From Isoetes taiwanensis (Eukaryota; Streptophyta; Lycopodiopsida; Isoetales; Isoetaceae), in contig JAJEKV010000010.1 of assembly GCA_021234155.1 (NCBI GenBank), positions 13,756,538 to 13,820,537 of the forward strand: DNA of 64,000 nucleotides, given 5' to 3'. The position numbers were made by a program, and so were the translations under genes. This document shows, one piece after another, positions 1 through 64,000 of this stretch (position 1 is the stretch's first letter; the number at the start of each line of letters is the position of its first letter). The notes under the pieces were generated by a model. That model was not told the origin of the DNA. It searched no databases and was given only the letters and a program-made list of their open reading frames with translations.

Positions 1-1018
1 TCATCATGCCTTTTCTATGTTGACCCCTTACGAACTGGAAGAGTTATTTGCTATATGTCCATCCTGCATGATGTTCAAACAACATTCGCCTGCATTTTAA
101 ATTTCAAAATGTGGTTGCATCATCGTACATTCGGGCATGTTGTAGTGGAGCCTGTGGTAAGTTGTCTTGCTTTCTTATATAGTCATTGTTCTTGTTTCAG
201 GTTATACTCAGTTTTCTTCATCCTCCTTTTGGCATTGATCCCATCTTCGCTGACCTTGTGGCATCATCTACCAGTGTTCTCAATTGCATAATTGTTTTGT
301 CACCTTATAAAACTTTTTTGTTCTTGTATCTCGGGGTCCCTATCGTCTTATTCCTGTGGGTTATGTTATTTCTACTTTTGAAAGTTTGCTCGGACTGGTT
401 ATGCATGTAGGGTATATGCTTAGGTTTTTGTCCTTGTTTGTCGTAGTGTGTTTTTTCATTATAGTATTCACTGTAGTTTGCTGCTGGTACATTGATTCTT
501 CAATTTTGATTCCAAATGTTCTTTTTAGCTTGTTAACTATGTCCAGTCTTCATGTCTTCTCTTTTTATGCAATCCATGGTGCATGGTTTTGATCTTTTTT
601 ATTTATTAATATGGGGTTTGCATTGTCTTCATGAAAGTTTGCTTGAGTCTGTTATGCATGAATGATATAGGTTAGGTATTTTTGTTCTTACTTCCATAGC
701 ATCTTGTCATTAGGTATTCTCTGTAGTTTATTGGTACATTGATTCTAGAGTTTTGATTTCATGTGCTTTGGTGGTGGCCATAGTTGTTGTTTGTGTTCGA
801 TTTTCGTGCCTTCTTTGCCTTATGCAGTCCAGTTGTTCCGGGGTTTCTTGGGCCTGTTCCCCTCTATTTGCATTGGCATCCTGCCTCGTCTCATGATTGT
901 TACATTTTTTCTTGGCATCGAGTTGTGCCTTATAGTCTCTCGTGGTCTCAATCTATGATGGGGTTTGAGGGAGGTTCCTCTTTGTGTCGGATGATGATAT
1001 TTGTGCATAAGGACCTTT
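1..1018. repeat. T-rich non-coding repeat, internal duplication
   Basis: No recognisable gene. The stretch is T-rich on the plus strand and contains a degenerate duplication. Positions about 375-530 and 632-760 share the same word order: a TTTGCT start, then TTATGCATG, TTAGGT, CTGTAGTTT, GGTACATTGATTCT and TTTTGATT, offset by roughly 250 bp. Small ORFs here have no family features. Together with the adjoining 1,045-1,200 segment it belongs to the same repeat type seen in A-rich orientation at 13.9-19.3 kb. Confidence 0.5.
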
Positions 1019-1071
1019 CCCTAGAATGTTATGGCTCTCTTCTTATATAGAAGAGAACCATCATTCTAGGG
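1019..1071. repeat. Long near-perfect hairpin
   Basis: The outer stem pairs CCCTAGAATG (1019-1028) with CATTCTAGGG (1062-1071). The inner stem pairs ATGGCTCTCTTCT (1031-1043) with AGAAGAGAACCAT (1049-1061) with one mismatch, around a 5-base loop. Read on the minus strand it begins with the leader AGAATG and is homologous to the half-hairpin at 16,824-16,851 and to the hairpin at 56,836-56,865. Confidence 0.8.
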
Positions 1072-1384
1072 ATAAGGACGCCAGTTTTAACGCCAGCTCT
1101 CTTTTGGACCCAAACTTTCTTTGGCACAAGCCTGCTATAGCACAAATTTTATTTGGCCATTTCTCCCATAAAAGCCTTGTGTCTTCCAAAGATTCCTCAT
1201 CGACTTTTTTTCCTCGTTGTTGTATGGAGTCCCCCCTCAACCCCTCCCTCCCCTCCTCACTTCCTTCCCCCTTACTGCGCTATATGGGTCTTATTTTTCC
1301 GTTCAATGTTGGTAGATGGGCTTACGCATTTTCCCAGTATCGCGTGAGTGCCGGAGGGCACCAAGGGGAAGCCCTCCCCACAGG

Positions 1385-1840
1385 TCGAACCTATATTTTC
1401 CCTATATCGGCGCCAGCCTCGTGGCTTAGAAAATCCTCATGGATCATCTCTTCGATTTTCAAAATTGTGCTCTCGTATGTTTCTAGTCCAACTTTATAGC
1501 TTGTAACTCTTGGCCCGTGAATGGCTCCTAACTTCGGTTGGATCACATATGGTTAGGGTCTTGCAGTTTGGAGATCATTGATGTGCATGGAGCTGCTTTT
1601 TATATGCCTCTGGCTCGAACCTATATTTTCCTATCTCGGCGTAGCCCTATGGTTTCTGAGGATCCTCACGGATTGTCTTTTTCATTTTGATATTGTGCTC
1701 TTGTATTTCTAGTGCAACTTTGTAGCTTGCTGACTCTTGGCCCGTAGATGGCTCCTAACACAGTTGACAATCACATGTTGGTTGGTCTTGCAATTTGGAG
1801 CTCTCTGATGTGCAAGGTTGCTTTTTATACGAGCGGCCAA
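1385..1840. repeat. Tandem duplication, period 230 bp
   Basis: Two copies, 1385-1614 and 1615-about 1840, both start TCGAACCTATATTTTCC. They share in order ATCCTCA, TTGTGCTCT, TTGGCCCGT, ATGGCTCCTAAC, CAATTTGGAG-like text and GCTTTTTATA. Divergence is visible by eye. No gene is recognised in either copy. Confidence 0.85.
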
Positions 1841-2399
1841 GAGGGACACATGGAGCGGTATCTTAGCGGGATGGATTTGGATCACTGCTTGGATGGGTGG
1901 CGCGACCTGACTATTGCAGTTGTTGCAGTTTGAGCATTATAGTATAACGACTTTCTGAATGTTCTGTGTGGGGGCCTGAACTCATTGTACACAATTATCT
2001 TATATATCGAGTGGTCTAACCCGGGGTTGTATTTGTTGTTATACTCATTTGAGGTTTATCATTTTGTTCCCCTCTTCACTCATTTTGGGGTTCATCAGTC
2101 TGTTCCCCTATGGGTCATTGTACTCATTTTTTTTTCATTCAACTCAATGGAATACCACTTCACTTAAATGATTACTTGAGGGCTCCATGGAGAGTGATGT
2201 CTTACGATATAGTGAATACATCTCCCAACGTCAAATGCTTACCTCTGCATCTAAACACCTGAACATGAAGTCATTGCTAGATTGGCATTTCTTATGTCTC
2301 GTGATGCCCGAGTTCGATGCTTTGTACATTGACCATATACAACCCATCATTAGCGATCGAGCCTGGAACTTATATAGAACAAGAGCAGGAGGATTTCAT

Positions 2400-3190
2400 G
2401 ATGAACATCGTGAGAAAAAAAGTAAGGCAACTAATAGTATATAGGATATGGTTGGGACTACCTCGAGTTGGAGAGGCGTTCTATCTTAGACAAATCCTGT
2501 TGCACTGCTCTGTCTGAACGTGGGATGAGCTGAAAGTCGTTAATGGATAACGCCATGAAACGTACCAACAGGCCGCAGAGGCAGAAGGTTTACTCGCAGC
2601 ACACAACGAAGCATCCTTAGTTATGGAAGAAGCGGTTTCTTTATTGTTAAATCCTATACAACTTTGATTTCTTTTTGCTAAGTTACAACTTGACCAAGGT
2701 CCAACAATCGAATTGTGGACTAATTTTCGAATGCCAGACGAATAGCCAAATGATGAGAGAACTGACTTCTTTTAATCCCTTCATTTAATCAATAATATTT
2801 AGACACAACATTGCAATGCAAATGGCAAGTATAATGGATAATGACCAGAAGGAGATACACAGCTTCATTTATGGATGGTTGGAATTATCACAAAGCAACT
2901 AACCTATTTTTATCAATGGGGCAGAGGGAAACATTCTTTTTTATTTGCATATGCCTTTCTGTACGAGGCAATCGGGGCACAGCATTAGCAAGTCGGCAAT
3001 ATCTAGGAGGGCGAACGACCCAATCACTCTTCCAAATTCCCGTGGAAGAAAATAATGCAGGACTTCCCTTGATGATAGAAAGTGATTCTGAAGCAGCAAA
3101 TATGCTCATTGCAGTAAGATTATCATCTGGGATGAGTTTCCAATGGCCAACAAAGCTGTTATAGAAAGAATGCTCAAAAAAATCACCTAG
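2400..3190 (+). pseudogene. Helitron (PIF1-type) helicase remnant
   Basis: A decayed piece of the helicase half of a Helitron RepHel protein. Before about 2,770, frame 1 reads a block with VGEAFYLRQILLH, then WDELKVVNG, TYQQAAEAEGLL and LLLNPIQL; this is the usual order upstream of the helicase core in Helitrons. From 2,841 another frame gives GTALAS, YLGGRTTQSLFQIPVEE and finally IIWDEFPMANKAVIERML, the Walker B region (3,122-3,190). The Walker A loop is degenerate: SMGQRETFF replaces the expected GPGGTGKTF. There are stops at about 2,515, 2,548 and 2,665 and at least one frame change. Rep and later helicase motifs are not visible. Family assignment rests on motif order; Helitron termini were not found. 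Confidence 0.8.
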
Positions 3191-3394
3191 ATCAAACAAA
3201 AACCAAAAATCAAGCTTGAAACTCGTCGTAGAGCCTTGATCCAAGAAATTAAACCCACTGGAGTAGAAATTAAAACTTAGACAACATAGAAAACAAAAAA
3301 AATCAACACGCATGCAAGAAATTCTTGTAAAAAGGCAATCCTAAATGCCTTCAAAGTCTTTCTAAGCGTTGACATATAGATCTTCAAGCAAAAA

Positions 3395-3665
3395 ACCAAC
3401 ATGCAAGCAAAGAAAACTTGTTTAATCTTCTCAGAACTTTGTCAAACTAATCCTAGTAGTTGGATGGAGCTTCCAAAGCAAAGACAGCGATGGTGCCACT
3501 TGAGACAAGAAGATCGACTAATACATGGCGGCCACAAGAAGGATAGAGGAAAAAAAAAGCTTCATGAGATCGTTCAAACCTCGTGAAACTTTGTCAAAGT
3601 AATCTTAACAGCTGGATGGCGCCACCTGAAGCAAACATAACGATGGCACCGCGGGAAACAGAAAT
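3395..3665. repeat. Degenerate tandem duplication about 155 bp
   Basis: Two blocks share AACTTTGTCAAA, TAATCYTA, GGATGG and CGATGG in the same order (about 3,430-3,500 and 3,590-3,650). The purpose is unknown. The surrounding 3,191-3,700 contains no recognisable gene. Confidence 0.5.
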
Positions 3666-3706
3666 CAGCGCGAGCAAGAACGAAGAAAGAGAAAAGTTCG
3701 CAGATT

Positions 3707-3718
3707 CAAACCTAGGAT

Positions 3719-3758
<40 letters not shown>

Positions 3759-3878
3759 AGGTTAAAGGCGGTTGATAATACATGCAAAAGAAGTTACATG
3801 AATATATACAGCAATTGCAAAAGGAAGAACCTTTGCAATGCTTACTTATCCCTAAGAAGGGACAAACCTAGGATAAAC
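3707..3878 (-). mobile_element. Retroposon insertion with 16-bp target duplication
   Basis: A 35-base T run (3723-3757) is the poly(A) tail of a minus-strand retroposon whose body spans about 3758-3862. The flanks carry an exact direct repeat, CAAACCTAGGATAAAC, at 3707-3722 and 3863-3878, extended by TT, as expected for LINE-driven insertion. The body is only about 105 nt and lacks a pol III B box, so it is a short SINE or a heavily 5'-truncated LINE. The intact repeats and long homopolymer suggest a fairly recent event. Confidence 0.9.
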
Positions 3879-5060
3879 TTCACGTTTGGGGGATATCACT
3901 TTTGTCGACATTTTTGCGTATCAACTGGGGCCTCAACCTGCCAGTGTCGTCCCCCTTTCCATGCAGTAATATCAACAAAAGTGACATTTCTCTATACAAA
4001 ATGGCTATCTGAAGGGAAAACTTCTCAAAAGAAACTTAGATAAGAAATTCCCAAATGCACAATGAAGGGGACAAATCTTGAGGGGTTGCTATTTCAAAGA
4101 AAGGTCTAGTTTAGAGCTTCTATTTCATATTTGCACATAGATGATCAAATATAGTTTGGCTTTTCTGTTATCAAAGGATGCCTCGCCATGTGTTTCTCTC
4201 ACTGTTCATATATCTACCACCTTAAGTGTGCCAGAAAAGCCTTGATCATCATCAGTGTCCATAGTAACATTCCATCTTCATTTACACTTTGTTAATGAGC
4301 CATCACAAGTAGCTTTTATTATGGCGACACTAGAAATTCATTGTTGACTCTGAGAATTGCCTCATAACAAAGAGCCTACGCATGTCTAAGGTTGAGCATT
4401 TTTGTAATATAATAGTCATAGGGTGTTTAAAAGTATTCTATAATGGTCTAAGGAAGTTTAAAAACATTTTAGCATGTTGTAGTGTTCTAAATCATAATGT
4501 TGGGATTCTTCAGTATGGACCTGTCAAGCGAAGCATCAAGGACCAGAATCGATTCTTCATGCAAATGAAGCAGACCTACAAAGAGCTTGTTACACATTTT
4601 TTCATGCTATTATTTATGGAAGATCGATTTTGCCATTGTAGATGCATCTCCTATATTCTAGAATCAGGGTGTATTCCCATTAGCCTGATTCTGAGCTTTG
4701 TTGTATTTCCTGGCGAAGCCAAGCAGAAAACTAGTCATCTATTGCCTTGGATAGACTGTGTAAGTCCTTGCGCTTCTTTATCTTCTAGCTTGCGCTTCTT
4801 CGTCTTCTTGTGATAATCTTGTTCTTCATCAACGCTTTCAAAAATGCGAAATGCAAGTTGGATATCAATGACATTGCAAGAAAAGAAAGTTTCGATACTG
4901 GGGATGTTACCTGATGATATATGGATAAGATAATAGTCTTTGGACCACCATCACCATTGGGCAAAAAACAACGTGCCGCCCTCCAAGGGGGAAGGAAGGG
5001 ATATATTAATGCAACATATTACGTATAATGTGTGTTTGGTCATCACAATTAAAATAAAAC
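3879..5060. other. No recognised gene
   Basis: AT-rich sequence. A 143-codon ORF at 4382-4813 (+) has no recognisable motif, signal or neighbour and I do not call it a gene. Confidence 0.4.
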
Positions 5061-5065
5061 GAGGT

Positions 5066-5212
5066 GATCTCAAGCTTGTAAGTCCCAATACATTGTTCCT
5101 GTATTTGGATGCATGATCTCCAACTTGCAAGTCCCAAAACATTGTTTCTATATTTGGATGCGCGAGGTCTTGGGTTTGTAAATCCCAAGGCATTCTCTAT
5201 TCAAATGCTTGG
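5066..5212. repeat. Three tandem units of about 50 bp
   Basis: Units start at 5066 (GATCTCAAGCTTG), 5115 (GATCTCCAACTTG) and 5165 (GGTCTTGGGTTTG). Each continues with AAGTCCCAA-like text and a CATTGTT/CATTCT core. The third unit is the most diverged. Confidence 0.75.
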
Positions 5213-5703
5213 GTGTCTCATTGAGCACAAGCATGGTCATGCTAAAAAAGATGGATGCAATGTAGCTTGTTTTTGATGCTATTTCAAATTGAAATTGAAA
5301 TGGCTTTATTTCCTTTGTTAAAGCACTTCGCATAGAACAATGTCATAGACTGCCTCAATTTAAAGCACTTCGCATATGGACCTCCATCTGGCTCTCCATT
5401 TCAATTTCGTGGAGGCTCTTTTCCTCCAAGAAGCAGGCCTGCAAAGAGGAGGAGGAAGAGAAAGAAAGAGAGAAAGGTGCAGGCAAAATCAAGTTTTCTT
5501 TGCTTCTCTATGTCTACAGATCCTAATTATATTCTTGAATGTGTGGATAGGTAAGTATGAGGACAAAGAAGAGCAGCAACAAACGAAGAGCAGACCAGCC
5601 TTCAATATTGCAAATATCTTGCTTTTGGAGAGCTGAAGCTAATACTGAAGCCTCCGCTCCAATTGTTGGAGACGAAATTGATCATGATGAGCAGTAGAAG
5701 ATT

Positions 5704-7493
5704 TTGAAGAACAGAAAGCTATGGCAAGACTCTTGGCTAAGAGATTGGGAATGGTTGGAGTTCCAGCATGAAAAAGGTAGAGCCTTTTGTAAATTTTGTA
5801 AAATGGACACAAAGAACCGAAGTCCATTTGGATGTCAAGGATCAATGAATATAAGAACTTCTGCATTTTTTGAGCATGCTAGTAGTGATGGCCATAGGCA
5901 TGCATCATGGTTGGCAGTACAAGGAGGAAAGAACTCTATCGAGAAAGTAGTAAAGAAAAGAAGAACTTCAGCCAATGCTTCTCTTACTAATCTCTTTAGA
6001 TGTGCATATATGATAGCAAAGGAAGATCTAGCATTCAGGAAATTTGAAAAGCTTGTTTTGTTGCTGCGTGCATGTGGTGCTAAGAATCTGACAGGACACT
6101 ATGAGAATGGAAAAGCATGTGCTAAGTTTGTCAACAGTATTAGTAAGGCTATTGAAGCAGCCACATGGGAAAGAATTAGGCAAAGTCCCTTTTATGGAAT
6201 TATGGTTGACGAGTCTACTGATATTAGTACAACAAAACACTTGATCATGTTTGCCACATTTTTAGAAGGACCACATGTTGTTACAGCCTTTCTTTCTATT
6301 AGTAAAGTGGTTGACGGTACTGCAGCATCTATCTATGAGGCCATCATAGAAAAAGTGAAAGAGTGTGAGTTGGATACATCCAAATTTGTCTCATTTGGAT
6401 CTGATGGAGCTTCAGTTATGACGGGCTGCAATACTGGTGTTGATGCTCGTCTTAAGAAACATGTCAACCCATTTATGACTAGCATACATTGTGTGGCACA
6501 TCGCACCAATCTTTGTCTTCAGGCTGTTGCTGATTTTCCTGATTGTGAGGCCATGTGCAGTTCCATAGATGAATTAGTCAATAAGGTTGCTAGTTTTTTT
6601 TCTAGAAGTACAAACAGATTAAATTTATTGACTGCAATGGAGAGAGAACTTGAATATGACGAGCTAAAGGCACAAGGAATTCAGCAAACACGATGGCTTA
6701 GTAGACATCGTGCAATAAAAAAACTTTGTGATATCTTGGAGCCGATCTTGAACGTTCTAAAGGAGGAAAGCATGACGTTGTATGACAAATTAAGAGACTT
6801 CAAGGTAATATTCTTTTTTGAAAAATGGATGACTTATATTTTTCTCATAGATGGCTGATATATTTGCACATGTTCCAGGTTATTTATGATATACTCCAGA
6901 AAATGACAGATCTAAGCCTTGATTTCCAGAAGAATTATATAGATGTCACTACGATTGGCAGCTTATGTAATAACACCATTATGGAGATTGAAGCTGAGTA
7001 TTTGCATGTGCGCCCAATTGATTTAAATGGCTTTGATTTCGATAGCAAAGGTTATCCTATCATCCCAGATTTTGGTCCTCAAGATTTTGATTCTCATCAA
7101 CGTGAAGGATTACTTTTTGCTCTACGCAGCGCACTAAAAGGTAACATGTATAGATCAATAGAGATGAGAAGGTCAATTTCAGGTGAGGACCTTACTGCTG
7201 CATTATCATTTCAAGAGGCATTTGCCCGTGCTCTAGTTGCATCTTTAAAAGATCGCATGAAAGAACAGGAATTATTGTCATATCTAAAGGTTTTAGCACC
7301 TGTGAATATGCCCCAGCGATCTAGAGAATTACAAAAGTATGGCAGCGATGAGATCCATAAACTTGCTGATTTTTTTGGCAGGAATAAGTTTGTGAATGGA
7401 AAAGAATTTCAGGCTCTTAAAGAATTTCCAAAGTTTAGGATGCAAGCTAGCACAGACTGGGCAGGAAAAAGCTTTGCTGATACTTGGACTTGA
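5704..7493 (+). pseudogene. hAT-like transposase, N-terminal and core exons
   Basis: Two exons, 5704-6804 and 6879-7493, join in frame across a 74-nt GT-AG intron (6805-6878). Residues about 16-67 form a TTF/BED-like zinc finger (CKFC at 29-32, H58 and H64). The DUF4371/RNase-H core follows, with VDESTD (Asp169), SFGSDGASVMTG (Asp234), CVAHRTN (Cys263, His266) and TRWLSR near 330. This is the hAT branch related to animal ZNF862 and C17orf113. There is no ATG at the left end: the codon at 5704 is TTG and an in-frame TAG lies at 5695-5697, with open coding-like sequence upstream of it. The second exon stops at 7493 before the dimerisation domain, which reappears at 9.07 kb. Either further introns or decay separate them; I favour decay. 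Confidence 0.85.
6805..6878 (+). other. Intron in the hAT-like gene
   Basis: The donor is CAAG|GTAATA and the acceptor is TTCCAG|GTT. Removing these 74 nt joins codon phase 0 to phase 0 and makes the frame used on each side continuous. Confidence 0.85.
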
Positions 7494-9070
7494 TCTCTTG
7501 CATTTGCAGTAGGAAAAGCATTATTGTCAACTCTGATTAATCGGTAAAAAATTTCTGATTTTAAATATCAATGTTCTTGCAATGCAGAGGATATTGAGTG
7601 TGCAATATGCTGTTCCAGACAACATACAAATATCTGCTGAAGGATAGAATCTTCTTTCACACATTTTTGTTGCAAACCCAGCAAGAGTAAGCATTTGCTT
7701 TTGCAGCATACTCTTTGTAAGCCAACCTCTTCTCTTTATTAAATGTTAATCACCATTCCAGATATTATGAAACATGAGTGTTTTTGAAGAACTTGCCTGT
7801 TGATTTCATGGAAGGTGCTGATATGGGTAATGAGCTTGATGATCCCAACCATCCACTCCGAACATAGAGGAGATAATCGCATTATTCAAGAAGGTAGAGT
7901 ACCTCCTCAAATACCAGTCTTGGTGATGCTGGTCTGGTTTTAGATGATATGGATCTGGAAAAACGATGCAGATGTTGATGGCGACAACAGTGGCCCGAGG
8001 TCTGCGCTTTATGATAGAACTATGCAAGACTTGGGATCCATTTCATTCAGAAAATAGAACTTTGTGCTAGACTGGGGCATTGTTGCCAGTATCACAGCTG
8101 ACCATGATTATGGCAGCCAACTTTTAGAGGTTCCAACCAACAAGATGTCATCTACCGTGTCACACTTTCAAAGCTCCAATGCCTTCTCAGCGTCAAGTAT
8201 ATAGGTATAGTGAAGCTATGGCTGTTTATAGTGATGTCGCACTAGGTACATGTTTCTACTAGATAAGGGCATCTAGCGTCCCTGCTTATAGAGGCAAAGT
8301 AGATTATCCTATTAGATATGGTCTCCTGCCTCGCTTGCTTAGAGCAAAATACCAAAACATTAATCCGCCAGCCTAACTGCCGACATAATCTGATTGGCGC
8401 TTGAGTTGCATTCCCATGGAAACCTCTCCGATAAAGTTTGCACAATCCCTTGTGTAGTGCTGGAGTGTATTCAAGCATTAGTTGGGCATAAGATTTTTCA
8501 GTATTGTATTTTAGGTCGTATAAATACCAAGTTTGAGGTGCTTATTTGCTAATTTTAGAGGTGCTTAAAATCTTGAAAAATCCCGAGTCTTTTCGAGTTT
8601 TTCGAGTTGTTTTTGTAGAAAGAATGATACGGCCAGAAGTAGAAAGTGGGCTGCTCTTGACACGAACTTCCATGCATGCTGAATCCTCTGGGTCTACTAC
8701 GATTACTTATTTTGAAGAAGCAGGCAGGGTGGTTTCATTGTAGAGGAGATGCTGCTGGTCTGACGAGGTATTGATTTTGAACTCCTCTATTTTTTTGTTG
8801 TTAGATCCATGGGCTACGTGGGTTCAAATCCCACTGTAGGTTTCATTGTGCTTTGAGTTGTAGGTTTCATTGTTCTTCGTGTTTTGTGTCTGGATTTGTC
8901 ATTTGCTTCGGCCATGTGGGTACTGAAGGAACCTCCTCCTGCGTGGTTGAGTCAGTTTCCCTGGGCTCTTACACCGCCACACACAGCTGCCAAACTGTTA
9001 GGCATACCATTTGGCTTGGACATTAATGCTAGGGCAATTTGGGCGGAAACATTACAGAATCTTAAGTAGC
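7494..9070 (+). other. Degenerate interior of the hAT-like locus
   Basis: No family motif is readable here. The stretch lies between the transposase core and its C-terminal fragment and may be intron or eroded coding sequence. It contains a T-arm-like site at 8818-8834. Confidence 0.4.
8818..8834 (+). repeat. tRNA-like T-arm / pol III B box
   Basis: GTGGG TTCAAAT CCCAC is a perfect 5-bp T-stem with a canonical 7-base loop and matches the B-box consensus. No matching D-arm or anticodon arm is upstream and no poly(A) follows, so it is a SINE or tRNA relic rather than a tRNA gene. A phrase GTAGGTTTCATTGT is repeated just downstream. Confidence 0.55.
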
Positions 9071-9439
9071 ATCTGAACTGGTGGAGGGGGCATTGAAATA
9101 TCCAGAATTGTTAAAGGTTGCAAAAATTGGCCTTGTTCAATGCTGTAGCACAGCAGCATGTGAACGTGGATTTAGTAGAGTGAACACTGTAAAGGTGCAG
9201 TTGATGCCTTGGTTCGCATTGCCATTGAAGGCCCAAGTCTAGAAAATTTTGACTTTTCAGCCAGTATAAAGCAATGGGAATCAGCTGCTAAATTCAGACA
9301 TATTTATACAGGTACTCATGAGATTGAAGAGGTTGCTGCAACAAATGATGATGAACTGGAATTTCCTGCAGGTATAGATGAGGAAGAAATAGAAAGTGAT
9401 GAGGATGTCATGAGCATGGCAGCAGAAGAAATGTTATAG
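9071..9439 (+). pseudogene. hAT C-terminal dimerisation fragment
   Basis: One frame reads ELVEGALKYPELL, then CSTAACERGFSRVNTVK, the conserved hAT C-terminal block containing the third catalytic acid and the dimerisation motif. A frame change near 9,190-9,205 leads into LVRIAIEGPSLENFDF and an acidic tail (DEEEIESDED) with a stop at 9439. It fits the missing end of the 5.7-7.5 kb transposase. The short segment usually found between VK and ALV is missing, which argues for a deletion. Confidence 0.8.
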
Positions 9440-10250
9440 TTTTGTGACATTCCATTCCATATTTTCAGTTTGTAACAAGCTTTTAAGCTTGTAGTAATGC
9501 TATCTTAAGGCTTCTACTGTTTGCTTTTTTTTTTTTTTATGAGATTTGGATGTAATAGAAATTGAAACTTATGTTTAAAAAAATTTGTGAACTTCCAATT
9601 TGTTATCTTTGCAAAGGGGATTTTCCGATACTTAAATTTGTAACAGGAAACTTCCGATAGTATTTGCTACTTTTCGATTAACTATAAAATCCGTAGGAAA
9701 TAATCCTCTTGGAAATAAAAGTTTGGCATACACTGTCCCACAACTCCGAAGCCCTATTCAATTCAATTCAGTTCAATCCTCCAAAAACCTTATTCAATTC
9801 AGTTTAATCCTCGCCCATCTATGCAACACCAAGATCAGAATTGGACATAAGGGTTCTTTTAAAATGTTTCTCGCCTCTATAATATAATGAACTCGTGGCA
9901 TTTGACTCCAGAGATTTGTTGTTTAGTTGCTATAATAATAATTTTGACTGTATTAAAAATGTAAAGATAGCATAATGTATAGATATTTGTTGAAAGTAAG
10001 TAGTAAATATTGCACTTCCCATTATTTCAAAATACTTTTAAAAAACCTCGGAAGTATAACACACTCTCGAGAAATCACCAGAAGCACTCCAAGCAGTCAA
10101 AAACACCAAGAAATTGATTGGTAAGTCTTAATTTTATTGTTTTCTATACGAATAAGTGGATTTCAAAGTACAACAAAGAATGACAGGCTTGCTTCCATCC
10201 AACCAATGCCAAATAAAACGCCTTAGAATTCGGTTAACCATTACAGAGTT
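9440..10250. other. AT-rich intergenic sequence
   Basis: No gene seen. It separates the hAT locus from the 3' end of RPP2 and contains short direct repeats such as TTCAATTCAGTT around 9,760-9,800. Confidence 0.5.
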
Positions 10251-10491
10251 TATCCCCCAAACCTTATGCTACACACCAGGAAAAGTGCAATAAAACGGTG
10301 GATACATTATAAAACAAATGCAAAAGAGGGTACACTAAATTTTCAACTATGTCACTTAATACAAAGGCACAGAAAACAATTGAAATTGAGCAAGTACCAA
10401 AACTGCACCCTTCAGACAAAAATTCCTCGTTTAATTGATAATAATTCTGCACTCAAAGAGATAAAAAAACATCCCACAGAATGAGCTCCAT

Positions 10492-11010
10492 TTAGTCAAA
10501 TAGACTGAAACCCATATCCTGCAACAATCAAATGGAGTAGAATTAGAATGGGAATTGAGCAAGAGAAGACACTGTAATTTACAAAAAAAATGACATACGT
10601 CATCAGATTCTTCCTTTTCTTCTTCCTTAGGAGCTTCTTTTTGTACTTCAGCAGCGGGGGCAGTAGCAGCAGCAGCTGAAGGTGCAGCTGCAACGGCCAC
10701 ACCACCACCTCCTCCGGCGGGAACTGAAGCAAACTTTTCCCTTCCACTTGCAACAACTTCAACTATGTCTTTTCCATCTAACTCACTCAGCAAAAAGTCT
10801 ATTCTATCATCACTAGCTTCTGCCCCAACTGTGCGGAAAAACAAAAAACCTTTCTTGTTAACCTAAAGCTCATTCCAGACAGTATAGAAGAAGAAAAAAA
10901 ATGAATTTAAGCAAAAGGGAACCTGATTCAAGGATGCGCTTGATATCCTTCTTGGAGGGGGTTTCGTTGCCTCCCAAAACCGCCAACAGATAAGCCGCTA
11001 TTACCTTCAT
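10492..11010 (-). CDS. RPP2: Ribosomal stalk protein P2
   Basis: Acidic large-subunit stalk protein P2. With P0 and P1 it forms the lateral stalk of the cytosolic 60S subunit that recruits elongation factors. Three coding exons on the minus strand, 11010-10923, 10828-10599 and 10518-10492, give 114 aa, the normal length. The introns are 94 nt (GTTCCC...CGCACAG) and 80 nt (GTATGT...TTGCAG), and all junctions keep phase. The N-terminal helical domain starts [16 protein letters not shown] and includes [13 protein letters not shown]. Residues 68-89 are a Gly/Ala/Pro hinge. The acidic tail ends in [10 protein letters not shown], the universal P-protein terminus bound by translation factors. P2 rather than P1 follows from the N-terminus. 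No lesion is visible, so this is the best candidate for an expressed gene here. Confidence 0.97.
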
Positions 11011-11048
11011 GTTGAGGGATGAAGCTCCGCCGGACTTGAGAGAAAATG

Positions 11049-11092
11049 AACCCTAAACCTAAAACAAGCAAATCCTATATTATTATAAACCC
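11049..11092 (-). promoter_or_regulatory. Telo-box-like motifs upstream of RPP2
   Basis: AACCCTAAACC lies at 11049-11059 and AAACCCTA near 11086-11092, about 40-80 bp upstream of the P2 start codon. Telo-boxes (AAACCCTAA) are common in the 5' regions of plant ribosomal-protein genes and fit co-regulation with the translation apparatus. The exact transcription start is not known. Confidence 0.6.
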
Positions 11093-11099
11093 TATAAAT

Positions 11100-12025
11100 T
11101 TTTAGTTAAGTGTTGACCCAGCCCTATATCCAACGGCTCAGATCTTAGGCTGTAGATCTTATGGTCGTGGAAAAAAAAGAAAGAGGAAAAAATATGCTTG
11201 ATCACGCCCTTGATCGGGTGCGGCCTTTTTTTCTGCTCTTTCCTTATTGTTTTTTTTAATCATTGGATCCAAGTATAGTTCCATGAATATGCCAAATCAA
11301 AGGCTCTGCAATTTCCACGTCAGACCCACGTATAAGCTTGCGCACCCCATATGGCTATTATACGTATATACATACATGGTATAATTCAATCCATACACAT
11401 GAAAAAATCCACGAACACCATTGCATTCACAAAGGACACAAGAGTGAAGCACAGATAAGAACTCAAAGTGAACAAATTCATCGAAGCCATAGCCATAGCT
11501 AGAAACCGCAGTATCCATAGCTTTATGCAGACCTCCATAGCGTACCCATAGCTGGAGTAGCCTCCTGTTTTAAGCCGGCCAAGCAAGGCAGAACCGAGGC
11601 AGAAGCTGATCTTCCCTCACGAAACCGAAACAACGATCTCTGCATCGCCCACCATGCTCGCACTGCAAAAAAGCTTCATGCAAAGAAGCTGGCGTCCGCT
11701 TCTGGTCCTCTCCGGAACCTCTCTGGAAGCTTCCAAACACAGCTTCTAAAGCTTTGAAAATTGAAACTCCGGATTCAAACTTCCGGATTCAAACAGAAGG
11801 GGCCACAGCAGACGAGGAAGGCAAGTCTCCACTCAGATCTGGCAGCCCCGCCATGCTCGGCCGTCCTTGCACAGAGCAAAAAAACTTCTAAATCTAACCA
11901 TTACAAAAAAATATACAATATCCAGCCCCATCTCCCTTTTCCCGCAAAACCACTGCCAAAATCATAGTAATTGGATAATTTGGGAACCTTATAGGGTGGG
12001 AGGATCTAACACCCTTTGCCAAAAC
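11100..12025. other. Upstream/intergenic region, no gene recognised
   Basis: It holds scattered AAGCTTC words (about 11,670-11,760) and a doubled TCCGGATTCAAA near 11,768-11,793. No protein family is recognisable. Confidence 0.4.
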
Positions 12026-12081
12026 TTGCATAAGGAAGAAGCTAAGATGCACTTTGCATAAGGAAGAAGCTAAGATGCACT
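12026..12081. repeat. Exact 28-bp tandem duplication
   Basis: A 28-bp unit beginning TTGCATAAGGAAGAAG occurs at 12026-12053 and again at 12054-12081. Confidence 0.9.
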
Positions 12082-12429
12082 AAGGAACAGTCTTGCATAT
12101 GGAAATTCGTTTTTAAGTTTGGCTTTGGCTCCTCGGATTCGTGTTGCCCCCACATTATAAACTATGGCCGCCTCTTCAGCATACTGGAAGAATCCAAGTC
12201 ATTTTTGCCTTCATTAGCTCTATTTCCACCGAAGGGTACCATGTCTGTGGCAAGGGATGGCTCCATGTTTCAGAAGCGCACATTTTGTACAGAGCTAGAG
12301 TCTTGGAGTTGTCCATATGGATGGTGATTGAAGCAGGTGTTAGGTAAGAGATCAAGCTCCAATCAATGTTTACTTACACTCTTCTAATTTACACTTGAAA
12401 TTTGATGCATAAATTTTCATTACAGGGTT

Positions 12430-13513
12430 GAGAGTTTGGAGTACAGTTTGCTAGCTTCAAATATTATTTTTCGAGTTTTTGATGCATTGAAAGTGTTGGT
12501 ACAAACTGTAAAAACTGTAATTGTCAACCACATCTATTGTGGGAAGCATTATAATCTGTGTGAATCCTTGACTGAACTAAGTTGTATATATCGATACGAG
12601 ATCTTAGGTTGCCTCCATAACCAAAAGTTTTATGTTGAGATTGGTTGAGGACATTGCGGAAATGAGTAAGTACAGGTCCGTGTTAACTTATTTATACTTC
12701 TTGCACAATTCAGAATATAATTCTTTCCTTTTAGATATATTCAAAATTTAGTCTTGCACAGACCAGATCTTGATATATAACAATAAATTTCAGTGTACTT
12801 TTAGGGTTTATGTTCTATTTGGTGCTAAAACAATAATTATTTTTGATGATACAATTATCCTTCAGGTCTGGATACCCTGAACAGATAAAAAAATTGACAG
12901 ATTCTGGCTGATTTGGCATCTAGCTACTTGAAACTGGTGATAACTTAGAACTGCTCATATTTGGGGAAGGTATACCTGCTATAGATCAGGAATTTTTAGG
13001 TTGGAAAAAATGAACTGATCATCTTTCTAGGAGGTTTATAATCTGTGTGCAACTATTTTATCAGACTAACTGAATGTCATGTTTTGTAGTCTTCTGTATT
13101 AGATAGGGCAACAAGCGTGCTCATGAGAAGGAAGACAAAAAAATGGAGCATGTGCATGGGGAAGATGACAGTCAGCAGTTCTATTATAAATCAACTTTAA
13201 GGTAACAAATTTTCACGTCTTCTTCAAAGGGCGTAACAGGCTAAAGTAACCCTTCAAACTTGAATGCATTTCTAAATTGAGCACAAGAGTTTGTGGTCTA
13301 TGTCTGATCTGTCTTTTGTTTGCAGAAATGAAGGGGTTCATCATGTTTGACCTTTACTCGAACAACACTGATAGGCTTAGCAAGATAAGCACTGCAGAAG
13401 ATTATGACAGCTTTTTGTCAACTGCAAAGAGTAGTCCTGCATTTTCAACAGCTGCCTCAAGAATGACAGCAAAGCACAATCCCTTTATCTTTGCTAGAAG
13501 TGAAATGACTTAA
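12430..13513 (+). other. Possible exons, function unknown
   Basis: Several short open stretches sit behind plausible acceptors: 12426-12648 after TTACAG, about 13,107-13,200 (rich in charged residues, HEKEDKKMEHVHGEDD) after GATAG and before GTAACA, and 13,324-13,513 after TTTGCAG, containing AEDYDSFLSTAKSSPAFSTAA and ending at TAA. The last two do not join in frame with the splice sites I see. I do not recognise the protein; these may be chance ORFs or pieces of a dead gene. Confidence 0.25.
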
Positions 13514-13699
13514 TTTTCTTATATGAATTCTGCTTTTTTTTATTACATAGCTGCTGACCACACAGTGTCCCCAAACAGAAAAAACATAACTCCAAAAGAA
13601 CTCCTTTACCCTCTCTATCTCTCTTTCTGTAAAAAAGGTAGTAAAACTTGATGCATTCATGATTGCAAAAACAGAACTCGCATTTATGGCTTAACAGGG

Positions 13700-16600
13700 G
13701 TCCAGGAACCTATCTCATTGATAGATCATCTTTAAGGGGCAACCTTTCCGTAATTTCTGTTAATGATGATTCACACAGGCATTTTAGTTTTTGAGGAGCT
13801 ATCTGGGACATGGTTTCACTGCTTTCCAGGTGATTGCTACTGCAAGGTTTCAGGGCATGGTATGATGTGTTATGGTATATGTAATCTAGAACAAACTGTC
13901 TAGATAATGACATAAAACATGGCAAAGATGAGACTAGTGTGCATGCACGGACTACAATTTAAAGGGAAATTCCCAATACCAAGCCAACTTAAGTAGAATA
14001 CATCTTTTAAAACACACCATAGTAACAAAAAAACCATCGTATGATAAAACCAGAAAAACAAAGCTAAAACACTAAGCCAGCATAAATCCAACCTACCTTA
14101 GAACTGGGTACATGGTTATAACACATGTATAGACGCATTACTTGAGAATAGAGAATACTCAAGGAACAAAGAAATCAGCAAGGACCTAGAGCATGCATCC
14201 ACGGAATACAATTTCAAGGAAAAGAAATATATAAACAAATGTGAGCTCAATTTAGGGCATCCGATAGCAAAAAAGCCTGGACCTGTATAAGTGGTCGAGG
14301 CACCCTATGTGCTAGCCACCGGTCCGAGACTAAAATGTGAAACAACAACGAAATCTTAAAAATATAAAAGCTTACGAGAAATGAAGCCTGATGTGGTTGA
14401 GTCAACAATATAAGCACCAAGCACTATGTAAAACATACTTGCCTAATCCAAGATGAATGAAAAGCTATATCTCGTTCTTCAATAAACATCGAGCATGTTA
14501 ATGCCTGGGCCTTAAGCAACCTCGTGTTAAAGGAACAAGCCAGAGCCGAAACAACCATATCCAGTGGAAAATAACCAAGCAAACCATTAAGAAAACCATA
14601 CAACATGTAAAAATTGGATGGGATACCGACATCCAAAAAAACCCTTAGAACCAACAACCCTCATGGGAAAATACCTCAAACCAAGCCTGCCTCAAAGTGA
14701 AACACAAGCAAACCAAAATGCTTCCCAGACCATACCTAACAACTCGATAAGATTCATGAAACCATGTCCAAACAAACTAACCTATGCAACAAACTAAAAA
14801 AATAGGAAAGCATGGTATACGAACAAGGATCGATTGTTCATAAAAAATACAAAAAAACATCTAGGCTATGCTGTACTGGACCCAGGAAGCATGACAACAG
14901 ACCCTAGACTCAAAATGCCTCAAAAACCAATAAAGACTTATAAAACCAAACCAAACAACACAATCCAAGGGACACTTAAAGCATCTAAGCTATGCTTTTA
15001 ATCTAGGAACATAAGATCCAAGACCTTAGAATCCAATCTTATCTAACTTAAAGGACAAACTGAAGCAGGAATTCCTTTCCAACAAAACAAGATGACATGT
15101 TTAAAACACAAAATTAAGGGGCACGCACCCCAACCGATGAAGATCCAGGAGGCCAACATGCCAACCCTACGAGCATAAAACAAGAAGAGCAACCAAGAGG
15201 CACTATGTTATAAAAGACCCACCAACTACAAACAAGCCTAAGCAACTTACCTTCACATAACCCACGCAAGCACTAGGCATCCAAGGAATTGATGGTGTAA
15301 TACCCGAGACTGACCCTAGACTCCAAGCTCATGCACATCAACGACAAGTGAACAAAGGAGAACCATCAAACAAGAAAATTGTCATGGAAATGAATCTAAT
15401 AAAAGGGGGCACATATTTCAACCTGAACAATACACGGTCTCCAAAAAGCAAGGGGTTGATGGGCATAAACCCCAGCCGACCACTCCAAGACAGAAAAGTT
15501 GAGGTGTTCGAATATTTACATCATAAAAAGTAGGTACTAGAGTTGTGCAAGCATGGTTAAACACAACTATACCTGGATGGACGAAACTAGAAAGATACAA
15601 AAACAACCCTAGACCAACGAAGCATCTAAAGACATCTCTAACAACCAAGTCTGGCTCAAAGCAAGATGTACAAGCGAAAAAATGCACTCCACAAAAACAA
15701 CTTGACAAAATAAACAAGGCCCAAACAGAACAACCTATGCAACAATTTGGTAGACTACAAGTGCAACAAAAATCTTGAAAGCATCTAGGTTAAGTTGCGT
15801 TTGCAACAAAAAGATTCTAAGGCATCCAAGATCCAAAAAGGTTAACAAACTTCTGCTCGATTTCCAAGGTCCAACAACATTATCAATGATTCACAACTTG
15901 TTCACCCATAAGTTGATGCCGACAAGACTCGAACTTGCATCTCCACAATAAGAGACCAAAGGCACAACCAATGTATCCACGCAATAGCATATTAGTTTTG
16001 TAAGCTAAATGTTTATATTATCGTGTTTATTCCTGCAGAAACCTAGCAAAAAGCATAAACTTGTACACAGATGCAGCCATTGCCCATAGATCTGGCCTGC
16101 TCAAGGACAGCGGCCCACTTGCCCGAAGCAGTTTGAAAAACTAGGGAAGTCGTCCATATCCTTCTATTTTTAAAATGGCATGACAAGCAGATCCGGTCCC
16201 AACACCAGCTACAAAGGGATCCGCTAACCCTGCATGATCAGAGAAAAATATCCACCCCAAGAGGAGCTCAAACATAAACCAGGTTCCAACTCAAAAAACT
16301 ACTCTATTTTAGGTCACAGATAAATGCAAGCAAACAAAGCTGGGTTCTGATTCATATGGCAAAAGCAAGAGATCATGCCAGGACCAGTAAATATGCTGAT
16401 GTTGGACCCCCAACTCTGGCCCCGCCGAACTCAAGCAACCACCAAATGAGGAAGGAATTTAGAAGTGTGGAAAAAACTGTCAACAAAGGTTATGAATCCG
16501 GTAGAAGTGAGGATTGCAGACTGCTTGAATGCCAGAAAAGCTTGTAAAATGATGCAGAATTAAGGGGAAGATGATCTAGTACTAAGTAGAAACTAAAGAA

Positions 16601-19340
16601 ATTGCATAGAGAAGAAGGAGAAATCTAGCTCATGAGAACGAATGACATAGAAAAACTTCGTACAACAACAAGATTCAGATCAGAGGAAAAGCCAATGAGC
16701 AATGCAGGAAGACACAAGGCTTTTATGGGAGAAAGGGCCAAAGAAAGCTTGTGCTATAGCAGGCTTGTGCCAAAGAAAGCTTGGGTCCAAAAAGAGAGCT
16801 GGCGCTGAAACTGACATCCTTATCCCTAGAATGATGGTTCTCTTCTATGAAGAATTTTTCAAACCTAGAAAAGCACCACCATCAGGAACTCCAGAAAATC
16901 AACGAATTGTAAATCACATAGTCGTCACATAGAAGCAAAGGCAAGTTCGTCACTCGAACTCCCGCACTAGTAAAAAATGTAGAAAAGACAAACCACATAG
17001 GAAAACAATATCGTGAATGACCCAGATGGCATACTATGCACAAAACCATATAAAACTTAAAGATAAAGATAGAGGTACTAAGCCCTAAACAATATAAATT
17101 GAGGGCCTCTAGATGTCGAGACGCAAAAAGTCCCACCAAATGGCAAGCTCAAAAAGCCCTCAAGAGCAATATGAGAACGTATAAGCTTGTTTCCATATCC
17201 AAATTATACATATGACAAGAATTGAAAGCATCCATATAATATGAATGCAAGTCATTAACCATATTCACCCCTTTATGTTCCAAAATAAAATGCACATGCA
17301 AAAATGCATCTCATGAAAAAACATTCCAATTATTAATCCGTAACCATACTCAAACGAATTAATGCCAGGAAATATAGATAGAAAAACAATAGCCTAAAGC
17401 AAGTCGATATAATCGTTGAAAAAAGCAAACCTAGAACAGATACCTCACCTGGGACTCAACTTGTATAAAACACGACAAATATGTATGCCCCAAGTCCTAA
17501 TCAAACAAGTCAAAAACCGCAGTCCCTATGGCAAGAGCCTGGACTAAGGAGAAGATAACAAAATAAGATACGTAGTGTACTATAATTGATGGAATGACGT
17601 GATGGAATCATGAAAACAAGAGGAGAACATCCCCCTGTTGACCTCATAAAAATGAGACTTTAAAAGGCCGCAAAGGAACTTCCTCTAGAAAAATGTCTCA
17701 ACAAAATAATTGTCTACATTGATGATCCAAGAATTTTGAAGCGAGAACGCCCAACCCTTTAAGTCCAACTTTACACAAACCTTCTGCCAAGTTTATAATC
17801 AGCAAATATACCGCATATCCAAAACCAAGGATCAAAACCCAAAATGATGTATGATGATAAGGTAAACTGCAATTAAATGCCCACCGAATGTAAAACCAAG
17901 CATAAGTCCAGATGCAAAAATTGATATTTATGACATGCATATAAGAAATTTGGTCTAAAATAAACTTGATGTATTGATCAAGGCGAAGAAACCCATAGAA
18001 ATATGTGAATGAGCATGCAAATCAATGTGTAAAAAAGCGAATGTGCGTAAGTATCCAATGAGACGTAAAGTATAAGAGCAACAACTTAGATCACAATGAA
18101 AGTAATTATTCAAAGATTAATATTAGGACCAAATTAGGCTAATATGGGCAAATACCAGATAAGGAATCAAGTATACCATCTCCTGGATTAGCATGCCACA
18201 AATGACCGAATGCAGTATAAGTCAAAAACAATTTACACTTGCAAAAGGACATCGTATAGAAACACACTGCAAATTACTAATTGAAAACCATGCCAAGGCA
18301 CCCCATACATTGAGAGTAAATGCACTCCTAAAATTCCAAATAACTCTAGGAGCACAAATAACGAGGCAATCAATCTATGGATTCATAGAAACGAGAAGAA
18401 ATTGCCTTGTATCATGCACAAGAACAACCCTATTAAAAAGGATAGTTGTACGTTGACGTAGAAAATGATCGAACAAAAAACCGTCTACATAATCCTAAGC
18501 AAAAACCCCCACATATAGAATTATTTACAAATTCCTGAAACCTGAGACTAACCCCTAGCTTAAGGGCAAGCCAACATATGCACATCCAATTGATAGACAT
18601 CTACCCAAGTGATTTAGCAATAATTGAAACAACTGAGATGGCATCCACAAGTCAAGTAGCAATATCTTAAACAAATGAGATGGCACACCAAATGGACCTG
18701 CATAAGAGAGATACAATACCCAAAAACAACATAAATATGGCATAGATGCAAGGTTAAAAATAACAACAATACAGATCTAGAAGGGATACCAGGAGAATGT
18801 ACCCCTCACACAAATGGCAGAATAAGACATGCCGATCCCCATCTGTTTGAGTTTCTGTATAAGCGGAAGCATGGAAGCAAATCAGCATCCATGGCGTGGT
18901 GTAAGCTTGTGCATGGAAGTAAATTGGAAGTAAGAAATTCGACATCTATGCCCCTTGATGCAAGAATCACAGAGCAGAGAAGTGGTCGGACAAGGGAAGC
19001 CAATCTGTAAGCTAGAAAAAGGCTGGACGACAAAGCAGATGGCAGCAGAATAGGGGCGACAAAAAGAAGTCGTGGATGGGCTTTGAATCCGGAAAATCGA
19101 CCTGGTTGTTGAATCGACCAATGTCAAGAAGCTGGATTCTCGTAAAGTTTTAGCAAAAGATCTAGATAGATGAATCTCTTAGCAAAATGCAGGAAAATAG
19201 GAAACTACCAGAACAACAAAGCAAATTTGAGAGGTCGGATATGTAAGCCTGGTTAGTTACCTCAACTTCGTTGCAAATAATCAGGCCGATGCAAGCGTGA
19301 TGGGCTTACAGAGCTAAGCCTGAATGCGGTACTGACAACA
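13700..19340. repeat. A-rich unclassified repeat family
   Basis: About 5.6 kb of A-rich plus-strand sequence without a coding signature. It has recurring phrases such as GCATCTAAGCTATGC, CATCTAGGCTATGC and GCATCTAGGTT near 14,860-15,790. Its style matches the 19.86-23.35 and 38.03-42.1 kb repeats, and 16,705-16,850 is an inverted copy of 1,045-1,190. It is probably the non-coding body of one or more large transposons. Small ORFs here are not credible genes. Confidence 0.5.
16705..16851 (+). repeat. Inverted copy of 1,045-1,190
   Basis: The reverse complement matches 1,045-1,190 over the phrases CCCATAAAAGCCTTGTGTCTTCC, TTTGGCACAAGCCTGCTATAGC and GCCAGCTCTC, and GAGAACCATCATTCTAGGGA. At its right end it keeps the leader CCCTAGAATG (16824-16833) and the left hairpin arm, while the right arm is eroded. 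Confidence 0.85.
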
Positions 19341-19370
19341 GAGGCCCACACTACAAGAGAACAGTGATTT

Positions 19371-19856
19371 ATTGTCACTTTTTTTGTCACTAAAATGATG
19401 TGTCAAAAAACTGATACAAAAATGACAATAACAATGACAATAACAATGACAAAAGTAGTGAAACACAAATGACAATAAATGTGACAATAGCGTGACGCAC
19501 TAGTGACAAAAAAAAGTGACAAAAGGATGATGGAAATGTGACTATAATGTGACAAGAGAATGACATGATTCTGACAAAACTATATGTCAAAAATGTGACA
19601 ATAAATTGACTTAATATTGACAAAAATGGTGACACAGCGGTAATAAATGACACAGCTCTGACAACGAACTGAAATAATTTTGACAAAACCATGTGTCAAA
19701 AATGTGTCAATAGACTGACTTTATAATGACAAGAGTAATGACAAAGAAATGATATAAATTTGACCATAGTATGACAATAAAATGTCATAACTTTGACTTA
19801 GGATTTGGAGAAAAAATGGCACAAATGTGTCAACAGTGCGCCAATAGAGTGCCTCA
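19371..19856. repeat. Left subterminal TGACA array
   Basis: About 480 bp with irregular, dense copies of TGACAAAAATGTGACAATAA-like words (TGACA, TGTCA) with no fixed period. Such arrays are the transposase-binding regions of CACTA elements. The mirrored array lies at 27.71-28.39 kb. Confidence 0.75.
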
Positions 19857-22800
19857 ATTGATGATACGGTTCTTCAAAAAAAAAAAAAAAAAACGAAAAA
19901 TATGTAAAAAGAAGCATGCAATCAAAAATGAACCTAGATCACGATCACGTAATGACAAAAATTCAAATCAAGTGGAAGTACTGAGATCACGAGAAAAATG
20001 GAATTCAGGATATAGGCGAGAATATGTGCAAATATAAAAGAGCAATAAACATAAAATAGTGGATAAAGATTTCCATGACCAAAATCAACACAAGAAAACG
20101 TATATTCTAAATACTCCAAATAAGAAATCACAAAAAAGCTAGATGAATGAGGCAAGATTAACTCTCGAGAAGCATGATGTACATGCAAAAATCTCAATAA
20201 CCGACTAAAAATCGACTCCCGACAATTAGAATCGAGACAAGACTAGCACAATGCACAAAATTAGAATGCGCTCAATACAATACCTCATGCACAACAACGC
20301 AGTATACTCCACATCTAGATAAAGATAAGCATCAAAAATAAAAAAATGATCCAATAGAAACCCATGTCAAAAATTGCAATGGAGTGCCAAATGCAATATT
20401 TGGCATATCCAGATAAAGCTAAATAGCAAATATGCAAATGAAGTATAACAATAGTGCCGAAAAACCTAAAAATGTAAAGAACAACTTCAAGAATGCGATG
20501 CCAAACTACAAGTGGCCAAATAGGACGTGTTTGCGACAAATAATGCAATGCAACGCATTTTGAAAACAATATGGAAATGAGGAATAAAAGAGAAACGACC
20601 GTATTAAAAGAGATGTCATAAGGAAAATAAGACCATCGGGCTTAGAGCCATGAGTACATGCCGCAATATGAATAGTACAGTTGGCAGACATGTCAGCACA
20701 AATCAAGAGGAAGGTCAAGACGGGAGGTTAAATTTGGATCACATCGTGGATCAAACAAAAATGAGGCTTAAGTCTGAAGAAATGTAAGAGGGCGATGCAC
20801 AAGCAGTTTTGGTCAAATGTGAGGCCGAAGTCAAGGTGAGGTTACAGCCAAGGGAAAGGAGAAAGTGAAGGTCAACAATGCTTGAGGTCTTGGTTGAGTG
20901 CCAAGAGGTGAGCCATATGATAGAATGAGAAAAGAAAAGGACAAGTGAAACATAATGACTACGTAAAATGACGTATCAGTAGTAAAGCTAGCGCCATACA
21001 GATGGTCTGCAATAATAAAGCAAAAGAGATAATGGACATGTGAAATTAAATGACAACAACATGATTATATAAAGTGACATAGTGTAAGTAAAGCTAGGCA
21101 TGGAAAGTAATGATCGCTAATAGAACAAAGTGGGGCGAATGTAAGTAGAGAATCACCCAAATACGTAAAATTGGTGTTGTATACGCAAGAAAAAATATGT
21201 TGAGTATGAAAAATGAAAAAACCCACCTAACAATATAACATGTCATCCAATCGCCAAGAACATAGAACGCAACTCGATAAGTTTCAATGTTACATGACGA
21301 AGGACAATCACCAACATAAGGCCGGATCTCGTGAGCAATGTCTCCAAAAGGACAACAAAGTAATGTTTTTTAAGCGCAAGCACACATAATGAAAAAAAGA
21401 ATGCAAGCCAATGAAACAAATGCAACAAGAAACCAACTTCGCACAAGGTCCCAAAATTATATAAGCTAAAAATACCTGCTGGAAATCATATGGATTCACT
21501 ATTTAGACATGCCACAAAATCCCCAAACTATAAATCCTCAAGGTGATGAATGAAATGATCCAAGACATAACTATTGCAAAATAGCATTCTAATGCTAGTT
21601 GAAAAATAGAACAAGCAAAAACAAATTGTGTGGAATGTAACCTCAGACAATGTATCTTGTAAAGGCAATCTGAAAATATATCTACAAAGATTTGTTAAAG
21701 AACCCTTGAATACATGGAAGTAAATAGGTTTGAGACCCTGTTAACCAAGAAAGCTCCAAACTATATGAAACTCACTTTAGAAACATAAGACATATATCTC
21801 TACATAGTCTAGACTAGAATAGTGAATTCAAAACTTCAAGATAAATAACCAATATCAATAGAGTAAAAAATGATCGAAAAAATTAGAAAGATACCCACAT
21901 GCATGTATCCAGACAAAATTGAATAAGCCAACCAAAAGGACTCGGTGAAAGAAAAGGTTCAAATGAATATTTACAAATGAATAAGTGTTAGTTAAGGAAA
22001 TGATACTTGGTTATAGGTAGATATATGGCATGTTGATAGACTAGTGGTTAAGATAAGGAGCGGTAATGTATTGTTAGCGATACATAGAGATAAAGGCGGC
22101 TGCATGGCGAAAATGAACCCTTGGGAAGCAAGTTATTTTAGATACAAGTGCATTGAAGAACACAGTGGCAAAACTACAATGGTGGAGTTTGAGGTTGCAA
22201 AGGTTCCATCCCTAAGTTAATGGCAATAGACCAGGGGAAGTGTTAGTGAAAACATTGAACAAAGCCAACCAAATGAAGGTAACATATCACCTCGAGCTCA
22301 TTTTCTAACTAGAAGATGAAAAAATATAAGACCTCTAAGAAAAGACAGATGAGTCTATATAAGAAGAATAGAGTGCTCTGATCACAATATAAGTCCCAAA
22401 ATAAAAAATGCCATTGATCTAGCAACAACATTTTATCTCCTACATGCATAATGATGGTCCACCATAATAATGCACAAGAAATTCATACAAATCAATTTTT
22501 GAAGCACGACAATATTTGCCATGCAACAAGGAAGGAAATGCCCAAGAAAATACAACAATTTAACTCCAAAAAATGAAAAGAAAATAACAATATTAGGGGG
22601 AGTGAGTGGAGATCGAGTTTAAAGTCGAGGTTGAGGTCAAAGTCATAGTCAAAATGGATAAAGAGGGCAAGCACAAATGACTGGGTTAAAAACAATGACT
22701 CATTGAATTGTTAGAGGTCAAGCTTGTTCTAATATGAGAGGATCAAAAACATAAGTTGGCAAGAGGAGCCCAGTTAAAGCTATCTAGGATAAAAACATAA

Positions 22801-23350
22801 GTGGACGAGATGAGGCCTACGAAAGTGAAGTCTGACAATGTCAATCCACCATGGCTTGAAACCCTCATCCATAAGGTGACAAACCTATACCTTAACAACA
22901 ACACTATATATTTTTACGTTTGTTAATATGTAAAATGGAATTCCTATAAATGTATAAAATGGAAAAAGGGCAACTAAACTTTCCTCCGGCAAAATTAACA
23001 AATGTTGAAGGGGAGCCTTGAGCTCACCCGAAAAAAGCGGCAAAGATGCATGGCCAGATTAAGAACAGTTAAAATTGATGGAGTATGCCGAGATGAGATG
23101 ATTTGTCAGAGTAAGCTGAGTTGCCCAAGTCTCTATGAAGTGATTCTATTCTGATGAATCTACCCTGCATGCAACTAAATAACACAAAGAGAGATACCAG
23201 AGCCGCCTTCAAACCGTTGGTGTCACTGTGAGGAATTCAACCGTCTATTATCTGTGCAAAATACGAAAAGCAATCGAGTGATTCCATCCGAAAAAGCAAT
23301 CTGGACCAGAGATGCATGCGAGAAATGCTACTCTTCAATTGATATGCATA
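19857..23350 (+). repeat. 3.5-kb direct repeat, copy 1
   Basis: Near-identical to 38,025-41,544 in the same orientation, with mostly small indels and a few substitutions by eye. It starts at ATTGATGATACGGTTCTTC plus an A run, which is the last part of a LINE 3' tail. It ends at GATATGCATA, after which the two copies diverge. No coding region is seen inside. It lies within the CACTA-like element. Confidence 0.9.
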
Positions 23351-23883
23351 ATTGTTAGGCCCTAACGTAGTAGTATCAATGAGACATTTGCGCCTGGGTA
23401 CAACATGAACTACAATCCACCACGTCGGGTTAATGGGGTTTTCAAAAAAGAAAACTTGTTCAACTTGTGGTAAACAAATGGCTCATTCATTTCTCCAAGA
23501 ATCAATCTGATAGAAACCCGAAGGATGTGATCTCCTGTTCTGATTTCTGCCTCTATAAACAACCTTGAACCACGTTGCTTTCAAGGTGGTTACATGAAAT
23601 AAACCGAAGTCAACATCAATAATATTAGTAATTTGCCCAACATAGAATCACCCATAATAGATTGCCGATCATGTTGACTGGCTTGACTTTTTTGTTCAAA
23701 TTGAGAAGCTATTCTAAAGTCCTTCGTCAGACGACCTTTGTCAACCCTCTAGAGTTCGAAGATGGTTTCCATAACCCCACATTGAATTGTGAAAACGAAC
23801 CTGCATTTTAGAAGGATAGGAGAAATGAATTATACATATGTAGAACATATTGGCAACAACTAGAAAGCTATACCTTTTTAATA

Positions 23884-24673
23884 TATCCAAGTGCAATGTT
23901 GAAGGCTGAAACATTATATTTGGTGATAAGAAGATGTATGTGACAGAGAAAAATCCTTTTGACTTTCTTTCTCCTTCTGATCTTAATGTTTGTCTTACTG
24001 GTCATATGAATAAAGCAGGACTCTACGCAGTTGATGCTCATCCATTGCATCCTGCTTCTACTCATGTCGCAGGAGAAATTCCAAAGAACTCTTTATGGCA
24101 TGCACGATATGGTCACATAGGTGGTCAGGCACTTAGTGAACTCTCAAGTTTATCCATAGTTGATGGAATACTCAAATTACGTTCTCATGCAATTGAATGT
24201 GAGGCCTGTCATTTAGGCAAGCAGACTCATGCACCATATCCTCATCATGCAACAGTTCAGGCATGAAAACCCATGGCATTAAAACCCATGGAGCTCTTAC
24301 ACTCGGATTTGTATTACATGCCAACTACATCCTTAGGAGGCGCTTCGCATTCTTTATACTTATTGATGACTTCTTAAGGTATACATGGGTCTTTTGTCTC
24401 AAGACCAAGAAATACGTGCTTCACTATTTCAAAGATAGTATTACATTCATAGAACCTCATATGGGTACCAAAATTAAAGCTCGTCATTCTGACAACGGAA
24501 GAAAATATGTTAATTCAAATTTTGATGGTTTTTGTCATGATCATGGCATACACAGGCATCTAACTATCCCTTATGCGCACTCCCAAAATGGGGTCGCTGA
24601 AAGAAAACACAGGTCCCTACAAAATCTAGTGAGGTCCATGCTTGCACATAAACATATGAATCTCAGATTTTGA
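23884..24673 (+). pseudogene. Ty1/copia pol fragment (GAG-pre-integrase and integrase)
   Basis: 23,934-24,266 encodes the pre-integrase zinc region (SLWHARYGHIGGQALSELS, then CEACHLGKQTHAPYP). A TGA at 24,264-24,266 interrupts it, and the same frame resumes with MELLHSDLYYMP and TTSLGGA. A frame change follows into FFILIDDFLRYTWVF, RHSDNGRKYVNSNF and IPYAHSQNGVAERKHRSL, which carries the integrase D,D and E motifs. The sequence stops being recognisable after 24,673; reverse transcriptase, RNase H and LTRs are absent. It is a dead internal fragment. Confidence 0.92.
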
Positions 24674-24679
24674 GGAGAA

Positions 24680-27600
24680 GCAGTTCTATCTCAAGTTCGA
24701 GACCACTATGTATAGATCTGTCCCATGGCCCGTTGTTGTCTAGGTAGACGTTAAAATAATATCTATCTTAGGGATCCAATTTGAAAAAATAGCCTAATTT
24801 TCAAAAATAGTCTATTGGATCGCACAATCCAAATTTAATAGTCTATTGGATCTTACAATCCAAATTTGCCGCATAGGTGTTAACAACTTACACCGAATGT
24901 TTAATTGGAAACATGTTTTATAACTTCAGTTTTGCATATCATTTACTATCTGTGCCAGTCATGTGAGTTCATATCTACCTTACATGAATAAGGTCACTTA
25001 AAACTATTGAAGGAAACCCTACATATGAATAACATATGAAAAAAAAGGTGTTGTCGCACTGTGGGTTGACCAATAACTAGAACAATGTATTTTCTTAAGC
25101 GGCTATCAGAGCCCACTCTTTAAGGAGACTATTGACTAACTGATTAATTGTAGAATGTACTTCAGGCATGCAAAATTTAGAGTTCTATTTATTTTTTGTA
25201 TTAAACCCGGAGAAATGATGAGCATGCAATGAGATTTGGGTTTGCAAAAATCTTCCATGATGTTTTCTGCCACATGGTTCCTGGGCTCTCAATCTTCAAT
25301 CCATCCCTTATTTCTACTTGCATGAGCTATCACTAAAATTAGTCCACCGGACCATTAATTTGAGGGCACATTATAGAGCATTTTGAGAAATATTCAAGAA
25401 TAGAAGGGCAATTTTAAAATTTCCCCCCCTTTTTTTTTTTTTTGTGAAACTTCGTTTCCCTCTTTTTTTCGGAGGCCGTAGAACTGGGAGCGTCTGGATG
25501 CTATGGCATCTTTAAAACAACTGTTTTAGTGTCTTCAATGCCTCGCAGAGCTGCAACTTTGAGCAAGGTATGATATGCATCTGCCTTTCTAAATTTTTAT
25601 TAACTTTTGAATTCGCTTAGCTCCGGAATGGTATATCTCCGGAATGGTCTATTGATAAATCCATTGTTTGAGGTTGATCCCTGTACCCGAGCTTTCCGAC
25701 CTAGTTGAAGATAGGTTGGATTGGCCTTTTACCAAAACGCAAATTTTTTTTTGCCCATTCTATGTTTTCTTTCATTTTCCCTATTTGGGCTCCACTGGGT
25801 GCATGCGATTTGGGGCAGATCCACCCTCGAACTTCGACACGCAGCAGAGTATAGGCAATTACGAGTTTGGACTGTAATATTTGGCCCTGAGGCAGTTGGT
25901 TTTGGTCTGCCAAGACTTTGTGGAGCCTTTCTGCCCTTTGAACCGAGGTAATAGATTTGCACTGATTCTGGCCTGTGATTTCTGTTAGAAGCACTCCTCT
26001 GTTTACAATGTATAATACTTCTGTTTACAATGTATAATCTGAGAAATACTTGTTATTCATACTGCTGATTGGTACAACATAGGCCAATGTGCATTCAAAT
26101 TCATGTTAACTTCTTAGCTGTTGATATACTGTAGATTCAATTAAACAGATCAAGCTTCTGGTTTTATATAACATTTTATTTTGCATTCTGTGTTATGATG
26201 GATTGGCACAATTGATGTTAGTCTAACTTAGTTGTTACAAAAGAAACAAGGACCTTGTCATACTTGCTTGTCTCTTTATAAATAGGAGATGCCTATTGTT
26301 GGAAGAACAAACATGCACTATGCAAATCTGCCTTGGTTTACAGCTTCGGTTTTTGCTCATTGTGATGGAAGGCAATTCTTCAGGTAATAAATTTATGAGT
26401 GTTTCTTGTGGGGTTTATTGTTAATAGAATAGTTTCTGTTCTTGTTGCAACTATATGCCCTGGTATTTGTGGATAGAATAGTTTTTGTTCTTCTTGCAGC
26501 TATATGCCCTGGTGTTTTGCCACAGAGCCACTATTAGAGGTGGATCTACACTGCAATCAAGAAGCTCAAACATTCTGCACATGACATCCCTTTATTTTTA
26601 AGTTTGCAATTTATGTTTTGAGGCTAGTTGTGCCCTGTGCGAGCAACAGTTTCTATAGAGAAACGGCAACAACAAAAATGCAACTAAGGCCTCTGGAGTA
26701 TTTATAATGATCCTTTTTGTGGAGGAACACAGTTTGATGTATAATTGTTGCACAGATCTTTGGACATTCCTGGATTTCAAATTTTCACTTGCACTTGTTT
26801 CATTTTTCTCATGAATTCTTGCACATTTCTTGATGCATTTTCTTATGATTCCCCTTTATTTCGAATTTTCTTGCAGAATCGGAATTAGATTGAAGATCAC
26901 CATATATTGAAAGCACAATGAAGGCACAACTGCACTTTTAGGTCCTGAAGTTTGTATTGATGGATATACACCTATTGGCAGTCAATGCAACAATTTTGGT
27001 ATTGTTTCTTGACATATTATACAGCTATCTTATAAGACTGGATCATCTATCTTACAAGACTGCATCGGCTTTCCTCTAAAAAATTTTATATTTAAGTTCT
27101 CATACCATGGTTGCTTCTTCTAAACACAGGATGGAAAGCTTGGAGGGGGGCTTTGAAAAAGCTTTAAGGAACATGCTGAACAGAACAGAAGACCAAGAGA
27201 AGACTAACATCAGATCATGGTTTGTGTTTACATATATATGTGAATGGTATGGAGTTTACATGTTCGAAAGGAGAATATTTATATGGCTTCTAACTTACCA
27301 ATATGTCAGTTGATGCAGCTACATGCGAAAATTTGGTTAGATTTATAAACCATAGCTGCAAGCCCACCTTTTTTGTGCAATGTGTTTTGAAAACATGAAG
27401 ATCTTCAACGTCCTCATGTTATATTGTTTGCTATGGACTACATCAAGCCTTTCACAAAGTTCAGCTATGACCATAATTACATGATTGGTAGCGTAAAGTA
27501 CCTTAATGGCAGAGAAAGGATTGATCTGCTATTGTGGAACTTAATTGCTGTTATTTTCAGACGCTATGAACTAATCATGATGAATTGGAATGGTTTTATT

Positions 27601-27700
27601 TCATAAACAATTCGTCTACAATGTTCTCTTTAGAAATTGTGAATTAATCATGATGAATTGAAATTGCGCTTTTGTTTCAACAATAATTTGATAAGAGAGC
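24680..27700. other. CACTA interior without recognised gene
   Basis: It holds short tandem duplications: 31 bp at 24,807-24,868 (TAGTCTATTGGATC...ACAATCCAAATTT twice), about 21 bp at 25,997-26,038 (CTGTTTACAATGTATAAT twice) and 49 bp at 26,424-26,521 (ATAGAATAGTTT...CTATATGCCCTGGT twice). The last carries a splice-acceptor-like TTCTTGCAG. From 25.5 to 27.6 kb the base composition resembles exons and introns, but I identify no protein. Captured gene pieces are possible. Confidence 0.4.
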
Positions 27701-27709
27701 AAGCATGCC

Positions 27710-28390
27710 ACTAAAGTGACAAAAATATGAGAGCGAAAAATGAGTGTCTAATTTTTGACAATAAAATAGGCAAAAGAAATGACAAAAAAGGTCAATTAGA
27801 TAACGTGTCAAAAGGATGCTTTAAAATATGACAAAAATATGATAAGAAAGGTGACTCAAAATTGCAAAAAAAATGACAAAAGTTACTTGACTATATTAAA
27901 AGATGACAAAGAAAGTGGCAAAAATACTTAAAATATAACAAAAAAGTGAAAAAAAATGCCAAAACAATGACGAGAGCAGAACCTAAGTATGTTAAAATAT
28001 ATGACAAATAGGTGCTAAAGAATTGCCAAAAAAGTAACAAGAGATGATATAAAATATGACACAATAGATGACAATAAATTGTCAAAAATTAGCCTAAGAT
28101 ATGACAAAAGAATTGCCAAAAAAAATGACAAGAAATTATCCAAAATACGACACAATAGATGACAATAAATTGCCAAAAAATAGACTAAGATATGACAAAA
28201 TAGGTGTTCAAAATTTGCCCAAAAAAGTGACAAAACAATGGTATTAAATATGACAACATAGGTGTCAAACGTTTGACAAAAAAAACGACAAAATTTTTTT
28301 TGACATTTTTTTGGTCACATTTTTGTCAGTTCTCTGGAATTTGCAGTAGTGTACAAAGTGACAAAAAAACTGACAATAAACGCCAGTTCT
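27710..28390. repeat. Right subterminal TGACA array
   Basis: Nearly 700 bp of irregular TGACAAAAA/ATGACAA words. Near its end, 28,337-28,351 reads TTTGCAGTAGTG, itself a CACTA-type end (inverted CACTACTGCAAA). It is followed within a few bases by the second end that pairs with 19,349, so two termini appear nested. Confidence 0.75.
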
Positions 28391-28430
28391 CTTGTATGCA
28401 AGACTTCCCCGGAACTAAGAAGCGCCCAAC

Positions 28431-28677
28431 CCTCTCCATTTGATACCACTAAATCTTTCCCAAGCAATTCCCCCAGTATGTCCTGCGAAAAGGGGCTCCT
28501 TCCAAAATGCCCAACTTTCTTAGACAGAACCTCCGTCGCCATATCCGGATCTTCTAAATTAATCCTCGGTTCATGGCCAAACCATATCAGATAAATCTTA
28601 CCATATTTATCAGCATAGAACTTACGATCACGCAGAATGTGATCCACAATATCATGAGTAATTTCACTAAGCCCACT
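28431..28677 (-). pseudogene. Cytochrome P450 exon fragment (CYP72-clan-like)
   Basis: The minus strand reads SGLSEITHDIVDHIL, then YADKYGKIYLIWFG, PRINLEDPDMATEVL and LGKDLVVSNGEGWA. This order (YGK, WFG, PR, DP, LG.GL, GE.W) is the N-terminal part of plant CYP72-clan P450s, including the first part of the C-helix. The expected HRR after GEGWA is missing: the sequence diverges about 24 nt before the CACTA-like terminus. A splice acceptor (CATAG or GATGCAG) lies at 28,678-28,690. The heme-binding region and the rest of the gene are not in the vicinity. It is a partial, probably dead gene. Confidence 0.8.
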
Positions 28678-29754
28678 CTATGCCTGCATCATGGGTCAGC
28701 ATAACAATCCCGCCAGTAAGATAAACTAGTCAGAAATTTGCAAGTTCGATAAAGTAGCCAGAGATTTGCCACTCTTAAATTAGAGCTTTTGAGGAGAAAA
28801 ATTGATCAAGGAGACGCCCTGGCATGCTGGACGAAGATAAAAAAGCTGGAGATGGGCTTCTGCATGGCACGCCGATTGCATAAAGCACCTTTATTTTAGA
28901 ACTAAAATACAATGTCACTGCACAAGTCCAAGATCTCGCCAAAACATGGCTGCACTCTGTACTCTTGGATGATCTATATGAGGGGACTCCAAACCCCCTC
29001 AAACAAGCCTTGGATCAAATGAAACTTCGGAGCAAAAGGCATGAAAAACCAAGAGCATCAACTCACAAATGCATCTCACATTCATTCAATCGACAAGCAT
29101 CTTAAAATTCAAAACACCAATATGCATTCTTAGCATGTAGAACATCCTTCTCCAAATTCGAGGATCACTAAGAAAAACAACCGGGAAACCAACATGCATG
29201 CATAGAGAGATAAGAGTAAAGCTTCCATTGTACCTGCTGCTACAGGATGCCTGCTAAAAAGTTCTTGGCACTTGCTACAACGCGCCTACCAACAACCAAG
29301 TATATAATTTTATTGTGAGAATCCAAAAGTAGAATCGTGTAAGGAAGTGGAAGAGTGAGAATAAAGACTAAAGGAGGGGCAGGGAAAAGAAAAGCGAAGC
29401 AATGGGAATGAAAGAATTGCTGAGAGAGGACAATGGCGACAACTTCTCATCGGGACCCCGCCCTTTCGGGTTTTCGAGGAAAACCCTAATGAGAAATGGT
29501 CGCCAACGGCCTCGAGAATGCCTTGAAGAGCGAGGTAGGAAATTGGTGAAGCCAACCCAAATGCGCATCAATGCCATGGAATGTGTGAAACCTGGAAAAA
29601 GGGAGAAATGCCTAGAAAGTACCCATTAAACGTTAATAAAATAGGTACAACCATGGCAGGCGAGCACTCCCTAAGAAAATAGTCCCCCAAAAGCAAAAAT
29701 ACCCATTAGACATTAGAAACCATAAACAAACATATATAGAAATAGAAAACATTA

Positions 29755-29985
29755 CCGAGAGGTGGAAAAAGAAAGTAGCATCACCAACAGGTGGAAATCA
29801 TCTAGAATCACCCAACGGGTGGAAAATTATAGAGATAGCATCACCCAGTGGGTGGAAAATAATTTGCATCAGCCATCGGGTAGAAAAAAAGCATCACCCA
29901 ACGGGTGGTCAGTGCTGAACAAAAACATATAAAAAATAGACGACAATAATCACCATAGCAACACCCAATGAGTGGAGGATAATGG
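29755..29985. repeat. Degenerate tandem repeat with palindromic core
   Basis: About seven units of 25-40 bp carry CATCACCCAACGGGTGG-like cores: ACCGAGAGGTGG, CACCAACAGGTGG, CACCCAACGGGTGG, CACCCAGTGGGTGG, AGCCATCGGGTAG, CACCCAACGGGTGG and CACCCAATGAGTGG. Each core can form a CACCC/GGGTG hairpin. Confidence 0.8.
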
Positions 29986-30473
29986 AGTTAATATCGAAAA
30001 GAAAATAAACATGAACATGAAACAAACTCCAAACTATATAAAAGGGCGGGTAGGGAGGGTAGCAATGGGCAAGGAAGGGTGCAAGGTGAGGTAAGGTTAT
30101 GGTCAATGATATAGGGGAGATGAAGGGCGAGAGTGTCAAGGTTAGAGCGGAATTCTTGAGGTTGACAATATGACAAAGTGTGGCTAGCGAGAACAAAGGA
30201 TCCAAAAAATGAAATATCTCGACGAGGTTGCAATAAGAATGTAAAAAATGTCAATGACAAGGATGGTATCCATAGATCATGCATGTAGTAAAAAATGCAA
30301 TGGAGTGTGAAACACAAATACGTCATAAAGAGGATATGTCCAATATAAAACCCATGCCACAAAAATGCAATAAGTCATATGCACATAAAGCAAGTACAAG
30401 TATAAAAGATGTGAAACAATATATGATAATGGGGTAAGGCTATAGCTTAAAACTGTAAAAACAAGGTGCTACG

Positions 30474-30494
30474 CACGGAGGGTTGCCCTCCGTG
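30474..30494. repeat. Perfect 9-bp stem hairpin
   Basis: CACGGAGGG (30474-30482), loop TTG, CCCTCCGTG (30486-30494). It sits at the end of a fragment related to the 3.5-kb repeat. Confidence 0.85.
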
Positions 30495-31532
30495 GCCGGA
30501 GGTTGAGGTGGCTTAAATCATACTTGAAAGTTATGTTTTTATAATCAATCAAAATTGCTATTTTAGAACATTGTCATTTTGTGAAGATAATGGTACCCAT
30601 TTGCATCACTAACTCCTCCTTAGATGTTGAGCTCCTCTTGGACTAGGATCCAACTGGACACATGGACATTGGGGTTTGAGTGTAACGTATTGGTCTGTGA
30701 TGCTCGGTATGGAACAAGGATGGCAGAAGGATAAGGAGAAGTCTAATAGAGGAGAGAATGGAAATACATGTTTTGTGAAGTGACTTAAATCAGAGTTCAA
30801 AGTCATATTTTGACAATCGATTCAAGTTGCTACTTAGACAATAGAGTACTTGATACCATGAGTTTATTAATAGCATGGAGTATTCGATACTTGATAACAT
30901 ATGAAGCAATGTATGAAGAATTCAAATAGAGAAGTAAGAGGAGGAGTGGGGTGCAAAAGAACTTAGGAACTGTGAATTGTTTTGTATATCAATTTTGTTG
31001 AGGGTACGAAGGAAGAACTCGATATTTTAAAATGAAGAAGGTTGCTAAGAATTTAATAGCATGAAATACATGGAAGTTGCAAGCCAAGGAAAGCTGCTTA
31101 GAAATGCGAAGGCATGTCTTTTGTTCCTCAATAGTTATGCGTCGTGTTGTGAGTTTGGGTCCTGACGAATGCAATTATTTGGAGTCCGTGATTGAGCTCG
31201 AACATGCATTTAGGGGGAGAGAGGGAGGGAGGGATTTAGCTATGGAGATAGGGATTCTTGGTGTGTGCGTTGCATAGATCTTGCATTTTGAGTCTAGGAT
31301 CATTGGGTTTTACTTTTTCTTGCGAGGTTTGGAGTTAGGCTATGCATCAATCTTTTATTCCTCTACAAAACCCGTTCCTCAGATGTTTGAAGCTCTATGT
31401 AACAAAAATCCGATCAACAACAACAACATTAAAAACCAACAACGTGTCTCTCTTGAAAAACAATCAATAGACGGGAAGCGGGAAGCCGATAACGGGCCGG
31501 CGATGGTGGCCAGGTTCTTGGCCGATTCATAG

Positions 31533-31552
31533 GAGACGGCCATGGCCGTCTC
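31533..31552. repeat. 20-bp perfect palindrome
   Basis: GAGACGGCCATGGCCGTCTC is its own reverse complement. It lies at the left edge of the LINE remnant. Confidence 0.9.
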
Positions 31553-31559
31553 TGGTGCT

Positions 31560-32979
31560 TGGTGAGTTGTTTCTTCGTGCAAGATCTTTGGAAGGCCATC
31601 GGGGATCTGCGCTTGAGAACAACGTGGCTGCGAGTTTTATGCACCGGTTTTCCATTCTTTTCGCTCCCTCTTGTGCTACTAATCGGGGAAAGTCTCCTTC
31701 CTTATCTTTCGACTTCTAAATCCGGGGGCTTCGTGGTTGTTTGGCAAGGATCGGCATACCCGGTTTCTTTGCTACATATCTCTGCATCTTCCACAAGGTT
31801 TTTGGTCAGGGGAGCTGTGCCTCAGGTTAGTGGTCAAGTCTATGGGGAGAAGCTCTATTTAAGATATGTCTTTTCTTGGTTACTTCTAGTATGCCGGCTG
31901 GGAGAAGGGATACAGGTTTTAGGAAAAAAATGCAAGCAGAGCTGTAGTATTCATCGCCTGAGGAAGAAGGAGAGCAATCGCTTAGTACGTAAACCTTGCC
32001 GTAACATTTTTCGGAAGGGATCTTTAAGGTTGGGCAAAGGCGTTTGGAAAGAATTGATGCTCTCCCAGTATTATGGTAAGGAAGAAGAAGACGATGCTTC
32101 ATTACTAGTACTAGGCTGTAAACTTTCTTTGAGCAGATGCCAGGAGTTGGGAAGAATAAGATATATTGAGTGGAGCAACTCCTCATAATCTGTCTGCAAT
32201 TATTTAGAAGATTTTGTGGTAGTTTGCTTAACATGTAGCAGGGCCTGCGCTCCCCTTTCCCAGCAAGGGGTGGCTTGTGTCTTGCGATCCCGGGGATGTG
32301 CAGGGCAGATTGGGAGCCATGGGCTTCTAGTGGGCGGGAGACCCTAGAAATGTCTCATTCTTTGTTTTGCAGGAAGACAAGGCATGCATAGCTAGATGCA
32401 GATGGGCTTGGCATGGTTCAAGATTCTAGCGGTGGTGCCCCTACTGGTCCGCTTAGTGAGAAGAAGGTTGAGTGCTGCACACATTGGGGCACTCCCTATA
32501 GTACTGCTACAGCATCTGGCCTGATCATCACTATATTCGGGAGGAGCGTACAGAGGATCCTAAATTCTTGCTTAGTGGCAGATCAGTGCACTTGGCTGCT
32601 CCGTTCTTCTATGACTCTCTAACTCAAGTCTGGTTTCTTCTGTTTATCTTAGGGCCAACGTTTTTGAAGCTGTGATGCAATTGGGGCATAGGGAAAGACA
32701 AGAGCTGTGCTCCCATAGTATCTGTCTGGAGAAGAGGCCGGGTAGCTCTTGTCCAGTAGCTAGCCCTTGTTGCATCACTAGGGTCTAGAAACTTAGTCCT
32801 CCTCTCCTGTAGTATCCCATGGAGAAGAAGTTGAGAGGGGTTCTAAGAGTACTAGGCTCAGAGTATGGACTTCTATTTATGGATCGGAGAAGTGGTAGCA
32901 GTTCCATACTCAACTGTATGTACATAAATGTTTTATCATTCGAATAAATACAGATTCTTGCCTCAAAAAAAAAAAAAAA
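31560..32979 (+). mobile_element. Collapsed LINE (ORF1 piece plus 3' tail)
   Basis: A 209-codon ORF (31,559-32,188) includes LLIGESLLPYLSTSKSGGF and VVWQGSAYPVSLLHIS, similar in layout to the start of plant L1 ORF1. No reverse transcriptase follows. The element ends GAATAAATACAGATTCTTGCCTC plus a 15-base A run (32,965-32,979), a typical LINE 3' end. I interpret it as a LINE with ORF2 deleted. Target duplications were not found. Confidence 0.6.
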
Positions 32980-35470
32980 TCAATATGTGTAAAGTATTTT
33001 TGTTTCTGGGAAGAGCTATTTGACATAGATGTTGAAGTCAAGAGTGTGTAATAAAGACAACATGGTATCCTCAAACCTTTACACCATATAAACTCCAATG
33101 GATCTTGACTTCAACATGCATGATAGATCATTGCAAATAAGTAATCCAAATGTTTAGGTGAACACCATATTAGTTTAACCTATTCGAGTGTTTTCCTAGC
33201 CTAAGGCCATGTATTGTCCACGTAACATCTTTAGATGGTTAGTGATATTTTGAGTTTCTTGCTCTTTAGGATTATAGCCCTTCACAAAGCAGAGCTTTGT
33301 AAGGTCTTTGGATTCGAATTTTTGGCATTTCATTCTTTGGTCTCTCCTGTCTTTGTTTTCTTTTTCTCAAAGCCCCCATGACATGAAGTGGGTTTTGCTT
33401 GATCCTCAGGGACAAATACCTGGACAACTTGATCCTCAAGCCATTTATTTTACATAAACAGATTAGAACAAATTTTGGCCCTTAATATTGACAACAGGTG
33501 CAAGCATTATAAGTGATACATTCTATCTTAAATCTTTTCTACCAATACTGCATTACTAAGTCACAGAATTTCCATGATTATATTTCTATCATCAACAATT
33601 CCCCATGTCTTTGCTGACGAGCCACATATTTTGCAGTGGCTTATAGTTACTTGTTGAAAATTAGAATGTGAATCGTGCCACCAACTTAAAAAAACAACAG
33701 CAAAGAAAGTAAAAAATAACCAGGCAAAGGCACAGCCATAGGCATTACCATAACTGGTAAAACATGCGAGGCCTGCATATTTCGAAGAATATAACCAACA
33801 ACAGAAATGAAATCTCGTTTATGAGAAATATAAAACTGCTTTACACAAATAACAGATCAAATCTAGTGTTGCTCGCCATCTCAGAGCAGTTATTTGGCCA
33901 CAACTGGAAAAAGAAATGGGACATTCGCTAGACAACGCATCAAGCAGGGGACATTCCTAACTCTAAGAATAGCAAGACGGATCTAAATATCTTACTCTGC
34001 TAGTTTGAAATATATGCTTGAGTGCATTGTTGAAACTGTTGCACAGCCAAAGTTAGTGCAAAGCCATGGTTTCTCCATTCATTTGCAGAAATAAAGGTTT
34101 CTCCCTTCATTTGCATAAATAAATCTTTGGTCTTTCAACAGATCCTCTGCTTGACTGCGATTTCCGGTCATAGCATGCCCAAGTAATACATAAAGAATAT
34201 ATCTATCCACATTTTTCCTTATAAACAGAAAGAATTGCATGCACACTGAACATAGATATTCAATTCTAACCTAGTGTCAATTCTAACCTCTTATCGTGTG
34301 AGCCAATATTCCTTGACAACCCGAGAGTCCTGCAGATGAATGCTTCATAATGGCATCTAGAAACTGAATGATGGAATATAACATGTAGAATCGTTATCAT
34401 GTAGAAAGTAGCATCCAGCTTTTGCTTGGACTCTGGAATTCATTGCATATTGTCAATTTTATGCAATGCACGTTTATGCAGGATGACACATCTATATGTG
34501 AAGTCCTGATATCAACAAATCTCATAAAACTATGTTCTGCACTACCTTGCCCTGACTAGGTCTGCAAGAAAATACAGTATTACCTTGTGTTTTTCCTGAC
34601 TCTCTCTACTTTATGATCTCTTGAAAAAGCGATAAAGGTATAATGAACAGATCTGAGAACATCTAAGCCTTTTGAGCAGCCCTCGAAATGACATCTTTGG
34701 AGGATACTGAGACTTAGTATAAATACACAACGCCGTGTGTTCAATCTTGCAAATACCTCCAATTCAGCGAGAAAAAATCACTTGAATGCTATTTCAACAC
34801 CTCTAACTAAAGAGCTTCAGTGCATTTCCGTTTGGAAACCTTAGTATGCTTAAACCGAGATGGAAACGAGATAGATTTACACCGGCTTTTAGAAAAGCCA
34901 TGTAAAAGTTTTGAATCCATGGGACAATGAATGCAAATCTTACAAAACTTCCAAACTGGAAAAAAGGGACAACACCAAGTTTAAATAAGAATTTAACATC
35001 ATTAGAGATGCCAACATCATCGTCAATCAGCAGAGAAGGAGTCGTATACATTGGCAAATACTTAATGATTGTTGTAGCGGTTGACTTAGACACTAGGTCG
35101 ATCGGTTCCTAACAAAAATAAATGTCTTGAGAAATCATACAGGCAGAATAATCATTTGTTTACTGCACATTTGATAGATTACATGCTCATGACCTAAGCA
35201 TGATGTCCAAAACACGAAACTTAGCATGGTGATAAAGCTATTTGCTAAGATAGCCTATCCACTATCACGAAAGTGAAACAAAACCTAGCAAGACCTTAAC
35301 CTACGAGAGTGCATCATCGTTATCTAAGATCAACGTAACAAAGGAAGGAAATACCTTGACAAAGGGCTTGTATTGAAATGTAATGTATCCATGAATAAGA
35401 ACAGTGGTTGCACGAAATCAATTTAATGAATTAGAGTAGCATGTTTCCACCAAGCAAGGCAACCGGGGCA
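32980..35470. other. AT-rich, no recognised gene
   Basis: Minus-strand open stretches, for example 34,803-35,093 with TTIIKYLPMY and LLIDDDVGISNDV, faintly recall the N-terminal region of Mutator-type transposases, but the match is too weak to call. This may include introns or flanks of the FBL15-like fragment. Confidence 0.35.
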
Positions 35471-35474
35471 TCTT

Positions 35475-36035
35475 GGCAAGATATTTGCATGTTGAAACCT
35501 TCAATACCTATAGAAGCACAAACACAAGACAAATATCATCAACATTTAACATCCTCTTAAAAAAATTTGAGAAAAGTAGAATATATACCCTCAAATAAGA
35601 GCATCTTGCAGACATGGGTGACAGATTCGTTAGAAAAGTATACAATAAGTCCAACACTTTCAATGCATGCAACAGCCCCACTGGCCCCACAGACAGGCAA
35701 GAAGCCAATATAAGTGATTGTATCATGGGACATCCATTTGCGGTGGTTGCCAAACAGTCATCTCCTAGTTGCTGCAGAAGGATCAACTATGCAATAAGAG
35801 GCATCAACGCTTAACAACCTACGACAATATAGAGCTGCCTGAGATAATTCCACCTGCAAGGTTTAATAGCAACAAATATAAGAAATGGGACCCAAAACAG
35901 AGATGCATTTACTATCAACGTTACAATCCACTATAGCAAACATCAAGGCTTAGGAAGCCCGACTTTAAAGGAAACCAAATCATGCTTGCATCGCGTTTAC
36001 CTCACAGCTGTCAAGGATCAAAGCATCAATCTTGG
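35475..36035 (-). pseudogene. FBL15: F-box/LRR protein (FBL15/SLOMO-like) exon cluster
   Basis: FBL15 is the substrate-recognition subunit of an SCF ubiquitin ligase. Only a mid-LRR part is present. Minus-strand exons: 36035-36001 (KIDALILDSCE, followed by GTAAAC); 35853-about 35,790 after TTGCAG (VELSQAALYCRRLLSVDASYC); 35771-35589 after CTGCAG (61 codons: QLGDDCLA, GCPMIQSLILASC, VGPVGLL, YTFLTNLSPM, CSYLR, followed by GTATAT); 35507-about 35,475 after TATAG (VLKVSTCKYLAK). Their order matches consecutive LRRs of plant FBL15. Between the second and third exon a 19-nt insert (ATAGTTG...CTGCAG) breaks the frame, and after CKYLAK homology ends. The F-box and the rest of the LRRs are missing nearby, so this is a gene fragment. 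Confidence 0.75.
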
Positions 36036-36159
36036 CTACATTTATTTTCAACCATTAACCAGATCGCTCAGAAACTGCCAAAATGTGAACATTCTGAGAT
36101 TTAGATCTTTCCAAAGATATTAAAAGCGCCAAAATGAAATGATTCGTCTCGGGTTAGAT

Positions 36160-36360
36160 TAGTTGAAGCAAACTTACCATCCACATTTTGCCTCTCGCCA
36201 CCGATAAACATTGGGTCGAATCGCAAAAATGCCTCTCCACATGACGCCATGCCCAAAGCTTCGGTGGTGTCGACTCCTCCTTCCTACTCATCCTAATCCT
36301 GCATTCATCCGCTATTTCTCCTCTCTCGATATGAAATAGGCGCACGCTCTAAACTTGGTC
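36160..36360 (-). other. Possible 5' exon with donor site
   Basis: On the minus strand an ATG ORF starting MASCGEAFLRFDP runs to GTGGATG|GTAAGTTTGC, a strong donor. It lies 130 bp upstream of the FBL15-like exons, but an F-box N-terminus is not recognisable, so a chimeric or unrelated gene start is possible. Confidence 0.3.
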
Positions 36361-36518
36361 TGGAGATAAATTCTTCCAATTCCCCCCTTCTTCCAACACC
36401 AGTTCCCACACTAGCTCATGGACTTGCTTGGCGGTCTCGGCTACAATTCAAAATTTACAAACAACAATGACGGCCAAACGACGCTTTACGTGTAAGAGTA
36501 GGTTTTAGAGTCACAAAG

Positions 36519-36600
36519 ATATCCTAGGTATATTCCAGCATACACCTAGGATATGCCAAAAGCCCGCATAAACAAGGGTTTGCCCCCCTAGGGGCAACCC
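36519..36600. repeat. Two adjacent hairpins
   Basis: The first is ATATCCTAGGT (36519-36529) with ACCTAGGATAT (36544-36554), an 11-bp perfect stem. The second is GGGTTTGCCCC (36576-36586) with GGGGCAACCC (36591-36600), a 10-bp stem with one bulged T. They mark the left side of a diverged copy of the 3.5-kb repeat. Confidence 0.85.
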
Positions 36601-37304
36601 AAAAACAACAACAAGACATCCAATGTAAACTTAAAATTGGCCAAATAAAATGTACCTGTAACAAAAATGTGCAATGCATTTGGAAAGCAATATGAAAATG
36701 TTAACTAAAAGAGAAAAGGTAGTTGTGGATGAGATGGCAGAAAGAAATTTGATAGCATGTCGAAACATATGAATAGATGCCCCAATATAAGTAACACTTA
36801 TCAAAACGGGAACGAGGTTGAGGTAAAGGTGGAGCCACGGGAGTGCAAACTCAAGAGGAAGGTCAAGAAGAAAAGCGAGATTGAAGGCAAATCAGATTCC
36901 GTAATGAGGAGGTTCACAAAGTGCGAGGAATGTGCATGAACAAGAATGGAAGAGCGAAGGTGGAGATTAAGAGTAAGCAAGGTAGGGTCAAGGTAGCAGA
37001 ATAGAAGTGGGCAGTAATGCAGCTAATTAACGACGGTTTGGGAAAATGGAAAGCAGGTCCTGAAAGTGGAATTTGCTCTCAAGATCCAAGTGAAGCCCCT
37101 GATAATACGCTAAGAGGGTAGAGTAAACAACTGTCAAATATCAAGCTCACTTTCATACGAAAAATATGTACAGTATAAAGTTAAAGCAAGTACCTAAAGC
37201 TCAAATGATGCATTTAAGCTCAAATGATGCATTTAAACTCAAATGATGTATGATGAGTATGCACACCAAGATGTAAACGCATAAACGATAAATTCAATAA
37301 CAAA
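36600..37304. repeat. Diverged partial copy of the 3.5-kb repeat
   Basis: 36,610-37,010 follows 20,500-20,960 in order: TGGCCAAATA, TGCAATGCA, AAAGCAATATG, AAAAGAGAAA, then CAAGAGGAAGGTCAAGA, with many changes and gaps. 37,205-37,250 has a triple CTCAAATGATG motif. No gene. Confidence 0.65.
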
Positions 37305-38061
37305 CCTAGGTGTGTCTTCTTGCTTTGTGCGGTCTTCTTACCGGGTGCTAGCTATTCATGACACACTGCCCCCTTCGACAAGTGGTCTCTACAGCCCGGG
37401 TTCTCGATGGCGCTTCGGTTTGGGCGTGGACATGGAGCTCACTTCCCCACCAAAGGTTAGGGTGCTTCTATGGCGTGGTGCAATCACAGATCGGTGAATG
37501 CCCTTGTGAGTCGATTTAGGCGGTGTGAGCCCTCTCCCTTTGTTATGGCCTTCATCGTGGAGACTGTGGAGCATTGTCCGGTTTATGCCCTCACTTGCCG
37601 CCCGGATTGGGTTAGGGCTCGCTTCAGGTGAGATTGACTAGCCAAGAGTTGCCGCCATGTGTATCCTCGGTGCTTGGTCAGCTTATGCGGCAAAGCCTTG
37701 CATCTATGCGTGTTTGGTTGGTGTGGCTGATTTGGAAGCGGGCGGCTTGTGGATCTTTCGGGGATTCAGCAGACTGCGGCCTCTGATTCCTCGACTCAGG
37801 TACAAGCTATTTCAAAGATTTCTGGTGTTCCCGGGAGTAGTAGAGCGGAAGTTTACCATTTGGCGGGACTTCTTGGGTGTTGTAGATGGTGATGGTCGGT
37901 TTGTACAGCAGTAGAGTTGCAGTTTTTCTGTGAGTTTGTTGTGGAGTGTCGAGGTATCGTTGTCTCTTTGGGGCAGTTCTCCTTCCTCCTCACTTGCTTT
38001 GTAACATTACCATTCTTTTAATATATTGATGACACGGTTCTTCAAAAAAAAAAAAAAAAAA
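37305..38061 (+). mobile_element. LINE 3' end (RT zinc-binding and RNase-H-like), degenerate
   Basis: Frames read SPGSRWRFGLG, PPKVRVLLWRGAITDR and VETVEHC, the zf-RVT region of plant L1 LINEs, and later GSSRAEVYH, reminiscent of an RNase-H tail. Stops and shifts are frequent. It ends TATTGATGACACGGTTCTTC plus an A run (38,044-38,061). The same last 20 bp and A run begin copy 1 at 19.86 kb. Confidence 0.7.
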
Positions 38062-41000
38062 TGTAAAATATAAAGAAGCATGCAATCCAAAAAATGAACC
38101 TAGATCACCTGATACGTAATGACAAAATTCAAATCCAAGTGGAAGTACAGATGCAGAAAATGGAATTCAGGATAGGCAAAATATGTGCAAATATAAAAGA
38201 GCAATAAACATAAAATAGTGGATAAAGATTTCCATGACCAAAATCAACACAAGAAAACGTATATTCTAAATACTCCAAATAAGAAATCACAAAAAAGCTA
38301 GATGAATGAGGCTTAACTCTCGAGAAGCATGATGTACATGCAAAAAAATCTCAATAGCCAGCTAAAAATCGACTCCCCGAGACAATTAGAATCAGGCAAG
38401 ACTAGCACAATGCACAAAATTAGAATGCGCTCAATACAATACCTCATGCACAACAACGCAGTATACTCCACATCTAGATAAAGATAAGCGTCAAAAATAA
38501 AAAATGATCCAATAGAAACCCATGTCAAAAATTGCAATGGAGTGCCAAATGCAATATTTGGCATATCCAGATAAAGCTAAATAGCAAATATGCAAATGAA
38601 GTATAACAATAGTGCCGAAAAACCTAAAAATGTAAAGAACAACTTCAAGAATGCGATGCCAAACTACAAGTGGCCAAATAGGACGTGTTTGCGACAAATA
38701 ACGCAATGCAACGCATTTTGAAAACAATATGGAAATGAGGAATAAAAGAGAAACGACCGTATTAAAAGAGATGTCATAAGGAAAATAAGACCATCTGGGC
38801 TTAGAGCCATGAGTAGATGCCGCGAATATGAATAGTACAATTAAAAACAAGGAGCAGAAGTACGTCGCAAAGACAAATCAAGAGGAAGGTCAAGATCGGA
38901 GGTTAAATTTGGATCACATCGTGGATCAAACAAAAATGAGGCTTAAGTCTGAAGAAAAGTAAGAGGGCGATGCACAAGCAGTTTTGGTCAAATGTGAGGC
39001 CGAAGTCAAGGTGAGGTTACAGCCAAGGGAAAGGAGAAAGTGAAGGTCAACAATGCTTGAGGTCTTGGTTGAGTGCCAAGAGGTGAGCCATATGATAGAA
39101 TGAGAAAAGAAAAGGACAAGTGAAACATAATGACTACGTAAAATGACGTATCAGTAGTAAAGCTAGCGCCATACAGATGGTCTGCAATAATAAAGCAAAA
39201 GAGATAATGGACATGTGAAATTAAATGACAACAACATGATTATATAAAGTGACATAGTGTAAGTAAAGCTAGGCATGGAAAGAGTAGCTGACTGCGAATA
39301 GAACAAAGTGGGGCGAACGTAAGTAAAGAATCACCCAAATACGTAAAATTAGTGTTGTATACGCAAGAAAAAATGTGTTGAGTCTGAAAAATGAAAAAAA
39401 CCCACCTAACAATATAACATGTCATCCACTGCCAAGAACATAGAACGCAACTTCGATAAGTTTCAATGTTACATGACGAAGGACAATCACCAACATAAGG
39501 CCAGATCTCAGAGCAATGTCTCCAAAAAGGACAACAAAGTAACGTGTTTTAAGCGCAAGCACACATACGAGAAAAAGGAATGCAAGCCAATGAAACAAAT
39601 GCAACAAGAAACCAACTTCGCACAAGGTCCCAAAATTATATAAGCAAAAAATACCTGCTGGAAATCATATGGATTCACTATTTAGACATGCCACAAAATC
39701 CCCAAACTATAAATCCTCAAGGTGATGAATGAAATGATCCAAGACATAGCATTCTAATGCTAGTTGAAAAATAGAACAAGCAAAAACAAATTGTGTGGAA
39801 TGTAACCTCAGACAATGTATCTTGTAAAGGCAACTGTAAAATATATCTACAGTATTTGTTAAAGAACCCTTGAATACATGGAAGTAAATAGGTTTGAGAC
39901 CCTGTTAATCAAGAAAGCTCCAAACTATATGAAACTCACTTTAGAAACATAGGACATATATCTCTACATAGTCTAGAATAGTGAATTCAAAACTTCAAGA
40001 TAAATAACCAATATCAATAGAGTAAAAAATGATCGAAAAAATTAGAAAGATACCCACATTCATGTATCTAGACAAAATTGAATAAGCCAACCAAAAGGAC
40101 TCGGTGAAAGAAAAGGTTCAAATGAATATTTACAAATGAATAAGTGTTAGTTAAGGAAATGATACTTGGTTATAGGTAGATATATGGCATGTTGATAGAC
40201 TAATGGTTAAGATAAGGAGCGGTAATGTATTGTTAGCGATACATAGAGATAAAGGCGGCTGCATGGCGAAAATGAACCCTTGGGAAGCAAGTTATTTTAG
40301 ATACAAGTGCATTGAAGAACACAGTGGCAAAACTACAATGGTGGAGTTTGAGGTTGCAAAGGTTCCATCCCTAAGTTAATGGCAATAGACCAAAGGAAGT
40401 AGTGTTAGTGAAAACATTGAACAAAGCCAACCAAATGAAGTAACATATCACCTCGAGCTCATTTTCTAACTAGAAGATGAAAAAATATAAGACCTCTAAG
40501 AAAAGACAGATGAGTCTATATAAGAAGAATAGAGTGCTCAGATCACAATATAAGTCCCAAAATAAAAATGCCATTGATCTAGCAACAACATTTTATCTCC
40601 TACATGCATAATGATGGTCCACCATAATAATGCACAACAAAATCATACAAATCAATTTTTGAAGCATGACAATATTTGCCATGCAACAAGGAAGGAAATG
40701 CCCAAGAAAATACAACAATTTAACTCCAAAAAATGAAAAAAAAAATAACAATATTAGGGATTGAGGAGATCGAAGTTTAAAGTCGAGGTTGAGGTCAAAG
40801 TCATAGCCAAAATGGATAAAGAGGGCAAAACAAATGACTGGGTTAAAAACAATGACTCATTGAATTGGCAGAGGGTCAAGCTTGTTCTAATATGAGAGGA
40901 TCAAAACATAAGTTGGCAAGAGGAGCCCAAATAAAGCTATCTAGGATAAAAGGATAAAAATATAAGATGAGGCGAGATGAGGCCTAGAAGATAAGAAAAT

Positions 41001-41544
41001 ACGTGAAGTTAAACATAACCAACTAAAGTCAATCCATTGACAAGATATGGTTTGAAAACCCCATCCATAAGGTGACAAACCTATACCTTAACAACAACAC
41101 TATATATTTTTACGTTTGTTAATATGTAAAATTGAATTCTTATAAATGTATAAAATGGAAAAAGGGCAACTAAACTTGTCTGTGCAAAATTCGAACAGCA
41201 GAAGGGAGCGCAGAGCTCACCTGGAAAAAGCGAAGCAGCATGCATGGCCAGATTAAGAACAGTTAAAATTGATGGAGTATGCCGAGATGAGATGATTTGT
41301 CAGAGTAAGCTGAGTTGCCCAAGTCTCTATGAAGTGATTCTATTCTGATGAATCTGCCCTGCATGCAACTAAATAACACAAAGAGAGATACCAGAGCCGC
41401 CTTCAAACCGTTGGTGTCACTGTGAGGAATTCAACCGTCTATTATCTGTGCAAAATACGAAAAGCAATCGAGTGATTCCATCCGAAAAAGCAATCTGGAC
41501 CAGAGATGCATGCGAGAAACGCTACTCTTCAATTGATATGCATA
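38025..41544 (+). repeat. 3.5-kb direct repeat, copy 2
   Basis: Near-identical to 19,857-23,350. Here the repeat is preceded by the LINE tail in its full context and continues past 41,544 into related repeat sequence that copy 1 lacks. That makes copy 2 closer to the parental arrangement. No coding region is seen. Confidence 0.9.
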
Positions 41545-41955
41545 AATCAGCCAGCATGCACGAGGCAATTGTGCTAAGAAAGAATGTATGACGCCTGCAA
41601 AATGCGTAGAAAACTGGCAAAGCAAGAGGAATGCCTGAGCTACTCAAGTCTCTATGAATTAATTCGATTCTGACGAATCCGCCCTGCATGCAACAAAATA
41701 CCACAAAGAAAGATACCAGGGCTGCCTTCAAACCGTTGTTGTCCCTGTGAGAAAATCAACGATCTGCTATCTCAGTTTGTGAATCCTCCTCATAGCATGC
41801 AAAGCAAAAATTTACTTTCAAGAAACCATGCAGAAGAGCAAGCGAAAAGGAAAGGAAAAAGGAAGAGCAATCTAAAAGGGAAGAAAAGAGGAAGAGCGAT
41901 CTAAAAAGGAAGAAAAGAGGAAGAGCAATCTCAAAGGGAAGAATAGAGGATGGAT
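41309..41955. repeat. 324-bp tandem duplication and purine-rich triplet
   Basis: 41,309-41,445 and 41,633-41,770 share CAAGTCTCTATGAA, CCTGCATGCAAC, GATACCAG and CTTCAAACCGTTG at a 324-bp offset. Then three 29-30 bp purine-rich units (GGAAGAGCAATCTAAAAGG type) start at 41,861, 41,890 and 41,919. Confidence 0.8.
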
Positions 41956-42036
41956 AGAGCCAAGGGAAGCAATGGGCAAGGAAGAGACGCTGCTGTGAGA
42001 AGACGTCAATAACCAACTACAAGAATGAATAGTGCG

Positions 42037-42086
42037 TATATAGCTGCTCGTCCCTTCCCAGAATGCCGATCCGATGGCTCGGATCG
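42037..42086 (+). promoter_or_regulatory. TATA-like box plus leader hairpin (copy B)
   Basis: TATATAG (42037-42043) is followed by CTCGTCCC, the leader AGAATG (about 42,060-42,065) and a perfect hairpin, CGATCCGA, loop TGGC, TCGGATCG (42067-42086). The arrangement resembles a transposon promoter with a structured transcript start. It abuts the truncated end of the reverse-transcriptase gene. Confidence 0.6.
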
Positions 42087-42087
42087 A

Positions 42088-43487
42088 TGCCTATTTCATT
42101 GTCCATTTGTATGTAACAATTGGTTAATAACCAAGCATTTATATTTTTAAAGCCGGCTCTTGTAATAAGCCTCCAGCTTTTGTACTCTTTGTCCGTGCTT
42201 GACTTAACCCATTTAATGCAGATTGTACCGTTCTTGTTTTTTACAAGTAGATCAAATAATGTTTTTTTCCTCCATCATTATTCCCAGATCATGTCAGCTA
42301 TATCATTGCTGACCTCAATCATTCCTTCATCACCATATATTGGTATGTTTTCATAACACTTCATAATATCTACTAAAGACATTATGAATCCTATTGGGCA
42401 GATTAAGTGTCACATCATATGTTGAATTAACTATCCAACATGCATTAACTTTTCTGGGATTCCAGAATATATATTTTGCAATCATCTTGTAGCAGACATT
42501 TGGCCAAGTTTCAATGAAGTTATTGAGAATACCTGTAATGACTGCTGCCACATCCGTACATAACGTGTTGTGGGCATTTGTAAGCCACCTGTATTCCCCT
42601 TTATGGGCTTTGAATGTAGCCATTAAGTAGGGCAAACTCATTTGCGCATCATGCATATCTCCAATGTAACCTTTGATCTCCTCGACACACCTAGTCTTGA
42701 CGTGTTTGGAGGATACTGAACATTTTTCAAAATCTTGGCTTTCTAATCTGCTTTTAGCCATCTCTATGATATGCAAAGGGCAAATAAATGCTGCATTATT
42801 ATTAGCCTTATCTAATCCAGCCACATATAAATTTTTGTTAAGCCATTTGACATTTTTCATAACTTCCTGATCCTGCCAGAGAAACCTCCTGGGAATTAGA
42901 GTGCTTTTTAAGTATATCACTTTCGCATATGTCAATTTTTTCAGCATGAAAGAAATGTCCTGAATATCTTCTTCTGTTAAGTCAAGTAGGTCATACTTAT
43001 GCACTGAAAAGAATTCTTGACATAACTTTGCAAACTCTTCATTGAGTTCTTGAACGCTAAGTGGCTAATCTGGAATGTGATTTAGTCCGCATTCAAATGC
43101 CTTCTTGAGCTTATGGCAGTGGATAATATTTAAGTCTGTCCTTACATGGCCAATGCTGGGGTCTACAAATTTGCTCAAGTTAGAATTATTACATGGACAC
43201 CTGTTTGTAGAAGAATCAGCAAAGATATTAAATGGTTTGTAAACCATATCCCTAATTCGCTCTGTATATTTCCAAGCAAATATAGTATTGTCAATGATTT
43301 CTACACCTCTGTCCTGGAATATTTCCCAAAAAAAAGTTTGGAAAACCTGTCTGATGTTAAATTTATCCAATGCTTTGGATATGAATTTCATATGTACTAT
43401 TTTGTTGTTATCATCCTTACCCGAACTATGAAGGTGTTTGTTCTTATTGATGTCCTTGACAATAGTTCTGATCTTCATCTTCTCAAA
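42088..43487 (-). pseudogene. Penelope-like (Naiad/Chlamys-type) reverse transcriptase, 5' half
   Basis: The minus-strand exon starts after GACTGTAG at 43,487. It encodes a CPC motif and GHVRTDLNIIHCHKLKKAFECG, then WLNKNLYVAGLDKANNNAAF and FICPLHI, LPYLMATFKAHKGEYRWL, and ITGILNN; this order matches the palm-proximal region of Penelope-like RTs. An in-frame TAG at 43,067-43,065 interrupts it and the frame then continues unchanged. Near 42,376 a frame change leads into LVDIMKCYENIPIYGDEG, RT motif A with its catalytic Asp (codon 42,370-42,368), and further down WLLTNCYIQMDNEI, the region before motif B. The sequence is then cut by an unrelated repeat at about 42,087; motifs B and C (YxDD) are missing. 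Assignment is from remembered family motifs. Confidence 0.65.
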
Positions 43488-43917
43488 CTACAGTCATTTT
43501 TTTTAATTGATTATCTTTTACTATAATTGTAACAAAGTACAATAATATATACAAGTTTCTATTATGTACCCATGAATCAGCAAATTGCTAAAATGCATAT
43601 ATATTTACATTTTTTTTTAGCTTTAACAGCCAATGTGATCGATAACAGTACCACTTAAAATTCAGCAAATGTCGTTAGGACATGTATCATGGAGAAAATT
43701 CAAATATAACCTCATAAAAAATATATATTGCCATATTATTTCATGGCAGTAACTTCAAAAAATGCCCAATGGCTAATGTATCAAGGGTTTTTTTAATGAA
43801 AAAACAGACCCAGAAGGTAAAACTCTATGGAAATATCCCTTTGGGCTGTAAAAATATTTGAAATTCAGAATCATACAGATTCTTCCACATAATCCAGTTT
43901 TTTCTGAGTTGTATTGT
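43488..43917 (-). other. AT-rich intron-like sequence of the RT gene
   Basis: It sits between the RT exon (acceptor GACTGTAG) and the inserted LINE. No coding signature; it fits the remainder of an intron into which the LINE jumped. Confidence 0.45.
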
Positions 43918-45029
43918 CATTAAGAATAGAATAGAATAGAATATGATTTTATCGTCCCCTGAGACCAACCGCCTATGGGACCCAAGTACAAAGAGAGAGA
44001 GCAAAAAGCGACACTACCGTGATTAAAAAAACCCCCGCCTGGCGTGGCTTTTGGGGAAAACCTTAGTAGCAATAAGGATGCTGATATCTCGCATTATATA
44101 TACATAATCACAAGTACAGCTGAGGTTAATGCCTGGACAGGGGGCATAACCGAGTCCGGCGTGATCCATTACCTCCCCGAGGTATCCATCCCAACAAGCC
44201 TACGAGGCCGTGGTCAAGAGCTCATGCAAGGCCCGATGGGGCACAACTAACCGAGCATACCGAGTCCTGATATGCTCGTGCGGACAAAGCCCGAGGGCGG
44301 ACTTTCATCCTCAATGGCTCGCTGACGACCGATGGACTCCCGGTCCTCACGCTGCCCCGAATCCATCTCCCCGCCCCCACGCGGAGGTGGTGTGCACTGT
44401 GCGATCGGAAGCAATCACCCCGCTGGCTTTTCATGGGTAGATGGGTACGCAGGTAGTGGTGTGGGCCCTTGTGAGCATGGGATTAACCTCGCCGTCGATA
44501 ATTTTGCCACCTTGACATGTGGACAGGGCTCTCAGATCCCAAAGCTTGGCCATGAAGCAAGCATCCAGCATCGCTTCAAGGCAGCGCTCCTTCTGGTATG
44601 CACCGGTCCACATCCGTGGTGCCTCGCACATTCCATAGCGAACCACCGGGCTTGCTTTGTCTTTCCAAAGCCAGCTTTGAGTCGCCATGGGCCCATCGCC
44701 ACCGCCAAAGCAAGGTTGGGCAGCCGGGCTTCATCCATAGCCACCACCTTCTAGAAGTAAATAATGTGACGCTCGGTAGCCCCTCTCAGAATGGAAGGAA
44801 GCCTCGCCTCTTGGAGCAAGATCTCGATATGGGACTGTGGATTTCACTCCCGCTGCCCTGCCAAGAAAGCTTCAGACCTGCTCTAGATCGCTCCAAGTGG
44901 TGAGGGATATCACCGCCCCCACACTTCGGCCCCATAGAGGAGGACCGGTTCAACCAAGGCCCTGAACAAGTGTGCCTGGTGACCCCATGCATACAGCTCT
45001 GCCTTGTGACTGTTGTTTTGCATTGCATA
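43918..45029 (-). mobile_element. 5'-truncated LINE inserted in the RT gene
   Basis: The minus strand begins with ATGCAATGCAAAACAACAGTC and reads CKTTVTRQSCMHG and WLNRSSSMGPKCGGG in shifted frames, matching the RT C-terminal region of the LINE at 52.36-52.48 kb. It ends GACGATAAAATCAT plus a pentanucleotide tail, (ATTCT)4 (43,918-43,940), instead of poly(A). The last 60 bp match the 3' end of the 48.3-53.46 kb LINE (GTCCCATAGG, CTCAG, GGACGATAAAA). It is about 1.1 kb and carries many stops. Confidence 0.85.
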
Positions 45030-46705
45030 TTACATGATTTCCTCCTTTAGTAATGCTAAACTCATCCAAGTCTTTTGTGAGAGGTGTACCACTTTGAGAT
45101 GCATTACTTATAGTTCTAGGATCAATAGTAATCCTAGGTGGTAACCTTGGAGTAATAAAGTTTGTGTGCTTGGGCTTATTGCTACTATTGGTATATGATC
45201 TTTGCCATCCTGAGAATTTGTTGGCTGAGATACATCTTTAGAAAGGATACTGGCCTGATCATTTTTTCTGCCACATCTGCCATTTTATTATTCCAAAATT
45301 TTGCCTTCAAACTAATATCAGGGTTACTTGCATATGCAATTGTCATATCAAACAAGCCCAGGGCTCGAATCCCTCCTAATCCAATAAAGTTTCTTATCCG
45401 CTGAGATTTTATTCCTGTCTCTGCATTTATACTTGTATTTGACTCTTTGATTGAATAAAGTCTGACGTCCTTCAACAAAAAAAAAAAAAAAATTGTCATA
45501 TCAAACATATTTCTCCTTACTTCAAGGTAAGATATGTAAGCAATTACAACAGATTTCATTACCTTGTTGAGCCATTTGGAGATGATAACCATACGTAGCA
45601 TAGGTGTGGCACCAGGATAAAGCTGCTCCATGTGGTTGATAATAAACCAAATTCCTTGATCAAACCAAATGATCCCACAATTGCACTTGTCATCCTTTTT
45701 TTGGGAATTGAATTTGACTTTTTCACAATGACACTTGAAGTAAGGACAGTGTGTTCTCCAAATACGTTGCAAGTGATAGTCATTTCTTTCAATATTTGTA
45801 AAAGCCATGTGCCCTTTTTGGCCAATTTCAACAGGTGTATTTTTGATGCAATGCTGCTCGAAAAAAACCATCTTAAATGGCAGATCTGCATTCAAGATAT
45901 CAAATGTCTTATCAAGCTTATAGGCTGCAAATTTGGCATCACATATCTCATCATTAGAGATACCAGCAAGAGCAATCCATGTCTCAATATCAATAAGGGC
46001 AATAGCACCAAGATTTTGACTCTTCCAAATAGCATGTTCATGTACTGCAGCATAACATTCAACAGTTTGTTCAATGATGATTGGGAAGCATGTGGAATTT
46101 GATAGGGTTAATTCCGGTACCCCGTCTTCAATATTTGCATTATAAGTATGAACGTGTGTATTTTGAACATCCCTTTTACCATTAATAGTAGACAGATCTT
46201 CTTCTGTCAAATCTGTATCAGCAAATAGGCAATCACTCATGTCACCGGTGACTTTTAACTCCTGTGGCTTATAATTGTCATCAATTTTCTCAAAAGTAGG
46301 AGGTATAATATTATTGGTTCTTCTAAAGCCATAATACCTAACACAAAGTTGTGTGCAACTTCATCCTCAAGGCATGTTCTATAGTATATAGTACTGCTCA
46401 TGCCATTATAAATGGCAGTAAGGATTTCCTTGCATTTATACAAAGTCAAAGTTGACTTTCTTCATATGTTGAAAAACTTTAAACCATCCACTAAACCCCA
46501 AATAGGAAACTGTAGATAAACTTTTATCCAAAAGATTTACCTCCTTGAAGGTGATAAAAGAGTGGATATCCTTGTTCTTAATGCAACCAAGTAAGGTTTG
46601 TACTGCAAAATTTGAGCTAAATATACCACATTTGTCATATTCCAGCTTACTTAGCTCCTTGATCCAATTGTTGTATATATCATTATCATCCACTAGATGT
46701 GCATC
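45030..46705 (-). pseudogene. N-terminal part of the Penelope-like gene, unrecognised domain
   Basis: The exon starts after CCTGTAG at 46,705 (DAHLVDDNDIYNNWIKELSK). Open frames continue with at least two shifts (near 46,440 and 46,330) into a 351-codon ORF at 46,240-45,185. That ORF has a Cys/His cluster (HCPYFKCHCEK, then CNCG) and a hydrophobic stretch. After another shift near 45,220 it runs TPRLPPRITIDPRTISNAS up to the LINE junction. I do not recognise the domain. Its strand, splice site and position directly upstream of the RT exon suggest one gene. 51 codons of the 351-codon ORF come from a retroposon insertion (45,338-45,507). Confidence 0.5.
45338..45507 (+). mobile_element. Short tRNA-related retroposon with 17-bp target duplication
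   Basis: The direct repeat AATTGTCATATCAAACA occurs at 45338-45354 and 45491-45507. The insert (45355-45490, 136 bp) begins with AGGG CTCGAAT CCCT, a T-arm/B-box, and ends with CTTCAAC plus a long A run. It therefore looks like a 5'-truncated tRNA-derived SINE. Insert plus one repeat is 153 bp, 51 codons, and its minus strand is open, so the host reading frame survives. The duplicated target is visible as FDMTI twice in the encoded protein. Confidence 0.92.
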
Positions 46706-47040
46706 CTACAGGATAAAATATCACGTTAGTTAATAGAATATTCTATTGTACCTGATTGAAATATCATTAAAAACAAGGTTATTAGTAGAACTAATAAACT
46801 AGAATATGAAAAAAAAAACTTTATACCAGATCTGGAAACCTAATATCTTAACCATTTAAAACTTTGCAAGGATATAATTAGTTACAATTAGCAGCCCTTA
46901 TTATACACAGGTACTTATAAGACTCGGCCTTGATTCAATGATACAAAAACAATGCTATATCTTGCTTCTTCCCTAGTTTATGCTCGGACATGAAACCCTA
47001 GGCGCTCTGAAAGCCGGTCACACATTTTCAATTATAACTG
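46706..47040. other. AT-rich intron-like sequence
   Basis: Upstream of the 46,705 exon on the minus strand. No gene or motif beyond that acceptor. Confidence 0.4.
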
Positions 47041-47900
47041 GAGATCTGGAAGTCCGTTTCAGCCGAAATCTATTGCGTTGGAAAGCCATCTCAGAGATCT
47101 TTCTGTCGGTATGTGATTTGCATATGTTTCACTGATTATTTTACATCAGAAACACAGATTTTCGGGCTGCAAATTGGGGTCCCAACAAACCCTGAAGTGC
47201 TGGTGGTGCTGCCCAAACACTTTTGATCATATCCGAGATCAAGAACTCCGCTTCTCGCTGAAATTTATTGCGCTTGGAAAGTCATCTCCCAGATTTCTTC
47301 CTATTGGTATGTAATTTGTATATGTTTTCAATAATTTTTCCTCTGGAAAACTCGAATTTTCTGGCTGCAAATCGAGGGCTTAAAAACCCTCAAGTGCTCG
47401 TGGTATTGTCCACATATTTCTTATCGTATTTGGCAGATTTTAACCCGCTTCAGCTGAAATTTGTTTCGTTGGAAAGCTCCTTCAGTGATCTTTCTGAAGG
47501 TATGTGATTTGCATGTCTTTGAATGGTGTTTCCATAGCAAAACACAGATTTACAGCCTGCACCACCCACTTTGTGGTTCATATTACATTTTTGTTCATAT
47601 CTCTTTCTCTCGTGGACTCGGTTTCATGAAATTTATATCTTTGGAAAGCTCTCTCAGAGTTCTTTTCAAAGATATTTTATGTTGCTAATGTTTAGACAGG
47701 ATTTCAGAGCAAAAAAGAACAGATTTTCAGTGCTGGCTTTAGGGTTTCCATTGTCTCGATTTTTTCAGCACTATATACTTTTCTTCATATCTATTGATTT
47801 GGCGGCTCGCTTTGGGAGCAATGCATATCATTGGAATTCTTGTTCGCGGATGATTATAAAGACATATGGTTTGTACACATTTGCTCAAGATCCGAGAGGA
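47040..47900. repeat. Five degenerate tandem units, about 190 bp
   Basis: The anchor TTGGAAAG (TTGGAATT in the last) lies at 47078, 47274, 47469, 47641 and 47831. Around it recur GAAATTTATTGCG upstream and TCTTTCTG, GGTATGTGATTTGCAT and ACACAGATTTTC downstream. Spacing is 196, 195, 172 and 190 bp. It resembles non-coding arrays inside plant retrotransposons; no protein is inferred. Confidence 0.85.
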
Positions 47901-48002
47901 GAAAACAACAAGTTTTTTGCAACCCGATTTTAAGACGGATTCAGAGGGTGTGATACCATCCAATCACCTTGGCTTAAAGCATTTACATGTTGGAGCCTTG
48001 CA

Positions 48003-48275
48003 GACGGCCGTCTGAAGGGGAAAACCATTGCTTTTTTTCATTTCGCAAGCCGCCCTCAGAAGGTGGCGAGGTTGCACTAGAGGTCACGCTTTGATTTATG
48101 CACTTGAACACTTTCGCACATGTGTCCGTAAGGTGAAAGAGCCCGCAGATTTTGCTTCTTGCACTTGGAAGCCCCGCACCGCTCGACACGTGGAAGCTTT
48201 CGCATCGGGCCCTCAGAAGGGACGTAGGCTGCATCATCAAAGTGCTTGGAGGCTTTCGACAAGCCGCCCGTAAGG
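48003..48275. repeat. Repeated CGCCCTCAGAAGG / CCGTAAGGTG motif
   Basis: Five related sites: GGCCGTCTGAAGGG (48,008), CCGCCCTCAGAAGGTG (48,050), GTGTCCGTAAGGTG (48,122), GGGCCCTCAGAAGGG (48,208) and CGCCCGTAAGGTG (48,266). Several are preceded by TTTCGCA. The first lies in the palindrome GACGGCCGTC. It is just upstream of the long LINE; its role is unknown. Confidence 0.65.
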
Positions 48276-48299
48276 TGACATCCTATTCATGGCAACTCC

Positions 48300-51200
48300 A
48301 ATAGAATAGAAGAGTCTGACGAGCCCTCCCTTCATCCGTACCCTGGCAGATATGCATGTGGATGGTGCCGATATATGCCCTCTACCTAGCGCCAGACATG
48401 GCAAAGAAAACTTCTATTGGGAGAGTACATAGATGCCATCCCCAATCGCAGCCGATGACACCGCAAAATTGACAAAAGTGCATAATCGAAAAGAGAAGCG
48501 CGGAAGTCTCGCGGCAACAAGCATAGCTCTACAGCATATGATGATACTCTAGCCTAGCAAATAGTGCATCCGACGGTTTCACCACTACCAAACCGTGTGG
48601 TTGAGGAGCACCGAAACGTGGTTCAAGCAATGGCAGAGGGCAACGAGCTCTAATTGCTTGCTTGGCGAGGGGAAATGCAGGCCCCGCGACCTAAATTGCT
48701 CAAGAGGTACCGGCTACCGAAAAATCCACGAGCCAAAGATGGAGACCCGCGATACAAAGACTGAAGATGGCCTTCGCTTAGTGCACTCCGAAGGCGTATG
48801 ATAAGAAGAGTCTTATCGACATGCAAAGTTCGCGATAGATTCCTTTGTACACCGCCATGGAAACCATGACACAGACAAGCAATGTGTTGAGCAGAGACAA
48901 TGGTAACCATCTCCCGCCGGATCGAGAGGTCGAGGAGGTCACATCGCGATGCAAAAGTCCAGTCAGCTTTTGAAGAAAGCCCACAATTGAGAGCCCTTCA
49001 AAGTAGGGTTGAGACACAAGAAGTGGCCCCATCCGCAATGAATCCTATGGTGGACTCTCGCTGCGTAAACCGGAGCATAGCCCGCAGCCCAAGATCGTAA
49101 GATGCAGGAGCCGAGGGCAGCCATTGCCGAACGAGGCAAGGGCCTCAATGCATGCTCATGAGCAATTGCAATGGTGCATGCGTGAATTGACAAGGCAAGA
49201 ACAATTTCAAATAGAGCTAAGCTCCCTGGCCGGGAAGGAGAGACCACTATACCTGCCACGGCCCCCACCCGCCTAAGAGTCCAAAGGCGCCGCCCGAGGG
49301 GCCTACTACTGCACCCCCCTGCCGCCCCATGCCACCCTCCCTAACGTGAGGCCACGCTCTATGCCCCGCCGACAAAGAAACAACTCCCCGTTGTGCCGTG
49401 CGGATTGACCCAACAAATGAGAGCCCCGTGAGCCGAGGCGAGAAGCCACAATGTGGTGGTACGCGGCCCGACAGAAGGCGGGGAGGACCTCATTAACCGC
49501 TCCAAATGTTGATTCTGCTTGAATGACATTCCTCATGCCGGTAAACATTATTAGGGCGAGACGCCATGGCGCCCAAAGACCTGCAACCGCCCACGGGTGG
49601 TCACGCTCACAAAGACGAGATGCGCAAGTGAAAGCGGCCATCTTACGCCCGGTAGGCGTTCTAAAGGAACTGCCCTGTATGTTGATCGAGACCCCGACCC
49701 TACCAACAAGAAGACCGCAGCACGAGTTGGCCAAAGTTAAAAGCATTCGCTACAGATTGGGAGGAGCCGCAGGATCGATTCGGGCAAGATGCAAATTTTC
49801 AGACCGCCCCGAATCGTCGCTACGACCCTTTGCTAACCCTCCAGCAGCCTCTCCGCCGTGCCATCGCCGCCCTAGCATACCGCGCACGCCGCTCAGTTGC
49901 CTCACCTTCCGTGCTCGCATCTCAGCCGCCTTCCACCACCCCCTTCCGCTATCGCCATCGAATCTCCACCGCCGCCCTCGCCAACAAATAGGAATTGTGC
50001 CCTCCGCATGGTCTCCCCGAATTGTCGGGGCTTCCATGGCGAAGGGAGATAGTCTCAACTCGCTTGTCAGAGACATGGATCTCATCTTCCTCATGGAAAC
50101 ATGGGAGCATGCAGACACAGATACCCGACTTGCCAGATACCAGCACTACTCAATCTTCAATGATTGCACAGAAAGCGGGGTATGGGGGATTGCCCGCTAC
50201 TACCGAACAACCTTGGCACAATCAATCTCCTTGTTCAAGATAGACAAGCACAATCGCAGACTGTGGGTGCATGTGCAAAACGCAAGTGAGTGCACTCCTT
50301 TGTGGCGCCCCGCTACTTTCCACATGCGTAGCAACTTCTATCACACCCACCGATGTGGATAGGTCGAACCCTATGTCGATCTATATGATGACATACAAAG
50401 AAAGATAAGCGCTAAGGCAAGCATACTTTTTGAGACTTCAATGCACGACCGGTAGAACAACCCATGAGATTTGATCCCTTTGATCGATGATATATTGCAG
50501 CTTGCATCCCCGCAAAGGAGCTTGGCCACCTGACATCGATGACAATCGCATCACGCCACTGGCCGACAGCTTGCTTTTGCTCGCTAAAGATCTTTGACCC
50601 GGTAATCGCAATGGACTAGCACGCTGGCCTTCCACCGCAAAGAGCACTTTGTAGGCGTGAAAACCGTGGGGCGGATCTAGTGTGGTGGACTATGTGTTGG
50701 TGCCCTCGAAAGGATATGCATGTCGCCAAGCACTTTCGTGGGGAACAAGCTAATAGGGATGAAGAGATCGACCTCGCACCACTTACCACTTTTTACTTGA
50801 AGTTGGCTTGGCGGGTTGTGCGAACCCCCTGCAAATAACTCCTCACATGCCTCACCGCGATTGGATTATGAACATGCAGGGGCTTATGCCCGATGCTTAT
50901 AGATGACCCCGGCAGAAATTTTGCAATATCCTACACTAGAGCAACGTATTGTGGGGCGACCGATGTGCTTAGGATCAAGCGTAGAGAGGTGCTTTGGGAT
51001 AAGCGCCACCCGGACCTCCGTGAACACAACCTTCCCACGTAATCAATGGTTTGATACGAAGTGCAAGGAACACAAATGCCGGCTCCGCCAAGTCACGACC
51101 CCGCTTTTACCACATGTGCGGGGACAAGCATCGCGATCTTCCTTAAACCTAAGAAAGCCAGTACATTGCAACAAGATCAAAGGGAAATGTTTTTACCTCT

Positions 51201-53465
51201 TGAACGCCATCCCCAGACCTTCCGGGCTGGCGGGTTCTTAGAAAGCCAAGATGCCCCCCACGGGGAATATCACTCCCGAAAGCGGTGGAGACAATACTTG
51301 CAACAGCCTATACGACCCTCGTGGTGCACATGCAAGATACCCTTGCAAGAAGGCCCAGTGGAAATCACAGATTCTGACGCGGAACAAGGCTTGCAGCGTT
51401 TTGCCAATGGGAAAGCCCCGCACTTGGATGGCATGCCAAAGCAATTGCTTAAGTGGGCGGGGCCGCCCATAATACCGTCTGACCGCCTTGTTCAACAAGG
51501 CATTACAGAAGGTTTCCCTTTGCAAAGGGACCAATAGCAGAGTTGTTCCATATATATAAGGCAGACCCCCACCGCCCAGCCAATTATCGAACAATCATGG
51601 TCAGTTCGGTTGCAAAATTGCTTGCCGGGATTCTTGAGCGTTAGCAGTTGACGGGCCGGGCGTAGGTAAAAGCAGGTGCGGCCCTCACCCAGCAGATTCG
51701 CACTCCAAGACTCAACCATTGACTACATCTTCACGCTATAACTCGATTGAAGACAAAGAAGAACCGGGCCGATCTATATTGTTGCTTTGTGGATTTTATG
51801 GCGGCGCTTTTGACACCGTGGCTCGGAAAACTATGGGCAAGATCGGCATAAAAAGGGGTTCCTCAGAGATTTGCGCATGCAAATTAGGCAAAGCTATACT
51901 TAAAGATGCTCGGCCTTGCAGCATAAGCCAACCATTTGATAGCAAGATTCGGGGTTCGCCGTGATGCCCTCTCTCCCCAACATTGTTTGGGCTTTACATT
52001 GATCAATTGAGAGCTGGGTTGTGCGATAATGGGGGCGATGGAGCTCACCTTCTCTATCGAATCATCGAGACGGTTAATATATGCCGATGATGTGGACCTC
52101 CTAGGCTACACACACCAGCAGACATGCAACGACATCTCGATGCCCCCGACACATTCCGCTAAGCCAATCGGAGATATGCGCTACAACCCGCCAAGACTAA
52201 GGTGGTTTTCATATCATCTTCATCGCCACCGAGGGTCCCTCCTTCGCTTCGAGGCCACAATGTGGAAGTTGCATCCACATACAAATATTTGGGAGTGGAG
52301 TTTCCTTCTACTATGCACCGGGACACATCCATACGGCCACGAAGTGACTAAGCAGGAAGGCACTATATGCAATGCAAAACAATAGTCATAGAGCGGAGTT
52401 GTATGATTGGGCCCATCGACCACTGCTCAAGGTCTTAGTGGAGCCCCGCCTTTTTATATCGGTGGAAGTATGGGGCCCGGAGTATCACTTGCTACTTGAA
52501 TGACTTGGAGCAGTCCGTAAAGCCTTCTTAGTACGAGCACTAGGGGTGAAGTCCACAGTCCCATATCAAATTCTACTACAGGAGATTGATTCTTGCCTCT
52601 TCGTGAGGGCCCCCCTGATCGCCAATAATCGCCTATTTTCTAAGGTGGTCAATATGGACGATGCTCGCCTCCCCTAAACTAGCTTATATCATGGCAATGG
52701 AGCCGCAAATACCAAGGCCCTTTGAGGGAAAAGAGAGCTCAATGGTTGGCGGATGGAATGTGCAGAGCACAGTGTGCATACATGTGCAAACAGAGGCGAT
52801 CGCCATAGCTTGAGGCAATATCTTGACGATTGCTTCCTCGGCAAGCTTTGGGATGCTAATGCCCTTGAACAGTCAAGACAAAGACACTACCAAAGGCCAC
52901 ATAAATCCCACATTGAAACGAGGCTCGCAATGCTACCCCGTGCACTCCACTTGCCCATGAAAAGGCGCAGACTCATTGCCTCCATTCGCATTGGGGCACA
53001 TCATCTTCTCGAATTGAGACAGCAGATGGATTGGTGAGCCACGCCAGATGTGCTCACAATCTTTGCCAAATGGGAGTCATTGAGGATGAATCTCATACCC
53101 TTCAAAGTTGCCCAAAGATATGATCAAATTCGGACACGATATGTTGAGTTGGTCGCCCCGCCACCGCTACACATGTGACATTGAGCACGGATCCGCACGC
53201 GGCCGGATCATATCTTCAGGAGGTTATGGACATGCGAGATCAGCTATGTCCTCGGGCACACACTTGACATGTATATAAACATTGATGTATACTTGTACAG
53301 TTTGACAGTATTCTTATTATCGCCACGGTTTTTCCTCGAAACCCTTCTTTAAGGGTTTTTAACCCCCGACAAGAATAAGTTTGTCAAGCGCTCCTTATGG
53401 GTCCCATAGGTCGATTGGCCTCAGTGGACGATAAAAAATCATTCTCATTCATTCTCATATGAACA
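48300..53465 (+). mobile_element. Long degenerate LINE (EN and RT)
   Basis: The AP-endonuclease region lies at about 50,010-50,660 (NCRGF, DLIFLMETWEH, SGVWGIAR, then FNARP and later VVDYVLV in shifted frames). The reverse transcriptase spans about 51,240-52,670: FYGGAFDTVARKTM is motif A, CPLSP motif B, YADDVDLLGYTHQQ the catalytic YADD, then YAMQNNSHRAELYDW, LVEPRLF and FLVRALGVKSTVPYQILLQE. A C-terminal part continues to about 53,060 (RRRLIASIRIGAHHLLELR). The ORF1 part is probably 48.3-49.9 kb but unreadable. Stops and shifts throughout mean it is inactive. The 3' end has AAACCCTT...AAGGGTTT and GGACGATAAAA, then a CATT/CATTCT-type tail. The 1.1-kb insertion at 43.9 kb is the same family. 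Confidence 0.88.
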
Positions 53466-55800
53466 AACCTTTTAAAGAAGCAAAACATTTATATTCCATA
53501 ACATTAAGAAAGTGTAATATATGAGCCATCTTTTCATATCATGCCAGCAACATACCATTATTATGTTTATCTTTGGAAAAGTTAGTATCATACATCAGTC
53601 TTAGATATGCCATACTTTTGCGAATCAATATGTGTCAACTTCTTGCAAATAAGGAATGCAAAGGTTTTATCTCTGTCATGGTACAATATAACAGTCACAA
53701 ATAAAATTAATCTTCCAAGAAGATACCCATTTCAACATTGTCTTCAGAACTTGGTAATAGATATTTGCAAGACATTCTTGACGAAATACAATAGCAAAGA
53801 GCAACAAAACATGTTACCTGCACCCACAAACAAGGAGAAGCATCAGAACGGTTGTTATTGTGAGGGATAGCAGGCGTCATATGCTTTCTTGAGGTATCTC
53901 CCTTCACCTTGCTTGCATTCCTCTTTAGAATACAAGGTAAAAGTAGAATGAACAGCCTAGAAATAACAACCCAATACATTTTCCAGATTTAGAGTTATTA
54001 GTCTATACAATTCTAGGCTCTTTAAAAGTTAAATCAAGTATCCCAACCTGTTTGGTATCTTTAAATCCTTTAGATCTAACTGCCAATAGCAGACTTGAGC
54101 TGTAATAATCTTAGATTGACCTTTTACATATTCAATTATCAGAACAAATAATTATGAGAAATTCAATTTAACTATATCATACAGCTACTGCAGATCTCAA
54201 ATGATAAATCCAATAAAACTTAGATCTACACTTCTCAAGCAGGCCCACAATCCCAAAGTTACACATAACCAATCATAGTTGAATCTACATTAAGATATCT
54301 ATCTCAACATAATTCAAAGCTAGTGTAAATCATAATCTACATGTTCTGATGTAAAATCATATTGGCAAAGCAAAAACCTTAGATTAGATTTTCTAGCAAA
54401 GTAAAGCAATCAAAATACTAATAGATTTGCATATAGATATATTGGATTCCTGCTAAAAACCAACTGGGCAAACCTTTTTTGAGCGTTCAGCCAAGCTATT
54501 TTTGGTAACCACTCCTTTGTCCATGTCCTTGGCCATTTCGTAGCTCCCTTGAATGCCACAATCAGAGATCTCTTCAGATATTTCTGCACTTTTCCCTCTG
54601 TGGTCTAAGCTTGCAGCAGCTTTAACCAAAGCTGGATCCCTAGCTTCAGGATTATTTGCAGAGTAAGGTAAGTTAGAAGGGGTTAGAAATACCCATTTGG
54701 ACACTATCAATGGATGCCTCAGGCATTGCATCTATCTTGGCAGCCGATTTCCTGTACTGGTAGATCCTTTTTGTGTTGCCCTCTTTACTCTTCTCCTCAG
54801 CAATCCTCTTTCTGGTGGCAACATTTAAATCCCCTTTCTTTCTTGACATGCTTGATGCTAGGAGGCAGTCTCCGGCCCAACCTTTCTTGAAGGAAAAAAT
54901 GCACTACAGACAATTAAAAGCAACACTATATATATCTCTAGCTAAGGTATCTGGCCCTTCATACCGTCAGTCCCAAGATGTTACACTGCTTGTGCTCGAA
55001 AGTGAGGCAGTACTAAGTATAAGCTATTTGCAAAAATCGTATTTCTTATGCTTATCCACCATGTTCTTTCTAGCTGTAACCCTAACAGTTTTTTGGATCG
55101 CCACACTTTATAACCTTTAACTATTTCTTGCATGTAATACTTTCCAATTTTAATGTCCATGAAACAAATCATGCATTCAACACCATTTATGCATATTGCA
55201 CCTTGCCTAGATCTTTACCAACTGGAAAAATTCTTAGTCTCTAGAAAACATATCAACTATAGTAAATTTAAAAAAATAAAAATAAAAATTAAAATCCAGT
55301 CCACACTAGCCTAGGCAGCAGCCTACTAGTCGTGACATCTACATGGGTCAATCCCCATTGTAGTCTTATTTACCCATACTAGGAACAACCATGGATATCC
55401 AGTCTACAGCCAAAGCGAATAGGGCATTTAAACCATTGAGCCTAGATCTATCCTAGTGGGTCCATAAACAGGCAGACAATTTAGAAAAACCCACCTGAGT
55501 AGCTAAATTCTACACCACTTATACTATTCATTCGAAATGTACCCACTAAACCTTTATGTTCTCATGTATTCATGCCATTATTTAAGAATATTGAAGGTCA
55601 AACCATTGGACCATAGTATACAAACATGAGCTCACTTAATCTCAAAGTTGATATCGAGTGGAGGAGATGCATGATTTTTGGAGTTTTGGCAATGATAACG
55701 ATGTCTATCTATACTTGAAAGAAGGGTATATTTTTATATTTAAAAGGGTAGAACGAGCCAGCCAGGTTAGTGGAAAGCATTAGCATTGAGAGCATATACT
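53466..55800 (-). other. Exon-like fragments, unknown protein
   Basis: Minus-strand open stretches are flanked by plausible splice signals. 54,860-54,690 reads MSRKKGDLNVATRKRIAEEK, then a shift leads to PEARDPALVKAAASL and ends at AAAAAG|GTTTGC near 54,475. About 53,925-53,822 reads KVKGDTSRKHMTPAIPHNN and ends CAG|GTAACA. About 53,770-53,705 reads MSCKYLLPSSEDNVEMG. They lie upstream of the Penelope-like gene on the same strand and could be its first exons, separated from it by the LINE-bearing interval. Frameshifts suggest decay. 54,870-55,800 shows nothing recognisable. Confidence 0.35.
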
Positions 55801-56780
55801 TGTTTCATCTGTATGTAGCCCAAGGATGGAAACCTTCATATTGAGAAGTAGAAAGACAAGGAGTTGACCATAACTTGCAACTGAAACAAATGCTAATTAT
55901 TATTCCTAGGATGGGTCCTGATCTACACATAAGTGGCCGAAGTGAAGTGGTATTCTCATTGAGCTTTGTGAAATCGTACAAATTGATTCCCCTACTGGGG
56001 TATGCTCCGAAACTAGACAATCATCGAGAGCATGAAGAAACTAGGACATACAAGACGAACAAAGATCTTTCATCCGCCGCTCGGTTTTACAAGGAAGAGA
56101 AAACTGGTGCTTGCTTCTCCTCGGGATGCAAGCTCCATCCTTGCGCGATCCCGTGCACCTCGATCACCAAGAGACCTCAGAATCAACCTGCAAAGGCAAA
56201 GATGAAGGAAAAACCCGTCAAGGAGTTAGGCGCCTTACGCATTAATGTATCAAATGTCCAATCAATCCAGAGGCACCAGGGCCATGCTGAAAAGAGGAAC
56301 AACAGCCGACCAATCGAGAATCGTCTGGAATGACCATCGCGAGAAAAATATTCGATTAGTGCTGCCGGAGGCTACATTGCCACGCTTGAGAGATAAAATT
56401 GGAGGATGCCTCGGAGGCTACAAAGGCTACCCGCAAGAACAATGAACCATAAGAACATACAAACTTGCCAAGAACCTCGCATTAACGAAAAACATGGAGG
56501 ATGCGAGGCGGGCAAGAAAACAACCTCGAGAGGTGGAGAAAGAAGACGAAATTGTAGATGGCCACTTGACCAAAAAGAAAAGAGGAACGCCAACATGGAC
56601 TGAATAACAAACATGAACAATTTATCGCCAACAAACCCAAGAAACTCAACCAAACCGAGCCCAACCCCACATCATTCGAGAAGCACACAAAGAGAGGGGG
56701 GGAAGGGCGGGAAGGTAGGTAGAGGTGCTAAAGACAACAAAACAAAGCTCAAGAGAATGCCGATAGGCAACCAAGGGGGA
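55800..56780. other. Repeat-like, no gene recognised
   Basis: ORFs of up to 152 codons (55,875-56,333, +) are rich in Lys/Arg and lack any family signature. Composition is similar to the A-rich repeats and it leads into a TATA-like box at 56,790. Confidence 0.35.
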
Positions 56781-56789
56781 AAACCGGTC

Positions 56790-56865
56790 TATAAATAGGA
56801 GGGCGTGATACTGGGGCGTCCCCATCCAAGGAATGACGGTTCTATTGCTATCGCAATAGAACCGT
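56790..56865 (+). promoter_or_regulatory. TATA box plus leader hairpin (copy A)
   Basis: TATAAATAG lies at 56790-56798. About 35 bp on, CCAAGGAATG leads into a perfect 13-bp stem: ACGGTTCTATTGC (56836-56848), loop TATC, GCAATAGAACCGT (56853-56865). The distance puts a predicted transcript start just before the hairpin. It is homologous to the structure at 1,019-1,071, with both arms altered. Confidence 0.65.
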
Positions 56866-57091
56866 AGCATTAGCTTATAACAATTCATCAATCTGTTCTA
56901 ACAGAAGTTTTTTGATCCGGCCCTCATGATGGGCGTCATGATCTTCAAGCCGCCGCCGCTATGGCGTAATTTTTCCACCGAAATAAACACCTTTCAGCTG
57001 AAATAGTGGGTCCAACATGATAATACATTCATAACTTGCGTGCAGAACCTATACTCAGAAATACATTCATGACTTGTATTCATTATCCTTT

Positions 57092-57574
57092 CCCATCGAT
57101 CCGAGACATCGGATCGCCATTCTAGAATGGGACGAGCATGCATGTTTTGCATGCATGCGGGCGGCGCATGCCCGTTTTGGTTGGGAGTTCGCTATATTTT
57201 AGCGCGTTTACGCCCGACTTCTCGGGCGCTTCCTCTTCTCTCTCTCCAGCATCCTTATTCTCTTTGAATTGTTTCGGTGCAGGGGAGGGGCTTCTTCCCG
57301 CCTGGTTTTGGCTAATTTGGCGTTTCTTTCATCTTTGTCCCTTTCTCGCCTTTAGCCTTCATCCTGTGACCTTCGCCCTCGATCCTAGTTTGTTAAGGAA
57401 GTCCTTTGGTATTCATTTGTTGGTTTCATGTGAGTCCCATTCTAGAATCCCATCGATCCGAGACATCGGATCGCCATTCTAGAATGGGACGAGCATGCAT
57501 GTTTTGCATGCATGCGGGCGGCGCATGCCCGTTTTGGTTGGGAGTTCGCTATTTTAGGCGTTTACGCCCGACTT
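57092..57574 (-). repeat. Direct repeat of about 130 bp carrying leader hairpin (copies C1, C2)
   Basis: 57,092-57,223 and 57,449-57,574 are nearly identical at a 357-bp offset. Each has CGATCCGA, loop GACA, TCGGATCG (57097-57116; 57454-57473), then the palindrome CCATTCTAGAATGG, the block GCATGCATG TTTT GCATGCATGC, a GGGCG/CGCCC-rich part and a TATTTTA element. Read on the minus strand this is TATA-like, CTCGTCCC, AGAATG, hairpin, closely matching copy B at 42,037-42,086. Confidence 0.85.
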
Positions 57575-58420
57575 CTCATCGGTGCCGTGGCGTCCCCTAC
57601 TGGGTGATCACGATGCACTCCACCGTATACAAACAGGAGTTCATCCCCCATACCACTCCATGCCGATACAGGCAGGCCCTCCACATAACACCGCAACCGT
57701 GGGGTTCCAATTGGGAAGAGTGAAGGGGTCATTTACCCCGCCTCCCTCGGGGCCTACCTAGCGCGAAGCGTAAACATACATGTCGGTATACAATAACATC
57801 ACATATCCACCTCGAAGGGTGGTCCATCACATCCGCATAGACAAAGATCGATTACAATACATATGGGAAATCCTACCCCGTGCTCAGATTCAAAGGGATG
57901 ACCGACGGCTTGGGTCTCCGAGTTCATTGCGATGCGAGAATTCATGGCAATGGATTTGGTGGGCATTAGAACATGGCTTAGGGTTGTCCACTCCATCCGC
58001 CCCTCCCGTACACACTTTGCGTAGTAGGTTGAAAAGTGTCGGGACTGACCAGTAGCCCACGGATGCATAGCCAAAGGGGCTATTCCCCGGTTTCATCTCC
58101 CCACCCCGATGGGGCGTAGGGATCACTCCCTCCTCAGGTCTACATGCCGACTCAAGGTGACTAGAGGGCCACGCCCGTGACGACTTGAACCCATTGGAAG
58201 GTGAACCCCACCCCACGGGTCGGAGCCCATGCCTTGCCCTCGCACTCGCTGGCAAGCCATTAGACCTAGTCACAATGATCCCCTTAGCACTAACACACCA
58301 TAGGGATCGCTCAAGAGTCAACATGAACCTCCTTCTAAGCCGGGCCTCGCCCCCTTCACCCACAAACTGTGTGGCTCTTGTGCACAGTCGAATCTATAGT
58401 GTGCTAGAGAGGCTAATCTA
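57575..58420. other. GC-rich TE-like sequence
   Basis: ORFs on both strands (e.g. 57,890-58,363, minus) overlap each other and carry no family motif. It may be the internal or LTR sequence of a retrotransposon. Nothing firmer can be said. Confidence 0.35.
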
Positions 58421-59303
58421 GGAGCATCTACTACCAAGCTTTAGGTCTCTACCCCTTCCCAATACAAGGAGTTCATAGAGATACATCATCCATATACATC
58501 ATAGAAGAACTAAAGAACTATATCTAATCTATATCATAGAGTTAGGTTCTTTAGTTAGAGTCCGCTATCTAGAGATCTAGAGGGTCGCTATATGGGCAAT
58601 TTAAGAGGCTAAACCCACCGATTGATGGCTGAAATGGGGTTTAGACTATTAAATTGCCTAAATACCGATCCTTGAGTTCCTCCTCCTGACCTCCGAGCTC
58701 CCACCATCCCTGCCGAGATGCTCGAATCAAGGAAAACTAATGATGCAATTCTCTCGGGCATTTAGTTCGGGAGGCTGGTTTTGACCCTTGGGCAAATCAA
58801 AACAGAGCTCTAAAAACCCTAGAAACGAAAATGGGCAAGTTAGGGTTCTCCTATTTAAATAGACAAGGGGTTGGCTAGGGTTTCCAATTATCCCCTTTAG
58901 GCATGTGGGATAATGGAAATGGGCCCACTTTGCCTTTAAGGGCTAGGTGGCCAAATGTGCCCACATGGAAATGTGTGCACCCAATTGTGCTCACATGGAA
59001 ATGTGTGCATATTAATGAATGTGCACATTGGAAAATGTGCACATTAATTGCACCTATGGGTATGGCCCACTTGGCATAAAGTGGCCACATGGGAAAATGT
59101 GCACCTAAGTGAATGTGCACACGGGTTTAATGTGCACATTACTAAATGCACACTCCTTGCAAGTTGCCCCCAGGGCTACTAGCCCCGCTACACGCTAAGC
59201 GTGCACACGCCACGGGGTGGCGGTAATGCTGACGTGACGCAGGCAAAGATAAAGATATACCCCGGAGCGTATCTGCGGCCGAACGCCACATTCTCCCCAC
59301 CTT
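58421..59303 (-). mobile_element. Putative 3' LTR with polypurine tract (minus strand)
   Basis: On the minus strand AAGGTGGGGAGAA (59,303-59,291), a polypurine tract, is followed by TGTGGCG, a possible LTR start at 59,290. Upstream text resembles the RGGEN-type end of Ty3/gypsy pol. The U3-like part contains GTGCAC repeats (58,925-59,120), and a TATA-like CTATTTAAATAG lies at about 58,851-58,862. Downstream there is an 11-bp inverted repeat, AACTAAAGAAC/GTTCTTTAGTT (58,508-58,556). The far LTR border is not identified. Confidence 0.45.
58925..59150. repeat. GTGCACATT palindromic repeat cluster
   Basis: About ten copies of AATGTGCACA/ATGTGTGCA/TGTGCCCACAT-like words, several embedded in CACATGGAAATGTG. 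Many are self-complementary (AATGTGCACATT). The spacing is roughly 20-30 bp and irregular. Confidence 0.85.
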
Positions 59304-59399
59304 GAAATGATGTTGTTCCGCAGCATCGCGGGGTCTCCCCACCTTGGACTCTTCCTACCCTGCAATCAACCTGATGCATACGATATACTACTATAATAC

Positions 59400-60560
59400 T
59401 TACACATTTATTACGATTACCTTAAGGTAATATTTTTAAATCATTATTACGCCATTACATTATCAAATAACTTGTCAATTCGTAACTTCTATTAAAACAA
59501 GGTACTTATTAGTTTCCGTTATCATAACATTTAGTTTATCACAATTTAACACTTTCATATACCATTATTATTTAAGGTACTCTTCATTCCTTGCAACACA
59601 TTCCAACCAAATTTGTGTTGCAAGTCTTCACCTTTAAAATCCCGCATTAATTTTTACAATATCTATAATTACATACTTACTATCTTAATTATTAGAATTA
59701 CTCTAAGGTAATTTTTAAGACATTACTGTACTATTTCATTATCCAATTAACTTATCACTTCCTAACTTAATCCACGCAAGGTAATTATTAACCTTACTTA
59801 ATACAACATTTAAGTTTATCAAAGTTTATCAATTTCATACAAAATTTACACTTCTAAGGTACTCTTCATTCCTTGCAACACATCATAACAAAAATTTATG
59901 TTTGAAGTCTTCAAAGCTCGACCTCCTTGCCTCCCGGGAGCTCTATTGGCCTGCAGGCCTATTACTACATTGGTACCATTTTTAATTATTAATAAAATTT
60001 TGGTTATATGGTGACCACCCCACCTATCTACATGAATGCATGGCTAATCTTCCGGCGTAGGAAGAGGATGCTTCTTCCATCGTGGCCGTGGAGACAGCGC
60101 CCTATAATGCCTATATGCCGCTCATGCCTACACCCTAGTTGCCCAGCGTGGAGGATAGGGTCCTTCCCGTATATGGGGCGTGAAGGACAGATTCCTCCTA
60201 TCAAAGCATATATGGGGCTAGAGGTATCAATGCATTCCCCGAATGACCTCCTTTTCTTCGAGGTCGCCTCTACTCGCGGGAACGTATAGACTTTCTAATC
60301 TACCTTCCACTCATCCAAGCGGAAACGCGGTCATGCCTACATTGACATTACACCACACCCTAGAGATCACCGTAGTAGTCCCATCATCGGTAAATACGCA
60401 TGCAACTCATACCTGGCATAGGTTGCATGCGTGAAACTAATCTAAACACCAATCGACATGCCTGAGCCAATTTTTACTGGCTCCTTTAATGCATGTGATT
60501 AACATAATTACCCTAAGGTAATATTTATGAATTAACATTATCATAGTATCGGATACATTA
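59400..60560. repeat. AT-rich 282-bp tandem repeat plus third partial copy
   Basis: TTAAGGTAAT (about 59,421) and CTAAGGTAAT (about 59,703), and GGTACTCTTCATTCCTTGCAACACA at about 59,576 and 59,858, define two units 282 bp apart. A further CCCTAAGGTAATATT at about 60,512 starts a third partial copy after a GC-richer interval with no recognised gene. Confidence 0.8.
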
Positions 60561-63500
60561 CTTCCGATAGTACAATTATATTTACTCTAAGCTTTGCAAT
60601 ATTTAATGACTTTTAGATCGCGATTATTTAAACAATAACCCTGATTTAGACCTATTGTATTATAGACAAGGTTTTAATTATCATACACAAGAATTAGATG
60701 TGCTTCTTATTCTCTTCCTTGGGTCCTGCACTACCCTTGGAAGTATATCCCTAAGATGCACTTAAGTATATCCGAATTCTATTTTCTATTTATATTTATA
60801 AGGACCCCGAGGTCATTTAGCTATCCTTGGAAGGAATTGCATCCTTGGAAGGGATTAATTAACATGCTACCGACATTATCATCGTTGTTATTTAACTTAT
60901 TTCCCTATGATACATATAATACGCATTACAACAATTTCTATGCATTTATTAGGATCTATATTTAACTTATCAATAGCCATATTAAAACTTATAATACATG
61001 CGCATGCCTTACCTAACAGCTAGACCACATCCACCCATTGAGGGCGTCGGTAGTTTTGGAGATGACTTGGTCGTTGCATTGCTCCCATGGTTTTGCTCCA
61101 CTTCGTTTGGTGTAGTTAGCTACTACGCCTCTGCCGTAGTTGAAGGCCTCCCCGAAAGCTATCTATCTATCTATCTTCGCTCTACTCGCCCGGCCATTGC
61201 CGGAGTGAACTCTATTCTACGGTTCGGTCAATTCGATGCAAGTACGTTCAATCCTAAGATTGAGCCCTCCCACTTTCTTCGAAAAGAAAATGGTCCTGCA
61301 CCCCTTCAATGACATTGTACACAACGTCATATCTATTCTCTCCCTTAAGAGGTTATCCACGCCCTTACTTAGTATATTAATTTACTAGCCTTAGTGACAT
61401 ATATACCCATCTAAGATGGATGCACATATTATGTTATCATTTATTTCAATATAGTTATGGGTTTGCCTACTTGGTTAACAATTCTAAACCACAAGGTTTT
61501 GTCATGACGACAATTCCTTTTTCTCTCAAAGACTATTTGATTACTATAATTCTTATTTTAGATGTACCTTGCATGTACTATTCTTTTATTATTCTAGAGA
61601 TTCCCCCTTTCTTAGTTATTTAAACTCTTGGAATATTCCTACCAATCGAATTGATGTCATCGTAACAAGTTGGCCGGACTTGTTAGATTACTTCTTTTCT
61701 TTCGGTTGGATTATTCTTTTGGAGGTACGTTGGATGGCTGTTAACAATCGTGTATAATTATAGTTACTCCTATGCATTTCCTTCCCAATCTTGACGCTTA
61801 GCTCAATATTGGGGCGATCCTTTCAGCGAGAATATTCGGAAATGCCTTCTAATCCCAATATGGATGTTACCGTCCATACATTAACCTACTAGGCCCCATG
61901 GCCTTAGATCCTTGAGCTTGCTAGAAGCTCATCCACTCGCGTTACTGCTTGAAGTAGCAAGGTAACGTTCTTCGAGTCGCTTCGATACTTGTCTCCTTGA
62001 CGGTGGCTCCTCTTTGATGTAGATGTTGACTTTGTTCGTTAGAAGCATCTCATTGCTGGTGGCTTTGATGGCGTCGTTGATCACTTGAAATCTTCCATGC
62101 CGCTTTTCAAAAGCCTGAAGGTGGCGCCGTTGAAAGAGATCTTTCATCTTGAATTCTTTGTCTTGGCAGCTAAAGGACGACTCTGTATCTGATATTGTTT
62201 CTTCGACTCCATCGACGTCTTATACGTCAAGTCCTCTTGTCGTTATCGTGTTGCTCGAAGAGTGTTGAGGATGTTGATTGCTTCACCCCTGCAAATTGCC
62301 TGACATCTCTTCCTTTGATCTGTTACGCTATGGGAGGGGAGGAAAATTAAGGGAGCTATATATGCAAAGCATATTATTGCTTACATAATTACAATTACTA
62401 CTAGAGCTATTAGGTCTCCCTTGTGCCTCCCTTCGAGTTGCGCACCTACTCCTTGGCAATGTCATCGGTGTTCCTCCTGGTGCAATGGTGTTGACGATCT
62501 ATATCCTCCTATTTGTACGTCGGCTGCATCTCGGTAACTTGTTGATATACTTGGACCCTCCGTTATTTGTCAGCCTATGGCACAACACGCTTTGCATCAC
62601 ATTCTAAATAAAGGTGTGCTGGTCATTGATGCTTCGACATTTCGGTCTGCTTCTGATCCTATTCTGGGCTGTAATTGTTCTCCCCCTTCATGATACTTGA
62701 AGCTATTTGGAGGCGTCTCTCGGGTTGTGCGTTCCTTTGGCTATACTCCTTCCTGAATTGTTCTCTTACGCCTGTTTGAATCGCCCATCCTTGGGTTCAC
62801 CAAGTTGCATGCAAGTCCGCGTGCAAGTCATCGGCTCGCCGCCCTAGTTGCTTCTCCATCGAGCTTAAACTTCGTTGTTTGATCTCCTCGATCACATGGT
62901 TTGACGGGCGTTGTCGTTCCACGCATTACTATCGCCGGCTTCTTGTCTTGAGGGGTACCTTCCGGTGGCTTTGATTGTGCTCGTCGGTTTGATCCTCTGC
63001 ATTGCCTCTAGGGAGCTGGTGGAAGAAGTCGGTTGCTAGCACTTCAGCTTCCGGTTCGACCTTTGCCCCTCTATGCATGTCGGCCTCTCACGGCAAGTAA
63101 AGCATCATGGCTCTCCTCCTGCCGGCTATGTTGTCGGGGTGATGGATCCCTATATACAAGAAACGACCCTTTGAGTTAAAGAAGTACTTGCTTTAGATAT
63201 ACTCTTGTCGTTGAATAGCCCGGCTATTATCTTGAACTCTTTTTTCCGAAGGTGCCAGTTGCTATCCTTGTCGTTAAGGTGTCTAATGCTTCTACCTTGG
63301 GCGTTTGGCGTGCCACATGTCGTGAGATACGATCGGCTTCTTCTCTTCTAACTACGGTAGGAGTACCCCGAAGCCATCACCTAGTTGTTGAAGGCATATC
63401 TCCCTCGTCATAGTGCCTTTCGTAAGTGCATCTCCATCTAATACCGCGTGTCATAGCGCATCACCCTATATTACCACAAGGTGGAATTATGGTCGTCGAG

Positions 63501-64000
63501 ATGTTGCCTTCTTAGTTGGCTCGTTGATGTCGGGCGTTCCTCCTTCTATTGTTGAGGCCACTTTCGTGTCATAAGTTAGATCAAGTCTTTGCCAGCTGCA
63601 AAGAGGTAGTGTTGCGCCACGGCGATGTCCCCGTGCCGTTGATGATCTTGACATGACCGTGTTATCTCTTATTCTAACATTGGGTGTCGAAGCGGTCTTA
63701 CTCCTTGAGGGGCATTTCAGTGTTTGGAGTCGAAGGTTTGCTTGGCCTCCGGTTGTTCTCCCTCGTACTTGCTCTTCCATTTTGGTCTTGGGCTATAGTT
63801 GTGCTTCCTTGCTTCCCCATTTGGTAGTCGAGTGAAGGAGCTTCGGATCTAAGCGCTAAATCCATAAAACATGACTTTAAACTCATATTTCTCCACTATA
63901 TCGTGAGCACCCGAGATATACAATAGACATATACGCATTTACATTGGGATTTTGATTCATCCACTTTTCCAAAACAATTCACCGATATCTACTTAAATGT
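60561..64000. other. Decayed retrotransposon interior, no intact gene
   Basis: The sequence shifts from AT-rich to mixed composition at about 61.9 kb. Minus-strand fragments such as 62,147-61,929 (MKDLFQRRHLQAFEKRH) and 63,886-63,487 could be gag/pol remains of the element whose putative LTR is at 58.4-59.3 kb, but no zinc knuckle, protease or RT motif is readable. I call no gene. Confidence 0.3.

Follow-up and report, generated by a model that had tools for sequence, protein, structure and literature searches.

A dead, 3'-truncated copy of a high-copy retroelement family in Isoetes taiwanensis, with a Penelope/telomerase-like reverse transcriptase and probably a second protein

Among Penelope-like elements (PLEs), the Naiad/Chlamys branch is defined by an N-terminal GIY-YIG domain, carries a CxC motif between endonuclease and reverse transcriptase (RT), lacks a hammerhead, has relatives in spike mosses and shows an insertion bias towards microsatellites; PLEs without an endonuclease, EN(-), include the telomeric Athena and Coprina. 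Work by Craig and colleagues in 2021 is reportedly the source for these N-terminal EN+ PLEs. The Isoetes family described here has the CxC motif and the lack of a hammerhead in common with Naiad/Chlamys, but no GIY-YIG domain was found in it, and it carries a separate ORF1, probably expressed through an alternative terminal exon. It resembles EN(-) PLEs, reported in Selaginella, Pinus and Picea (PMC9033089, Table 1), in that we found no endonuclease domain, but is dispersed rather than telomeric. The family is best filed as a PLE-type variant that is EN-less, dispersed and two-protein.

Canonical EN+ PLEs (Penelope/Poseidon, Neptune, Nematis) carry a GIY-YIG domain at the C terminus, together with a hammerhead ribozyme, as described for Poseidon in PMC11167929; neither was found in the Isoetes family. 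Other features are held in common with Penelope/Poseidon as far as PMC11167929 and PMC3846280 describe them, namely a TERT-related RT, partial tandem copies and pseudo-LTRs that can include the ORF start. In Anolis, Poseidon copies share one internal end point next to a stem-loop and lie in AT-rich targets (PMC11167929), and Penelope of Adineta retains introns, with pseudo-LTRs of ~0.2 kb compared with 2–3 kb in Isoetes (PMC3846280). In vitro, PLE reverse transcription is described as starting internally beside the stem-loop, and the ends of genomic 'tails' coincide with this site (PMC11167929). A second protein and a pseudoknot set the Isoetes family apart from Penelope/Poseidon as presented in these sources.

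The window, a stretch of 64,000 nucleotides, contains a dead, 3'-truncated member of this high-copy family on its minus strand. A sequence-only reading had placed a Penelope-like RT gene at 46.7–42.1 kb, limits that proved too narrow: blastn and tblastn with paralogues extend the copy to 55.27–42.09 kb, with the 5' repeat and exon 1 continuing upstream at ~55.27–53.43 kb, beyond a ~6.5-kb insertion that precedes 46.95–46.81 kb. Its parts are as follows.

53431..55275, minus strand: 5' part of the 5' terminal repeat (blastn to L001, L004, L009 and L010, and reading of the sequence; ends approximate)
54474..54849, minus strand: exon 1, frame broken; reads MSRKKGDLNVATRKRIAEEKSKEG... and closes AG/GTTTG; readable counterparts in other loci
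46950..53430, no strand: ~6.5-kb insertion in intron 1 and the 5' repeat (gap separating blastn blocks)
46809..46949, minus strand: 3' part of the 5' terminal repeat (blastn to paralogues)
46779..46798, minus strand: hairpin H1 (TTTATTAGTTCTACTAATAA), from an 18-sequence alignment
45028..46705, minus strand: exon 2, putative second protein (ORF1), residues 1–509, frame broken (tblastn, paralogues)
43925..45027, no strand: ~1.1-kb insertion in the end of exon 2 (tblastn gap)
43871..43924, minus strand: final codons and stop of exon 2 (compared with paralogue exon-2 ends)
43488..43870, minus strand: stretch separating exon 2 from the RT exon, closing with the RT-exon acceptor TGTAG
42092..43487, minus strand: exon 3, RT residues 1–467 of 697, with one in-frame TAG and frame breaks (tblastn)

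The copy begins in a T-rich 5' end at ~55.26–55.29 kb, and its 5' repeat stops in a T-tract at 46818–46809, the position where complete copies end. Against an uninterrupted paralogue, tblastn aligned exon-2 residues 1–509 of 527 to 46705–45028 and RT residues 2–467 of 697 to 43484–42092; everything 3' of residue 467 is lost, including motifs B and C (YIDD). The motifs quoted in the sequence-only reading are present in the minus-strand frames 43487–42351 and 46705–45185, and its diagnosis of a dead copy holds, given the single in-frame TAG, the frame breaks, a ~136-bp insertion within exon 2 (about 45490–45355), the insertion at 45027–43925 and the loss of the YIDD half. The insertion at 46950..53430 is foreign to the element. 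By eye, its distal end looks like the end of the 43.9 kb insertion.

Related copies are numerous. The RT stretch has at least 150 matches in the genome, window copy included, all with E ≤ 8e-74 (best 150 of 2,877 candidates scored), and the upstream Cys-rich exon at least 144, window likewise included, all with E ≤ 1e-76 (best 144 of 2,707), numbers well outside what chance would give. Many RT matches sit in open frames of ~690 aa, and the family is large and apparently recently active. At 84 or more of the 150 listed RT places, a same-strand exon 2 lies within 6 kb upstream, and at none is it on the opposite strand, a lower bound drawn from the best 150 RT and best 144 exon-2 matches; the proposed linkage of the two parts is seen in relatives as well. 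Confinement to chromosome ends was rejected: contigs longer than 5 Mb hold 20 of the copies cut out, and 19 of these 20 are over 2 Mb away from the nearest contig end, which need not be a telomere; L001 lies 97 kb from one.

The Pfam profile RVT_1 matched all 20 RT members at E ≤ 1 (best 1.3e-7). Among RTs of the same host, the family profile scored 35.6 in hhalign over 195 collinear columns against a low-copy PLE (L043/L044, called a PLE because a PLE bait sequence found it) and 33.6 against a piece of TERT, with 0/60 column shuffles scoring as high in either case. For Gypsy and the LINE RT half, 8/60 and 36/60 shuffles scored as high, and both were rejected as the type of this RT, in agreement with the earlier proposal of a Penelope-like rather than a LINE or LTR enzyme. 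The PLE match is weak alone (hhalign probability 15%, E 0.0017; HMMER −0.5 bits), and the family RT is distinct from L043 and L044; shuffle-controlled hhalign, with a PLE reference found by bait, suggests with modest strength that its closest ancestry is shared with TERT/PLE. The RT alignment comprised 20 frames (L004 and L010, with broken frames, were left out; L002 is contained in L006, and L003 in L005). A PDB search gave no match with the L001 RT and one chance match (E 1.1) with the 20-frame alignment, the L001 RT matched nothing in plasmids and phages, and against viral contigs the RT and exon-2 alignments matched pattern stretches, with no relatives.

A GIY-YIG domain, which the sequence-only reading had proposed to look for in intact copies, did not turn up: Pfam found none in the 20 RT proteins, hhalign none in exon 2 or RT, and 0/121 GIY-YIG matches in the genome lie within 10 kb of a listed RT or exon-2 place. 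This candidate was rejected for exon 2 and adjoining the RT. Exon 2 itself belongs, as that reading had supposed, to no recognised family: Pfam gave no convincing match (best E 0.0043, in 1/16 members) and the 16-row alignment matched nothing in PDB. DUF4528 was dismissed as noise (best E 0.0098, 4/16 members; member 1 reached 16.3 bits, short of the cut-off of 27). A profile search of genome contigs with the exon-2 alignment returned nothing useful, and AlphaFold on the window exon-2 piece alone gave no usable model (pLDDT 31). Across the seven closest pairs, dN/dS for exon 2 is 0.06–0.15, which counts in favour of a second protein.

In a complete element the order is T6ATTA, 5' repeat (containing exon 1 and the greater part of intron 1), GGT7, H1, exon 2 and exon 3, followed after the RT by an H-type pseudoknot, a purine-rich tract, T6ATTA, the 3' repeat and GGT7, with T-tracts flanking both sides. 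The terminal repeats, 2–3 kb long and containing exon 1, are present in 10/10 loci and 94.8–98.7% identical. Both ends are fixed in T-tracts (the 3' end in 6/6 readable copies); as both flanks are T, a target-site duplication is unreadable. H1 adjoins the 5' repeat downstream and consists of 8 pairs, 95.8% paired across 18 of the 19 upstream stretches (L026, whose frame start lies off the acceptor, was left out), with 28 double-change cells compared with 7.5 in shuffled alignments (0/500). The pseudoknot, upstream of the purine tract and 3' repeat, also covaries (18 of 22 3'-UTR stretches; L005, L010, L025 and L027 left out). L005 and L010 match the model built from this alignment with 105.9 and 89.9 bits; L010 lacks the P2 loop strand. 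Conservation is poor in the stem beside the T-tract, with helices 3 and 4 being 78–81% paired, and RNAalifold, which cannot draw pseudoknots, predicted P1 and a different 3' stem. HDV-like folds have two extra hairpins; these are missing here, and such a fold was rejected by hand. A known ribozyme was likewise rejected, Rfam giving 0 matches at the gathering cut-off on L001–L004 and the window, and, at E ≤ 5 on L005, L007 and L009, one miRNA match far under its cut-off and no hammerhead or other ribozyme.

In the non-autonomous tandem arrays L048 and L049, H1, the pseudoknot and the T-tract ends survive, but exon 2 is absent and the RT is reduced to 34 aa. Since they retain both structures and nearly no coding sequence, H1 and the pseudoknot look like cis signals of the element. 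Retrozymes, too, are described as LTR-bounded non-autonomous units keeping only cis RNA motifs (PMC4918200), but the motifs kept in the Isoetes arrays are a hairpin and a pseudoknot, and the Rfam scans of the family found no hammerhead.

The exon structure bears on how many proteins are made. Exon 1, of ~122 aa, has its AG/GT donor in phase 0 in 9/9 readable loci, and exons 2 and 3 both start in phase 0, the RT-exon acceptor TAG being in phase 0 in 17/17 listed paralogues (L010, L022, L025, L027 and L032 not included; in L025 and L032 the open RT frame extends upstream of the acceptor). Exon 2 closes in its own stop, at a kept position, in 14/14 listed copies (L008 and L024, with broken frames, left out), across which no conserved phase-0 donor is found near its end. 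Because of this stop, the lack of such a donor and the RT exon's own acceptor, exon 2 most likely encodes a separate protein, and the idea that the Cys-rich exon is an N-terminal RT domain is not upheld. The shared phase further suggests that exons 2 and 3 are alternative terminal exons giving two proteins. The same phase would also allow a single polyprotein, with all three exons joined through a weak or shifting donor and exon 2 as the N-terminal part of the RT, much as canonical PLEs are described as single-ORF in PMC11167929. Most copies do have an aligned GT ~15 nt before the exon-2 stop, but in the 8 copies that have it as one of their three listed GTs it reaches no more than −4.0 to 0.4 bits, whereas exon-1 donors reach 3.3 to 6.6 bits. 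Phase-0 GTs as strong as exon-1 donors (5.9–7.0 bits) occur in the final 240 nt of this exon in 4/14 copies, but at different places, 60, 141, 102 and 204 nt before the stop. With the stop position kept throughout the listed copies, we consider a polyprotein unlikely.

The long repeats, the two fixed ends where readable and the conserved purine-rich tract immediately before the 3' repeat could instead point to an LTR-retrotransposon-like cycle, in which the repeats would be true LTRs, H1 the primer-binding site, the purine tract a polypurine tract and the integrase borrowed. Pfam scans of the frames of exons 1 to 3 detected neither integrase nor RNase H nor protease, the RT is not Gypsy-like by hhalign, genomic copies retain introns, with the exon-1 donor and exon-2 and exon-3 acceptors conserved, and the ends are T-tracts rather than TG..CA; such a cycle therefore seems improbable. 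Pseudo-LTRs or partial tandems with a fixed 'tail' end and retained introns are features of PLEs in the broad sense, and both are seen in the Isoetes family. Descent of the RT from the Naiad/Chlamys branch, with GIY-YIG lost and ORF1 gained, would be compatible with the two-protein reading and is a real, if tentative, possibility. The CxC before the RT core is invariant in the 20 RT frames (C97 and C99 of L001), the RT aligns over 491 columns with a Naiad/Chlamys consensus composed after the RT alignment had been seen, and the microsatellite bias of that clade fits; the defining GIY-YIG, however, was not found in the searches above.

As a whole, we favour, with moderate confidence, a family with a PLE/telomerase-type RT, two proteins, an internal start at a U-tract and a circular or tandem template. 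Splicing of exon 1 to exon 2 would produce ORF1p, and splicing of exon 1 to exon 3 the RT, which would bind unspliced RNA of the element at H1, the pseudoknot or both. A genomic A-tract would serve as primer, and copying would begin inside the element, at the U-tract next to H1; if the template is circular or tandem, the RT would traverse one whole unit and halt at the second U-tract, beside the pseudoknot. Such copying would account for both terminal repeats, the two fixed ends, the introns kept in genomic copies and the head-to-tail arrays. As no GIY-YIG was found, the target might be nicked by ORF1p or the host, or carry pre-existing nicks in A/T tracts. The absence of a hammerhead or other ribozyme in the Rfam scans leaves circular RNA without direct support and counts against this explanation; tandems could also be obtained from multimeric linear transcripts or recombination. 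More speculatively, and rather doubtfully, the family may be a new PLE lineage in which a separate, alternatively spliced ORF1p replaces the cis GIY-YIG, hairpin and pseudoknot set the start and stop of the RT on a circular or tandem template, and U-tracts pair with genomic A-tracts, so that no sequence-specific endonuclease would be needed.

How PLEs build pseudo-LTRs, keep introns and choose their ends is poorly known. Within a single genome, the Isoetes family combines 150 or more RT matches with uninterrupted copies, precisely placed ends and two covarying RNA structures, with tandem arrays as natural deletion derivatives that indicate the minimal cis signals. PLEs are usually described as having a single ORF, to which this family would add another conserved protein; as it is also a dispersed lineage with no recognisable endonuclease, it prompts one to ask how its target site is opened.

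The reverse transcriptase (RT) and Cys-rich motifs that the sequence-only reading had quoted are present on the minus strand of the window as claimed, and both parts are abundant in the host genome. The RT stretch at 43064-42351 gave at least 150 matches (every one at E ≤ 8e-74) and the upstream exon (exon 2) at least 144 (every one at E ≤ 1e-76), with the window copy included in both counts. Among the 150 RT places listed, no fewer than 84 had a same-strand exon 2 less than 6 kb upstream (median gap 1,118 bases) and 7 had one less than 6 kb downstream, while none had an opposite-strand exon 2 within 6 kb; the co-occurrence in relatives that the first reading had proposed to look for is thus borne out. 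Uninterrupted relatives of the window copy exist in the genome. The window copy itself is dead, as had been supposed, with a broken exon 1, insertions in exon 2 and an RT that ends early:

55.27 to 42.09 kb, minus strand: window copy, comprising 5' repeat with broken exon 1, 6.5-kb insertion, T-tract, H1 hairpin, exon 2 and RT exon
minus strand: exon 2 of the window copy, with two insertions and its own stop present
minus strand: RT exon of the window copy (exon 3), reaching residue 467

No 3' repeat match was found in the window below 42,092, and no pseudoknot match in the copy, the best in the window (14.1 bits, E 0.66) being located elsewhere. The insertion in exon 2 at 45490-45355 (~136 bp) has a T-run at one end, and the blast blocks on either side of it share a 17-base overlap, as expected of a target duplication. 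Elsewhere in the window, what looks like a broken transposase gene lies on the plus strand at 5698-7493: the frame carries a zf-C17orf113 zinc finger (E 8.8e-13) and, below threshold, DUF4371, and a second frame for which Pfam gave nothing overlaps it.

Across 20 aligned RT frames (54-89% identity to the first row), motif A reads DI-[MT]-[KR]-CYE-[NT]-IP, motif B GIPMG followed by [CS]SPAWC, and motif C R-[YF]-[IM]-DDL; a C-x-C (C97, C99) shared by every frame lies well N-terminal to the RT core. All 20 matched Pfam RVT_1 at E ≤ 1 (best 1.3e-7), the frame of locus L001 scoring 26.8 bits, below the Pfam cut-off of 29.6. The dN/dS of the four closest RT pairs was 0.08-0.13. To place the RT, we compared this alignment by hhalign with RTs of the same genome, using 60 column shuffles as control. 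The host Penelope-like elements (PLEs; L043, L044) scored 35.6 over 195 columns, the match being collinear across motifs A, B and C and into the C-terminal part (probability 15%, E 0.0017), and a host telomerase (TERT) piece (L019) scored 33.6 over 56 columns; no shuffle scored as high in either case. Gypsy affinity was rejected (23.2, equalled by 8 of 60 shuffles), as was LINE affinity for the RT half compared (16.9, equalled by 36 of 60). In plain HMMER the host PLE scored -0.5 bits, against 10.2 for the TERT piece, so the PLE link depends on the profile comparison. The evidence, all in one direction, modestly suggests kinship on the PLE/TERT side, in keeping with the earlier assignment to a PLE-type rather than LINE RT.

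We take L043 and L044 to be PLEs from their PLE-type motifs and their match to a hand-written Poseidon-type consensus, which found five places in the genome, these two at E 6e-18 and 2e-17 with 30% identity. These loci (contig C957, 1436026; contig C920, 167342) represent a low-copy PLE-type RT, at five places, alongside the high-copy family; L043 matched no Pfam family at E ≤ 0.01, RVT_1 included. A Naiad-like consensus, written by hand after the RT alignment had been viewed, aligned with it over 491 columns, an affinity we treat as a lead; no real Naiad-like record was found in the viral_contigs or genome_contigs databases. A telomerase RNA-binding domain occurs at two loci, L019 and L020, the latter Asn- and Ser-rich and apparently divergent or foreign.

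GIY-YIG is the defining domain of the Naiad/Chlamys clade, and the first reading had suggested looking for it in intact copies. It was not found there: the genome held at least 121 GIY-YIG matches (best 150 of 263 candidates scored), none of those listed within 10 kb of a listed RT or exon-2 place, and hhalign of the exon-2 and RT alignments against the GIY-YIG frames cut from the genome gave no match. Whereas Naiad/Chlamys elements possess this domain, none was detected in the Isoetes family, which for that reason we do not place in that clade and file as a new form of PLE in the broad sense. At three of the six GIY-YIG loci cut (L015, L016, L018) the frame adjoins a Pif1-type helicase C-terminal frame, with a weak Pfam match in L015, the one locus run; they may represent an Isoetes family of mobile elements that combines a helicase with GIY-YIG. 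Table 1 of PMC9033089 records endonuclease-lacking PLEs for Selaginella and conifers; the word Penelope is absent from the main texts of two Isoetes genome papers, and a full-text search for Penelope with Isoetes returned only apparently unrelated papers.

In sixteen aligned exon-2 proteins H319, C325, C327 and C341 never vary and C320 hardly does, a cluster resembling a metal site. Pfam matches were weak and sporadic (best E 0.0043, in 1 of 16 members; DUF4528 in 4 of 16, best E 0.0098), and no PDB chain matched. With dN/dS of 0.06-0.15 in the seven closest pairs, exon 2 evolves as protein. Exon 1 (~122 aa) begins M-x-RKKGDLN-x-[AS]TRKR and ends in phase 0 at AAG|GTTTG in seven of the nine loci where it is readable and at CAG|GT in two (L008, L012). 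Exon 2 starts in phase 0. Its frame opens after TAG in 18 of 19 stretches, and that of exon 3 in all 17 listed; frames were drawn stop to stop, making some stop present by construction, and it is the constancy of TAG after a T-rich stretch that we read as an acceptor sign for both exons. Outside the 17-row list, the open frame continues upstream in L025 and L032.

The sequence-only reading had taken exon 2 for an N-terminal domain of the RT. This is probably wrong: exon 2 has its own stop at the same position in all 14 copies listed (V-x-x-S near the end in 12), and the GT that aligns across copies shortly before that stop is given -4.0 to 0.4 bits in the eight copies having it among three listed GTs. 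By the same weight table, exon-1 donors score 3.3-6.6 bits, and a better phase-0 GT (5.9-7.0 bits) lies in the last 240 nt of exon 2 in L001, L005, L021 and L029, at a different position in each. The simplest reading of these frames would be alternative terminal exons, exons 1+2 giving ORF1p and exons 1+3 the RT.

Direct repeats with 94.8-98.7% identity occur in every one of the ten separate loci that hold an RT and were cut to a length of at least 7 kb (L001, L004-L012). Four of these show the repeat whole, at 1.9-2.7 kb, and L008 taken together with L047 gives ~3 kb. The repeat contains exon 1 together with most of intron 1; in L012 it extends back into the RT, making a tandem unit. The repeat begins with a T-rich tract matching the internal T6ATTA in 7 of 7 readable loci (L005-L011; L008 via L047) and ends within intron 1 at GGT7 or longer in 6 of 6 (L005-L009, L012); the 3' repeat match stops early in L010 and runs off the cut in L011. 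Extra T's flank the element on the left (runs of 9 to ~33; a TTTA repeat in L010) and on the right (~13-21 in total, interrupted by one A in L009). Both L007 (blastn, 80%) and L008 (by eye) directly follow the apparent 3' end of another family member. The right flank of L008 matches window 38054-37844 at 95%, where a T-run precedes the same sequence; we interpret it as the tail of a retroelement that lies in the opposite orientation. Among the best 40 of 63 candidates, a 400-base L005 repeat probe gave 11 matches over 398-400 bases, all paired or triple at 6.1-7.5 kb spacing, and one further match, in two pieces, standing alone.

Two RNA structures lie close to these ends. The H1 hairpin, of the form stem-GUU-N-[UA]-AC-stem with 8 pairs in an alignment of 18 sequences, sits just 3' of GGT7, separated from it by a few bases of which the last three are CAG, or TAG in the window. 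It is 95.8% paired against 78.7% when shuffled, and only 19-57% when slid; double-change cells numbered 28 against 7.5 (0 of 500 shuffles), and pairs with a double change 5 against 3.1 (6 of 500). The pseudoknot (P1a-P2a-P1b-P2b, then a purine-rich tract) lies just 5' of the internal T6ATTA and is 90.5% paired against 87.9% when shuffled, with double changes in nine pairs against 3.7 (0 of 500), including 5 of 11 in P2 and 1 of 10 in P1. These controls ignore relatedness, so shuffle counts should not be taken for probabilities. RNAalifold, a program unable to draw pseudoknots, predicted P1 and a 3' stem differing from our hand-drawn one, which is weaker (78-81% paired). P1 and P2 share AAGG (alignment columns 29-32), and their competition for it makes a two-state RNA switch possible. 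Rfam gave no match at gathering scores in L001-L004 and the window and, at E ≤ 5 in L005, L007 and L009, a single miRNA match far under its cut-off.

Alongside the anatomy, covariation and T-tract flanks that the copies display, we infer RNA binding, priming, a circular or tandem template and the source of the target nick. Reverse transcription would start at the U-tract beside H1, on a genomic A-tract; the RT would travel round its template, circular or multimeric; and copying would halt at the U-tract beside the pseudoknot. As described in PMC11167929 for one PLE, reverse transcription in vitro begins inside the RNA beside a stem-loop, with genomic 'tail' ends coinciding with such starts; the 3' end of the Isoetes copies likewise falls beside a hairpin, H1. 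An LTR-type cycle is possible, since the purine-rich tract occupies the place expected of a polypurine tract, although scanning the exon frames revealed neither integrase nor RNase H. A tailed antisense RNA is also a possible template, one that the left-end T-runs fit; the authors of the Adineta PLE report (PMC3846280) favoured antisense templates to account for kept introns.

Searching the genome for an exact pattern of the pseudoknot gave 45 matches, and none for the pattern in reverse. Among the matches listed, 22 of these pseudoknots have an RT match 0.96-1.55 kb upstream, six an exon-2 match only and 17 neither; nine of the 17 stand in tandem sets (six on contig C1054, three on C935) at 2.6-6.1 kb spacing. 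Two stretches were cut from these contigs:

C1054:4019600-4027600 (L048): head-to-tail array of non-autonomous units
C935:1897600-1907599 (L049): head-to-tail array of non-autonomous units

The pseudoknots here (three copies in L048, four in L049) are 2.6-4.3 kb apart, and the T-tract-ATTA and GGT-tract are kept. A match to RT residues 657-690 (34 aa) precedes two of the three pseudoknots in L048 and three of the four in L049; beyond this, neither array showed a match to the RT or to exon 2, or the motif that starts exon 1. H1 is present in two and three copies, respectively, its stem different in sequence yet still paired. H1 and the pseudoknot have thus survived loss of the coding part, which is the best evidence that both may act as cis signals of the element.
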